NCBI GenBank assembly: GCA_949775045.1
Contig: OX459104.1
Coordinates: forward strand, 11,703,655-11,767,654
Source of the DNA: Metridium senile
Taxonomy: Eukaryota; Cnidaria; Anthozoa; Actiniaria; Metridiidae
Direction of reading: 5' to 3'
DNA length: 64,000 nucleotides
Shown here: one piece after another, positions 1 to 64,000 of the stretch
Numbering within the stretch: the stretch's first letter is position 1
How the letters are laid out: every line of letters starts with the position of its first letter
Notes under the pieces: generated by a model
The model's database searches: none
Told to the model about the DNA's origin: nothing
Seen by the model: only the letters and a program-made list of their open reading frames with translations
Made by a program: the position numbers and the translations under genes

Positions 1-29
1 ACATATTGATTCGCGAGCCCTTCAAGCAA

Positions 30-491
30 CTAATGAGCATCCATGCTTTTGTCGGTGAGGGCTCGTGGATCAAACAGTTCCCATTGGTGTTCGTGTTGAT
101 CTTCTGTGATCTTCCTTTGTCTTTTTAATGTATTCCCAAAGTACAAATGTTCTATTTGTATGGCAACGTTTTTGAAATTAGGTGTATACATTAAACTTAT
201 TTTGTACATCAAAGACAATCCCGAGCTTACGCAGTTATGCGTCTTATTTCAATATAATTACTGTCTTTTGGATTATTGGAGCGCCTCTTTATCCTGTAAG
301 TCTTTCCCACATCTAAGTTCTTTTTCTCCGTAAAAAAACAACATTCCAATAGCTCTAACTCGTTCTTCTACTGGGGCAAGATTTTTGTCTTGAAAGGAAA
401 TTGTTTTTGTAGATAATTCCATAATATCACAAAGAGCGAAAGATACGTAAACTAAGACTGGAGGCACTGTCAAATTTTGTGGCAAAACCAC
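30..491 (-). pseudogene. Coding-like remnant at left edge, repeated at 42 kb
   Basis: Two short minus-strand frames (491-273 and 218-30) read like protein rather than random translation, but they lie in different frames and are separated by stops. Part of the second (about 106-246) recurs at about 42038-42176 with small changes and a similar reading on the minus strand. I do not recognise the family. It is probably a decayed transposon coding fragment. Confidence 0.25.
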
Positions 492-526
492 AAGACTCGA
501 AAGCGTATGATATCAATTTGAACATA

Positions 527-555
527 GGGGGGGGGGGGGGGGGGGGGGGGGGGGG
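527..555. repeat. Poly-G homopolymer run
   Basis: An almost unbroken run of G of nearly 30 bases, followed by GGAGGAGG. Its length should be treated as uncertain in any assembly. Confidence 0.9.
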
Positions 556-559
556 AGGA

Positions 560-1929
560 GGACACTGGAGTAGCATGTTGCATCTTAAAACGTACGAGCT
601 TTATGAACAAAAGGAGAACAAAGTAAAAGAGGATACAGTGTCAAATTTATCAAATGATTTTTATCTTCTTTCAGTTCAAAAAGTATGAGTACTTTCTCAG
701 TTGAAAGCGAACGGTTTGTTCAATTTTACAACTGAGATTGTGTGACTATCCTCATGTCAAACTACATAAACTATATTTGAAATTAAGGTATTAGGAATGG
801 CTCAGCACGTAAAAATAATCTTCAATTTTTTGTCGATCCCTAACTTCTTTTCGAATTCATTAAGTTATAATTAACTCACACGCCTTTTTCGTTTTAATAT
901 TAGACTTGTTTTAGACATTAACACACCCACTCATCTAAAATATAAAAGAGAAACGGCTTTTATACGTCATACAGCGGTTCACCGCAATACCCTTATTACA
1001 TTGGTTGAGCAACAAATTAATTGTGTGGGAAGAACTTTTGTATAGCAATTTTAAGAATGTTAGGAATGCGGAAATTCCAATCATAACATTGTACTCTGTT
1101 CCTTTGATACTGATCGTGCTGTCTTACAAGCATTATCGTCTATTGTACACAGCAAATCACATGACACTGAACTTTTCAAGGGCTGAACACGGCTGCACGT
1201 TTTCCCCGCAGTACATCTGAAAACTGACAACGAATCGTACACTCGTAAATCAGAATACATGTCCCTTATAATCGTGGTTTTTTGATAGCTCTCCCCGAAA
1301 AGAATGATTTTACAAAGATAAGATGTCAGGATAAATTTAGATAAAATCATGGATCAAGATCTCGATTTCAACATTTTTGTGCAAAAATTGCCCAAGATTG
1401 TCGTTCAGCAACGACTGTAGTGGTCAAACAATGCATTGTAAAATATTTACCGGTTAATATTAATATAAAGCAATTAGATTTTATCACGCGTCTTTATTCT
1501 TACAGGTACCGCCGTTTTTTTTGCTATTTTATTCTAATAATTGCCAGTCATCAATACTTAGGCATTGATTGTATATAGGCTGGTAAATTTTAAACAAGCT
1601 TCGATATATCTTTTTAACACTGTTTTTGTGTGCTTGTTGTCCGTTTTGTATCACCTTTACCCAATCATATAATTTTTTTCTTGAATAAAAATAATTCAAT
1701 GATACTATATTTCTTCGAAATCAAGAGCTCTAGATATGAGTCATGCAGAATTTGTTTAAACTTATTTTGTAGTTTGTTACTATTTTTTTATCTGAATGGT
1801 GAATTTAAATGTAAGACAGTCAGCAGTTGTATGCACGTTCTCTAATATGCTACAGCATGACGTCATAAAATGGTCAAACTGTTGTAGAATCAAGAGAAGA
1901 GGCCGATAAATCCACAAAATTACAACTGC
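560..1929. other. AT-rich stretch with no recognised gene
   Basis: Both strands hold only short frames with no recognisable domain. Around 650-730 there is weak similarity, in inverted orientation, to about 10720-10795, sharing a GAAAGCGAACGGTTTG core. This suggests an old dispersed repeat. Confidence 0.5.
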
Positions 1930-2340
1930 TTAATAGGTGGGTTCACACTAGCGATCTAAAGTAGGTCTAAAATATACTTTGGTTATACTTGTAGTGCATA
2001 CTTTAGGTCTTCCTATTCCGCAAGAAAAACAGTAAACGTCCATCAAACCTGTCAACTGCTAGTTCTCCTATTGCAAAATACACATTAGAGATATACGTTG
2101 ACCTTTTTAGCGGGAAATATGGATCTTGTATTATTACTGCAAGCATTTTTGGTTCATAGGATGTATCAAAGCTTCTAAAATAATGATTGACAGATTAAAG
2201 GCTAAGTAATATACTTGTTCGTCAGTGTGAACGCCTTGCTCGCTTTTGTAAACAAACGAACCTAAAGAACCTACTTTGATACAGATGTACTTTAGACCTA
2301 CTTGGAGTCTATTGTGAACCCACCTATTAATGACATAATG
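1930..2340. mobile_element. MITE with TTAATAGGTGGGTTCACA termini
   Basis: The ends are inverted copies: TTAATAGGTGGGTTCACA at the left and its reverse complement at the right, 411 bp in all. Subterminal AGTAGGTCTAAA-like stretches are also inverted near both ends. There is no coding capacity. The terminal TTAA suggests a TTAA target site, but the superfamily is not certain. Confidence 0.75.
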
Positions 2341-2815
2341 CTTTTTAAGACACGTTTAATCACCATTTTATTAAAACCAGACTTTCGGTCTATTAGTTCA
2401 TCATCTGGGAAAACATTGTGAAAGGGGAAGTCGTTAAATCACGCTATCGTTAATACGCCCCTTTACCACAACAAACGTATTTTAATACGTTTAAAACAAT
2501 TTTAATAATTTTAAGAGTTTATAAAGAAAAAAAACATTTAAAAAGATCCAAGATAAAAAATATTTAAAAAGATCCAAGGTATTTTGCACAGTTTTGCTAT
2601 AAACGTAAGGTTCTTTTCGGAAAAACATTTTAGCATTAAAACGTGTATCAATATAAAGAATAGCACAATAAATATCACGCTGGTTATTACGAGTCATTAT
2701 GTGTGTATACACAGCAAAAACTGACCATGGCTCTCGACCAATCAGCAGCATGCTAAAAAAATTGCAGTTGTGGTGCAAAAAGGCTATACCCATTCAACAC
2801 CAGTTTTATGGTGCG

Positions 2816-2973
2816 TATAGACCCTTTTAATAAGTCCCGAAGTGTTGTGTTTTCCGCGCTTGATGTCAAATTTATTCTTTTCAATTCTTTTCATATTATA
2901 CAAATTTCAAAAGAATAAATTTGACGTCATGCGCGGAAAACACAACACTTCGGGACTTATTAAAAGGGTCTAT
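2816..2973. mobile_element. Near-perfect hairpin MITE, 158 bp
   Basis: Two arms of about 65 bases are nearly exact reverse complements, starting TATAGACCCTTTTAATAAG, around a short AT-rich loop. TA dinucleotides at both ends fit a Tc1/mariner-like target. It is non-coding. Confidence 0.8.
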
Positions 2974-3369
2974 CGGGGTTTGATTTAGGTTTTAGGAAAG
3001 CTATCTTTAAAAAGCATCTTAGCATGGTAGAAAAGTTTACTATTATAAGGAATTACACAATGTATATAGCGCCTTTTAAATAACGGACCATAGGGTATAA
3101 ACAAAAATGCCTTAAATATCAATTGGTTAGCAGTTAATTTTCACATTTTTTTCTTGAAAAAACAAAGTGTTCACAAAACAATTAGCTAATGAATATTTAA
3201 AAGCGACAAGGGTTCATCGAACCATTTTGTTTTTCTGCGGGCCGGTGTTCAATATATATTTGGATTCAGTTATTGAGCTCAAGCTGTTTGCATGCTGTTC
3301 CATGTTGTTTCTCGGCCTTAAAACATTACATCAAAGTCACAAGACCGCAACTAATTTAAACGATGAGAA

Positions 3370-3638
3370 TGACTAAGGGACCGTTCGTTATTTATCGGAG
3401 GGGGAAGGGGAGGGGGGGATGATAAAATGGGGGGACTTGAACTTTTAATGAGCCTGGAAAGGGGGGTCTTGAAATAACTGATGAGTCATCAAGGAAATCA
3501 CGAAATATTTCCTCAGAGTGTAAGGGGGGTCCTAAAAAAATATTTTGCTTGAAAGGGGGGACTGCAAAAAAAAGTGAAAATTTGCTAATTTATCACCCAT
3601 CCCCCTCCCCCTGATAAATAATGAACGGTCCCTAAGAG
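3370..3638. mobile_element. MITE with AGGGACCGTTCRTTATTTAT termini
   Basis: Terminal inverted repeats of about 35 bp (AGGGACCGTTCGTTATTTAT at the left, its inverse at the right) enclose a G-rich interior. GATGAGAA occurs just outside both ends (3362-3369 and 3639-3646), consistent with an 8-bp target duplication of hAT type. A weakly related C-rich fragment lies at about 56035-56130. Confidence 0.7.
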
Positions 3639-5940
3639 GATGAGAAGGGGACTCAAACCACTTTTTAAATAGCAATTGCTATCAAAAATTCCTAACACGA
3701 AAGGTATGCCAAATGTTTCGATAAATCGTAGAAATTGTTTGGATGATTAAATCATTGGTTTGCATCAATATTTATAATATACCGTACATACAATATACAT
3801 TGAAATCTTTTACCATAACACATAAAAATTATATATTTTTTCTGATTGCTATTATATTGTTTTTTAGTTTTTTGTTTGTTTGTTGTACGTATGTTAATTT
3901 CGATTGTTTAGTTAATTTTCTAATATTCTCTTGATATGTTTTTGTTTGTTTTCTTGTCTGTGAATCATTTAATTGTTTATATTACTTTATATATATTTTT
4001 TATTTGTTTGTTTGTTTGTTTGTGTATCATTTAATTGTTTATATGTTTTTATAAGACTGTTTGTTTGTTTGTGTCTGTCTGTCTGCTTGTCTTCTTGCCA
4101 GTTTGTATGTTTTAATATTAATAATTGTTTGTTCGTTTCTAGAATATTCTTGTTTATTTTCGCGCGCTTTGGTATGCACTGACCTCAGTCAAATCAATCA
4201 AATCAACCAAATTGTATTGCTCACTAAATTAACATTAAATATGACAATTTGACAGTAAAACAATACAATACATTAATTATAATGTATATATAAATAGTTT
4301 TTTTATAATTGTATATATATATAAGTTGAGCCTGAGGGCTAAATTAACTGATAGGTTTTCTAGTTAGCCCCCAGTCTTTATGTTGCTAATTTATTACATA
4401 AGCTAAGGAATTATACAAGAAAGTTAATTAAATAAGAAAAAATACAAAAATATCATATCAGGTAGTGTTAATTTATGTTTTTTTAGGGAGTAAATAACTA
4501 GCATTTACTAGTTATTCAGTGTAACTTGAGATATCCTTGGCCATTCACAGGCTATTCCTGTCAACAATCATCGACCTAAACATGCACATGCAAACTTGTA
4601 TTCGTAAAATAATAATAAAAACGATAATAAAAGAGCAAAAAATTAATATCAACGGCAATTGATTTGTTATTTAACGAAGAGTCACTGTCAAAGTTGCAAG
4701 CACAGGATGTTTTAAAAAACAACTTCGGACCATTCTGTTTAATTCAAATACCATTTAGTATTATTTCAGTTTAAGGTTTAATCTTTTTTTCCATTTGTAA
4801 ATACCTAAATAATCATTATTTTTGTTCCAATATTTATATAATTTTTTCTTTTTTTCAAACTGTAAGGACATCGAGAGATATTGGATATGCACTAGAAATA
4901 AATTATTATTTTTATTATCATTACTAAATGTTAGATAAATGCCTCGTGTTTCGCGTTTAGTTGTATATCAAACATTGTTATATAAAAGTAAATTTAACGC
5001 GCCATTTTCCATTTTATTGGTCTAGTGAGTGAGTCCATATCGACGAAAAAAAAAACACATCTAAAAATATGAACAAAGAGCAAGCAAAAATGCTATATAA
5101 AAATACCTTGTGTATGATGTTGATCGTAGCGGAATAATAAGCATTTGCAATTATATTTTATTATAATCATACACACTTTCACAACCGCGGATTAGACCAA
5201 TATATATAATAAATATCTTATCAACCTCTTGTATTTAAGCCGTACTGTACTTCGTCTCTACATAATTTTATATGACCTATTCGCCCGGGCTACATTTGCT
5301 AGCTACGTATTAAACCCAAAAACTACTTTTAAGGACTTAACATAACACCATTTTTTTCTAATTATAATTATCTACCGCAATATTTCCTGAGTGTTCTCAA
5401 CTGAATCAAATGTATGAATCATTCAGACAATCCTAGGTTCAGGCATCCAAAACATTTATTACATACTACTAAATAAATAGTCTAAAATCACTTATTCTTT
5501 TAATCTATAACTTATTCAATAAACGGAAATCCTCGCAGCTTTGAGTAATATCTTTTTATTCATGACAAAACGTAGTTAAAAAGAGACAAGAATTGAAATA
5601 TGTTCGAAAATACCCGTTTTAACGAACAAATACGACATGAATGAATCGGAAATATCTATAAAGCTTTAAGAAATCCTCCCTTATACATTTCAGAACGTAG
5701 ATCACCCCACAATCTACATAAATGTGATATTATCCTAGCCCGTGGCAGAGGTCACGCCACTAGAATGATGTAGAGGCCACTCCCTGTAGCCACCCCTTCC
5801 CACTTTGAGTATTTCATCACTGCTGGACTATTGTGTGTTGCCTTAAAATTGCACATTACCGCTGGAACTGATCGTAGGCGTCGGTGGTTTCCGGAATGGT
5901 TTGCAGAATGAATCAGTCATTGGTATGTTTTGAAAAACAT
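3634..5940. other. Intergenic, AT-rich, TTTG-repeat rich
   Basis: No gene is recognised. About 3865-4130 is dominated by TTTG/TGTTTGTT simple repeats, so the small frames there are low-complexity. A short hairpin (GAGGGCTAAAT ... TTAGCCCCC) lies near 4333-4375. The last few hundred bases are upstream sequence of the following gene. Confidence 0.5.
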
Positions 5941-5952
5941 GCAAACTGCAGG

Positions 5953-5960
5953 TATAAAAG
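5953..5960 (+). promoter_or_regulatory. TATA box of the ShKT-domain gene
   Basis: TATAAAAG stands 97 bases before the start codon at 6050, which would put transcription start near 5980-5990 with a 5' leader of roughly 65 bases. This position fits a core promoter, but no other element was assigned. Confidence 0.6.
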
Positions 5961-6049
5961 AGGTCGTGCTGTAGATAAGGTCATTCGATATAGAAATATT
6001 GGTATAGTAAACATATAAGAAGATTTGGCTACTGATACAGAGTATCAAG

Positions 6050-9000
6050 ATGAAGATTCTATTTACCTTATTTATTGCTTTTATGACGGCCAACTATGGT
6101 AAGTTTGTAATTTCTGTATAATTTGATGGTAGTGTTGTGTTGTACATGTTAGTTTTTGTTAGTTTTTTTTTGTATGAAACGTTTACCAGTATGTAATGCA
6201 TGTTTAGTTTTGTTAATCCAGTATATTTGGTGTAATGGTTCCTTCAGTGTTCAATATTAAACAATAGATTCGATGTTAAATAATCTCTTATAATAATAGT
6301 ATAATTATTGGTAATTATATATATAATTGCTTAATTTTTTTAGGTTTTACTTACAAAAATAGCCTTTTAACGTTATTAGGGGTAATTCCAGTAAATGTTG
6401 TTGATTTGTGTTCTTATTGATCAACGTCATTTCAATATTTTTTTCATTTTGCGCAAAAAGTTTTTTTTGGGGTGGTTTTGTTTCTTGCGTTTTCTCTTTC
6501 CGAAACCGTTAGTTTTCGTCGAGGATTTTTACATGATTGCATAGACATCACCTTTCTTAAAGTTATATAGGAGGATGCTCTTTAAATTTTTAATGGGAAC
6601 CCAAGTGTTTTGTCATTGATTGCCCATCAAAGTTTTGTAGTTTCTTGGCGACTTAACTCTTTTTTAAGTTGAGATTCTTTGATGTGTTCTTCTCTCCTAT
6701 GCCACGAGGGTTTTTCTCCGGGTTTTCCGGTTTTCCTCCCTCGGCAAAAATGAGCATGTGAGCCGAGTTGTGTGCAAAATAATTAACGTAGAGGCAGTGA
6801 GTGTGTATCTGAATCTCCCCAATTAGTTGGGCACACTAAACGGGAAAGAATTGAATTTCGATAGAACCTAAAAAAAAAAAAAGTTTTATGAGGTTTCAGT
6901 AAAGTACTAATAGAGCAAAAGTTTAAATTTACAAAATTTCTAAATTTAGTCCTGTCGCTAGTGGTTTTATTACGCCAATAAAAATACTTTCACGGTCAGT
7001 TATACTTTTTTACGACGAAATGAAAATCATTGACAAGGAATGGAATATTCAGCTGCCTATTCTTCAGTGACTCGTCAGTGGTTACATTACGTCGACCACA
7101 GGCACCGAACTATTATCTCTTGTCGCCGGATTACAAGTTGACCATTTTTCTTTAATAGGAACTAAAAATATGCCTTATTCAATTGACATTGTCTGTGAAA
7201 AGGCCTTCAGTTGGTGAACTGGTATTGATACAAATCTAAAAATGGAAACTAGCGAGTAAACTAGTATAGGCTGCGTCGGTGTTTGATATAAACAAAAGGT
7301 AATATAATGAAATTTGTTACACCGTAAAAAAAATTATTTTAACTTTACAGACGTATGGAGCTTTGGCCCTTCGTCGGACTTAAAAAGACGCAGGCATTTT
7401 TATCATATCTCCGTACGTACAGTCTCCATGAGTAAACCATTGACCTTTTAGATGAAAATCTGCTCGATGCGATGACATTCAATACAAGGGCCTTTAACTA
7501 AATGTCACAACCCATCGTTGTTACCTTCCTTTTACAGGCAAAAGATAAAATATTGTTGCAATCTTTCACTTTTTTTTGACAAGAAAAAACATTTTATAAA
7601 AATAATTAGTGTTACGATTCTTGCAATGTTTAAAATATATTTGCAATAACAAACCTTTCAAATTTAAATCCTCCTGGGAGATGGATTTCATTGTTTGAAA
7701 CTGTTTTTAAATTTGGAAGATATAAAAGAATATATGCCTCCAACATGGAATGTTATTCCAAGCGAGGATTGTGTTAGGATAATATTGGAATGAGTGATTA
7801 AGGTCTCACCCCAGGCTCCTAGGCCTATTGCAACTATATAAAGGACAAACATAAAGACTACAATAGCAAATCTATAAATAGGTCAATCGTTTTTTAAATC
7901 GGGAGAATCAAAGAATGTATTGGGAAAACATCAAGGCAAGCAAGTTAGTTTGTATCTTCTTCTGTATTTTAATTGCGAACGATTTTGAGAGTGCATTTAT
8001 ATTAAACAGAACCCTATTAAAATTCTTAATAATGAAATAATAAATTTGATAAACTATAATTCAATAAGTTCCAAAAGACAAAAGAAGGTACTTTCCTAAG
8101 GGCTTTATGTGATGGTGAAGTACACAAAAAAATTATGTTGTTGTAATTATTGCTTTTTGATCTTGTTTTTCTTTTGCTTGTTGAGTAAGTTCAGAAAAAC
8201 ATTTTCTATCACTTTCTGATTTGTTCATCACTTTTATCACTTCATATTTATATTTGGTATCTCTCTTAGTCTAACTCTTTTCCTCCAGCAAACGTCAGTA
8301 AAATTATAAGTTAAATTTGTTTACGGTGTTTCAAATTTCATTCTATGACCTAAGTTAATTTTAGTTTATTTTCAAGCGACGTAACGAAAGTGAATTTTGT
8401 CTGCATTGAACTAAAAACTGATGCATGTCTGCCATGAAAAACCATTCTAGTCTCGTTTGTCAAGTGCCTTCTGACAGCAACAGGATATTCGTGCGTGAAT
8501 ACATTATGACGTCAAATACCAAACATTAACGGAATGCTTGACAAATTATTACGTCATTTTAAATTGACGTGACAAAACAAGCTAGTCAGTTATATACTTT
8601 TTTCTTGTGAAAAATTTCCTTAAAATAAGAAACATTTTAAAAGCATTGATTAATTTGTTCAAGTTGATAATTGTTAAATTTAGATTAGATGAAATACACA
8701 CATAGGGAGTCTACCGCTGTTTTCATATGTAGTGAGGAAAAACCGACAATGTGCCATTATTAGATTTATCAAGGTCAAGAACCCACATACCAAAACCCAT
8801 TGTTCAGCGGTGAGGATTGTATTCATATTTAGGAAATTACATTTCAAGTTTGTTTGGTATTAGATTTCCGGGCTGTTTTTAAAAATATTACAATGTATTG
8901 AAACGTCGAAGAATAGAACTTATTATTGGCTTAAAGGAATGTTTTTTCTGATTACTTGTTGTGATATACCTTATTGCGTCAATGTAGTTTTCGAGATAGT

Positions 9001-12000
9001 ATAGTACACGTATATTAATATACGGGTAAACTACTAGAAGTGTAAAAGTTAGTTAACTGATGGTAAACTAATATACGGGTAAACTACTATACGTGTGAAC
9101 GTTAGTAAACTGATGGTAAACTAATATAAGGGTAAACTATTTAATATACGCGTAGCAGCCGTTGAGTGAGAAACCTTTTTTTATGAGTGATACACAAAAC
9201 GGAGCATAAGTTAACAAGCGCGTGGACCTATATATGGGATTTAATTTGTTTCTAAATTAACAACTCTGAAGTTAAACAAATAAGCGGATTTACCCGTGTG
9301 GGCTGCGTAGGTGTTTCAAAAGAAGCCGTCGGATTAAAAATGTATAGGGAATAACTAGGGATTTATAGCTATAGTGTGGGCTGTGTTCTATCACAATAAA
9401 CAATTATATTTGTATTTGTACAATAGTGTGTGGTAAAAATCCGTGCGACGGGCTGAGCCGTTTCTAATTTAGTTCCAAGAACATATTAAAGGAAAACGGA
9501 GATTAAAATATATGATAACTTGGGGATCAAATATTCAGTGATATGTATCTGTTTCCTTTTTCTAAACTTCAAAAAAAATTACGGCAAAATTCTGAGAATT
9601 TTAATTAATATTGTTGAAGCAAACAAATCATGTACACCGCGTATAAAAAGATTTAATACATCCTGGGCAATTGAGAATTTCGTATTCATTTGATAATTGC
9701 GCAATATTAGAAGTTTAATAAATTATTGAATGAGGTTTTATTCAATCATTGATCAAACTTTCCTATCTTTCTTTGTTTACAATTATTCTTTCTTTTAATT
9801 TTTTCAGGACACTGCTTAAATCTACCCTTTTCTGAAAAAGAAGACTACTCCCACTTTCATGACAATCTAATTGCGGACTTACAAGAACTTTTAGAGAACG
9901 TCAATGTCACTGAGGACCCCACAACAGCCGCTCCCATAGAGGAACTTCCTAAAGAAATTAGCGCTAGCTTGAAACAAGACCTTCTTGATATCTTACAAAA
10001 CAATAAGGACCTATTTGACAAACCTGAACAAGAAGATGACTTTAGCTCTTACATCGTTAAGAAAAAACGGCCGATAGTGAAACCAGGACAAACACTTTCA
10101 AGTAAGTTTAGTTAGTTTTTTTTTAGTTAGTTTTTAAAACAAATTTGTTTGTAAATAATGAATTCGGATGACATGGTTGGCCGAGTAGTCAGTGCACCGG
10201 CCTTTCACTGCTGTGATCAGGGTTCGAGTCCCAGTTCGGGCAACGGATCATATATGAATTAATTTCGTTTGAGGGTTTTTTCTCCGGGTAATCCGTTTTT
10301 TCCTCCCTCAACAAAAATCAATACGTTAGGAGTGATCAATACGTTAGGAGTGAATATGCTGTGTTAATACTAATAACATCGTTTTGATATCAACAGAATG
10401 CTATTACTATAAGTATGGTTGTTGTCAAGATAGGTATCATCCAGCAGATGGACCCCAAAGAAAAGGATGCGGCTGTAAGTTAATTAAGCCATTATCCCCA
10501 ACCCCATACATTTATGTTATAATAGCAACACATACACATAAATAAAAGGCGGTACAACATAAACAATTGTGGCGCAAATGTCATTCTCTTATAAGAGTCT
10601 CATTCAAATCGAGCACATTGTAGAGCCTCGAAAACTCTTTAAATGATATATGTTTTTTGCCATATTTCTACCGCTAGTTATCAGTGGAAAACATAGTCGC
10701 ACTTGCTTGTAAAAGTGATCAAACCGTTCGCTTTCAACTTCCAAAAGGACGTGTACTTTTTGAACGAATCAAAATCATTGGATAAGGTCAATAAAAGATT
10801 GAGGTAGCTGTATCCATGGCTCCTTTTTTTACTTTTCTGCAAATATTTCGAGAAAAGATCGAAAAACCACGATTTTGGGGCCTTATTTCTACCAGTTTGA
10901 CTAGGCGCATTGAAGCGTGAACGTATAACACGTATAACGGGTCTATAGCTGAGCAAATGTTAACACGTGTTTTCCGATGGATCGCCTGAGTATCTATAAT
11001 CATATTATGCTGTGAAAGCCTTGTCTGGATCCTTTTTTTTATTAGTGGGTTTCTGCTTATCAAAGATCAAATAATCACAGAACTATATTTTCCGATGTTT
11101 ATTCGCTGCATGATATTCACCGAGCATGAGGGGAATGACTGTTTTAGTATAAATACACAGATAATATTTTCAAAAAATAAAAATAATTAGTGAGTTTCTC
11201 TTTTATTATCAATTTCTAAACGCTGTAAGTGATTTAAAAAAAATAGTTCTCGTACCAATTGCAAACAGCGTGATTTTCTATGATCACCCTCGTATATATT
11301 CTAAAAGCGTTAATGTTGGGAGTACAATAGATGTTATTATGTGAGTTACTATGTGAATGATGCAGTAACATTGTGTTCAGATGTACGAGTGTATGGGATG
11401 AGCTGTATAGCAGAAATACGCACTATTATTTATGTTACAAGCCATCCCGACAGCAAGTTGTGCTTCTTGACAATTTTTATTCGTCACAACAAAGTAAATG
11501 GATGTTACATAAAAAAGGTTTAATTGAAGTCGAAACACACAAACACAAAGCTCTTTTTTTCTTAAAATAAATTGATAAATTAATAAAGTAGAAAAAAATA
11601 TTATCTTTCTGAAAGTAACGATATTAACATTTATAATTAACATTTTTAGTGAAAATATGCACAGATGAATCCCCAGGACTTTGCGCAAGAGAAGATAGAA
11701 AAGGGAAGCTGGATTGTGATGGACGACATCACTCTGTATGTGCTTATACATGCAGAAATTGCAGTAAGTTTGTATATTTATTTCTGCCCGTTGTTTTATG
11801 GGTGGCATGTGGGCCGTAGTAGAGCGTTTCATACAGCTGTGGTCCGGGCATGGATTATATTTGAGTAGGGTTTGGTAAGTGTTCTTCTCTTTTATGCCAC
11901 GCGGTTTTTTCCCCGGGTAATATCCGGTTGTCCTCCTTTCACAAAAATCAAACTGATGTGAATTGATATAGAGGAGTTTTCAAAGTGAGTAAGTGAGTGT

Positions 12001-13802
12001 GGATCTGCATAGTCTCCGTATTTAGTAGAACATATGTGTATTTCCAAATACATTTACTTGAATTCCTGTTGAGACCCTTTATGGTCAAAATAGGCTTTAG
12101 GCCTTTTTCATACAGAGCCTTAATTAAAGTAGCTGTATATATTTTTGTTGATTTTAACTTTTGCTGCGACAACTAATTGCTTAAATAGGTGTATATTTAT
12201 TTTCATCAGGATCACCTGCTCCTGCAAAAATGGTACAGTGCATTTCGCGGCTGAATCCTTGGGGATGTTGCTGGAACGGCGAACCTGCTCTTGGTCCAAA
12301 CCAAAGGGGATGTCGACGTGAGTATCTGTCATCAAATCAGCGAAACAAAACTAAATATGCACTGCAAAAACGGCATTTTTGAGCATTTTTCCGCTTTTTT
12401 TAATTTGATCCAACGCTTTTTTAAGTATTAGTCAGGTTTTACTCAAAATAGTGATTACTTCTTACTATGAGTTGGGTTTACTCACTTTAAAGTGTCATCC
12501 TGAACGCAATGATTTCCTCAATATAGTTGTCTACTCAGCCGTTTTTGCAGTGTGTATCGTCTATTTGCACCATGTTGTACTAACGTGTGGATGTATCACT
12601 GCATGGACTGCTAACTATTGTCTACATCATTATCACCACCATGTACAAGCACCATCATCATTATCACATGCATTATCAATTTTTCATCTTGACCATCATC
12701 GTTTGCCCTGAGAATTGTCACCTTCATCATCATTACATCATCACATCATCACCATCGATTTTTTTCATATTAAGCATCATCACATTATATTATCATCAGC
12801 ATCATCATTATCACATAATTACCATTGATCTTTGTAATATTTTACATCATCACATCACCATCATCATTATCACCACCATTCTTTATCACCATCAGCGTCA
12901 TCACATAATCATCATCCTAATAACTTTACTTGTTAAGTTTGACGTTCTCTGGCTTTTTTATTTCTTTAAGGTAATCTTTAATTCGACCTTCAACGCTAAG
13001 GTCTTTAACAGCAGTGAGAAGAACGTACACAAATTTTTGAATTGCAAATGAGATAGATGTAAATTATTCTTTGTTAATCAGATTAACATATTGTCCTGGT
13101 AAAGGTTTGGAGTTGTTATCAGCGTGGGTGTTTTTTTGCTGTGTGCCATGTTTCTGGTTGACTTCCGGTTACTAGTCATGGCACACAGCAAAAAACACCC
13201 ACGTTGATAACAACTCCAAACCTTTATCAGGACAATATGTTAAACTGATTAACAAAGAATAATTTATATTTACATCTATCTCATTTGCAATTCAAACACT
13301 TGTGCATGTTCTTCTCCCTACTGTTAAAGACCTTAGCCGTTGAAGGTCGAAAACTCACCTTAAAGAAATATAAAAGCCAGAGTACGTCAAACTTATCATG
13401 TATAATCCTGGTTTCGCCTCCATCTTCAAACATTACTTGTATTAGATAAAATAATATTATAATATAATAATATTATGTATGATATTTTATTACGATCAAG
13501 TACAAATAATGTACCCGTTAAACAAGTAGTGTTAATAAGTACTAAATAGTGATAAATAAACAATAGAAAACTATATAATTTGCAAATCAATATTTAGTAG
13601 TAATGATGCACACTTTTGTATCCTAGTAACGGTCTTTCTTGTATTTTCAGCTTGTTTCGATACATACAGACACGTCTGCAATCAGTTCAAGTCTGTCAGC
13701 TTCGGATGCAAGTCCGGCTCCTATGGAATCCGTACATTTATGAACAAACACTGTCCAAGGACTTGTAATAATTGCCATACACGTTTCTACACAAAGAAAT
13801 AA
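6050..13802 (+). CDS. Secreted cysteine-rich prepro-protein with two CC/ShKT pairs (toxin-like)
   Basis: Six exons fit GT-AG rules: 6050-6098, 9808-10101, 10397-10474, 11650-11763, 12210-12317 and 13651-13802. Every junction is phase 1 and together they give 264 residues. Residues 1-16 form a hydrophobic signal peptide. Residues 18-104 are an acidic propeptide ending in KKKR (101-104), a likely furin-type cleavage site. Then come a papilin-type CC module (C116, YGCC, GC), an ShKT domain with six cysteines (144, 152, 163, 171, 175, 178), a second CC module (C189, WGCC, GC213) and a second ShKT domain (216, 224, 234, 249, 253, 256). In the family, ShKT domains occur in potassium-channel-blocking peptides and also in enzymes and matrix proteins. 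Secretion, perhaps into nematocyst or gland cells, is inferred; toxicity is not shown. Polyadenylation signals follow near 14034. Confidence 0.85.
6685..6850 (+). mobile_element. Truncated tRNA-derived SINE, intron 1
   Basis: The body (GTGTTCTTCTCTCCTATGCC ... TCTCCGGGTTTTCCGG ... CTCCCCAATTAG) matches, in opposite orientation, the fuller SINE at 20670-20930, but the tRNA-like head is missing. It lies in the long first intron of the ShKT gene. Confidence 0.65.
7245..8340. mobile_element. Decayed relative of the Penelope-type palindrome, intron 1
   Basis: The start (ACTAGCGAGTAAACTAGTAT, then GGCTGCGTCGGTGTTTGATA) matches the inverse of 38757-38815. The CCCTTCGTCGGA block and the CAAACGTCAGTAAAA block near 8290 match both ends of the 37.7-38.8-kb palindrome. 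The interior is too decayed to translate. Confidence 0.5.
9017..9145. repeat. Tandem repeat, 53-bp unit
   Basis: AATATACGGGTAAACTA starts at about 9017 and 9070, and a variant (AATATAAGGGTAAACTA) at 9123. The period is exactly 53 bases, with about 2.4 units. It lies in intron 1 of the ShKT gene. Confidence 0.75.
10169..10370 (+). mobile_element. tRNA-derived SINE, intron 2
   Basis: A tRNA-like head has an A-box-like GGCCGAGTAGTCAGTG and a B box GGTTCGAGTCCC. The body shares TTTTTTCTCCGGGTAATCCG and TTTTCCTCCCTC with other copies here. A short direct duplication (ATCAATACGTTAGGAGTGA) lies in its tail. Confidence 0.75.
11875..12035 (+). mobile_element. Truncated SINE of the same family, intron 4
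   Basis: The body GTGTTCTTCTCTTTTATGCC, the CCCCGGGTAATATCCGG motif and the CAAAAATCA tail match the SINE bodies at 6.7 and 20.7 kb. The tRNA head is absent. Confidence 0.6.
12600..12930. repeat. Imperfect CAT/ATC trinucleotide tract, intron 5
   Basis: The sequence is dominated by CATCAT, ATCACC and CATCATCAC triplets with interruptions. It creates a His/Ile-rich open frame that I do not regard as a gene. Confidence 0.85.
12935..13395. mobile_element. Foldback element in intron 5
   Basis: Two arms of about 220 bases are reverse complements and meet near 13165 (a CTGTGTGCCATG ... CATGGCACACAG core). The same foldback sits in the right arm of the inverted duplication at about 27990-28420, where the outer end is cut off at the duplication boundary. 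Confidence 0.75.
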
Positions 13803-14029
13803 GTCAGTACACATAACGCCAGATATGCAAGCTAGGTAAAACTCAAACGTCGAAGTTCTCATGGGACGACATCAAATAACACCCATGGGTCACTAAGAAA
13901 ATCGGACCATGGGAAAGTCGATGTTTGAGTTTTAGAAGATGTACCTGTTTCGCTCAAGTTATGCATATATTTTTGGGTCCAGATTATTTAAGCCTAGAGA
14001 AAAATAACTTTGCTGCTGTGCTACTGATT

Positions 14030-14050
14030 ACAGAATAAAAAATAAATAAA
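14030..14050 (+). terminator. Polyadenylation signals of the ShKT gene
   Basis: AATAAA occurs near 14034 and again a few bases on, about 230 bases after the stop codon at 13800-13802. This is the first clear cluster downstream of the gene. Confidence 0.5.
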
Positions 14051-14233
14051 AAGCTTTTATTTAAAAATGAAGTAATTTGAAGTAATTTGCTTCAGTGTTA
14101 TGGGAAAAATGCTTTGAAATTGTAATATGGTCACCAATTTATAAGGGTTATTTAAATCTTTATTTTGTGGTAGTGAATAAAACAAAATAAAATTAAGTCT
14201 ATTCAAGAACGAGTCAATGAAAATCATTTATTA

Positions 14234-15590
14234 CATGACCGTGTATCTTGGAGTCTGGACACTAGTAAATTGAGCAATCTGATTGGTTGAATTCGATTTC
14301 GCTCCGGTCTAGATTTTCCTAGGTAGACCGGTCCGAAAGTGATATTGATATTTGAAAAATTTGAAAAATCTTCTTAGGTAATTGTTTATTACGGTAATTT
14401 ATCAAACAAAAATAGCAAGAGAAACGTTTGTACGATCCTGAATTGACCAAAACATTGACAGAATGCAATAAGATAAAGAAAAACTCACTGAGATAGAAAA
14501 TCAAAGGCTATAGGTGGCGAGCATTGGTTGTTTTTACATACATTTTAACAAGCAAAAGTTGAGAAAATCAAATCAAATTGCAAAAACTCACGAGAAAATA
14601 CACAAAAGGATTTTATTCTAATTCTCTAAAGAATATAAAGCTCGTTCACATACCTCAATAATAGTTGAAAAGTGTACTTTTAGTTTTTGTCTTTCCTTGT
14701 AAACAACACGTCGTTGAGTTGAGCTTTCTTTTGTTGAGAAATATCGTTGCTTTTCAGTTAATACTTTTAAAAAGCTGTAAAATTCACGGTAAGTTTGTCT
14801 ACAAAGTCAACAACGTTTTTTGAAGTCAGGAAGTGTTCTTGTCTTTCTTTCTCTGCATAAAAAATAGTTCAAAAATCTTGAAAAAGGCCGTTTTTCTCGA
14901 TTCAAAGTTCTCTCAGCGATCATCATATATGCTTTCATCTTCTTCATTCTTGAAAGTACGACACAGACAAATTAATTCCTTCAACAGTTGACGGTGATTT
15001 CGCTTAAAGTTCTTATTAATATTTATCGAAAAAAAGCTTTCGTATAGGCTTTTTTTCTCGGTGCAAATGTCCACAAGACCGACGAATTTCAACTCGTTTC
15101 AACATTCATCGTGGTTCACTTGTCAGCTAAAATCAGCTAAAATCCTCACGTAAAACTTGTTTTTTGTTTCTTGACTTTCTTTGATGTAGAGGTATAAACA
15201 GAAGCCTTTGTCTTTAGACAATCTTTGATTTGGAATGATGAAGAAAGCGGCAGTAATTTTAATATTTTTGCCTTAAAACTACTGTAAGTTTGTGGAAGCA
15301 GACGTCAATGAATGAAAACCGGTTTCTGACAACCCGCTCTTTTTCAGTAAACTACTGGGAAGCCATTTGAAAGCAACGTACGCGCGTCGTAAAATATCAG
15401 AAAAATTATTACTTTTTTATCGAAAATAATTGTTGTCATATAATAAAACCCTTATTAACCGAGCTTGCTCGGTCTGTACGGGAGAATCTTGACTTCGGTC
15501 GGGTACAGACCTCGCTGCGCTCGGTCTGTACTTTCCGACCTCAGTCAAGATTCTCCCGTACAGACCTCGCGCTCGGTTAATAAGACCTAA
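14234..15590. mobile_element. 1357-bp DNA transposon inserted in the left arm, with TTATTA target duplication
   Basis: The right arm gives the empty site, so the borders can be read directly. TTATTA is present once there and on both sides here (14228-14233 and 15591-15596). One end carries a strong palindrome at about 15446-15585 (CCGAGC... CTGTACGGGAGAATCTTGAC and its inverse). A diverged relative lies inverted at about 33350-34740. No transposase frame is seen, so it is non-autonomous. Confidence 0.8.
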
Positions 15591-15744
15591 TTATTAACCA
15601 TTAATATCTTTAGAGTGCAAATATAGAGTGCAAACCTTAAAAGCGTGCAACTGATTTAAGATACTCATGACAAATGAAATAAAAAAAGTTTTATCAAGAT
15701 ATGCATCAAAAAATCTAGAAAATGCTCGAAGTATCCATGGTAAC

Positions 15745-15796
15745 GTGTTATTTCACTACACTGCTCGAAGTATCCATGGTAACGTGTTATTTCACA
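15745..15796. repeat. Short tandem duplication present only in the left arm
   Basis: GCTCGAAGTATCCATGGTAA plus the following GTGTTATTTCAC occurs twice in tandem from about 15725, while the right arm (27020-27050) has a single copy. It is a post-duplication difference between the arms. Confidence 0.7.
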
Positions 15797-15907
15797 TGTG
15801 TAGTGTATGTGCAGATATCACTCAGTTTCGCGCGGGAGATCACCTGATATTTCACTGATTTTATCTTAATAAATTATCTTATCATATGACCCGTATGAGA
15901 TATTCAA

Positions 15908-16157
15908 CTTGAAAAACGAATGTCGACTTGAAAAAAATGTCAACTTGAAAAATATATATCAACTTGAAAAACGAATGTCGAACTTGAAAAACGAATGTCG
16001 AACTTGAAAAACGAATGTCAACTTGAAAAAAATACCAACTTGAAAAAAATACCAACTTGAAAAAATATCAACTTGAAAAACGAATGTGAACTTCAAAAAA
16101 AATGTCAACTTGAATGAAAAAAATATCAACTTGAAAAACGATTGTCGAACTTGAATT
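15908..16157. repeat. CTTGAAAAACGAATGTC minisatellite, left arm
   Basis: Units of about 17-23 bases with variants (CAACTTGAAAAACGAATGTC, CAACTTGAAAAAAATAC) are repeated about a dozen times. The right-arm counterpart at 26757-26906 is shorter, so the array changed length after the duplication. Confidence 0.8.
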
Positions 16158-16539
16158 TTGACAAGAAAAATGCGCCATAATTCTGCGCCTCATACTCTCA
16201 TTGGTTGAGAAAATCTGGACATAATACTACTTCTATTTTCATACTGTTTGAATTGGTATCTAGTCCCAAAATAATTACTTTTCGTGCATGATTTCAACAA
16301 AATTGGTAATCTGTGCAAACCGTAATTTTTGAGACAACAGCTGCATGTTGAAATTTAAATATTAGTTATTTGGCTAGACGCAAGTAATGTGGTGTTAAAA
16401 GTTTTATTTTTTACATCGTAGCAATTTTATAGTAAAACGAATCTCAAGAGATACATGCAATACTTACATTCCTGATAACAATAACAAAAATATTACAATC
16501 TTTTAGAGGCATTGTTGCTGTTGAATATAGCGCATGATT

Positions 16540-16707
16540 TTGGTGCTTATTCTTTATTGTCAATTAAAGATGGTAATGCTAAAAGGAAGAACACCCCGAT
16601 AGTCCCGGAGAAATATCCTAGCGGCATGAGAGTGAACAACACAATAAACAAACTCTATTCACTTTTCGTCCTAGCGTGGAATCGAACTCACAGCCACCCA
16701 TGGCTTT
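16540..16707 (-). mobile_element. SINE copy, left arm
   Basis: Reverse complement of 26203-26370. A B-box-like GAGTTCGATTCCACGC is followed by a body with TATTTCTCCGGGACTATCGG, related to the other SINE bodies in the window. Present in both arms, so it is older than the duplication. Confidence 0.55.
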
Positions 16708-16739
16708 TTTAATGATAGTTCTTGAATGTTAACACATGC

Positions 16740-16860
16740 TAGAAGTTGCGGCTAGCTTGTATTGCCATTTTGCTGGCTTACGTCCATGTTTTCTAAATTA
16801 AAAGAAGACTGTGTATTTCTCGCTAGCCTGATGTTTTTAGTTGGATTATTCTGTCTTTCT
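16740..16860 (-). pseudogene. Receptor C-terminal tail remnant, left arm
   Basis: Inverted counterpart of 26060-26180. The reverse complement resembles the 3' coding end of the GPCR (AGTCTTCTTTTAATTTAGAA and CAATACAAGCTAGC) but has an in-frame stop and lies outside the receptor gene. Confidence 0.55.
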
Positions 16861-16988
16861 ATTTATTGTACAATACTGAATATATTAATAATAATAAACT
16901 ACAATTTACTTCAATCATTTCCATATATCTATATTTACAGAGCTTTCGACCTACGCGATCTTACACATTCTTAGGTTTTGAGTTTGAA

Positions 16989-19900
16989 TTATTCACTGCA
17001 CAGCAATGAATCGTTTTGATGATCCATCTTTTTATCAAAGGATAGAAGTTGTGGCTGGCTTGTATTGCAATCTTGCTTACTAACGTTCATCTCTTCTAAA
17101 CTAAAAGAAGACTGGGTATTTCTTCCTAACCCATAGTGAATTATTCCTAATTTGAAGTTAGTAATTGGATTCTTCTTTTTGATATGAAAACACGTTTAAA
17201 ACCATCACGAAACGACTGAATAAAAATAAAATAAACAAATGGGTTGAATGGTAAATGCTGACATTACTACAAGAATGTCCCAAAGTAAATCATAATCACT
17301 AACTGATGAATCATTATGCACTGCGTAAAAAACGTCCGCAATGTAAGGTATACCACAGCAAATGTAAAAAGTCAATGTTACTACAATAATAATTGACATG
17401 ATTTTTTTCCTTGCTTTATGTCTCGCTCTTTCAGCTTCAGCTTGAGGTCCAAGTGCATTGTCTTGTTTTCTTAAAGCACAAATCACACGAAGATAGAAAA
17501 TAAAGATAGCAGTTGAAGGGATGATAAACTGTGTGACCATGTAAATAGAATAGAAGGTTTTAACACTATACCAAGAGTAAACCTTTTCTTTGCATATGCT
17601 ACTTTTGTCGTCGTACCCTACTACAACCATATCAGATAATATAAAAATTAGGTAATACCTAATAGCGGAGCTCCCAGTTTAATTTTTCTTTACAACATCA
17701 ATATCTGCATGTAACTGAATAGTTTTTGTGCACTAGTCATAAATGCTGTACATGATGACGTAGGCGTATTTGTTCGTATTTGAAACAAATACTATTTCTT
17801 ACTGTTTAAGGTTACTCAAGAAAAAAAAAAGAGAAATATTAATCTGGGATATATATATTTTTTTGACTATAAGTCAACTATATTTTTTCAAAGTTTTTGC
17901 TAAAGATTAACAAAAAGATACTTTGTATGCATAACGAATTGTTGACTAAATATCTTACCCAAACAATTTTTATTTTTAAAAAACAAACTTAAAATTGATA
18001 TCACTATAGCGTTTCTAGCGGAAAAAGGGTTTTTTTCACGCGTTTCTGAAAGATTAACTTTTAGATTTCATTTGTGACAAACGTGACTTTGTGTCACGAC
18101 ACGCTAACGTGACAAGTTCTTTTTTTTGGCGCGTTTGCCAATGTCAAGGCACCTTTTTGCTTCAAATTTAATTTGCTTCAAACACAACACAAAATGCTGA
18201 GAAAAATCAAGATTTTGAGCTTCAAATTGACAAAAACATTATTTGAACTAGACCTCAATAGGATGGTAACTATTAAAAGGAAACAAGGAAATTTTAAAAC
18301 ATTTCTTTGTAAAAAAAACCTTTTGATTAATATATTAGATTTACTAAAAAGAAGTCATAGCAAATCAGTTCAAAACAAAACAAAAAGTTATTTTGAAATG
18401 TAATTAAAAGCCTCAAGAATAAGTTCTACCAACACAAGATCGATTTGAAAAGACAAGGATTTTAAAACAAGGTATTTTATTATGAAAAACTTTGTGTAAA
18501 ACATCATTTTGCTCAGTCTGTAAACAAAAAATTAACGACTTTGAAGTAAAAACTACTAAAAAAGCTCGTTTAGTAAACATAAAATAGTCAATAATGCTAA
18601 ATAAACAGAAGTTATTCAACCAAATTTGAATTATGTTTGTATTCAATTCTTCTTTGATGTTTTCCGTTTATGAGGTTTAAAAAGTACATAATTAATAAAC
18701 ACATTTTTCAATCGACCAAGCCTGAAGGCCACAAAAAGTACAATTTACACATGCACAAACATCGTTTCATGTACGGTTTTTATCTCAAAAAATAAATAAA
18801 ATGGAGATAAACCCTTTTTCTTTTCTTTCTATAACAAAACAGATAACGGATTTTTCCTTTTTGAGGCTTAATTATTGCAAGTTTTTAGGTAATTTTTTTT
18901 TCACGCTAGTAATATATCAAACAGTTTTTTTTGTCTCTCAAAAACAAATAATAATCTTGAACTTACTTTATCGGTGATTATTTTCTTGAGGTTTTCTTCT
19001 CTTCAATGACATTGATCATATTTTGACGAATTGTTTATAGTTCAAATGCCAAGCTTGAAAATCCTTCAATAAATTATGCCGAGGGAAGAGATTTAATAAC
19101 ACTTTCATAACAAATAAAGTCGCTTCTTTATCAATTATTTTAAATTGCTGTAGTCTTTAGATCTATTCTTCCGCGAAGGTATCTACAAATACGTTTTCTT
19201 GATCTCTTGTAATCAGTCTTTTGCTTTTCTTTAGTATAATATCTTCGTTTTTGTGTCCTTCAAGTTTATGTTCTTCTTCGATGACAACTCTCTTTATGTT
19301 CTTCGAAGTTCATCGTTCTCCGTTGATATTTTGTATTAATGAAAGCTCTGCTATTAGCAAGTAGTATTTTGTTGTTGTTTGTTTGTCTTTTTTTCGACAA
19401 AAGAAAACTTTGCTTTGTTGGACTAGTGCTATTTGGCGCGCGCGTCACTTTCGTTCCCGCCGAAATGTAACAGCCAATTAGCATCGCGATGGGCGCGGAC
19501 GTCGGACGTCGGACGTCGGACGTCGGACGTACGCTTGGGATACCTGTGTAAAAACCATCGAAAATAGACTCGATGCATTACCATTTTTTCTTAAGTATGG
19601 TGCTCCGCTCGCGCGGGCCTCCGGCCCGCGCGGGAGCTCCGCTATAAAATATCCAAGTCCAAAGCTCCATGCAAACACCAAAATAAACTTTAGTCTTGCT
19701 TTAGTAACGTCCCTATTAAGCCTTGAGAAGGGATGAACGATAGCTTTATAGCGTTCGTACGCCATTGCCATGAGAAGTGATGGCGAAACAGTCGATGTAA
19801 ACCAATAACACCACTCAATCTTGCAAAGTACTTCAGCAAGAATGACGCTTTGATTGTATGCTTTTGATAGTACTGGCTCACCCAAAACACCACTATAATC

Positions 19901-20098
19901 ATCCGAAAACACATAAAAAATCCCAAGAAAACCAGAAATTGCGTCGAGTATAGCAAGGTTGAGTATGATGTAATTAATCGATATCTTCATGGTTTTAAGG
20001 CGTACAATGACGTGACAAACCAAGGCATTACCAAGAATACCTACAAGAGAAATCACAATAGCAGCAAGTTTGACTACAATGTATATTATTTCAGCCAT
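16989..20098 (-). pseudogene. GPCR pseudogene, interrupted and frameshifted
   Basis: This is the left-arm copy of the receptor at 24811-25920. The first part (20098 to about 19645) encodes TM1 to TM4 and the rest (about 17638 to 16989) encodes the loop after TM4 to the tail. About 2.0 kb of foreign sequence separates them. A small deletion near 17247-17253 removes part of the NSAFNP stretch and shifts the frame in TM7. Several substitutions distinguish it from the intact copy, for example in the first residues and near TM3. It should not make a working receptor, though a truncated TM1-TM4 product is conceivable. Confidence 0.9.
17639..19642. mobile_element. 2.0-kb insertion in the GPCR pseudogene
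   Basis: Compared with the intact receptor, foreign DNA starts after CAGATA (17638) and ends before TATAAAATATCC (19643), consistent with a TA target. Both ends carry GCGGAGCTCC in inverted orientation (17665 and 19642). The left end also has an extra stretch of about 26 bases, so the left border is uncertain. The right end holds a GC-rich palindrome (19608-19642) and a short GGACGTC tandem (about 19497-19529). No transposase was found. Confidence 0.8.
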
Positions 20099-20206
20099 GT
20101 TTCCCCAGCATTTGGTAGGATTATAAACTAGAAGTGCTTCGCAAACAGTGTGAAAAATTAAATTTTAATATATTATGTAGTTTTTGTTAGCAGGTGTAAT
20201 ATCAAA

Positions 20207-21445
20207 ACGCACGCGCATGCGATTGTTCGGCGCTTGGGATTCCTGTGTCGACTACTGCTCGTGATATATGTTGGGCTTCCTGTGGCCGCCGTTGCTTGGT
20301 GACGAATGGCAAAATTCAAAAACTTTTCTCGCGTAGCTTTTCTCGGCTAATCTCTCTATACTAGTTTAGTATAAATTTGTGACAAGGGATGAAACTCTCA
20401 AATACTCAAAATATGTGCAGTGCAACGTGGGAGTACCGGAAGTGATTTTTTTTCTTCCTGCAAAATGTGAACAAGATGATGTCCGATGGACAATATAAAC
20501 AACTTTGAAGACATCAAACGGTAAATCGACAAAACAGAGCTTATTCACCATGAAAGTAAAAGTTTTTGTTTGTTTGTTTTTGTCTCATATATTTCCATTT
20601 GATAAATTGTAGGCTTTATAAAAAATAAAAATAAAAATAAATCACTTTTTTAACGTCTCAATGTATTTAGCCAGTGGCTAATTGGGGAGACTCAGACACA
20701 CACTCACTACTTTACGTTAATTATTTTGCACACAACGCAGCTCACATGTTCATTTTTGTGGAGGGAGGAAAACCGGAGAACCCGGAGAACCCGGAGAAAA
20801 ACCCTCGTGGCATAGGAGAGAAGAACACATCAAACAAACTCAACTCACATATAATCCATGCCCGAGCCGGGACTCGAACCTGGACCACAGCGGTGAGAGG
20901 CCAGCGATTTAACCGCTAGGCCACCCATCTATGAGAACTTCCAACTATGTGAACACTGTATCTCAAATTAAATATTTCGCTAAATCCGACACACCGCTGG
21001 AGCAAATTCACCTTTCCGAAATAGTTGTGAAGACATTTGATAATGTTTCACGATCTAAAGTCAGAGAAGAAAGGAGATTTTTACCTGACTTCCGGTACCT
21101 CCACGTTGCACTGCAGTTCGTAAAATTGATATTTGCGAAAAAAAAATGTTCTCATGAAATGTATTTTAAAATGTATTTTATAAAAAGTTAATAAATGGTA
21201 TGTTTTTCCCTCTTTCAACATGTATGTGTCGTTTTATTTCCACTAGAAGCAATATTTCCACTTAAAATAAGCGCTTTTATAGAAATTCCTAATGGAAATT
21301 TCATCCCTTGTCACATATTTATTATCACAAGGGGTGGACAAGTCATCAAGCAACGGCGGCCACAGGAAGCCCAACAGATATCACGAGCTGTAGCCGACAC
21401 AGGAAGCCCAAGCGACGAACAATCGCACGTGCGCGCGTTTTTCAT
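20207..21445. mobile_element. Foldback element with a nested SINE
   Basis: Outer blocks are inverted: GGGCTTCCTGTGGCCGCCGT at about 20272 against its inverse near 21350-21385. Inner blocks also pair (GTGACAAGGGATGAAA near 20380 with TTTCATCCCTTGTCAC near 21299, and GTGCAACGTGG near 20418 with CCACGTTGCAC near 21102). A SINE is inserted in the middle. The small frames inside are not genes. Confidence 0.65.
20670..20930 (-). mobile_element. Full-length tRNA-derived SINE
   Basis: On the minus strand it starts with a tRNA-like head (A-box TGGCCTAGCGGTTAAA, B box GGTTCGAGTCCC), followed by the shared body with TTCTTCTCTCCTATGCCACG, CTCCGGGTTCTCCGGG and CTCCCCAATTAG. It is the most complete copy of this family in the window. 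Confidence 0.8.
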
Positions 21446-21526
21446 CTATTTTATTCATAATTATTGATTGATTAGGGGTCCCTGTGGTAATATGCTATAC
21501 AACTGTTAAGTTTTTATATTAAATGT

Positions 21527-22553
21527 TTAACCGTTTAGGGACCAAATTGTTTTGATATGTTTTGGCCGTTTTCATAGTAGAAAACTTAAAAAAATCATTT
21601 CCATTCCATATAAGGCGTTGTGAAGGAAATTGTCGCTGTTTGTAATCAGCGAAGGCTCACTCTATCCAGGGAGGCCCGTTCAATTTTTGCTCGTGACTTT
21701 AGCTAGCGAATAGCTTAGCCTAAACACGGCAAAAAATCGTTTATAAGTGCTTTTTTGAGTCACGTTCTAGCACAAGAGCCCCTAGGCTTGCATCATTAAG
21801 CTTGGCTAGGTGGTAAAGGCGCTCTTCTGAAAGAATTCAGAGATGGGAAACGATTTTATGAAGAGGATGGCGTCAAACGGTTTGTGTTTGCAAAATGGCG
21901 CCGTTGGAGTAAAGTCGTCTCCCTGGCTGTCTTGTGGTTGACTCCGGGACCTACCAAGGCAATTTTGGCAATTTTTGATCTTTAAAGAATTCAAACCAAT
22001 CGGTGCAACAGGCTGCTGGTAGGTCGGGATGGCTCGACACTTAAAAAATCCTTAAAAAAACAAGGTCTGGGTGAAACGCTGTCGAAAATTTGCATATCTA
22101 CCCACAATCCTTTGCAAACGAGTTTGAGTAAAAAAGTGCTCGAGCGAGTGGTTCCAAAGAAACAGCTGTTTCTCGGTTCGCTCGATAAAACTGGGGAGAA
22201 AAAGCACCACAATGACAACCAGTAGGACCAAAATTTGATACAAACGTAAAATGTTTGCCTAAACTAGACGTTTTCGTCTATTAAAATTAGAAAGAATGTA
22301 CGATGTTTTCCAGTGCTCTTCTCTGAAGTGAAAATGTGCAGTTTTGAATTCACCTTCAAACAAGGGACTATATTCTTCACAAATTAGAAGCTGAGTGATA
22401 AACTTTAGTGTTAAAGGCTGCAACGTTTATCAGACAACACAAAAAATTTGTCATTAACACAGTGCCTATCAAACTGAGGACGTTACAATTTTTTAAAGAG
22501 AAAGGTATCCAAATCGTAAAAATATGTAGTACGATTGGTCCCTAAAGGGTTAA
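21527..22553. mobile_element. 1.03-kb element with TTAACCSTTTAGGGACCAA termini
   Basis: Inverted ends TTAACCGTTTAGGGACCAA and the inverse of TTAACCCTTTAGGGACCAA enclose 1.0 kb with no convincing coding frame. The outermost TTAA at both ends suggests a TTAA target site (piggyBac- or Kolobok-type). Class assignment is inference. Confidence 0.65.
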
Positions 22554-22559
22554 TTGTGA

Positions 22560-24050
22560 TTGACATATAATTTTGATTTGCAAGAAGTGTTTTTGCTCTG
22601 TATTTACTTATCAGTTCTCTATTTTTGCTTGTTTGTTTTTCTATCTTTCTTTCTCTCTCTGTTTCCATCTTAAATTTTTTTATAATTGTTTTCTTTTTTA
22701 ATGGTATCAAAGTTTGTAGCAAAAACTTCAAGAGCAAAATACACTAAGCTTAATACAATAATACAATAATTTTCATTTATACCTTGCACCAATTTACAAT
22801 TTTTTTTACAATATATCAAATACAATAAGATGTAATTTTAGGTATTGGTCCTAACTAATAACTAAAAAGTTAATGAGTTGTTAGGGCCATAATCTGTTTT
22901 TAATTATGATATAAAGAAGAGGAATGACAAAAGAAAAGGAAAAGCCCACATCACAGCACAAAAACACGTTCTCATACATACATACACACAAAAAAAACAC
23001 ACACACACAATCTACAAAATTATGGCAAATTAGAAAAACAGTCCCTTACCAGAATAGAAGTAATTTTTCATAAATGATAATTAGTATGTATTCAGCATTT
23101 TTGCATAACAAGTGATTAAAACTCGCTAACGCATACTATATATGATTGAATAAAATCCACTGGATGATTTATTTTTTTGTCAGTTTTCAGGTGACTTTGA
23201 TTCGTATATTGAGCACATACTTACGAATATAAACACGACGCAAACCAATTTGTTATTTCTAAGCATGGTCGTTTTTGCCTAATATTACAGTACTTTTAGT
23301 TTGTAGAAACTAGACGCATATCTGCGTGAACTCAGGATTCATTACGATTATATCATTATTTTCTCGGATTACCTAAAAATACGTATTCAATGTTGTTGTT
23401 TTATTTCTATTATTTTTTTGGTCGTCCTCCTTTTCCCTTAGGCCCGTCGTTCCGTCAGTCCGTGATCCGCTGGTTTCATCTTTTACCTGGTTCGATCTTC
23501 GGTTCGTTAGCGAGTTCAAAAAGTGTCTAAGAAACAGTGTTATTAAGTTGTTCTTGCAAAATAAACGCCAGAAAATACAAGATAGAAAGTCACTGAAGCA
23601 ATTGGTGTTATATTTGAGGCGATTTGGGCTGTTGAGTGTAGTTTTCGGAGAGGCCGGTTTCAGGTGTTTATTTGTTGTTAAAACCGGTCACGTTATCTGA
23701 CATATAGTAACGAAAGAAATATTACTTTCATCTACATATACATAGATCGCTAAGTTGAACTGCTAGATAATAAGGCGAAGCGATTTTTAGTTTTGCGAAT
23801 AAGTTTGTTGTTCTGTGCAAGAAGAGCAATGGTGCCCACGGGGGTGGGGATAAAGTGAATATGTTAATAGTGTGTTAATATAGTGGGGGCATTAGGTCGG
23901 GATTGGTTTGAGTATTAAGAGGCCTGGAAACTAAACATTCTCTTAGGAGAAGGACTAGAAACGAAAAATCACTTCAAAGATAGCTTGGGCTCCCTGTGGC
24001 TCTATATGAAAGTCTATATATAGAGAAACAATGAGTAAATAAAAAATAAA
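22560..24050. other. Intergenic, no gene recognised
   Basis: AT-rich sequence with a short CACACA stretch near 22985-23010. TAGCTTGGGCTCCCTGTGG at about 23981 resembles GGG...CCTGTGG motifs seen at other repeat ends. Nothing else was identified. Confidence 0.4.
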
Positions 24051-24628
24051 TAAAGGAGGCTCGAAATGGTTTTTGGAGCGCGCGCGCACTATCGCCAATT
24101 TTACAAGACCCCTCTGACGCGTACAAAATGTATTTTTATTAATAACAACACAATGAAATGGTAGATTTTTTTTATTTTTTGGCAATTTGTTCCAATTAAT
24201 GTTTAGATTTAGTAGATCCATTTTAACAAAAATCTGTAATGAAAAACCATTTAATCTTATATCTAGAAAAAAATCATTTTTTAAATATTTTAAAGGTTTC
24301 GCATTACAGATTTTTTTTATTTTTCCTCAGTTGCAAGAACAGGTAGGGAACTAGACATGTACAAGTTAAAAAAAACTTTCACCTAAAGGATTTGGAGATA
24401 TCAGGATTTGGAGATATATTTAATAAAGGAATTTCAGGTCCTTTTTGCAGCGACCCGCTGTTGTCATGACAACGTCAAACGCAATAATTTAAAACAAATT
24501 GATATCCTAGATCCATATGCTTAAAAATGATATATCGGTTAACTGTGTAGTTTCACAATAATGCTGCACAACATGCAATATAAAGTAGGTATATAGATAT
24601 ATACAGAAACCATTTCGAGCCTCCTTAA
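24051..24628. mobile_element. Inverted-repeat element with AAGGAGGCTCGAAATGGTTT termini
   Basis: AAGGAGGCTCGAAATGGTTT at the left is mirrored at the right, where the element ends in TTAA; the left has TAAA. The interior is non-coding. It groups with the TTAAGG-ended foldbacks at 30, 41, 56 and 59 kb. Confidence 0.65.
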
Positions 24629-24810
24629 CACTTCTTGCAAATTAAAATTACAAGTCAATCACATTTATTTGTAGTTCATCAAAAATATTATAATTCAATT
24701 GTATAGCATGTTACACCTGCTAAGAGAAACTACAATATTAAAATTTCCAATTTTTTCACACTGTTCACGAAGCACTTCTAGTTTATAATCCTACCAAATA
24801 CTGGGGAAAC

Positions 24811-25920
24811 ATGGCTGAAAGAATATACATTGTAGGCAAACTTGCTGCTATTGTGATTTCTCTTGTAGGTATTCTTGGTAACGCCTTGGTTTGTCACGTC
24901 ATTGTACGCCTTAAAACCATGAAGATATCGATTAATTACATCATACTCAACCTTGCTATACTCGACGCCATTTCTGGTTTTCTTGGGATTTTTTATGTGT
25001 TTTCGGATGATTATAGTGGTGTTTTGGGTGAGCCAGTACTACCAAAAGCATACAATCAAAGCGTCATTCTTGCTGAAGTACTTTGCAAGATTGAGTGGTG
25101 TTGTTGGTTTACATCGACTGTTTCGCCATCACTTCTCATGGCAATGGCGTACGAACGCTATAAAGCTATCGTTCATCCCTTCTCAAGGCTTAATAGGGAC
25201 GTTACTAAAGCAAGACTAAAGTTTATTTTGGTGTTTGCATGGAGCTTTGGACTTGGATATTTTATATCTGATATGGTTGTAGTAGGGTACGACGACAAAA
25301 GTAGCATATGCAAAGAAAAGGTTTACTCTTGGTATAGTGTTAAACCCTTCTATTCTATTTACATAGTCACACAGTTTATCATCCCTTCAACTGCTATCTT
25401 TATTTTCTATCTTCGTGTGATTTGTGCTTTAAGAAAACAAGACAATGCACTTGGACCTCAAGCTGAAGCTGAAAGAGCAAGACATAAAGCAAGGAAAAAA
25501 GTCATGTCGATTATTATTGTAGTAACATTGACTTTTTACATTTGCTGTGGTATACCTTACATTGCGGACGTTTTTTACGCAGTGCATAATGATTCATCAC
25601 TTAGTGATTATGATTTACTTTGGGACATTCTTGTAGTAATGTCAGCATTTAACTCTGCTTTCAACCCATTTGTTTATTTTATTTTTATTCAGTCGTTTCG
25701 TGATGGTTTTAAACGTGTTTTCATATCAAGAAAGAAGAATCCAATTACTAACTTCAAATTAGGAATAATTCACTATGGGTTAGGAAGAAATACCCAGTCT
25801 TCTTTTAGTTTAGAAGAGATGAACGTTAGTAAGCAAGATTGCAATACAAGCCAGCCACAACTTCTATCCTTTGATAAAAAGATGGATCATCAAAACGATT
25901 CATTGCTGTGCAGTGAATAA
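24811..25920 (+). CDS. Class A (rhodopsin-like) G-protein-coupled receptor
   Basis: One uninterrupted exon of 369 residues. The N-terminus is very short. TM1 has the GN motif, TM2 has NLAILD with the conserved Asp, TM3 ends in ERY (115-117) in place of DRY, TM6 has FYICCGIPY in place of FxxCWxP, and TM7 has NPFVY (285-289). Cysteines before TM3 and in extracellular loop 2 could form the usual disulphide. The cytoplasmic tail of about 70 residues is Ser- and Gln-rich. The ligand cannot be told: intronless receptors of this kind are numerous in cnidarians and are often peptide- or amine-receptor-like. The start is supported by the same ATG in the duplicated copy. AATAAA follows at 26042. It is the intact member of an inverted pair. 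Confidence 0.92.
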   Translation: MAERIYIVGKLAAIVISLVGILGNALVCHVIVRLKTMKISINYIILNLAILDAISGFLGIFYVFSDDYSGVLGEPVLPKAYNQSVILAEVLCKIEWCCWFTSTVSPSLLMAMAYERYKAIVHPFSRLNRDVTKARLKFILVFAWSFGLGYFISDMVVVGYDDKSSICKEKVYSWYSVKPFYSIYIVTQFIIPSTAIFIFYLRVICALRKQDNALGPQAEAERARHKARKKVMSIIIVVTLTFYICCGIPYIADVFYAVHNDSSLSDYDLLWDILVVMSAFNSAFNPFVYFIFIQSFRDGFKRVFISRKKNPITNFKLGIIHYGLGRNTQSSFSLEEMNVSKQDCNTSQPQLLSFDKKMDHQNDSLLCSE

Positions 25921-26041
25921 TTCAAACTCAAAACCTCAGAATGTGGAAGATCGCGTAGGTCGAAAGCTCTGTAAATATAGATATATGGAAATGATTGAAG
26001 TAATTTGTAGTTTATTATTATTAATATATTCAGTATTGTAC

Positions 26042-26047
26042 AATAAA
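26042..26047 (+). terminator. Polyadenylation signal of the GPCR
   Basis: AATAAA, 122 bases after the stop codon. It is the first canonical signal downstream of the gene. Confidence 0.5.
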
Positions 26048-26059
26048 TAGAAAGACAGA

Positions 26060-26180
26060 ATAATCCAACTAAAAACCTCAGGCTAGCGAGAAATACACAG
26101 TCTTCTTTTAATTTAGAAAACATGGACGTAAGCCAGCAAAATGGCAATACAAGCTAGCCGCAACTTCTAGCATGTGTTAA
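26060..26180 (+). pseudogene. Receptor C-terminal tail remnant downstream of the GPCR
   Basis: This stretch resembles the GPCR's own 3' coding end (25780-25875): GAAATACACAGTCTTCTTTT against GAAATACCCAGTCTTCTTTT, then ATGGACGTAAGCCAGCAAAA against ATGAACGTTAGTAAGCAAGA, then GCCGCAACTTCTA. Translated, it keeps the RNTQSSF motif but meets a stop. It is a leftover of a tandem receptor copy or of a tail duplication. Confidence 0.65.
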
Positions 26181-26202
26181 CATTCAAGAACTATCATTAA
26201 AA

Positions 26203-26370
26203 AAGCCATGGGTGGCTGTGAGTTCGATTCCACGCTAGGACGAAAAGTGAATAGAGTTTGTTTATTGTGTTGTTCACTCTCATGCCGCTAGGATATTTCT
26301 CCGGGACTATCGGGGTGTTCTTCCTTTTAGCATTACCATCTTTAATTGACAATAAAGAATAAGCACCAAA
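26203..26370 (+). mobile_element. SINE copy, right arm
   Basis: GTGGCTGTGAGTTCGATTCC provides a B-box-like motif. The following body contains ATATTTCTCCGGGACTATCG and GTGTTCTTCC, as in the other SINEs. Confidence 0.55.
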
Positions 26371-26756
26371 ATCATGCGCTATATTCAACAGCAACAATGC
26401 CTCTAAAAGATTGTAATATTTTTGTTATTGTAATCAGGAATGTAAGTATTGCATGTATCTCTTGAGATTCGTTTTACTATAAAATTGCTACGATGTAAAA
26501 AATAATACTTTTAACACCACATTACTTGCGTCTAGCCAAATAACTAATAGTTAAATTTCAACATGCAGCTGTTGTCTCAAAAATTACGGTTTGCACAGAT
26601 TACCAATTGTGTTGAAATCATGCACGAAAAGTAATTATTTTGGGACTAGATACCAATTCAAACAGTATGAAAATAGAAGTAGTATTATGTCCAGATTTTC
26701 TCAACCAATGAGAGTATGAGGCGCAGAATTATGGCGCATTTTTCTTGTCAAAATTC

Positions 26757-26906
26757 AAGTTCACATTCGTTTTTCAAGTTGATATTTTTTCAAGTTGGTA
26801 TTTTTTTCAAGTTGACATTCGTTTTTCAAGTTCGACATTCGTTTTTCAAGTTGATATATATTTTTCAAGTTGACATTTTTTTCAAGTCGACATTCGTTTT
26901 TCAAGT
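26757..26906. repeat. CTTGAAAAACGAATGTC minisatellite, right arm
   Basis: Shorter inverted counterpart of 15908-16157, with units such as GACATTCGTTTTTCAAGTT. Confidence 0.8.
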
Positions 26907-27590
26907 TGAATATCTCATACGGGTCATATGATAAGATAATTTATTAAGATAAAATCAGTGAAATATCAGGTGATCTCCCGCGCGAAACTGAGTGATATCT
27001 GCACAATACTACACATGTGAAATAACACGTTACCATGGATACTTCGAGCATTTTCTAGATTTTTTGATGCATATCTTGATAAAACTTTTTTTATTTCATT
27101 TGTCATGAGTATCTTAAATCAGTTGCACGCTTTTAAGGTTTGCACTCTATATTTGCACTCTAAAGATATTAATGGTTAATAAATGATTTTCATTGACTCG
27201 TTCTTGAATAGACTTAATTTTATTTTGTTTTATTCACTACCACAAAATAAAGATTTAAATAACCCTTATAAATTGGTGACCATATTACAATTTCAAAGCA
27301 TTTTTCCCATAACACTGAAGCAAATTACTTCATTTTTAAATAAAAGCTTTTTATTTATTTTTTATTCAGTAGCACAGCAGCAAAGTTATTTTTCTCTAGG
27401 CTTAAATAATCTGGACCCAAAAATATATGCATAACTTGAGCGAAACAGGTACATCTTCTAAAACTCAAACATCGACTTTCCCATGGTCCGATTTTCTTAG
27501 TGACCCATGGGTGTTATTTGATGTCGTCCCATGAGAACTTCGACGTTTGAGTTTTACCTAGCTTGCATATCTGGCGTTATGTGTACTGAC

Positions 27591-27742
27591 TTATTTCTTT
27601 GTGTAGAAACGTGTATGGCAATTATTACAAGTCCTTGGACAGTGTTTGTTCATAAATGTACGGATTCCATAGGAGCCGGACTTGCATCCGAAGCTGACAG
27701 ACTTGAACTGATTGCAGACGTGTCTGTATGTATCGAAACAAG
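27591..27742 (-). pseudogene. Orphan copy of the terminal ShKT exon
   Basis: Reads on the minus strand exactly as exon 6 of the gene at 6050-13802, with the AG acceptor and stop codon preserved. Exons 1-5 do not exist on this side because the duplicated block ends in what was intron 5. Without an upstream donor it cannot be expressed as the original protein, though splicing to another upstream exon is possible in principle. Confidence 0.85.
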
Positions 27743-28413
27743 CTGAAAATACAAGAAAGACCGTTACTAGGATACAAAAGTGTGCATCATTACTACTAAA
27801 TATTGATTTGCAAATTATATAGTTTTCTATTGTTTATTTATCACTATTTAGTACTTATTAACACTACTTGTTTGACGGGTACATTATTTGTACTTGATCG
27901 TAATAAAATATCATACATAATATTATTATATTATAATATTATTTTATCTAATACAAGTAATGTTTGAAGATGGAGGCGAAACCAGGATTATACATGATAA
28001 GTTTGACGTACTCTGGCTTTTATATTTCTTTAAGGTGAGTTTTCGACCTTCAACGGCTAAGGTCTTTAACAGTAGGGAGAAGAACATGCACAAGTGTTTG
28101 AATTGCAAATGAGATAGATGTAAATATAAATTATTCTTTGTTAATCAGTTTAACATATTGTCCTGATAAAGGTTTGGAGTTGTTATCAACGTGGGTGTTT
28201 TTTGCTGTGTGCCATGACTAGTAACCGGAAGTCAACCAGAAACATGGCACACAGCAAAAAAACACCCACGCTGATAACAACTCCAAACCTTTACCAGGAC
28301 AATATGTTAATCTGATTAACAAAGAATAATTTACATCTATCTCATTTGCAATTCAAAAATTTGTGTACGTTCTTCTCACTGCTGTTAAAGACCTTAGCGT
28401 TGAAGGTCGAATT

Positions 28414-28689
28414 AAAGATTGTAATATTTTTGTTATTGTAATCAGGAATGTAAGTATTGCATGTATCTCTTGAGATTCGTTTTACTATAAAATTGCTACG
28501 ATGTAAAAAATAATAATTTTAACACCACATTACTTGCCAAATAACTAATATTTAAATTTCCACATGCAGCTGTTGTCTCAAAAATTACGGTTTATACAAA
28601 TTACCAATTTTGTTGAAATCATGCACAAAAAGTAATATTTTGGGACTAGACACCAATTCAAACAGTATGAAAATAGAAGTAGTATTATG
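28414..28689. repeat. Third copy of an internal arm segment
   Basis: Starting at AAAGATTGTAATATTTTTGT, this block repeats 26406-26689 in the same orientation with a few differences, and stops at AGTATTATG. It abuts the end of the right arm directly, sharing AAAGATT with it. Confidence 0.8.
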
Positions 28690-28924
28690 ACACCATTTGT
28701 GCGAGTTATAAGGGGGTGTTTATTCCGTCAAATATGAAAACGAGGCTAAACCAAACGATATTCAACTAGGCAAAATGTACATTTAATGGCGTAAAACTAC
28801 CAAACATCTGAGTAGTAGTGACAACAAACAAGTTGTCAATAGTACCACGACCAAATAGGAAGTCACGTGACCTGAAGAGTTAATTGATTTAATATTAAAC
28901 TGAAAGGAGAACGGATATAAGTTT

Positions 28925-29284
28925 TTATTTGAGTTTGTGTTTTTCATTAAAGAGAATACACATTACATTATTAAGTAAAGCTTTACTGATTATCAAGGAT
29001 GTTACGACAAATCCTATATTACATTTACATGCTTTCGAGCACAACAGCTGAAGGCGTGCGCAAGTACAGCGCCTAGTTGCACAGCAAGAACCTTCTTTAC
29101 TGCAACCACAGAATGCAAGTTGTAGACAGGCTGCTGATACTGGCTCTTTTGTCATCAGTTGTGGCTTGAGATCTCCATAATCGATATTCCAACCATTAGT
29201 TTCTGGGCTTGGAAGCAGAGGGCTGGGTTCAATGGCCTTCTTCCATATGAAGGTTTGATAATGTGACCGTCTAATCATCGCCAA
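28925..29284 (-). CDS. Cysteine-rich (CXC-like) C-terminal fragment, probably transposon-derived
   Basis: A frame of 119 residues. After a GWN segment it reads LMTKEPVSAACLQLAFCGC and then a dense cysteine run (GSCCATRRCTCARLQLLC, SKACKC). This layout (GW... P.P.....L..C.C...C....C.C) is one I know from the C-termini of uncharacterised invertebrate proteins associated with mobile elements and resembles tesmin-type CXC zinc-binding repeats. The cysteines probably bind zinc. No catalytic domain is seen upstream on the minus strand, so it is a fragment or the last exon of something lost. Function unknown. Confidence 0.4.
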   Translation of the reverse strand: MAMIRRSHYQTFIWKKAIEPSPLLPSPETNGWNIDYGDLKPQLMTKEPVSAACLQLAFCGCSKEGSCCATRRCTCARLQLLCSKACKCNIGFVVTSLIISKALLNNVMCILFNEKHKLK

Positions 29285-29539
29285 CTATTCCGGACTTCCC
29301 GCCAGTCATCGAGGCCAGCGGATACCATGCGTAAAATAGAAAGTAAACACCGATTCGGGAATCCATGATAGAATTAAAATCGATTGTACAAAACTAAGTT
29401 AAATACGATTCTTTAAGTCAATTTAACACCAAAGGATATTGAAGCAACTATCAAACTGTAATTCTGAAACATTTTTGGAGTTCAATGTTATAAAATTGGT
29501 CATTTACAAGCGAAAAAACAACATGTCGACGATTTGAGG

Positions 29540-29935
29540 AAAGCCACAGGGAGCCCAAGCTCGCTCAGGCCCGCACTCGATGAAACCCAACTTTCTTGCT
29601 ACGGTTTGCCTTTTCTTTAACAGCTATCCCATTAAACTCTATTGTAAATAAGAGTTGGGAAAACAAGCTTCATTTTGATATCAAACATGTCTTAGTTTGC
29701 GAAGAATTTCCAAAGTTATCGCATCACAAAGTACCTCTACTTGAAGTAAGGATTGCAAGTATATGGCGTCTTACGAACGTCAATATTCAATCTGGAGCTT
29801 TTTCAAAGTTAAAAAGGAAAGGTAAAACCTATTTCGATCGACGACAAATTACACACAAGCAATGTATGATGTATTTAGTTTATGGAACAGCCACGGTAAA
29901 TGAGGTAACGAGCTTTGATTTTGAAAAATGATGCT
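29540..29935 (+). other. Unrecognised open frame of 111 codons near a repeat end
   Basis: The frame at 29596-29931 has no motif I recognise. Just before it, GCCACAGGGAGCCCAAGCT (about 29543) is the inverse of the sequence near 23981, so this is probably inside or beside a repeat. I do not claim it as a gene. Confidence 0.2.
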
Positions 29936-30057
29936 ATGAATATCACACTTTTCGTGTTTTTCTTGCAACTTTACAATCTGAAAATTCCTGAATACAGAGC
30001 ATGTAAGGGAAGAAAACAGAAAACCGTCAACTATCGAAAATAAAGGTTTCTATTCAA

Positions 30058-31657
30058 TTAAGGTGGATCAAAACTTTCGCAAAGCAGATTTCTTGATTTT
30101 TTTAACTCGCTCGCTTCGCAAAAGTATCGCGCCAATTTAACTGAAATTTTGATATAATATAATTTGTTTATTCTACCTTTTAGCGATGTACTTTATTTGT
30201 AAATTGTCTTAGTGGTTTCTTGGAAACAGCTGATTTTCAAACGACGGTATTTTTAGTTTTTACCGATTATTTCCAAATCCAACAGTTCGATCGTTATCAA
30301 AATTTTAGAATCTTATAATCACTTATAAAGCTATAGTTCCTGTGAATTTAGTTGGAAAATCTGGGCTAGAAAAAAAGATATGAACATGGTTCAAAATTGA
30401 GGCCGAAATCTGAAGCATATAAAGTATTGAGCCTTAGAATAAATAAAATACATAGGATTGCCTTGAACTTTCGATATATTAATGCTCAATTATTTTTAAT
30501 AAACATATCAAAATTTCAGTTTCATAGCTTTGAAATTAAATGAGTAATATTTTTTTAACTGAAAGTAGGTGGAGACGGCAAAAAGTGAACTTTCTTTAAA
30601 AATCGCAATTTTCTTGTTTTCTGCAAAACAGCTCCAGAGATTTCTTTTAGATTCCCCATACCAGTAGTCCGAGGCTTTATCTAAATATCAGTGAAATTTG
30701 TACGGCTTGTCCTATCCTAACTTTGGAGAAAACATTTTTTGAATCTAGATGTATCTAAGCATCGCATATCGCTTCTGATAATTTATTCTATTACGAGCAA
30801 CAACACTGAACTCGGCCGTTCCACATCCTCGCGTTCGGAGGAATATTTGCATATTCACCTTTGACTAATCTGTGTCGTTATGCAAATATTTCTCCGAACG
30901 CGAGGATGTGGAACGGCCGAGTTCAGTGTTGTTGCTCGTAATAGAATAAATTATCAGAAGCGATATGCGATGCTTAGATACATCTAGATTCAAAAAATGT
31001 TTTCTCCAAAGTTAGGATAGGACAAGCCGTACAAATTTCACTGATATTTAGATAAAGCCTTGGACTACTGGTATGTGGAATCTAAAAGAAATCTCTGGAG
31101 CCGTTTTGAAGAAAACAGGAAAATTGTGATTTATAGAGAAAGTTCACATTTTGCCGTCTCTACCTACCTTCAGCTAAAAATATATTACTCCTTTAATTCC
31201 AATTTTAATTGTTTATTAAAAATAATTGAGCATTAATATATCGAAAGTTCAAGGCAATCCTATGTATACTATTTATTCTAAGGCTCAATACTTTATATGC
31301 TTCAGATTTCGGCCTCAATTTTGAACCATGTTCATATCTTTTTTTCTAGCCCAGATTTTCCAACTAAATTCACAGGAACTATAGCTTTATAAGTGATTAT
31401 AAGATTCTAAAATTGTGATAACGATCGGACTGTTGGATTTGGAAATAATCGGTAAAAACTAAAAATACCGTCGTTTGAAAATCCACTGTTTCTAAGAAAC
31501 CACTAAGAAAATTTACAAATAATGTACATCGCTAAAAGGTAGAATAACCAAATTATATTATATCAAAATTTCAGTTAAATTGGCGCGATACTTTTGCGAA
31601 GCGAGCGAGTTAAAAAAATCAAGAAATCTGCTTTGCGAAAGTTTTGATCCACCTTAA
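30058..31657. mobile_element. 1.6-kb foldback element, TTAAGGTGGATC termini
   Basis: The whole element is a palindrome. TTAAGGTGGATCAAAACTTT at the left is mirrored at the right end, and the arms of about 800 bases pair to a centre near 30870 (GCATATTCACC ... TGCAAATATT). Differences are scattered single bases. No protein is encoded. TTAA at both tips suggests the target site. Confidence 0.85.
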
Positions 31658-31988
31658 TAAAGCTATGCTTGGTAAAAATTAAATGCTTTAATGTCATACA
31701 ATATATTTCCAGTTAGGTAAATTGACAAATGCTTACCGAGAATTTTATAATTCGAAAAGAACTTTGATCCTCTATACATTTCTTTGTAAAATCTGATAAA
31801 ATTATCTACCACTTTTATGTTGCACCGCTGACCTTGTGAGTGGGCGCATGGCCGGAATAGTTGGCGATGATGGAGATGGAGTGCATCTTGTGTTGGTGGT
31901 AACGAGTCCAAGCTTGTCTTGTTATTTCGGAACACTTTACTTTGTTAATTGAGATGATATCTGTATCATGAATAATAAAAAAAATCAC

Positions 31989-32679
31989 ATTGCTAGAAAT
32001 TTGGGTCAAGATGGCGACGCGCATGCGTTGTAACACGCAAAAATAAACAAAATGTCTGCCACTTTTTATAAGAAAATATATGGCAAATAATATATTTTGA
32101 GTATTTGTGCACAAAGTAAGCATATTTCACTCGGTGCGCGAATGAAAACTATGAAAGTACATATAAATCTTTGTACTCACTGCAAAAATGATTCACAATA
32201 AACAGCAGTATTCCTTCCTGAGCTGTTGGTACTTTTCATATGTAAGCCCTCAATTTGCCATATATCTCCTTTGAAATTTTCCAACCTCCATGTCCTTTTC
32301 GTTCAATTTGAAGTAGAAGATTATCATTTACGATGAGTGCGCGAATCGATCTCAGTAGTACACTGTTTAAACAGTCCAAATAGCCAAAAACATGCGTAGA
32401 ATAACTGTCCAATTTTTTTCCTGAAGGCTGTGAACATTTGCAAAAAACATTTTTGTAACGGCGCCATGTTTTTATCTAGCTTCAAGTTGTAAATAAAATA
32501 AAACAAAGAAACAAACTCTTGGAAGCTTTCTTGGTCCGCCATTTTATTTATTTTATCTCCAAATGCATTGTGGGATTGAAAACAGGGTTCCCAATCATCA
32601 TATTGCGGAAGTTTGGAGTTTTAGCCGTCAAAATCGAGCCCAAGAAAACCGCTGTACAATGACCCAAATTTCTAGCAAT
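31989..32679. mobile_element. 691-bp element with ATTGCTAGAAATTTGGGTCA termini
   Basis: Exact 20-base inverted ends (ATTGCTAGAAATTTGGGTCA and its reverse complement). The interior is not palindromic and has no convincing coding frame. Non-autonomous DNA transposon. Confidence 0.75.
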
Positions 32680-33064
32680 GAATAAATTAAATCGCTTTTG
32701 AATTGCCCTTAAAATCAAGAATCAATACCTTTGTGATAAAGTTTACATACAAAGGCCTCAGCACTAGAGAGCACTTCATCTGTTACAGCACGACAGGCTG
32801 ACAGGGCCTCATTTTGTTTCTTTTACGGCCGCACCGTTACCTGGGTAATACAGCACCGCTGATGTGTTACACGCGGGCTATTAAGAGCGAGTCCGCGTAA
32901 AAACCATGCAGACCAGTCTACACCGTGCATCACCGATTTTGTCCAAACTTAGCTCGATTGTACATCTTAGTTAACTTATTACTTTGGTGAATTGTTTTGG
33001 CTTTAAATTAAAAAGGCTTAAAGTTACAACCGTTTGAGTATTTTATTTAGTATTTAACCGATTA

Positions 33065-33348
33065 ACCGGTTAGCTCAGTTGGGAGAGCACGGCCTGTTAA
33101 CCGGGAGGTCGGGGGTTCAAACCCCAGCCGGACCATCACTCAGGGTCTTTAAATAATTGAGGAGAATGTTATAACTTTGTATTTATTTCGGTTTATAATT
33201 GTTAGGCTTCGCGTCCTCTCGGATAAGGACGTCTCGCCACTCACACACTAACCATTAATCGGAGGGACGTAAAAGAACGACTGAGGACGCAGGTCACGAC
33301 CATCCTCAGTGAAAGGCCTACACTTACACTAATATATATATATATATA
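33065..33348 (+). mobile_element. tRNA-derived SINE, second family, with AT tail
   Basis: The head looks like a tRNA (A box TTAGCTCAGTTGGGAGAGCA, B box GGGTTCAAACCCC), but the acceptor and T stems do not pair properly. It is followed by a non-tRNA body (GGCTTCGCGTCCTCTCGGAT) and ends in an (AT)n tract. Head, body and simple tail together define a SINE rather than a functional tRNA gene. Confidence 0.75.
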
Positions 33349-33349
33349 T

Positions 33350-34740
33350 GTTATTTACCGGCTGGGAGGTCCGTATAGTGAAAAACTGCCCGAGGTCTTG
33401 GATGTACGGACCTCGGAGGACCTCGGTACCGAGGTCCGAGGTCCGTACATCCAAGACCGAGGGCAGTTTTTCACTATACGGACCGACCTCTAGCCGGTAA
33501 ATAACTTATTTTTTTTTTTTATTCTCTCTCTATATTAAATTAATGTTTTTGATATTTTACGACGCGCGTTGCTTTCAAATGGCTTCCCAGTAGTTTTACT
33601 GAAAAAGAGCGGGTTGTCAGAAACCGGTTTTCATTCAGTGTGACGGCGCCTCGACAAACTTACAGAAATTTTAATGCCAAAGTAATTTAAATTACTGCAG
33701 CTCAATCAATCTCAATCATTCCAAATCAAATATCGTTTAAAGAGAAAGGGTTTTGTTTATATCTCAACATCAAAGAAAGTCAAGAAACAAAAAACAAGTT
33801 TTACAAAGGATTTTAGCTGACACGAACACTGAGTGAACCAAGATGGATGTTGAAACGAGTTGAAATTCGTCGTTCTTGTGGACGTTTGCATCAAGAAAAA
33901 AGCCTACTGAAGCTTATTTTTCGATAAATGATAAGAAATAAGAAATTTAGTCGAAGTCACCGACAACTGTTGAAGGAATTAATTTGTCTGTGTCGTAATT
34001 TATGAAGAAGATGAAAGTTGAAAGCATTAGGATCGCTGACAGGACTTTGAATCAAGCAAATCGACCTTTTTCAAGATTGTTTATCCTTTTGTGTGCAGAA
34101 AAAGAAAGACAAGAACACTTCCTTACTTCAAAAACGTTGTAGACTTTGTACATAAACTTCTCGTGAATTTATAGCATTTTAAAAGTGACTGAAAAGCAAC
34201 GACATATCTCATCAAAAGATAGCTCAATTCACCGCCGTGTTGTTTACAACATAGTTAATAATCTATATGTTTACAAGGAATGATAAAAACTACAAGTATA
34301 TTTTACAACTACTATTGAGGTATGTGAACGAGCTTTATATTCTTTAGAAAATTAAAAAAAACTTTGTGTATTCTCTCGTGAGTTTTTGCAATATTGATTT
34401 GATTTTCTCAACTTTCGCTTGTCAAAATGTTTGCAAAAACAATGCTCGCCACGTAGCTTTTAATTTTCTCTCAGTCGGTTATCGCATTCTGTCAGTGTCA
34501 TTTGGTGAATTCAGAATTCTAAATCTCCTACTATTTTGATCGATAAATATTACCATAATTAACAATTACCTATTAAAGAAGATTTTTCAAATTTTTCAAA
34601 AATTAATATCGCTGGGATCGAAAGAAATGGTACCAACGAACAGGATACCGCGGACCAGGCAGATCGTGAAAAACTGGCCCGCTCGCTAGCCAATCACAGC
34701 GCGCGAATCACAGGATACCGGACCGAAAAAAAATAAATAC
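33350..34740. mobile_element. Palindrome-bearing DNA element, inverted relative of 14234-15590
   Basis: It begins with a strong palindrome (33350-33506: TACCGGC...GAGGTCCGTATAGTGAAAAA and its inverse). From about 33545 it matches the inverse of 15425-14300, for example GGTTGTCAGAAACCGGTTTT. No coding capacity. Confidence 0.65.
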
Positions 34741-35929
34741 TAACTACTAACAGCTAACTACAATGTGTAAAGCGCATTTGAATATATACACATAGAAAGT
34801 GCGCTATATAAATACATTATCATTATCATCATTACTCTAAAAACGGTCAAAATTTGCATAAAAGATACCTAAAGTTTTACGGCCTCGTATTTCCTTTGCA
34901 GATTGTTTCCTGCACCAATATTCTGCCCACGTTTAGCACATTATCGTATTAGTACTGTAAGTTGAATAAAAAGTCGTGAAACAAATATTGGATTGTTTTA
35001 TAATGGGTTGAGTTATTGCTATTTTTCAGCTTTGACGAAAAGTGTAAAAATATACTCTAGAAAATAGCTATTTGCACCTATCCGGCAGTTATTCATATAA
35101 CTTTGGAACCTTTATCAGATAGTATGAGGATAGAGACAATGTTTTATCGAAAAAAAAGTCTGTAAAGTATTTATTTTTCAAGCGAAAAATAACTAAGAAA
35201 ATGATGAAATTTACATTGTTTGAAGTTGTCACGTGACAAAACTAAATATACAACAAATCTACAACACACTAAATATGATCCCGATATAATGATAATAATG
35301 ATAATAATCAATTATATGAATTAAAATAATGATATTCATCATTATATAAGATAATGTCAAACAAATAACTAAGTTTTAGGCTTGTAAGCCGAATACAGTA
35401 ATGTTTTGTCTGTCTACCTTCGGCTTTCCTATTTCTGGTAAAAACGATATTTCATAATATTTTTTTCACAATATTATCGTTTTTTGAAATAAAATAATTT
35501 TTACAGTATTAGAATTATGCATTTATTAACCTCACACACAACATGTTACAGAAATTATTGAACTCATGCGGTTGCTAAAAACAGAAACAGACAAAGTAAC
35601 AGTGTACTATATAAAACTATGTAACCTTTTTGATTTATTATTTTCCTGATTATGATCACTCTAGCTCCAGGGATATGAATACGTTTTCTCATAAAAATAT
35701 ATTGTTAAAGTTCTAGTAAGACACATTTTAATAAAAGACATACATTTTGCTTCAAGTGTTCTCTTTGCTGTTTTGCATAAATTAGAAATTGACTTCGACT
35801 AATTGGCATGTTTGGTAGACACCGACATTAATTGTCATTTTAATACGTGCATGAGTTGAGGTTAATTTTGACATACAGTAATTATTTTATGGGGGTTTGC
35901 TCTTTTCACAATCTTTCTGTGGAAAATTA

Positions 35930-36235
35930 TGGAAATTCTCGAAGAAACAATGACACCTGTTTTGTTTTGCTACTTTAAAATCTTGTACAAAGATTATCTG
36001 CACCCATCTACTTGGCTGTTTAAAAACTTCTTCCAAAGATGTGAAGTACGAGTGGGAACTTTGTCTTTTAAGAGCCGGTGTTTTTAAAACTGAAAATACA
36101 GATGATATGATATATATGTCCGCGGCATAGAGACCACTTTGGTTTAGGCTGGCGTACCAGTCGAGTCTGTAAGCATCCTGCACACGATTCTAAACAAAAG
36201 CCTACATGGGGAATGTTATGCGAAATTGGTCAAGG
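35930..36235 (+). pseudogene. Degenerate Cys/His-rich exon fragment, copy 1
   Basis: Counterpart of the frame at 61672-61947. It keeps codons for VKYEWELCLLRAGVFKTEN but has indels (an extra ATAT near 36107 and a deletion near 36205) that break the frame. Confidence 0.5.
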
Positions 36236-36630
36236 TATTTTACATCTAAGTAAGGGTTGCATTTTCGATCCCATCTGAGTTTCGGTGAAATTAAAAATAC
36301 TAAATAGTTTATTATCGTTTAAAGGAATTTTCATTGAATACTATATATATATCGACAACTAGTATTGAAGAGGTTTGAATAGAGCCGTTTCTTTTTTACG
36401 TTGAGATATCTAGAGAGTGAATAAGATGAATCTGGATTACCATCGATATCTAGAGAGCGAATAAGATGAATCTGGATTACCATCGATTTTTAAGTATTAA
36501 AATACTTGCCATTCCCGCCAAACGACTGTGAAGCGATTCAGCTCTTCCGTCAATCAAACATAATTGGTCTACTAGTGATAATTACTATAAACAACTGACA
36601 ATGTGAACAAAAAAACATATAGGTAAAATA

Positions 36631-37690
36631 TATTATTTCAAATAGAATAGTTGGTCAAAAAAATATACATTTATTTAGTTTTAACGTTCTGATACCTCGA
36701 ATACATCGTTAGGCTAAAATTTGTTTTTTAACATTAGTATGCAAGTTTTTTAATAGACAATTTGTTTGACGGAAGAGAATCGCTAACTCACTTTACGATC
36801 TCTGTTGGGCCGGCATTATTTTATTTTAATGTTATTATCACTATTATTTCATTCCATTTTTTATGTCATAATAACATGCTTTTCTGAAAGTTAACGCTAA
36901 AATGGTCAACGACCGGGAACCAGTTCGTGACAGTTGATTGTTTAGTTCTGATAATCACACTTGGCTACGCTGTCGTTGTCATTTGGATAATTTCCACGTT
37001 TTCGACTTTTATTTTACGAATCTGCTGTCTTAAAGATGTAAGTTTCGAATATTCATACATATTAAAATCAACTCAAGGCTCTTTGTTGTAATTTGAACCA
37101 TTTGATCAGCTTAGCATTATCGTTGATGCAAACTCGGCATGTTTTTGTGTGTATTTCTTTCGGAACATAAAAAAAAACAGCGTATAGTTAAAATATTTTA
37201 ACATTGTACATTTATGACTTCTTAAATCGCCCTACTACATAAGCTGTTGTTTTTAGGTAAGTATTTTCAACTTATCGGCTTTTTTAGTCGCAAATGACCA
37301 TTAGTCTTATGATTGGATACGTGTAAAAACGCGAAATTCGTGATACTGTATCTCTTCACCTTTAAAACTGTACAGACTTTTTTCTTTGTATTTGTTAACC
37401 ATTATCAGTTGTACATAAAAGTCAAACTTTATGGTTTTAAAAAGTTGCCGGATCTTGTATATCGAATTGTTAAGAATGCATACTCAAAATGTAGATTTCA
37501 TAGCCTGATATGTAAATAAGCGAAAATTTTCTTTAAACAAATATGTTTGATACTTTGATACTGTCGTTGTATGACCATAACATCAGATATATTGAATTGC
37601 AATTAAATTTTATTGGATAACATTGGTTTAATGACTTATTTTTTACGATTTAATGTATATGTTGGTCGTAGGGTTATAGTAGTAGATTAT
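36631..37690. other. Intergenic, no gene recognised
   Basis: AT-rich sequence with only short frames. I see no repeat partner or motif of note. Confidence 0.4.
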
Positions 37691-38768
37691 AAACGATAGG
37701 TAATATAATTAGATTTGTAACACCGTAAAAAATTAATGACTTAATTTTACTGACGTTTCGAGCTTTTAGCCCTTCGTCGGAGTAAAAGAGTTAGACTAAG
37801 AGAGATACGCAGTATAAATAAGAAGCGGGAAAAGTGATGAACCAATCAAAAAGCGATAGAAAATGTAGAAGGAGTTAAAGAACAATGGAAAAATTAATTG
37901 AAAGAGAATCGTTCATTCATGCCCAAAGGTTGCTGTGTAATAAATTAGTCGCATTTCTTTAGATTTACGGTTATTGTTAGTTCCAGTATGATTATCAGAA
38001 TTAAAATGGCGGGAGACTAGCTTTGTGTTGTCGTTCGTGACTATATCACGAATGTGATCGCGGATACGATCACCAAGTTTCTAGTTTCTCCGACATAAAG
38101 TTGGTTACACAAAGTATATCGAATACAATACATAACATTAGGGGTAACAAAAGTAAAATGGTCACTAATGTGATGCGAAGATTTAGGGCCAGTGACAGAT
38201 GTACGTGAAACAATACGGGGACATGTTTACAACGCTTACGAGAACAACGGAAAGTGCCAGGATTCTGCTAATCATATCATTACTGCGGTTTTCGACTTTC
38301 TGCGAACTCAGACATTTCAACGGCTCGTTGTGAAATACGTTTTTAGCTGCCATCAATCAAGGATTTAAAAGGTGTTCCACAATAAGCCGTGCGAAAGTCT
38401 GAGTTCGCAGAAAGTCGAAAACCGCAGTAATCACAGGACAGCTTTTGGTTTATGTCGTATTACTGGAACTAACAATAACCGTAAATCTAAAGAAATGCGA
38501 CTTATTTATTCCTTAGGTAAACAGCAACCTTTGGGCATGAATAAACGGTTCGCTTTCAATTAATTTTTCCATTGTTCTTTAACTCCTACATTTTCTATCG
38601 CCTCCTTCTCCGTTCATCACTTTTCCCGCTTCTTATTTATACTCGGTATCTCACTTAGTCTAACTCTTTTATTCCGACGAGGGCTAAAGCTCGAAACGTC
38701 AGTAAAGTTAAGTCAACATTTTTTACGGTGTTACAGCAAGCAGATTTAATTATATTACCTATCGTTTA
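37691..38768. mobile_element. Palindrome derived from a Penelope-like element
   Basis: The two halves are inverted copies with outer ends TAGGTAATATAATTAGATTT and its near inverse. The right half on the plus strand ends with codons for GKQQPLGMNKRFAFN followed by a stop (38563), then GACGAGGGCTAAAGCTCGAA. This pattern is typical of the end of Penelope-type retroelements (terminal GIY-YIG region, then a DEG..LK.ETS-like stretch). The left half carries the decayed inverse. No full reverse transcriptase is present. Confidence 0.6.
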
Positions 38769-39289
38769 TATCAAACACCAACGCAGCCTATACTAGTTTA
38801 CTCGCTAGTTTCCATTTCTAGTAGATTATAGTATAGTAAGATTATACTTTAGGTATTTTTTGGGTTATTTTAGTTTATTAACTTCACTTTTCTTATTTAT
38901 ATTTTGATTTGATCTTGCTTTAGTAAAATTCTTCAACTTGTTCAGGGCCTAAAAAAGGAAAGAAGTGAGCATATTAAAATAACATTTGAACTGCTTTAAT
39001 TTGAGAACTTGAAGAACTAGAAATAAAAGGAGAAGAACTAGAAATAAAAGGATTTATTGAACTATCTGCTAAATTTGGAAATTTTTTTATTTTATTTTAT
39101 TAAATTTATCGAGTAATATTTAACTCTGTGGGGAGTGCCTGAGAAGGATATTAAAGATAAGATCATATCAAAAGATATCGATTAAGTGAAAATGAGAAAT
39201 TGCAAAAGTAAATGACATAAGTTACAACTAAATAATTATTTGTCTATTTTCTTGTTTGTGTAATTAATTTTTTTGTGTATTAATTTTTT

Positions 39290-39450
39290 ATATTAATTTT
39301 TTATATTGATTGATTTTTTGTTTGTTTGTTTTCTTTCCTAATTGTTTGTTTACAGATTTGTTTCTTTGTTTCCTTATTTTTTCTTTGTTTGTTTATTTTA
39401 TTTATTTTTTCGTGTGTGTTTGTTTGTTTTCGTGTTTGATTGGTTGTTTG
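39290..39450. repeat. TTTG-rich simple repeat
   Basis: GTTTGTTTGTTTT-type sequence. On the minus strand it contains AATAAA motifs just beyond the stop codon at 39465 that could serve as polyadenylation signals for the vWA/TSP1 gene. Confidence 0.6.
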
Positions 39451-39464
39451 CTTAAGTATTTGAA

Positions 39465-42400
39465 TCATTTGTAACACCTACTATAGCATGAGTGCCCGAC
39501 AATGCTATTCAACTTGTTTGTCAAGGCGTCAAAATCTTCAGCTTCGATGACGTTGTCTTTTTTACCGTGAGCAATTACTAAGAGTTCTTTCTTGTCAGTG
39601 TATTTACCAATGCCAACAGCTATTGTCTGGACGTTCTGTTTGAAATACAATTAACATAATCGAATGTGTATAAATGACTATTCAAATAGAAACTATGTCG
39701 GGCTTTCTCAACACTCTTTTTCGCTTTCTTAAGCCCCGGTCAAACGTAGTTGCAAGTCCCTGCAAGTTCTGACTTGCTTTCCTTTAGCAAGTTGCCGGTC
39801 CAACGGTGGATGCAAGTTCGATTTGATCAAGTTGATCCCAGTCCCAAATCGCGCGCAATTGTAATTTGCACGAGTATGATTGGCTCGCGGTACGGTCACA
39901 TGACTTACAGAGACACTTACGTCAACTTGCTTTTGATGGTCAAACGATCAAAACACTTGCATGGACTTGCACTTGAATTTGAGCTAGATCAAATTCCATA
40001 CAAGTACTGCAAGTCGATGCAAGTCCGTGCAAGTTGGTGCTCATACGACAAAACTTGCAGGGACTTGCATCTACGTTTGACTGGGGCTTCAGTATTTACA
40101 TCAGTCGCCTCCCGTCTGATTTACTCCATGAGTTTCACCAATAAACGGACTACTAATTCTTACAACGACAACTTTAAAACTGAATTACAAGTCTTACAAC
40201 CAACTAGTTCTGCTCTACAATTATAAATCCAAATCCAAATCTAAATCCAAATCTAAATCCAAATTCAAATTCACATACAAACCCAAATTTAAATATTGAT
40301 AAACATGCCCCTTAAGTTTTTCAGTAATGATGTGCAGAATAAAATAGACGTGGAGGATATTTATCGAACGGTTATAATTATATTTAATAGATAACAATGG
40401 AGGCACACATCATTTATATGCATATTACAGGCAGCTGAGGCAACTACCAATTTTTTACAAACATCACAACGAATCCTTATGTGAAAGGAGGCGGGTTCTC
40501 CTAACTTCGCCTCCATCCCTGAAGAAGGGAAGATTGTTTCAAGCACTTTCACTAGGTCATTGTTTTACTCTACATACTAGCAATGTATCAATTCTCTACC
40601 AAATAATCTATCCATGAGGTTCACTCTGCACACACTGAATACAATAATACGCCATTCATGTGATTCTCATCACGCTGGTTCTGAGTTATATACAAACCTT
40701 GACAAATCGGCTTTTAGCAGCGCGTCTCACTTTTCTGATACCAAAATTGTTTTTACCATCAGTAAAAACAATCATAACATCAGGAACATCAGGTCGATTG
40801 CCAACCCCTGTGTCTTTGAAAAGACGATTTCCAGCGTATTTTATTGCGCGCGCAGTATTAGTTCTACCTCCACGATATCTAAAGACAAAAAAAGATATCC
40901 ATCAGGTTTTTATTTTGCAATTAAAAAAACTCATTTTTAATAATTTATTAGACTGTTTGGCGTTTTAAAACCAATAAAGCCCTCTCATAGCTCATTATTA
41001 GTTTCCTATAGAGACACAATGTCTCTTAACATATAGAAACTAATGAAAAAACCTTATCAGGTAAAAACTCTCTAGTCAATCATATGACCTCCACTGGCCC
41101 AAACAATTGTACCAAACTATTCCACACATAACTTAAGGTTACGGTCCACGTTCGCGGTGTGCTTTCACATGCTCTCAGTTAAAAAAGTGTTTACCGCGTC
41201 ATTTTACAATAATAATAGTCATATTATATATCATTTTAAAGCTTATATAACTGAGAATAAGACTGTGTATGTTTTGTTATATACAACAATTTTCTGTTAG
41301 GTATGCTCTTCGAAAAACCTCAAAATTAACCGCTTTCAATGCGAGTTGTTTAAAAAAGTATAAGTCAAAAAGCTCATACTGCTTTGCCGTCATTTCCTCG
41401 TTATGTCTATCAACACATATTGGTCTTCAAAACCCTGTCCAGTTTTCTTGATAAAATGCTTAGTTTTAGAGTTATGGCCCATTTTGTTATTTAACTTGAA
41501 GTTTTAACAATGAGTCGACTTTGAAACACATTTATTCAAGAACGAAGCATTTTATCGAAAAAACTGGACACGGTTTTGAACACATGTATGTGCTGATTGA
41601 CATAATGCAGAAATGACGGCGAAGTAGTAGGAACTTTTGGACTTATACTTTTTTTAATGAAAGCGCTCGATTTTGAGGTTTTTCGTGGAGCATTGGTTAA
41701 AGATATTCGTTTTCTTAAAAAAACTTACATAGTCTTATTCTCTGTTATATAAGCTCTAAAATGATATATACTTTGTCTATCTTTATTGTTAAGTGACGCG
41801 CTAAACAATTTTTAACTGAGAGCACCCCGCGAACGTGGAAGGTAACCTTAAAAGCTCTTATTTTTAAGTTTAAATGGTAAGGTAATTCAAACCATCTATG
41901 GGTGGCTCGATGAAGCTACCGTGACATGTTGTGTTCTGACTTCAAACCGTGAATACTACGTCACAACCAAATAGTGATCTTTTGAAATAAAGCTTTTTTT
42001 GCACAAGAATAAAGTTTTCAAATGAAATAATTACTCGGTGATCTTCCTTTGTCTTTTTAATGTATTCCAAAAGTACAAATGTTCTATTTGTATGGCAACG
42101 TTTTTGAAATTAGGTGTATACATTAAAATTATTTTGCACATCAAAGAGAATCCCGAGATTACGCAGTTATGCGTCTTGTTCTCTCTCAAATCGCATTTTT
42201 CTGCACCGATAATTATTAAAAGACTTTGTATTTAGTACAGAAATATGTTTTTTATTCAACTTAAAAGTTGCGTACAAACGTTTAACGATCAGAGCGATCA
42301 GCTGACAGGGAGGTCAAGCTAGATTTCACTAGTATATGGTAAGTGTATGTAGTGATAAATCATCCCTTCCGATTTCATGATGTTTTTATTTTGGCTATCG

Positions 42401-45400
42401 GAAATCTTGTTTGAGCTTGTGTCCTTAACTTGTTGCTGTGTTTTAGCACAAGGGCCTTTTTACTCTCAAGCTACCTCTGATCAGCCATACAACTGCTTTT
42501 TGAGATTGCTCTGAATATTTCAAACTGAGTTAAATTATTTTCATGTGAAATTATCATTGTTCAACCTGATATGAATCAGTGTCTTCAATTAAAACAATAA
42601 CGTCTACAGCTATTTTAAAAAACGTAGAATACTGAATAATGCATACTGAAAAGTACATTACAAGACCGATATGAATTTTGGGTAATGTAATATAGTTTAA
42701 AGTAAAATAAATATAAATTAGTTCTTTTATTCTTACTGCATCACATTCAAAGCAATACACGAACTAGTTATGGGGAGTAAAGATCGCTTTATATATAATT
42801 TTAATTTCAATTTAACAAAACCCACAATGCCGTTTGGTCTTGAAATACACTATAAAGTATTCAACTTTTTTTTTTTTGAAATAGCTGTATATTTTCAATC
42901 GAATTACCTCATTGCTTGTATTGCATTTTTCACCTCTGTCTTGGTTTGTGTAGACTGGAAACTGTATTTCAAATTTGGAAATGTGCTGAACAAAATTACG
43001 CCCACATGGGTTCCTTTTGGAGATACATTCATGGCGTCCACCAAGTTTTGGACCGTTCTTCGTACTTTTTTAAAGTTATTCCTTCCGACGCTACCCGATT
43101 CATCTATAACAATGCCAATGTCCAAGACTTTGTCACAAGCTAAAATGTGATCAAAAATTAAAATTATGTATTGATCAGTTTAATTTTCATCATCATTATA
43201 ATGCAACCATATCATCATCATTGCCATATCATAATATTGTATATTTGAGATATAGAGTTATGCATATAGATAAATAGATATGTAGTTGAATGATACCCGC
43301 GATAGGTTGAGCACCGTTTTGACGAAATTATGACAAATCTGTATCACGCTCACGCACTGAACTCAATGGTTTCTTTTGAAGATTTGGCAAATCAGAAACA
43401 AACACACAAAAATGTGTTATTTTCACACACAAATTTAATTCATTGTTTATTTTTAGAAAATGAATTTAAAAAAATTGTGTAAAAAGGCAACGAAAAACTC
43501 TTAAAAATGTCTCTAAAATGACACCAAACTAGACGAGTCCAAAACTGCTAAAAATGGATAGCTTTTTAATTAATCCTGAACAGTGCAATAAAAAGCATAT
43601 TTTATTTGTTAAATAAGAAGGCATTTCACTAAGACAAAGGAATAGGACGACAGGAAGTACAACGAAACATTGAATGATAGTCACTACCACTGAGTCGTCA
43701 TATCATTCTCACCATCATAATTAGACCTTCAGCATTTAACGAAATAAAAAAGAAAGAAAATAATAAGGACATCAGGAGTAAAAACACAATATTGAACTCT
43801 ACGCATGGCAAACAGTCGTAGCTCAGATGAGGACGTAGGGCGACATGTGCTTGTGAAACGCAGTGAAACTGTTGAAAAGTAATTATCGGCATTTATTTTA
43901 TTCGTATAATCGTTTTAGAAAAAAACATAATTTTATGTAGGCATTTTTGAAGTTTAGTGAAGGAAATTACACCGTTCAAGAAGACTTAATGAAAATTACC
44001 GCGCACATTTGGTGAAAGTGTGTTTTTCATTAATTCTTCGAGAACTAAGGTGGAAGTTCCTATTAATAGTACATCTACATAAAATGCGAGTCTCAGATGA
44101 AAAAGGCAAAGAATAAACACAAACAAGCCGCAAAACACACTAGGAAGGACGCGTGCAATTAATTAATTGTTATTAATCCAACGCATTCATTGCGATCGTT
44201 TATCATCGCGCGGTTTCTATTTACAGCCGTGTAAAAATCAAGCTACTTACTTCGTGTACATTCTTCTTTATTACACACTCTTGTTTGTGAGCTACGACCT
44301 AAACTGGAACAATCTTTGCCGTTTCCTTGTTGTTTAGGATTGGTACACGTTCTTGTACGTTCTTGTACGCCACCGCCACACGTCTTGGAGCAAGCTGACC
44401 ATGTACTGTATTCACTGTAACCGCCATCAATATCTGGGATGCATTTTTGGCTATTACATTTTTGTGTTTCTTTTGCTGCACCTAAACCGGTACAATCTTT
44501 GCCGTTTCCTTCAGGTTTGGGATTGGTACACGTTCTTGTACGTTCTTGTACGCCACCACCACACGTCTTGGAGCAAACTGACCATGTACTGTATCCACTG
44601 TAACCGCCATCAATATCTGGGATGCATTTTTGGCTATTACATTTTTGTGTTTCTTTTGCTGGACCTAAACCGGTACAATCTTTGCCGTTTCCTTCAGGTT
44701 TGGGATTGGTACACGTTCTTGTACGTTCTTGTACGCCGCCACCACACGTCTTGGAGCAAACTGACCATGTACTGTATCCACTGTAACCGCCATCAATATC
44801 TGGGATGCATTTTTGGCTATTACATTTTTGTGTTTCTTTTGCTGGACCTAAACCGGTACAATCTTTGCCGTTTCCTTCAGGTTTGGGATTGGTACACGTT
44901 CTTGTACGTTCTTGTACGCCACCGCCGCATGTTTTCGAGCAAGCTGACCATGTACTGTATTCACTGTAACCACCGTTGATACCTGTTTTGTTAAAGTATA
45001 CACATTAATAATAAGTTTTCTTATCAAATTAAAAAATATATAAAATGAATTACATGTCTTACTATTTATCAGTTTATACACATAGTTTGTCGTAGTAACC
45101 CCAACACAAACAGCGTCGTTCTCATCAACACAGGAACTTTCAAAATTTGGTATACACTTGCTTGGATCTGCTTTCCCGTGTTTAGCGTAATCACCGTTTC
45201 CACCCCAGCATTCACCGTAATCTTGGAGGCCAAAGTATTCGTATCCTTCTTCTCTTGTTTTGGCAGCACATCGACATGCAAGTCTGTGGCAAACAAACAA
45301 ACAAATAAATAAATAAAAAATATATAGATAAATGGATATATAGATAAAAAATATATAAAAACATATAAATAAATATATATATGAACGCATGAAAAAATAA

Positions 45401-46359
45401 ACCACAGTGCAAATTTTCCTAACCAAGGGTATGTGCGTACATATTCTGAAATTAATCAAAACTTGTATGTATTCATCCCGTTCTTTGCAAAAAAGACTGT
45501 ATTGATCAGCCAGTCCGACTAAAAGCACATGGCTGCACATTCAGGTCAATATCTTTCCGTTTTTTCAGTGACGTGAAGACATCTTATCTTTTTGATATAT
45601 GTATCTATGATCATCTGTGCCTCTACCTTGTAGCTAGGACTTTCTCTTCTTTGCGGGAAAACGGGTTAGGTTTTATTGGAAAGTGCGAATGTTTATGGAT
45701 CAAGTAGCTAGGCAGAAAATATTGCGAAGATTATGAGTTGGTATCCCGTCGACACTATTTTATCTATCATTCTTACCCAACAATATATCTGGTGAAATTT
45801 TTCCAATTGACTTGGTGGCCATCATAGCTAGGATTGGTAGTATCTCTTTCATTGAGAAGCTGCAGAGGAAGTGCCCTGTCACTGTCAGCATCAGCATAGC
45901 ATGCAACCTTTTCAAAGTCATTGTCACATTTATCATATTTTTCAACAGCTGTAAACGAATGATTCCAAATAAGAGCGGATTAGACAAAACATTTTTGAAA
46001 CCAGCATATTACACAATAATATAAATTGCAAGTTTGACTGACTGAATGCTCAATGAATGAATGACTGTGTGAATAAGTGACTGAATAATTGATTGACTGT
46101 TTGACCAACTAAACGAATGAATAGCCATAAGTTAAGAATGACTTTCTAACTTAAATGAATGAATGCATGAATGAATGAATGAATGAATGAATGGATGAAT
46201 GAATGAATGAATGACTTCATACATTCATTAATAGCTTTGTAATGTGTAGTGAATGGCAACAATAAACGGGAAAGGGCTCCTTATAATAACCTTACCTCGA
46301 GAGAAGGACACTGTTATCAAGACTATCGCAAGAACAACCAAAACACTTTTCAATGACAT
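39465..46359 (-). CDS. Secreted matrix-type protein: Cys-rich module, four TSP1 repeats, vWA domain
   Basis: Seven exons in transcript order fit GT-AG rules: 46359-46296, 45948-45777, 45283-45063, 44982-44251, 43139-42908, 40878-40698 and 39635-39465. Their lengths sum to 1773 bases, an unbroken 590-residue frame. Residues 1-20 form a signal peptide. Residues 22-152 are a Cys-rich module ([41 protein letters not shown]). Four TSP1 repeats of 61 residues ([11 protein letters not shown] type) occupy about 154-396 in one exon. Residues 397-590 are a von Willebrand A domain with an intact MIDAS motif (DESGS at 409-413, T482 region, FTDG at 512-515). This resembles cnidarian adhesion or skeletal-matrix proteins such as the coadhesin class; metal-dependent adhesion is inferred. 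Introns hold several transposons. Confidence 0.88.
39731..40089. mobile_element. MITE in the last intron of the vWA/TSP1 gene
   Basis: Inverted ends AAGCCCCGGTCAAACGTAG and the inverse of CTACGTTTGACTGGGGCTT enclose many TGCAAGT/ACTTGCA subrepeats in both orientations. The 158-codon plus-strand frame across it is an artefact of the repeat. Confidence 0.75.
40225..40275. repeat. AAATCCAAATCT simple repeat
   Basis: Hexanucleotide-like ATCCAA/ATCTAA units repeated about eight times. Intronic. Confidence 0.8.
41133..41851. mobile_element. Foldback element, TTAAGGTTACGGTCC termini, intronic
   Basis: TTAAGGTTACGGTCCACGTTC at the left pairs with GAACGTGGAAGGTAACCTTAA at the right. The arms of about 330 bases pair imperfectly (for example CTGTCCAGTTTTCTTGAT with ATCGAAAAAACTGGACA). 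Non-coding; lies between the two vWA exons 42908-43139 and 40698-40878. Confidence 0.75.
42038..42176. repeat. Direct copy of 106-246
   Basis: GTGATCTTCCTTTGTCTTTT and the following 120 bases match the left edge of the window with a few substitutions. The flanks differ, so this is a dispersed fragment. Confidence 0.8.
44251..44982 (-). repeat. Four tandem TSP1 coding repeats, 183-bp period
   Basis: The TGACCATGTACTGTA block recurs at intervals of exactly 183 bases (61 codons). The two middle units are almost identical at the DNA level and the outer two diverge slightly. This is the fourth exon of the gene described above. Confidence 0.9.
46140..46215. repeat. GAATGAAT tetranucleotide microsatellite
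   Basis: AATG units repeated about fifteen times with small interruptions, in intron 1 of the vWA/TSP1 gene. Confidence 0.85.
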
Positions 46360-47043
46360 TTTGACCCTGGATAGAAATAATTTTGTTAACTTATACTCGA
46401 TTTAACTTTTTAATAATAATTTTATAATATTTTCTCTCACGTTAACTATACTGATGTTCATTACCTCCAGGCTGAAACAAAAATACTATTTCTATTCAGT
46501 ACTATGTAATATAGCTACAAATTTGTATAATATTATATTTTTCTTCTTCAATTTATGATTTATCATAATGTAAAATTGTTAAAAGATGTAAAAAAAAATA
46601 TACGAGTAAAATAAAATCAATCAATCTTTTACAAAGAAAACCGAAATACTAATTTTTGGCTTTATTTTAGCAGCAAGAAAAAGTGGAGGTACTCAATTTC
46701 CCGCCATGCTTTATTTTAGACAATTGAAGCCTGCAAAGCCTGAAGCCTGCAAAGGGTAATGGTATTTCATATATGGTTATTGATTTATTCATAAATTATT
46801 TTGTAAAAACGTGCAATAAATCACAAGTTATGTTCATATTACCGATATCCTTGGCAAGCTTCAGAGTGTAGACTGTACATAGCTCCGGCTGCGACAACGA
46901 TTTTTGAAATAAGTGTTTGTATTTTCGGACTGCGTTAATTCAGGCGCACTTTGCCGTCAGCTGCTAAAATGGCAATGTAGTCAGAAAGAATTATTATTTG
47001 AAGGAGTTCAAGCAATAATTAATTTTTGATGCGTCTTATAATT

Positions 47044-47290
47044 TTATTGATACAAAACTATTTTCAATTTTGACGATTTTTCACTCCATTGTTTGTGGCT
47101 TTCTTTAACTGTTGTCTTGAATTCACCAAGAAAACTGATAGGGGTACTACTGCCATATGCAAACGAATTTGTCACGTGACGGCTATAATTTAATGGTAGA
47201 GTTCGCTGCTTGATAAGGTTTAAACAGTTTAAAGGCCTTTTGTTTAAAATGTTCAGACATATTAATCGTATAAGCAAATTCATCACCTGA
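47044..47290 (-). pseudogene. Possible Ty3/Gypsy protease-region remnant
   Basis: The minus-strand frame contains SFAYGSSTPISFLGEFKTTV, which resembles the YGS..PI...G.F segment near the aspartic protease of Ty3/Gypsy polyproteins that I know from invertebrates. The catalytic DTG is not in the visible frame, and no reverse transcriptase follows. A short decayed fragment at best. Confidence 0.4.
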
Positions 47291-47406
47291 GACGGCGGTG
47301 GGTTCTTTATGTTGTGTGTGGTGTATAAGTTTGTGAACGTGTTGCTTACCAGCAAAGTTTAGCTAAATAAGTTTACGTCCTTCGCAGAATAGTTTCGCCA
47401 TCCCCT

Positions 47407-47895
47407 GAGATTTCTGAGGGCAGCCAAGCGCGGTGAAATCATGCATGGTGCAAAGGAATTCGTTGTTGTGCTACACTGGAGACAATAGAATTCCCAGAGC
47501 ACCGAATCATCCAAAACTATGACTATGACTTCAATATTTACATGTTATATTTACGCAATTCAGCTTTAGCTGCAATGTAATTTATTTTAATAAAGCATCT
47601 ATCTATCTATCTCAAGATAAAGTGTGTTTTAGGCGTCCTTAGAAATTATCAATGAACATGAAATTCGGGGAAGTGTGGTTCATTGATCAGTTGTAGTCAT
47701 GAAAAAATCCAAGAAAAAAATCGACGAGTTTTTACATGATCGCAGTTTTCGTGAAAGAGACTGTAAAATGAGCGCTTGAAGGAAACATTGCGTTGTTACC
47801 TTGAATCATATATTTTCAGTTTTAGCGAGATCGCGTAACTGGATTACATTCTAATTTTTCAAGCAAAAAATATTGGGTCGAATCACCTTAATGGC
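47407..47895. mobile_element. Half-copy of the 59-60-kb foldback
   Basis: GGCAGCCAAGCGCGGTGAAA at the left matches 59430-59450, and the end ATTGGGTCGAATCACCTTAA matches the 60.1-kb terminus. Only one arm is present, so it is a truncated relative with a TTAA end. Confidence 0.55.
47530..47613 (+). mobile_element. LINE 3' end with ATCT tail
   Basis: CAATGTAATTTATTTTAATAAAG followed by ATCTATCTATCTATCT-type repeats. The same 3' end occurs inverted at 52690-52760, attached there to a recognisable reverse-transcriptase C-terminus. Confidence 0.6.
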
Positions 47896-48575
47896 AATCA
47901 TACTGTTTATTCTGATAAGTTTTCTTTTGTTTTTGCTTGTTTTGATCAAATTCCCAGTACCATGTGCATTGATCGAGCATCTTTTATTTCTGCAGCAGCG
48001 GAGCGAGCCTGAAGCGAGCGAAGCAAAGCAACGATCCTATTTCAGTCAAGTAAGTAGAAAGTCAGGAAAAAAATCGAGATTTGTTTCTACCACAATGATA
48101 TGCGAGCGTCGAGAAAACAATACATTATTTTGTTCTAGCTATCCCACATTTCAGCATTCTTTCTACCACAATGCAACTCGCGCTTGGTCCTCGTTCATCG
48201 ACTCGAAAATGTACATTATAATACTTCCGTATGTGTATTGTTATGAACGGTAATTTATTACTTTGCTTTGGTATACGATTGACCTTTCTCAATATGTGTA
48301 GCTCCTATTTCAACCTCGTGATATTAGTCTAACTGGTATTAGGAAGCGATCGTATGTCACTCGGATTAAATCGGTAACTTCTTTAATCGGTAACTTCCTC
48401 CCTAAATCGAAACATTTAGTTAGTAACCAATTTTGTTTTTATTTATGGTTTTAGCGGTTTTCGCTCTAGCACCTCTATTCCTTGCTAATTGTTGATTCTA
48501 CTATAAACAAAACTGCGGCAGCACTCGTCAGTTAGACTAGTCTATCGTCAGGCTTTCATAACAAATATGAGTTCT

Positions 48576-50020
48576 TAGTCTTTACTCTATTCACCCAATA
48601 AAGTTTGTTTCTTTGTTTTTGTGTTTTTTGTAACAGGGAAATTTTTGTAAGTTAAAACACAGGGTAACGACGCTTTCGATGAAGGCAACATAATTCGTTC
48701 TTTGGATGGAGATATTTGTTGCCTGGCTATTATATAAATTTCATTTGTGAAAATTCCTGTCTAAAATGGCTTTATCTTCAACAAACAAGATATGTCCAAA
48801 TAATACTCTGATGTAACTCGAAACTATATTTAGTCAAGTTGTAGTGTTTGCGGAGATAATCCCCACTAAATGTTCTTTAACCTGGAAGAGAGGCGTTTGT
48901 AAAACTGGACACAGTAAAAAGTTATGATCATAACAGTGGAGTCGAACCCGAAATTAGTTAACGGCCGCTGTGTTTACATAGTAAATGGGAGTGAACTTCA
49001 CAGAAATGTATAAGTACAACATAGCGTATAAGTAGTGTGTGCCAATAAACTTTCACAAGAGAAGGCTATAGCTAAGCGATTTAAGCTTTTGAAATACATT
49101 TATACTGATGTGAACCATACCTTGCACTACTGATCAATTATTCTTGTAGATCAATGTAGAATCATGCAGCTGTGTGAGCTAGTACCACGTGAAGTACACC
49201 GTCTTATGCTAGTATTTGTAGTTCCCAATCGATATTCAGATTCAAAAAATCGATTTTAAAATATTAAAGTTATAATATAATATACAAAACTTTTTTAAAT
49301 TTTGTTCTTTTTAAAGTCTCCATACAAATTAGGAAGAGCCATTAAGGCCATTAAGTAAAGCATGTATCAAACAGACGGGAAAAAAAAAAAAACAGCACAA
49401 AAAAGGGTGTATTTCCAGTATGTTTACATAACGATATTTTAACGGTAAACGATAAGATTATATCAGTAAATCTAATATAAACCCATATTTCAGTGATAGA
49501 AATTGTACTATATAAACTTTATTCAGAAAGCCTGCGTTATATAATATGAAGAAGCTTTCCGTGACGAGACTAAAGACGGCAGAGGGGAGACTGGTAGTAC
49601 TTAGAAAAAATACATAAAAAATAAATGGAATAAAATTAAAATAAGCTTAGAAAGAAACTAGAACATTATTCAAAGTAATATTTTAAACAATGCTGGTTGA
49701 AAAAAGACACGTACACAAACCATAAATAATGCAAATTTAATATAAAAATCTATATAAGAAAACCAAAGCCAAATTTTATCCTATGAAGAAGTTTTAATAG
49801 TTGTAAATATATATGATACTATTGTGATCATGGCTTAGTTAAAGTTGTATATATAAAGTATAAGTTGTATATATAAAGATTCATGAGTCTTTTTTAATAA
49901 TATATAAACACCAAATCCCTTTGAATGACTACCATGTGTGATGTGTGTATGTCATATTTATAGTATTTACATATTTAGAATTAAAAGAAACTGGTTGAAA
50001 CTTTGGGTTTTTTTTGGTTA
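48576..50020. repeat. Repeat copy A (1.4 kb, non-coding)
   Basis: Same order and orientation as 50810-52185 and 54499-55642. Shared landmarks are TAGTCTTTACTCTATTCACC, GAAGGCAACATAATTCGTTC, TACCTTGCACTACTGAT and AAGTTGTATATATAAAG near the end. No coding frame is conserved. No terminal inverted repeats were found. Confidence 0.85.
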
Positions 50021-50809
50021 GAACATCCTTTAGGTGTATTTGTTTTGAACGTCTTGGTCTAAGAGATGTAATTGGGGGATGCAATAAAAGTCAAATCAAC
50101 ACTAGAGATAAAAGTTGTTATGCGTAAAGTTATAAAAATGACTAGTAACTTAACTAAGTTAAATAATATTGACTCGTAAAGGTATTCCCCGTTTCATGTA
50201 GGACTCTGTCGTAGAATATATTTTCTTTACATTACGTAGCCATGGGCTATGCGGTTTGATTGATTATTACAAAAAGGAAATACTTGCATTCAAAAGATGC
50301 AGGCACCGAACACACGATTCCGGTTATTTTTCAAACCGAACATTTATTTATGCAAATCGGCCTTCGGACCACACGAAACGGTTCTCCTGATCAAATTTTT
50401 AAATCTGCCGTATAAGCAGATTCGTGTTGAAACCTGAAACCGAACATTTTCGAATCCACTGACCATTAATTCAAGATGGCGGACCAAAATCTCTTCAGTT
50501 TTGGCAACTTTGATTGCGCTTGTTTTCAGTCTTAATGAATCAATGCTGCAGTTTGGAACAACAGTTGATCATTTTCTCAATTAGAAGTAAGCTCAATTTT
50601 ATCATTAGCCGACGTATAAAAAGCAACCTTAAAAAGATATCCTGTAATTTGAAATACGGCCAAAAATAAACTGCCAGTGGTGTAATTTGTATGAAGTATT
50701 AAATAATGCTATATTGATTTAATTGTGTTATTGAAAAATAAGTCAATTTTTAACCCCAAAAAAGTTAAATTTTAATAGCCAAACTGTCCCACTGGTAAAA
50801 AAAAGCTGC

Positions 50810-52185
50810 TAGTCTTTACTCTATTCACCCAATAAAGTTTGTTTGTTTGTTTTTGTGGTAGCATGGAATTATTGTGAGTTAAAACACAGGGTAACGACGC
50901 TTTCGATGAAGGCAACATAATTCGTTCTTTGGATGGAGATATTTGTTGCCTGGCTATTATATAGATTTCATTTGTGAAAATTCCTGTCTAAAATGGCTTT
51001 ATCTTCAACAAACAAGATATGTCCAAATAATAGTCCGATGTAACTTCAAATTATATTTAGTCAATTGGTAGTGTTTGCGTAAAACTGGACACAGTGAAAA
51101 ATGTGTAATGGTCATAACGGTGGAGTCGACCCCGAAATTTATTTAACGGCCGTTGTGTTTACAGAGTAAATTGGAGTGAACTTCACAGAAATGTTTGGTT
51201 GTATGGAGCGTATAAGTAGTGTGTGCCAATAAACATTCACCAGAGAACGCCATAGCTGAGCGATTTAAGCTTTTGAAATACATTTATACTGATGTGAACC
51301 ATACCTTGCACTACTGATAAATTATTCTTGTAGATCAATGTAGAGCCATGCAGCTGTGTGAGCTAGTACCACGTAAAGTACACCGTCTTATGCTTCTATT
51401 TGTAGTTCCCAATCGATATTCAGATTCAAAAAATCGATTTTAAAATATTAAAGTTATAATATACAAAACTTTTTTGTGTTCTTTTTAAAGTCTCCATAAA
51501 AATTAGGAAGAGCCATTAAGGCCATTAAGTAAAGCATGTATCAAACAGACGAAGAAAAAAAACAGCACAAAAAAGGGTGTATTTCCAGTATGTTTACCTA
51601 ACGATATTTTAACGGTAAACGATAAGATTATATCAGTAAATCTAATATAAACCCATATTTCAGTGATATAAATTGTACTATATCAACTTTATTCAGAAAG
51701 CCTGCGTTATATAATATAAAGAAGCTTTCCGTGACGAGACTAAACACGGCTAAGGGGAGACTGGTAGTACTTAGAAAAAATACATAAAAAATAAATGGAA
51801 TAAAAAAATAAGCTTAGAAAGAAACTAGAACATTATTCAAAGTAATATTTTAAACAATGCTGGTTGAAAAAATACACGTACACAAACCATAAATAATGCA
51901 AATTTAATATAAAAATCTATATAAGAAAACCAAAGCCAAATTTTATCCTATGAAGAAGTTTTAATAGTTGTAAATATATATGATACTATTGTGATCATGG
52001 CTTAGTTAAAGTTGTATATATAAAGTATAAGTTGTATATATAAAGATTCATGATTCTTTTTTAATAATATATAAACACCAAATCCCTTTGAATGACTACC
52101 ATGTGTGCTGTGTGTATGTCATATTTATAGTATTTACATATTTAGAATTAACGGAAACTGGTAGAAACTTTGGGGTTTTTTGGTT
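50810..52185. repeat. Repeat copy B (1.4 kb, non-coding)
   Basis: Second copy, slightly shorter through small deletions, for example the missing CGGAGATAATCCCC block near 51076. Its end is joined directly to a MITE. Confidence 0.85.
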
Positions 52186-52455
52186 ACAATCTTGGACAAA
52201 AGTAGTTGAGACATTCGCGCGCTTTGTACGAATAATGTAAATAACTGTCCGTCTTGCTAACTGACATTAATTTGATCGCCCTCCCCTCCCCTCCCCCCTC
52301 CATTCAATATTGGATGTTGCGATTATCTGGACCACTGGCATTATTTATCAATACATACAACATTGATTGGATGGGGGATGGGGAAGGAACAGCTGAGAAA
52401 TGCCGACTTGATCTATAAAAACCGAAAGTGTCTCAACACTTTTGTCCAAGATTGT
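52186..52455. mobile_element. MITE with ACAATCTTGGACAAAAG termini
   Basis: Inverted ends ACAATCTTGGACAAAAGTAG... and ...CACTTTTGTCCAAGATTGT, 270 bp, non-coding, inserted exactly at the end of repeat copy B. Confidence 0.75.
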
Positions 52456-52620
52456 CTACAGCACATTTTATAAATTTTCTCAATAAAGATACGATTTGAT
52501 TAGCTGAACGGCCCCTGATAAGTACATAGCCAGTGTACCTAAAAGTCCACAAAGTTTGAGCTATAAAGCATTTAGCATTCAAAAGTTATTGTACAAAGGT
52601 CAGATTTCGCGTACTATGTA

Positions 52621-52677
<57 letters not shown>

Positions 52678-52705
52678 CATAATAATCATAAAAATAATAA
52701 TAATA
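52621..52705. repeat. AAT microsatellite followed by TAGA repeats
   Basis: An (AAT)n tract runs into TAGATAGATAGA, which is the 3' tail of the minus-strand LINE fragment. Confidence 0.9.
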
Positions 52706-53300
52706 GATAGATAGATAAGTTTATTAATAGAATTACATTGCAGTAGTAATTACTAACTGAATTGCGTAATATTTACAATTTGATACAATATATAATAAGA
52801 ATACTAAATATAAGAATACTAAATTATTAAAAGATATACTAAAACTGATTAAGTTAAAAAATAAAATATATGAATATTTATGGTCTAAACACTGCTAAAA
52901 CTACTTAATTGTAAAGCCTACACATATTAATAATAAATGAGTTGTTAAAACGATTTGTATGTATTCTATAGGTAGGTTAAAAAGGCGCTTATTTCTGATA
53001 TTAAATTGGCCTTGTGCCTGGTGGGAAGTAAGTCTCTCAGACTATGACTGCTATCACTTAAGATGTTGTTGAATAATTTGCTACATAATAGTTCGTGGTG
53101 CTTATCTAATGATTCAATGTTTGATAAACTTAAAGCGTCTTCGTACTTTATGTAAGGATGAATAATGGCCATGGCTCGTTTTTGTAGGCGTTCTAGTTCT
53201 AGCTTTAAATAATTAGATAGAGCGTAGTAGAAAACTGGAATGGCATAATCTATAATTGATCTAATACATGTGACATAATTATAAAATAAGACTAAGTCGG
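52690..53300 (-). pseudogene. 5'-truncated LINE, reverse-transcriptase C-terminus
   Basis: Reading on the minus strand from about 53290, the frame gives IRSIIDYAIPVFYYALSNY, LERLQKRAMAIIHPYIKYED and HELLCSKLFNNIL. This is the characteristic C-terminal stretch after the reverse transcriptase of non-LTR retrotransposons. The frame ends in a stop at about 52966, followed by an AT-rich 3' UTR and a TAGA tail at 52690. The upstream part is replaced by an AAT microsatellite. Only the last ~120 codons remain, so it is inactive. Confidence 0.75.
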
Positions 53301-53311
53301 ATATTGGGAAC

Positions 53312-53451
<140 letters not shown>

Positions 53452-53537
53452 TCGACTTTCTCAGCAATTATCACCAAAGCCTTCAATCAGAAATTATCCA
53501 ACATATTACACTAGGCGACAAAGAAGAAGGAAGTTAT

Positions 53538-53870
53538 CTACTTATGAAAAGCCAAAAATGGATTATATCTTCTGGGAGATTGAAAGCTGGAGCAGCCAGA
53601 GTAAAGGCCCTCTTTCCAAAGGTGACGGTTCTTGATCCTGGATCTTGTAGGAGGCATTTCTTTGAAGATCGTAATGCGAATGTTGCAGGGTTGTAATATG
53701 CGTTGAATGGTCTCAGAAGTACCTCTGATGTACGGTATGGTGGCAGTGGCTGTGGGTTGATTGTCGGTTCTGTCAGTAAGTGAAGTGTTTTTGTGAATGT
53801 TTCGTTTGACGAAATCTACATTGTAATTGTTCTTATCGAACACACTTTGCAAATATTCGTACTCCCTACA
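53538..53870 (-). pseudogene. Penelope-like element, inverted upstream part
   Basis: On the minus strand the codons read EYLQSVFDKNNYNVDFVKRN, then IPYIRGTSETIQRILQPCNI. This is the segment that precedes the GIY-YIG endonuclease in Penelope-like polyproteins. The following part of the same polyprotein (NIRVAHKP...) lies next to it but on the plus strand, so the two pieces are head-to-head. Confidence 0.6.
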
Positions 53871-54498
53871 AAATTCGCGTTGCTCACAAGCCTACTATGA
53901 CATTAAGACGTTTATTGACTAACGTTAAGGACAAAGACGAACCCATAAACAGACAAGGAGCTATTTACAAAATAGCAAAATAGCTACCTACATCGGTGAG
54001 ACCGGCAGAAATTTGAACACGAGACTAACTGAACATAAACGTGCCACGAAAAACAAAGACCCTAACAACTACATTGTGGAACATCACAAACATACTGGCC
54101 ACTCCATTAACTGGGACTCTGCCGCCTCCATTACACATTGCACCAACTATCACCAACGCCGACTACTTGAAAGCTGGTACACCGGCTTGGAACAAAATCC
54201 ACTTAACCGTTGCATAACACTACCGGTTTCCTACAATAGACTCATTAACGACTTCAAGCTTTCCGCTAACACAATGACTAACACCTACCCACGCATCAAC
54301 AACAACATTACCGACGAACCAGACACATAAATAACACCGCTGTCTTTTCATTTTCTTTACTCTGAAGATGACTTCCGTTCAGGTTGTCGAAACGTCAGAC
54401 ATCAACACCATCAGTCTTTCTCAAGACTACACCACCCCGGACGATCATGCCTCATCTACATCGATTACACCTGGGATCAGACCATTCACTCTGCTACT
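53870..54498 (+). pseudogene. Penelope-like element, GIY-YIG endonuclease part
   Basis: Plus-strand codons give RVAHKPTMTLRRLLTNVKD, then after a damaged stretch with a stop near 53980 ATYIGE/TGRNLNTRLTEHKRAT, then HHKHTGHSINWD and RRLLESWYTGLEQNPLNRC, ending at 54330. The YIGETGR...R..EH motif is the GIY-YIG nuclease of Penelope-like retroelements. The segment with the first half of the motif (normally with paired cysteines) is missing. The element's 3' tail (CAGGTTGTCGAAACGTCAGA near 54380) follows. Confidence 0.7.
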
Positions 54499-55642
54499 AT
54501 ATAGATTTCATTTGTGAAAATTCCGGTCTAAAATGGCTTTATCTTCAACAAACAAGATATGTCCAAATAATACTCTGAGTAACTCCACATTATATTTAGT
54601 CAATTAGTAGTGTTTGCGGAGATAATCCCCAGTAAATGTTCTTTAACCTGGGAGAAAGGCGTTTGTAGAACTGGACACAGTGAAAAATGTGTAATGGTCA
54701 TAACGGTGGAGTCGTCGACCCCGAAATTTATTTAACGGCCGTTGTGTTTACAGAGTAAATTGGAGTGAACTTCACAGAAAAGTTTGGTTGTATGGAGCGT
54801 ATAAGTAGTGTGCGCTAATAAACATTTACCAGAGAACGCCATAGCTGAGCGATTTAAGCTTTTGAAATACATTTATACTGATGTGAACCATACCTTGCAC
54901 TATTGATAAATTATTCTTGTAGATCAATGTAGAGCCATGCAGCTGTGTGAGCTAGTACCACGTGAAGTACACCGTCTTATGCTTCTATTTGTAGTTCCCA
55001 ATCGATATTCAGATTCCAAAAATTGATTTTAAAATATTAAAGTTATAATATACAAAACTTTTTTAAATTTTGTTCTTTTTAATGTCTCCATAAAAATTAG
55101 TATGAGCCATTAAGGCCATTAAGTAAAGCATGTATCAAACAGACGGGGGGAAAAAAAAAACAGCACAAAAAGGGTGTATTTCCAGTATGTTTACATAACG
55201 ATATTTTAACGGTAAACGATAAGATTATATCAGTAAATCTAATATAAACCCATATTTCAGTGATAGAAATTGTACTATATAAAATTTATTCAGAAAGCCT
55301 GCGTTATATAATATGAAGAAGATTTCCGTGACGAGACTAAACACGGCAAAGGGGAGACTGGTAGTACTTAGAAAAAATACATAAAAAATAAATGGAATAA
55401 AATTAAAACAAGCTTAGAAAGAAACTAGAACATTATTCAAAGTAATATTTTAAACAATGCTGGTTGAAAAAAGACACGTACACAAACCATAAATAATGCA
55501 AATTTAATATAAAAATCTATATAAGAAAACTAAAGCCTAATTTTATCCTATAAAGAAGTTTTAATAGTTGTAAATATATATGATACTATCGTGATCATGG
55601 CTTAGTTGAAGTTGTATATATAACGTATAAGTTGTATATATA
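54499..55642. repeat. Repeat copy C (5'-truncated, non-coding)
   Basis: Third copy, beginning at ATAGATTTCATTTGTGAAAA, which corresponds to about 48735 in copy A, so the first 160 bases are missing where the Penelope-like element abuts. Confidence 0.85.
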
Positions 55643-56347
55643 AGACTTTTCTAATTTTTCTTCGTGAAATAGAGGAGACTCTAAACAGCCAAAGTATCAG
55701 CTTCTACAGTAATAAGCAGAACGATGATCTAGTCTACAATTTCGACAAAGGTGTTAGCGCAATTCAAGGGTGGAAGGCCCTAATAATGCGCTCTGCTAAC
55801 CAAGAACGCGCCATTCCGATTAAAATCCGTAAATATTATTGTCAAGTTTGATACAGAAACGCCTGCATTAGTTTTTTTTAATCGAAATACTTTTCGCCTG
55901 TTTGTTATCATCATTTTTGCCATTGTCTTTTGAAAACTTCAAGTAAGAAATAATCTAAGCGTTGAAAAAGTATATATCGAACACAAATATTTTATTTCCT
56001 AATTAGGGGGAAATAAACAATTATTTTATTAAACAATGACTCACCCCCAGTCATCAAGAAAAATACACCTGACCACCCCCCCCCCCCCCGTGATTTCTCC
56101 CTCCCCCTTCATAAATAATGACTCTTTCAATTTTGACACAATTTTGTCTCCCCTACTAGTGCTTTTCTTTTTGTTTATAAAGGGCATCAGTTTATTTTTT
56201 CTTTTACTTGTTAGTTTATTAATTTCCTTCATTCTTTTAATTTTGCTACGGCTCCCCTCCCTCCCTCCCTCCATAGATACAATAGTGGTGATAGACTGGG
56301 AACGAGTGCTGAATATAAACAAACAGTTATAACAGATAGAAGACATC
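55643..56347. other. Intergenic with a C-rich tract
   Basis: No gene is seen. A poly-C run lies at about 56076-56090 and a CCCTCCCTCC stretch near 56255. Some sequence (TTCATAAATAATGACTC) recalls the 3.4-kb MITE but is not complete. Confidence 0.4.
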
Positions 56348-58248
56348 TTAAGGTGGATCACTATAGTTTTTGAAAAGCCACACCAGGCCGTTATAAACGT
56401 CGTTTTGACAAACTTCACAATTTTCGATTAACCTGAAACTTTTACAGATTATCAGTCTTAGACTGAAATTTAAAACAATTTACTTTGTTTTTAGATTTGT
56501 ATTTTAATAGCAGCGATATACAGGAAAAACGGAAATCAGTTGCGCTTAAATTGTAGACGAACGCGATGAGATCTCGAAAAGCGGCTACCACCACAGTAAA
56601 CTACAACATTAGGCACTCAAAATATCAAAGAATTAAAGAAATCTGTATGTTTGATTTCGAGAAAATTACAGATATATTTTGTACTTTGTAGTTTTGAGTG
56701 TTAGAAGGCATCACTCAATGTGTGGCAATGTGACTTACAATAACTGAACAAATAGCGCTCAAAAACCGTCAAAACCTTCCCTCTACATATATGTCTTTAG
56801 TTACTAAGTTTGGGACAATAAATCGTTCACAGTATTGAGAAATTTTTTTTTTTCTTAGAGATGTTAGAGCTTGACTTCAAGCGAAAATACATCACTGTTG
56901 CGCTTTTCTAGAAATATTCAAAACTGCCGTTTACATTTTTCTGTAAAATTCACAAACTCTTCTCCAAAGTACTAGAAATGCTATCCTGAAGCTTCATTTC
57001 AATTGAGGCATTTAAACGTGGTAAAAAAAATTAAACTTGGATATCTTAACGAAGCCGACTCGTTCGGCTGTTCACGGCCGCTAATGATGCAAATCTGCGT
57101 TCCATTCTGGAGTCACGACGCAATACACCGTGACGGTTTTGGTGGAGTTATTACTTCCGGCGATAAAAGAAAGAGCCAGGGAAGGGAGGGGAGGGCTGGA
57201 GATAAGTTGATAATAAAGCACTTTATGATAATAAATTTCGCTAATTTCTTCATTCCATTGTTCTTTAATTTTGTTAGTTGTGACTTTTTATTCGCAGGTA
57301 TTTTGAGAGAAAAGGTAACTAATTTGAAAATCATTTCACAAATTCAACCGGCACAAAGGAATGTATCACTACATGCAGTCAGATGTAATCAAAAGAACAA
57401 TGGAATGAAGCAATTAGCGAAATTTATTTTTATCGCCGGAAGTAATAACTCCACCAAAACCGTCACGGTGTATTGCGTCGTGACTCCAGAATGGAACGCA
57501 GATTTGCATCATTAGCGGCCGTGAACAGCCGAACGAGTCGGCTTCGTTAAGATATCCAAGTTTAATTTTTTTTTACCACGTTTAAATGCCTCATTGAAAT
57601 GAAGCTTCAGGATAGCATTTCTAGTACTTTGGAGAAGAGTTTGTGAATTTTACAGAAAAATGTAAACGGCTGTTTTGAATATTTCTAGAAAAGCGCAACA
57701 GTGATGTGTTTTCGCTTGAAGTCAAGCTCTAACATCTCTAAGAAAAAAAAAAATTTCTCAATACTGTGAACGATTTATTGTCCCAAACTTAGTAACTAAA
57801 GACATATATGTAGAGGGAAGGTTTTGACGATTTTTGAGCGCTATTTGTTCAGTTATTGTAAGTCACATTGCCACACATTGAGTGATTCCTTCTAACACTC
57901 AAAACTACAAAGTACAAAATATATCTGTAATTTTCTCGAAATCAAACATACAGATTTCTTTAATTCTTTGATATTTTGAGTGCCTAATGTTGTAGTTTAC
58001 TGTGGTGGTAGCCGCTTTTCGAGATCTCATCGCGTTCGTCTACAATTTAAGCGCAACTGATTTCCGTTTTTCCTGTATATCGCTGCTATTAAAATACAAA
58101 TCTAAAAACAAAGTAAATTGTTTTAAATTTCAGTCTAAGACTGATAATCTGTAAAAGTTTCAGGTTAATCGAAAATTGGAAAGTTTGTCAAAACGACGTT
58201 TATAACGGCCTGGTGTGGCTTTCCGAAAACTATAGTGATCCACCTTAA
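56348..58248. mobile_element. 1.9-kb foldback element, TTAAGGTGGATC termini
   Basis: TTAAGGTGGATCACTATAG is mirrored at the right end. Arms of about 900 bases are near-exact inverses (for example CACGACGCAATACACCGTGA with TCACGGTGTATTGCGTCGTG) around a loop near 57260-57390. TTAA at both tips suggests the target site. Frames of up to 170 codons that cross the centre are by-products of the palindrome. Confidence 0.85.
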
Positions 58249-59154
58249 ACTCCAAGTTATGACTTATTTTGAGTTTTAATTTCATTGATAACTGTTAGTA
58301 AACCCCGAGACATTTATATTGATGGAAACGGTATCTTAAACGAAGGCCACATGGACATTTAAAGCAATCGAAACAGCGAAAATCAACTGCTGGATTCTGG
58401 ACTTGAACGCATGAACTCACAACTGCAGAAGACACTTGAATCTCTAACCTTGAAGGTCAAGTTATTACGTTATTTAGATCGCTAAAGAGGATGGTTAACG
58501 ACTTAATTGCACAGCCAAGCATTATTGAATGCAGTTTAAGGTATTTTAGCTGTTAATACCAATGAGTATTTTACCGATAAAGAATGCTCGATTTTGACAC
58601 ATTTGGAAATTTAACAAAGTTTAAGTCCTTGTCATTCTTTCGAAATTGTAGAGCAGAAAGATTTTATTGGCGTTTTGTATTGATTAATGCTAGTAGTTTA
58701 TAGTGAAGTAAAGGAGAAGTTTCAATCAGGTGCCACGATTTTGAAATAAGCTCTTAAAGTTGACTTGTTTTGAGCCGATGTCCGATGCGAGTGCAGGAGG
58801 GTCACTTTCTAAGCTGCTGACGTTAAAATAAAGTAAAAAAATTATTTAAGTCATGTGGCCGTTCAAACTAGAAGGAAATGTCTATACATTTGTGCAAAAA
58901 TTATATCATTTGAGTATGTTTTTGGTGTATAAAATGAGGTGAGTATATGTCGTTATTCCGTACTATTTCGGAGTTCAAATTGGCCTTCGACTAGTCGAAC
59001 ATTAAACAGTCCCCCAAAAAATATTAAAATAAATTTGAGCCAAATCACTTCGATATTAGTTGTTCCCAAGGACAGAACTTCAAAATAGTAGAGTATGAAA
59101 GAAATCTATTTTGGAGTTGCATATCGACCTGGAGGTTATTACGGAGACAGCCTC
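58249..59154. other. Intergenic, no gene recognised
   Basis: No long frame, tandem array or inverted repeat was found. Confidence 0.4.
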
Positions 59155-60120
59155 TCAAGGTGGCTCGACCCAATAAATTTTCGCGAGTACCGTCCGCATT
59201 TGAAGCTCCAGTATAAATTAAAAACGCGTTGGGTTCGATTTAAAATAACTTGAACACATTTCTTTCATAAAGACTGAATTATGATTTAGGATGTTTTTTT
59301 GAAAAATCGGACATAATTTTAATTGATTATTACGAATCATTTCCGAAGTATGGTAATGTGCTTTTGAAACGCGCACGGTAACGTTAACGAAGCATCTGTA
59401 TATTACCATACTTCGGAAATGATTCGTAGGGCAGCCAAGTGCGGTGAAATCATGCAAATGGTGTGAAGGAATTTACGAAACATTAATAGTTTGAAGCCCT
59501 CATAAAATTTTATTAAAAACAAAAAGACGAGTTTTACGATTTTTGCATTTTTGTGAAATTGTATACAAAACCGCGAAAAAAAGTAAACATTGGATTTTAG
59601 GTCCGGCTCATATATTTTACGTTTTGAGAAGATCGTATGGCTCGATTGCTATCTAATTGCCATAAAGTGAGCAAGAGATATAGGAGAAAAGAACGAACGA
59701 TGATTTTTGCTAACAGATACCCAAGAAATAATAAATATTTCGATGCAAAATCTATTGCTTAGATTTTGCGTAAATTATCCGCTTTATTTAAACAATCCTC
59801 GATATCTTACAATCCGCCTTATAAATTTTGATAAAACTTTCCTCAACTGGGGGCAAACATTCAGGGTGTAAGCAGCATGAAGCATTTTGTTAGAAAATGA
59901 CTTTAAAGGCAAATATTGGACTCAAGGCTAAAACATATATTTCGTAATAATCAATTAAAATTATGTCCGATTTCTCAAAAAAACATCCTAAATCATAATT
60001 CAGTCTTTATGAAAGAAATGTGTTCAAGTGGATTTGAAATCGAACTCAACGCGTTTTTATATACTGGAGCTTCAAATGCGGATGGTACTCGCGAAAAATT
60101 ATTGGGTCGAGCCACCTTAA
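59155..60120. mobile_element. Foldback element, CAAGGTGGCTCGACCC termini
   Basis: TCAAGGTGGCTCGACCCAAT at the left and the inverse of ATTGGGTCGAGCCACCTTAA at the right. About 170-200 bases of each arm pair. A smaller hairpin (CGAATCATTTCCGAAGTATG and its inverse) sits within the left part. The right half is related to 47407-47895. Confidence 0.7.
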
Positions 60121-60386
60121 AGTTGGCTTTATAGGCAAAAACCTTAATGGCTCCCATAAAATCGAAATATATAATTACATTCTAGATAAATCTTTTAGAT
60201 TATAAAATACAAGTTGTTGAAGTTCGTCAAATTTATCACAGTGAAACAGGGCCTAAACCATGTTGTAAACACTGCTTGAAATCATATCCAGGGACAACGA
60301 GTTTCTACAAAAATAGCTCAGTTTTGCGAAAAGTAAACATGGAAATGTCAATTTCTTTAAACGTTTTTTGGGGGGCACGATGTTTA

Positions 60387-62316
60387 AGAGCGAGTCCGCG
60401 TGAAAACCATGCAGACCAGTCTACACCGTACACCACCGATTTTCTTCAAACTTAGCTCGATTGTACATCTTAGTTAACTTATTACTTTGGTGATTTTTTT
60501 TGGCTTTAAATTAAAAAGGCTTAAAGTTACAACCGTTTGAGTATTTTACCCTAAAACGGTCAAAATTTCCATAAAATATACCCAAAGTTTTACGGCCTCG
60601 TATTGCCTTTGCAGATTGTTTCCTGCACCAATATTCTGCCCACGTTTAGCACATTATCGTATTAGTACTTTGAGTTGAATAAAAAGTCGTGAAACAAATA
60701 TTGGGTTGTTTTATAAAGGGTTGAGTTATTGCTATTTTTCAGCTTTGACGAAAAGTGTAACAATATACTCTAGAAAAGAGCTATTTGCACCTATCCGGCA
60801 GTTATTCATATAACTTTGAAACCTTTATCAGATAGTATGATGATAGAGACAATGTTTTATCGAAAAAAAAGTCTGTAAAGTATTTATTTTTCAAGCGAAA
60901 AATAACTAAGAAAATGATGAAATTTACATTGTTTGAAGTTGTCACGTGACAAAACTAAATATACAACAAATCTACAACACGCTAAATATGATCCCAATAT
61001 AATGATAAGAATCATAAGAATCAATTATATGAGTTAAAAAAATGATATTCATCATTATATAAGATAATGTTACAACAAATAACTAAGTTTTAGGCTTGTA
61101 AGCCGAATACAGTAATGTTTTGTCTGTCTACCTTCGGCTTTCCTATGTCTGGTAAAAACGATATTTCATAATATTTTTGTCACAATATTATCATTTTTTG
61201 AAATAAAATAATTTTTACAGTATTAGAATTATGCATTTATTAACCTCACACACAACATGTCAAAGAAATTATTGAACTCATGCGGTTGCTAAAAAGAAAA
61301 ACAGACAAAGTAACAGTGTACTATATAAAACTATGTAACCTTTTTGATTTACTATTTTCCAGGGATATGAATACGTTTTCATAAAAATATATTGTTAAAG
61401 TTCTAGCAAGACACATTTTAATAAAAGACATATATTTTGCTTCAAGTGTTCTCTTTGTTGTTTTGCATAAATTTGAAATTGACATTCGACTAATTGGCAT
61501 GTTTGGTAGACACCGACATTAATTCTCATTTTACGTGCATTAGTTGAGGTTAATTTTGACATACAGTAATTATTTTATGGCGGTTTTCTCTTTTCACAAT
61601 CTTTCTGTGGAAAATTATGGAAGTTCTCGAAGAAACAATGACACCTGTTTTGTTTTGCTACCTTTAAAATCTTGTACAAAGATTATCTGCGCACCCATCT
61701 ACTTGGCTGTTTAAAAACTTCCTCCAAAGATGTGAAGTACGAGTGGGAACTTTGTCTTTTAAGAGCTGGTGTTTTTAAAACTGAAAATACAGATGATATG
61801 ACAATATGTCCGCTGCATAGAGACCACTTTGGTTTAGGCTGGCGTCCCAGTCGAGTCTGTAAGCATTCTCCACACGATTCTAAACAAAAGCCTGCCAGAG
61901 GTGGACATGCAAAGCGTATTTCTCAAGAGATATTCGAAACATGGTGAATGTTATGCGAAATTGGTCAAGGTATTGTTACATTAAGTAAGGGTTGCATTTT
62001 CGATCCCATCTGAGTTTCGGTGAAATTAAAAATATTAAATAGTTTATTATTTATAGAATTTTCATTGAATGCTATATATATTGACAACTAGTATTGAAGA
62101 GCTTTGAATTGAGGCGTTTCTTTTTTACGTTGAGATATCTAGAGAGTGAATAAGATGAATCTGGATTACCATCGATTATTAAGTATTAAAATACTTGCCA
62201 TTCCCGCCAAACGACTGTGAAGCGATTCTCTTCCGTCAATCAAACATAATTGGTCTAGTCTAGTGATAATTACTATAAACAACTGACAATGTGAACAAAA
62301 AAAACAGCTAGGTAAA
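60387..62316. repeat. Copy 2 of the 1.9-kb direct duplication, uninterrupted
   Basis: Matches 32884-33046 plus 34834-36630 in order. Landmarks are GCGAGTCCGCGTGAAAACCA, CACTATCTTTGCC-type flanks, TCTGTCTACCTTCGGCTTTC and TATCTAGAGAGTGAATAAG. It contains the better-preserved Cys/His exon. Confidence 0.8.
61672..61947 (+). CDS. Cys/His-rich module fragment, likely transposon-associated
   Basis: An open frame of 91 codons. Visible pattern: KYEWELCLLRAGVFKTEN, CPLHRDHFGLGWRPSRVC, KHSPHD, then KKPAR-like GGHAKRISQEIFETW. The CPLHR...GLGWR...C.H..H spacing suggests a zinc-binding module that I know from uncharacterised cnidarian proteins. There is no partner exon nearby that I can join with confidence. 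The decayed counterpart at 35930-36235 shows the module was copied with its surrounding 1.9 kb. Function unknown. Confidence 0.4.
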   Translation: MYKDYLRTHLLGCLKTSSKDVKYEWELCLLRAGVFKTENTDDMTICPLHRDHFGLGWRPSRVCKHSPHDSKQKPARGGHAKRISQEIFETW

Positions 62317-62513
62317 AAATATTATTACTCGGGATTCCTGTGGAATCACCGAGTTTAGGATTCGGCATTGTTATTTTTCGTCGTCGTCGCCAAAATGCCG
62401 CGCACGCGCAGTATGGTCGAAGTTCTGAGTTACGTCATTCACGTGATCAGAACTCGTGGCGAGGCGTCCATTTTGCTTCTCGCTTTGACAGTGGAGTAAT
62501 TAGTTTTCAAGGT

Positions 62514-62735
62514 ATGGATTCAACGTCTTTAAATACGCTCAAATCGCTTACAAATTCACACACCATTCGCGGTATAGCCACACTAAAAGATGTCGAGCGT
62601 TTTCGTAAAGGGCATTTAGAGAGATACCGCGAATTTATCGTGAAACTGCCTATCGCCGGTGAAACTTATCGTGAACTATCTATCAAACAAGCTACCTATC
62701 TATTCAAAAGAGACTTATATTTCAGCTTATACTAA
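62514..62735 (+). CDS. Small ORF directly upstream of the 2A/protease frame
   Basis: 73 codons from the ATG after TTTTCAAGGT (a longer in-frame start exists at 62340). The product is rich in charged residues (DVERFRKGHLERYREFIVKL) and ends at 62735. The next frame is open without a stop from about 62675, so the two overlap by about 60 bases. The reading appears to continue across (LTLEAQRTQLQNLNKG in the new frame). This could be one protein with a frameshift, a programmed shift, or two separate ORFs of the same element. Confidence 0.4.
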   Translation: MDSTSLNTLKSLTNSHTIRGIATLKDVERFRKGHLERYREFIVKLPIAGETYRELSIKQATYLFKRDLYFSLY

Positions 62736-62869
62736 CTCTAGAAGCACAACGAACTCAACTGCAGAATTTGAACAAAGGTCTACCGAGCAAAAAACGAGGA
62801 TTGCAAGCATTTACTACCTGTGTTTACAGTCAACCATGTGACTCTCAAAGCAAGGCGACCTTCTCAAAC

Positions 62870-64000
62870 ATGAACACTTCTTTCGTACTCATAATAATGC
62901 TAAGTACATTGCTTCTTTTATTACTTTTAATTCAAGGAAATATTTTCTGTTTTCCCTATTTAATATTAGTAACTTTATTAGGGTACAAAACAGTCAACTT
63001 CTTCGACAATCACTGCTATACTCAAACTGTTGTCATTTCATCGTTTAGTGATTGTGATATGTTAGATACGACTAGTTGTTTGACTGTACATGTATATAAT
63101 GATGCAGAAGTCACAATACAGATTACAAATAATACCAGATCTCGTTATTCAAGGTTTGTTTATTATAATTATAGACATGTACGTTATCATCGTAATCGTG
63201 AACCAAGTAGAATACCAACACGATTAATAAGGCGTTTAGACACCAAAAGTAGAAAGCTTAGACGGGTTGTTTATCATAGAATACGCCTAAATGTACCCAG
63301 GTCTTCTAAGTTACATAATTATATCAACTGTGTAAAGGTTAAAAGCAAGCATTTTATATCAAAGTTCAAGAGGATTGGAACGTATACTCGAGCATTTATT
63401 TCTCAAAGAAGGTTCAAATGTAAAGCTAGTCGGTATATATCTTTGCTTTCTTGTGATAGACCGATGTCTCTTTATAAGACTCAGTCACATGTGATGAATT
63501 ACTGTCAGTCTAAACTATATAATGATATAGAGAAGAATCCTGGTCCTAATAATACACTATATGTTGATGCAAGCAAGACAATAACAGCACCATATAGCCA
63601 AGGTAATGCTTTCATCTTTGGACAAAATGCAGGACAACAATGTGTTGCAATGAGTTTATGTTCTTTAATATATAATGACAATCATGGAATTAATTCATCA
63701 AGTGATCTTGTAAAGATAATGAACATTGGAAATCAGTTATATACACGATTATCGCAATCAGCAAAACAGTCATTTCTCATGCAATCAGAACTACCAACAA
63801 TTTTAAATGTGTTTGATACTGATTATGAACTTCAATATAGTAAGAGTTTTACAAGTAATCTACAACAAGAAACTATAATAGAAGGATATGAAAACTTCAC
63901 TTCATTACAAACAGCATTCCAATCTTTAATGTCTGACAATTTTACCAATTTCATATTAACAATAGGGTGTACTGCTGTTGCTATATATTGTCATGGAGAT
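62870..64000 (+). CDS. Partial transposon ORF: basic region, 2A ribosome-skipping motif, cysteine-protease-like domain
   Basis: 377 codons without a stop, running off the window. The first ATG is at 62870, although the frame is open from about 62675. Residues 4-35 are strongly hydrophobic. Residues about 80-200 are very basic. Residues 219-226 are DIEKNPGP, the conserved core of 2A peptides, where the ribosome skips the final Gly-Pro bond and releases two products. The downstream product would start at P226 and contains GQNAGQQCVAMSL with candidate nucleophile C258, like the active-site segment of OTU/C76-type cysteine proteases. I associate such proteins with Helitron-like elements of cnidarians and other invertebrates. 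The His-containing half, and any Rep/helicase, lie beyond the edge. Assignment to Helitron is inference; the 2A motif is seen directly. Confidence 0.7.
   Translation, partial: MNTSFVLIIMLSTLLLLLLLIQGNIFCFPYLILVTLLGYKTVNFFDNHCYTQTVVISSFSDCDMLDTTSCLTVHVYNDAEVTIQITNNTRSRYSRFVYYNYRHVRYHRNREPSRIPTRLIRRLDTKSRKLRRVVYHRIRLNVPRSSKLHNYINCVKVKSKHFISKFKRIGTYTRAFISQRRFKCKASRYISLLSCDRPMSLYKTQSHVMNYCQSKLYNDIEKNPGPNNTLYVDASKTITAPYSQGNAFIFGQNAGQQCVAMSLCSLIYNDNHGINSSSDLVKIMNIGNQLYTRLSQSAKQSFLMQSELPTILNVFDTDYELQYSKSFTSNLQQETIIEGYENFTSLQTAFQSLMSDNFTNFILTIGCTAVAIYCHGD

Follow-up and report, generated by a model that had tools for sequence, protein, structure and literature searches.

Recoding by 2A peptides is seen as largely viral, and its cellular exceptions are non-LTR retrotransposons and sea urchin NLRs. 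The end of the DNA stretch analysed here (the window; 64,000 nucleotides, G000:C10:11703655-11767654) raises the question of what a 2A-like octapeptide does in front of a protease-like segment in a putative Helitron-type reading frame. The octapeptide of the preliminary description, DIEKNPGP, is indeed encoded at 63524-63547 of the + strand in the translated window, and it is the sole match to [DGCN][VI]E.NPGP when all six frames of the window are scanned. It has the core of 2A/StopGo elements, (D/G/C/N)(V/I)ExNPGP, in frame and with coding parts on both sides; the residues at p10-p11 are YN and not SG, which makes the efficiency of a skip uncertain. The frame is open from stop to stop between 62675 and the window-equivalent position 64510, beyond the window end (330-2165 in the genomic stretch L009, whose positions are converted to window coordinates by adding 62345). 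From the amino-acid composition, 1.5e-5 matches per window are expected for D[VI]E.NPGP and 8.7e-5 for the expanded core. In the genome, a degenerate 2A pattern gives 172 exact sites (83 forward, 89 reverse), and the reversed control pattern gives 0. These values stand against a coincidental match in a frame that is unrelated or does not code. No support for such a match was found; the conservation of the motif in relatives, described below, refutes it, and we assign it practically no probability.

We hold with considerable confidence that the window ends within the 5′ part of a damaged autonomous Helentron (a rolling-circle Helitron that bears an endonuclease), whose intact frame would use the 2A to free a membrane leader from a soluble deubiquitinase-RepHel (Table 1). 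This reading builds on the motif, its conservation and position, the domain order, the single frame, the 5′ end of the element and the copies, and it predicts skipping activity, membrane insertion, two destinations and a deubiquitinase that guards the replicase. The simplest reading of these sequences would be that StopGo parts a leader for membranes from a replicase for the nucleus. A ribosome at the 2A would release the leader after Gly (63542-63544) and resume translation at Pro (63545-63547), and one mRNA would give both a leader staying with membranes and a soluble deubiquitinase-RepHel able to enter the nucleus. If the skip were absent, a membrane anchor would remain attached to the replicase. 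The deubiquitinase may guard the replicase from degradation, an idea taken from the discussion of K48-directed VTDs by Erven et al. (PMC9741609).

Table 1. Features of the Helentron locus, in window coordinates.
Feature	Position	Strand	Evidence
Flanking sequence, 89.8% identical to 34832-36637, ends at 62326	60546..62326	+	self-BLAST, alignment
TT at 5′ edge of element	62325..62326	+	window and 8 fetched copies with palindrome, all TT
Palindromic 5′ terminal repeat ACTCGGGATTCC-TGT-GGAATC-A-CCGAGT, Helentron-type subTIR	62327..62354	+	hairpin z -4.9, 12-bp stem
Leader part 1, from putative ATG 62514 (MDSTSLNTLKSLT..RGIATLKDVERFRKGH)	62514..62650, right limit approximate	+	tblastn; intact counterpart in L035
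Leader part 2, second frame, copy broken here	62650..62808	+	tblastn, copy comparison
Leader part 3, third frame, continuous with 2A	62816..63523	+	open frame, tblastn, copy comparison
Hydrophobic segment(s) of leader	62870..63004	+	measured on relatives
Conserved basic region RSRYSRF..REPSRIP..K.RKLR	63137..63310, limits approximate	+	alignment A1
2A/StopGo octapeptide DIEKNPGP	63524..63547	+	six-frame motif scan, comparison with copies
Start of C76/VTD deubiquitinase domain, catalytic Cys 63641-63643	63548..64000	+	Pfam PF04843; structure of relative P0013

The left junction of the element is marked by the end of the similarity between 60546-62326 and 34832-36637, which stops just ahead of the palindrome. 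The palindrome at 62327 occurs once in the window and is found with 0-1 mismatch in eight of the 20 fetched stretches (L011, L013, L014, L015, L017, L020, L023 and L025), each time with TT ahead and otherwise different flanks. L026 and L027 start with a different palindrome, likewise after TT. For Helentrons and their derivatives, a TT target is described together with subTIRs that are palindromic and lie 2-4 bases from the 5′ end (PMC4067079), and the palindromic 5′ repeat with TT in the window and the eight copies shows the features of that description.

The segment 62870-64000 has 56 matches in its 389-Mb genome. Past the window, L009 and L010 encode the rest of C76, DUF6570, Helitron_like_N (113 bits) and PIF1; the Pfam check beyond 64000 that had been proposed thus finds DUF6570, Helitron_like_N and PIF1. 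Because of the C76, DUF6570, Helitron_like_N and interrupted PIF1 domains past the window, the window copy is, by its predicted domains, a damaged autonomous Helentron element. Its frame ends at the window-equivalent position 64510 and its leader is frame-broken, so that the full leader is not expressible. Of the objections that had been named, among them a stop or frameshift soon after 64000 in all copies, only this damage to the window copy was observed, and stop-free copies exist. PIF1 is split by an insert of ~3.7 kb and resumes in L010. In the insert (L009 6360 to L010 ~90), reading by eye shows HYHAAIKL (HUH-like) within an open stretch of 297 aa and, after it, a stretch with GAANCGKT (SF3-like); Pfam gives no match in the 297-aa stretch, and the insert is possibly another Rep-bearing mobile or endogenous element.

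Intact counterparts lie in the same genome. L035, of the OTU type, is one intact open frame of 2677 aa with the 2A at 368-375, OTU at 410-496, DUF6570 at 924-1053, Helitron_like_N at 1222-1420, PIF1 at 1985-2167 and a C-terminal Exo_endo_phos domain at 2488-2665 (Pfam), the last just above the cut-off (PF03372, 24.7 against 24.5 bits). Another 2677-aa frame is present on C14. When the best 140 of 453 candidates were scored, at least five VTD matches were found in stop-free frames of 2701-2906 aa, and the 2701-aa frame (L025/L029) has leader, 2A, VTD, DUF6570, Rep and PIF1 across its two parts. HUH Rep and PIF1 lie on the same strand in L009, where the frame is broken, and in one frame in L035 and L025/L029. 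The endonuclease is seen by PF14529 in L019 (27.7 against a cut-off of 27.4), where PF03372 is below its cut-off, and Pfam gives no endonuclease match at E<=0.001 in L029. The intact element is one frame of ~2,700-2,900 codons, and its order would be leader with hydrophobic segment(s) and basic tail, 2A, deubiquitinase (VTD/C76, or OTU in the sister family), second VTD-like region, lysine-rich repeats, DUF6570, HUH Rep, PIF1 helicase and endonuclease.

The same arrangement is found in relatives. Among the matches listed, five scanned relatives have the 2A, DUF6570, Helitron_like_N and PIF1 in one frame. In four of them (P0142, P0220, P0233 and the Hydractinia symbiolongicarpus protein P0230), Pfam also reports C76 above its cut-off, and P0194 has PF04843 in the precomputed domain list only. 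A search with the Rep part of the relative P0122 gave 305 matches (best 120 listed); the HUH motif RGSPHxH occurs in 7/8 relatives examined and a Walker-A-like pattern in 4/8, truncated proteins included. The relatives and the single frame of L035 bear out the proposal that a 2A precedes the cysteine-protease domain of a Helitron-type polyprotein.

A homologue search gave 165 matches (best 120 listed); the three with an organism name among the matches listed are corals, which suggests a coral-like genome for the window. Of 242 proteins gathered in all, 120 have the protease Cys block, and 110 of these have at least 40 residues before the block. The 2A is present in 100 of the 110; nine of the remaining ten have a substituted or shortened 2A and one (P0187) has none. 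In 107 proteins spanning the site by ±5 residues, D[VI]E.NPGP is found in 84, the expanded core in 85 and NPGP in 93. A point against our reading is that 5/32 long relatives with the Cys block lack the 2A: P0187, where 302 residues precede the block, and P0216, P0218, P0235 and P0238, where only 18-26 do. The predicted start Met of P0216, P0218 and P0235 is at or beside the 2A Pro position, and these are either truncated calls or a lineage starting the protease part directly. Alignment A1 comprises 24 proteins that share 35-71% identity with the query; the E, N, P, G and P of the 2A are invariant in it, and among 262 scored columns the entropy rank is 160 for position x and 238 for the first residue after Pro. 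Such punctuated conservation is more in keeping with a recoding motif than with the edge of a conserved domain. In a DUF6570-Rep tree of 32/92 proteins, with 60 truncated proteins set aside, the 2A is present in 12/13 rows on one side of the midpoint split and in 15/19 on the other. The rows lacking it are P0158, P0160 and P0186, which start inside or after the protease, and P0187 and P0238, which include the Cys block. In collections of viruses and prokaryotes, no related locus was found in the viral contigs scanned with a single protein, A1, A3 and the palindrome, nor in the genome contigs scanned with the A3 profile.

The copies in the genome bear on whether this conservation reflects function. 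Four copies that include Rep sequence (L009, L011, L018 and L019) and the long frame of L025 have an intact octapeptide. When the window family, L025 and L026 are compared, silent differences are seen in the codons for D, I, E, K and G, and the residues are kept except for I/V and x; these silent changes with kept residues and the intact octapeptides speak for constraint at the sequence level. An active 2A could also have come with a captured module and now be mostly non-functional baggage, a view to which we give very little credence. Many copies are damaged, the window copy included, 22/107 homologues depart from the expanded motif, and the decayed L013, L016 and L034 retain NPGP; however, the long stop-free frames inspected (L035 and L025) keep the motif, the residues are unchanged across families despite silent codon differences, and the 2A is retained on both sides of the deepest tree split.

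Eleven copies (L013-L017 and L020-L025) form a truncated subfamily that matches L009 only to 1529 and retains the leader region plus the beginning of the VTD. A palindromic 5′ end was found in seven of them (L013, L014, L015, L017, L020, L023 and L025), and they are likely non-autonomous derivatives. Nine have NTG for NPG, probably one inherited change. Since the other two and the decayed L034 keep NPGP, 2A retention is not confined to intact elements.

The leader upstream of the 2A differs from its first description, which placed the protein start at 62870 and had the product begin with a signal-like stretch. Relatives and the intact L035 frame begin at an ATG that corresponds to 62514 of the window. 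This is therefore the putative start codon, and the ATG at 62870 is probably internal to the leader. Mapping by tblastn of P0016, P0047 and P0048 shows that the window leader crosses two frame changes, with homology at 62523-62708 in a first frame, at ~62650-62808 in another and from 62816 onward in yet another. With the start lying upstream, the hydrophobic stretch at 62870 is internal, and a signal-like beginning is probably wrong for the leader-A (window-type) family. In L035, the stretch starts ~130 residues after the first Met, and in eight leader-A proteins measured the strongest hydrophobic segment begins between residues 117 and 164. An AlphaFold2 model made for the relative P0025 shows two adjacent helices here, but its overall confidence is low (pTM 0.28), too low for a structure search. 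P0036 and P0173, both among the eight, and P0060 have an extra hydrophobic stretch near the predicted N-terminus; an N-terminal signal peptide for leader A was nevertheless judged unlikely from the frame mapping, the segment positions and L035.

Two leader types precede the 2A. Leader A has 320-432 residues in the examples measured and the basic REPSRIP region, and hydrophobic segments are present in 9/10 of its proteins, the exception being P0154, where no segment exceeds 1.6 Kyte-Doolittle. In the 12 proteins with leader B, P0230 among them, the leader is 62-86 residues long (169 in P0225) and begins roughly MI..EAYR..IG.F. In the tree, leader B occurs in the first group and also in P0194, which falls in the second group but is placed unsurely because of its long branch. 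The absence of a strong hydrophobic segment in P0154 and P0194 is a further point against our reading. None of the 28 A leaders is similar to any of the 12 B leaders at E<1e-3, and Pfam finds nothing above cut-off in the leaders of the scanned proteins, with weak sub-threshold matches only. The leader also has RGRP, a putative AT-hook-like motif.

The position of the hydrophobic segment bears on a possible second fate of the leader. The 2A could be deliberately leaky, with a share of uncut polyprotein remaining membrane-bound, as is reported for the N-terminal 2A signal sequences of sea urchin NLRs. Leader B resembles those signals (PMC4981915) in that its 19-residue stretch of highest hydrophobicity stops 7-25 residues short of the 2A Gly (12/12 measured, weak in P0194), and P0036, P0060 and P0173 have their N-terminal stretch. 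In leader A, however, the strongest segment ends 202-285 residues ahead of the Gly (8/8), and no N-terminal hydrophobic segment was found in L035 and P0016. We consider such dual targeting unlikely.

The protease-like segment reported behind the 2A is real: GQNAGQQCVAMSL starts 24 residues past the octapeptide (nt 63620) and includes the Cys codon of Table 1. Of the OTU and C76 proteases that had been suggested as search targets, C76/VTD is the one assigned in the window by Pfam PF04843, with the fold also given by the structure of the relative P0013, and OTU is found not here but in L026 and L035. The C76 domain finishes past the window, and its D-x-H motif is FDSHARD in the L009 translation. 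By loose patterns, the Cys block is present in 78/83 and a D-x-H-like motif in 50/53 relatives long enough. The predicted role of the VTD domain is that of a deubiquitinase. A second VTD-like region downstream is suggested by alignment, and Pfam finds no match there. A cysteine protease directly behind the octapeptide, seen in proteins largely found through that domain, would also be expected if the octapeptide were conserved as a linker or cleavage site at which the adjacent VTD/OTU, and not the ribosome, separates the finished protein. However, the same octapeptide stands ahead of two protease folds, VTD and OTU, is unlike the C-terminus of ubiquitin and agrees with the StopGo core at each position, x being free; we give this view very little credence.

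The exchange of these folds is seen in L026, where leader A is 86.9% DNA-identical to the window over 1003 aligned bases and is followed by SGDIESNPGP and an OTU domain (E 3.6e-14). Such a module swap at the hinge, with the same leader and VTD or OTU behind the 2A, would be a natural record of cassette exchange. It may bear on the origin of the herpesvirus tegument deubiquitinase, which Erven et al. suggest to derive from a Helitron (PMC9741609). We think that the 2A is probably a fixed hinge of cnidarian Helentrons, around which two dissimilar, mostly hydrophobic leader types and VTD/OTU are exchanged, and that each mRNA would give a membrane product and a nuclear deubiquitinase-replicase, in the first 2A system of a DNA transposon.

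We compared this 2A with known systems. Viral StopGo elements, as described in PMC12846837, have the same core, (D/G/C/N)(V/I)ExNPGP. Their class with D at p12 and an LLLLSG-like upstream sequence resembles leader B, in which G precedes D in 11/12 proteins and L stands five before D in 12/12. In contrast, leader A differs from the viral classes, with L at p9 in 28/28, S or C at p10 in 25/28 and G at p11 in 7/28. In these counts, which cover 28 leader-A and 12 leader-B proteins all selected for having the 2A motif, the described upstream-context classes appear to fit leader B better than leader A. The 2A-bearing APE-type non-LTR retrotransposons and L1Tc of Trypanosoma cruzi (via PMC4981915) are transposable elements with an in-frame 2A, as here, but are retrotransposons. 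Sea urchin NLRs, in the same account, also tie the 2A to a hydrophobic targeting segment; there the N-terminal 2A is itself the signal, whereas the Helentron 2A follows a leader of 62-432 residues. VTD and OTU domains in Helentrons are already known, and one Helitron VTD structure has been solved (8add; Erven et al. 2022, PMC9741609). No leader-2A is found for the VTD Helentrons in the sections consulted of that article, whose main text holds none of the terms NPGP, skipping and StopGo. We found no publication linking a Helitron or DNA transposon with a 2A in the open-licence PMC literature, which is weak evidence of absence. With VTD/OTU in Helentrons (PMC9741609) and 2A in non-LTR elements (PMC4981915) known separately, the combination may be new. 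If true, the list of 2A systems would be widened to DNA transposons, whose mode of replication has neither an RNA nor a capsid stage. A conserved Helentron 2A also leads one to ask what use a transposon has for a membrane leader.

Among the genomic 2A sites, 100 of the 172 were listed (contigs C1-C7): 22 are within 500 bases of a scored VTD match, nine have a leader/OTU match at a distance of up to 1.5 kb, and the other 69, a point against our reading, are near neither. The 31 sites so far tied to VTD or leader/OTU Helentron elements are a lower bound, as only the best candidates were scored. One of the 69, L036, from their commonest DNA word (21/69), is by eye a decayed OTU-type copy, and some of the remaining sites may be retrotransposons. 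At G000:C2:16086668 and 16086869 (minus), two 2A octapeptides lie 67 codons apart on one strand, at a 909-aa open stretch matching the OTU query, a possible tandem 2A.

Elsewhere in the window, self-BLAST shows a 97% inverted duplication between 16001-17638 and 25265-26907. The frames there (24742-25920, +; 17205-17678, -), and also 19478-20164 (-), are presumably seven-helix-receptor-like. Open frames and self-BLAST also show four near-identical repeats at 44243-45004 (-), which we take to be thrombospondin type 1-like.
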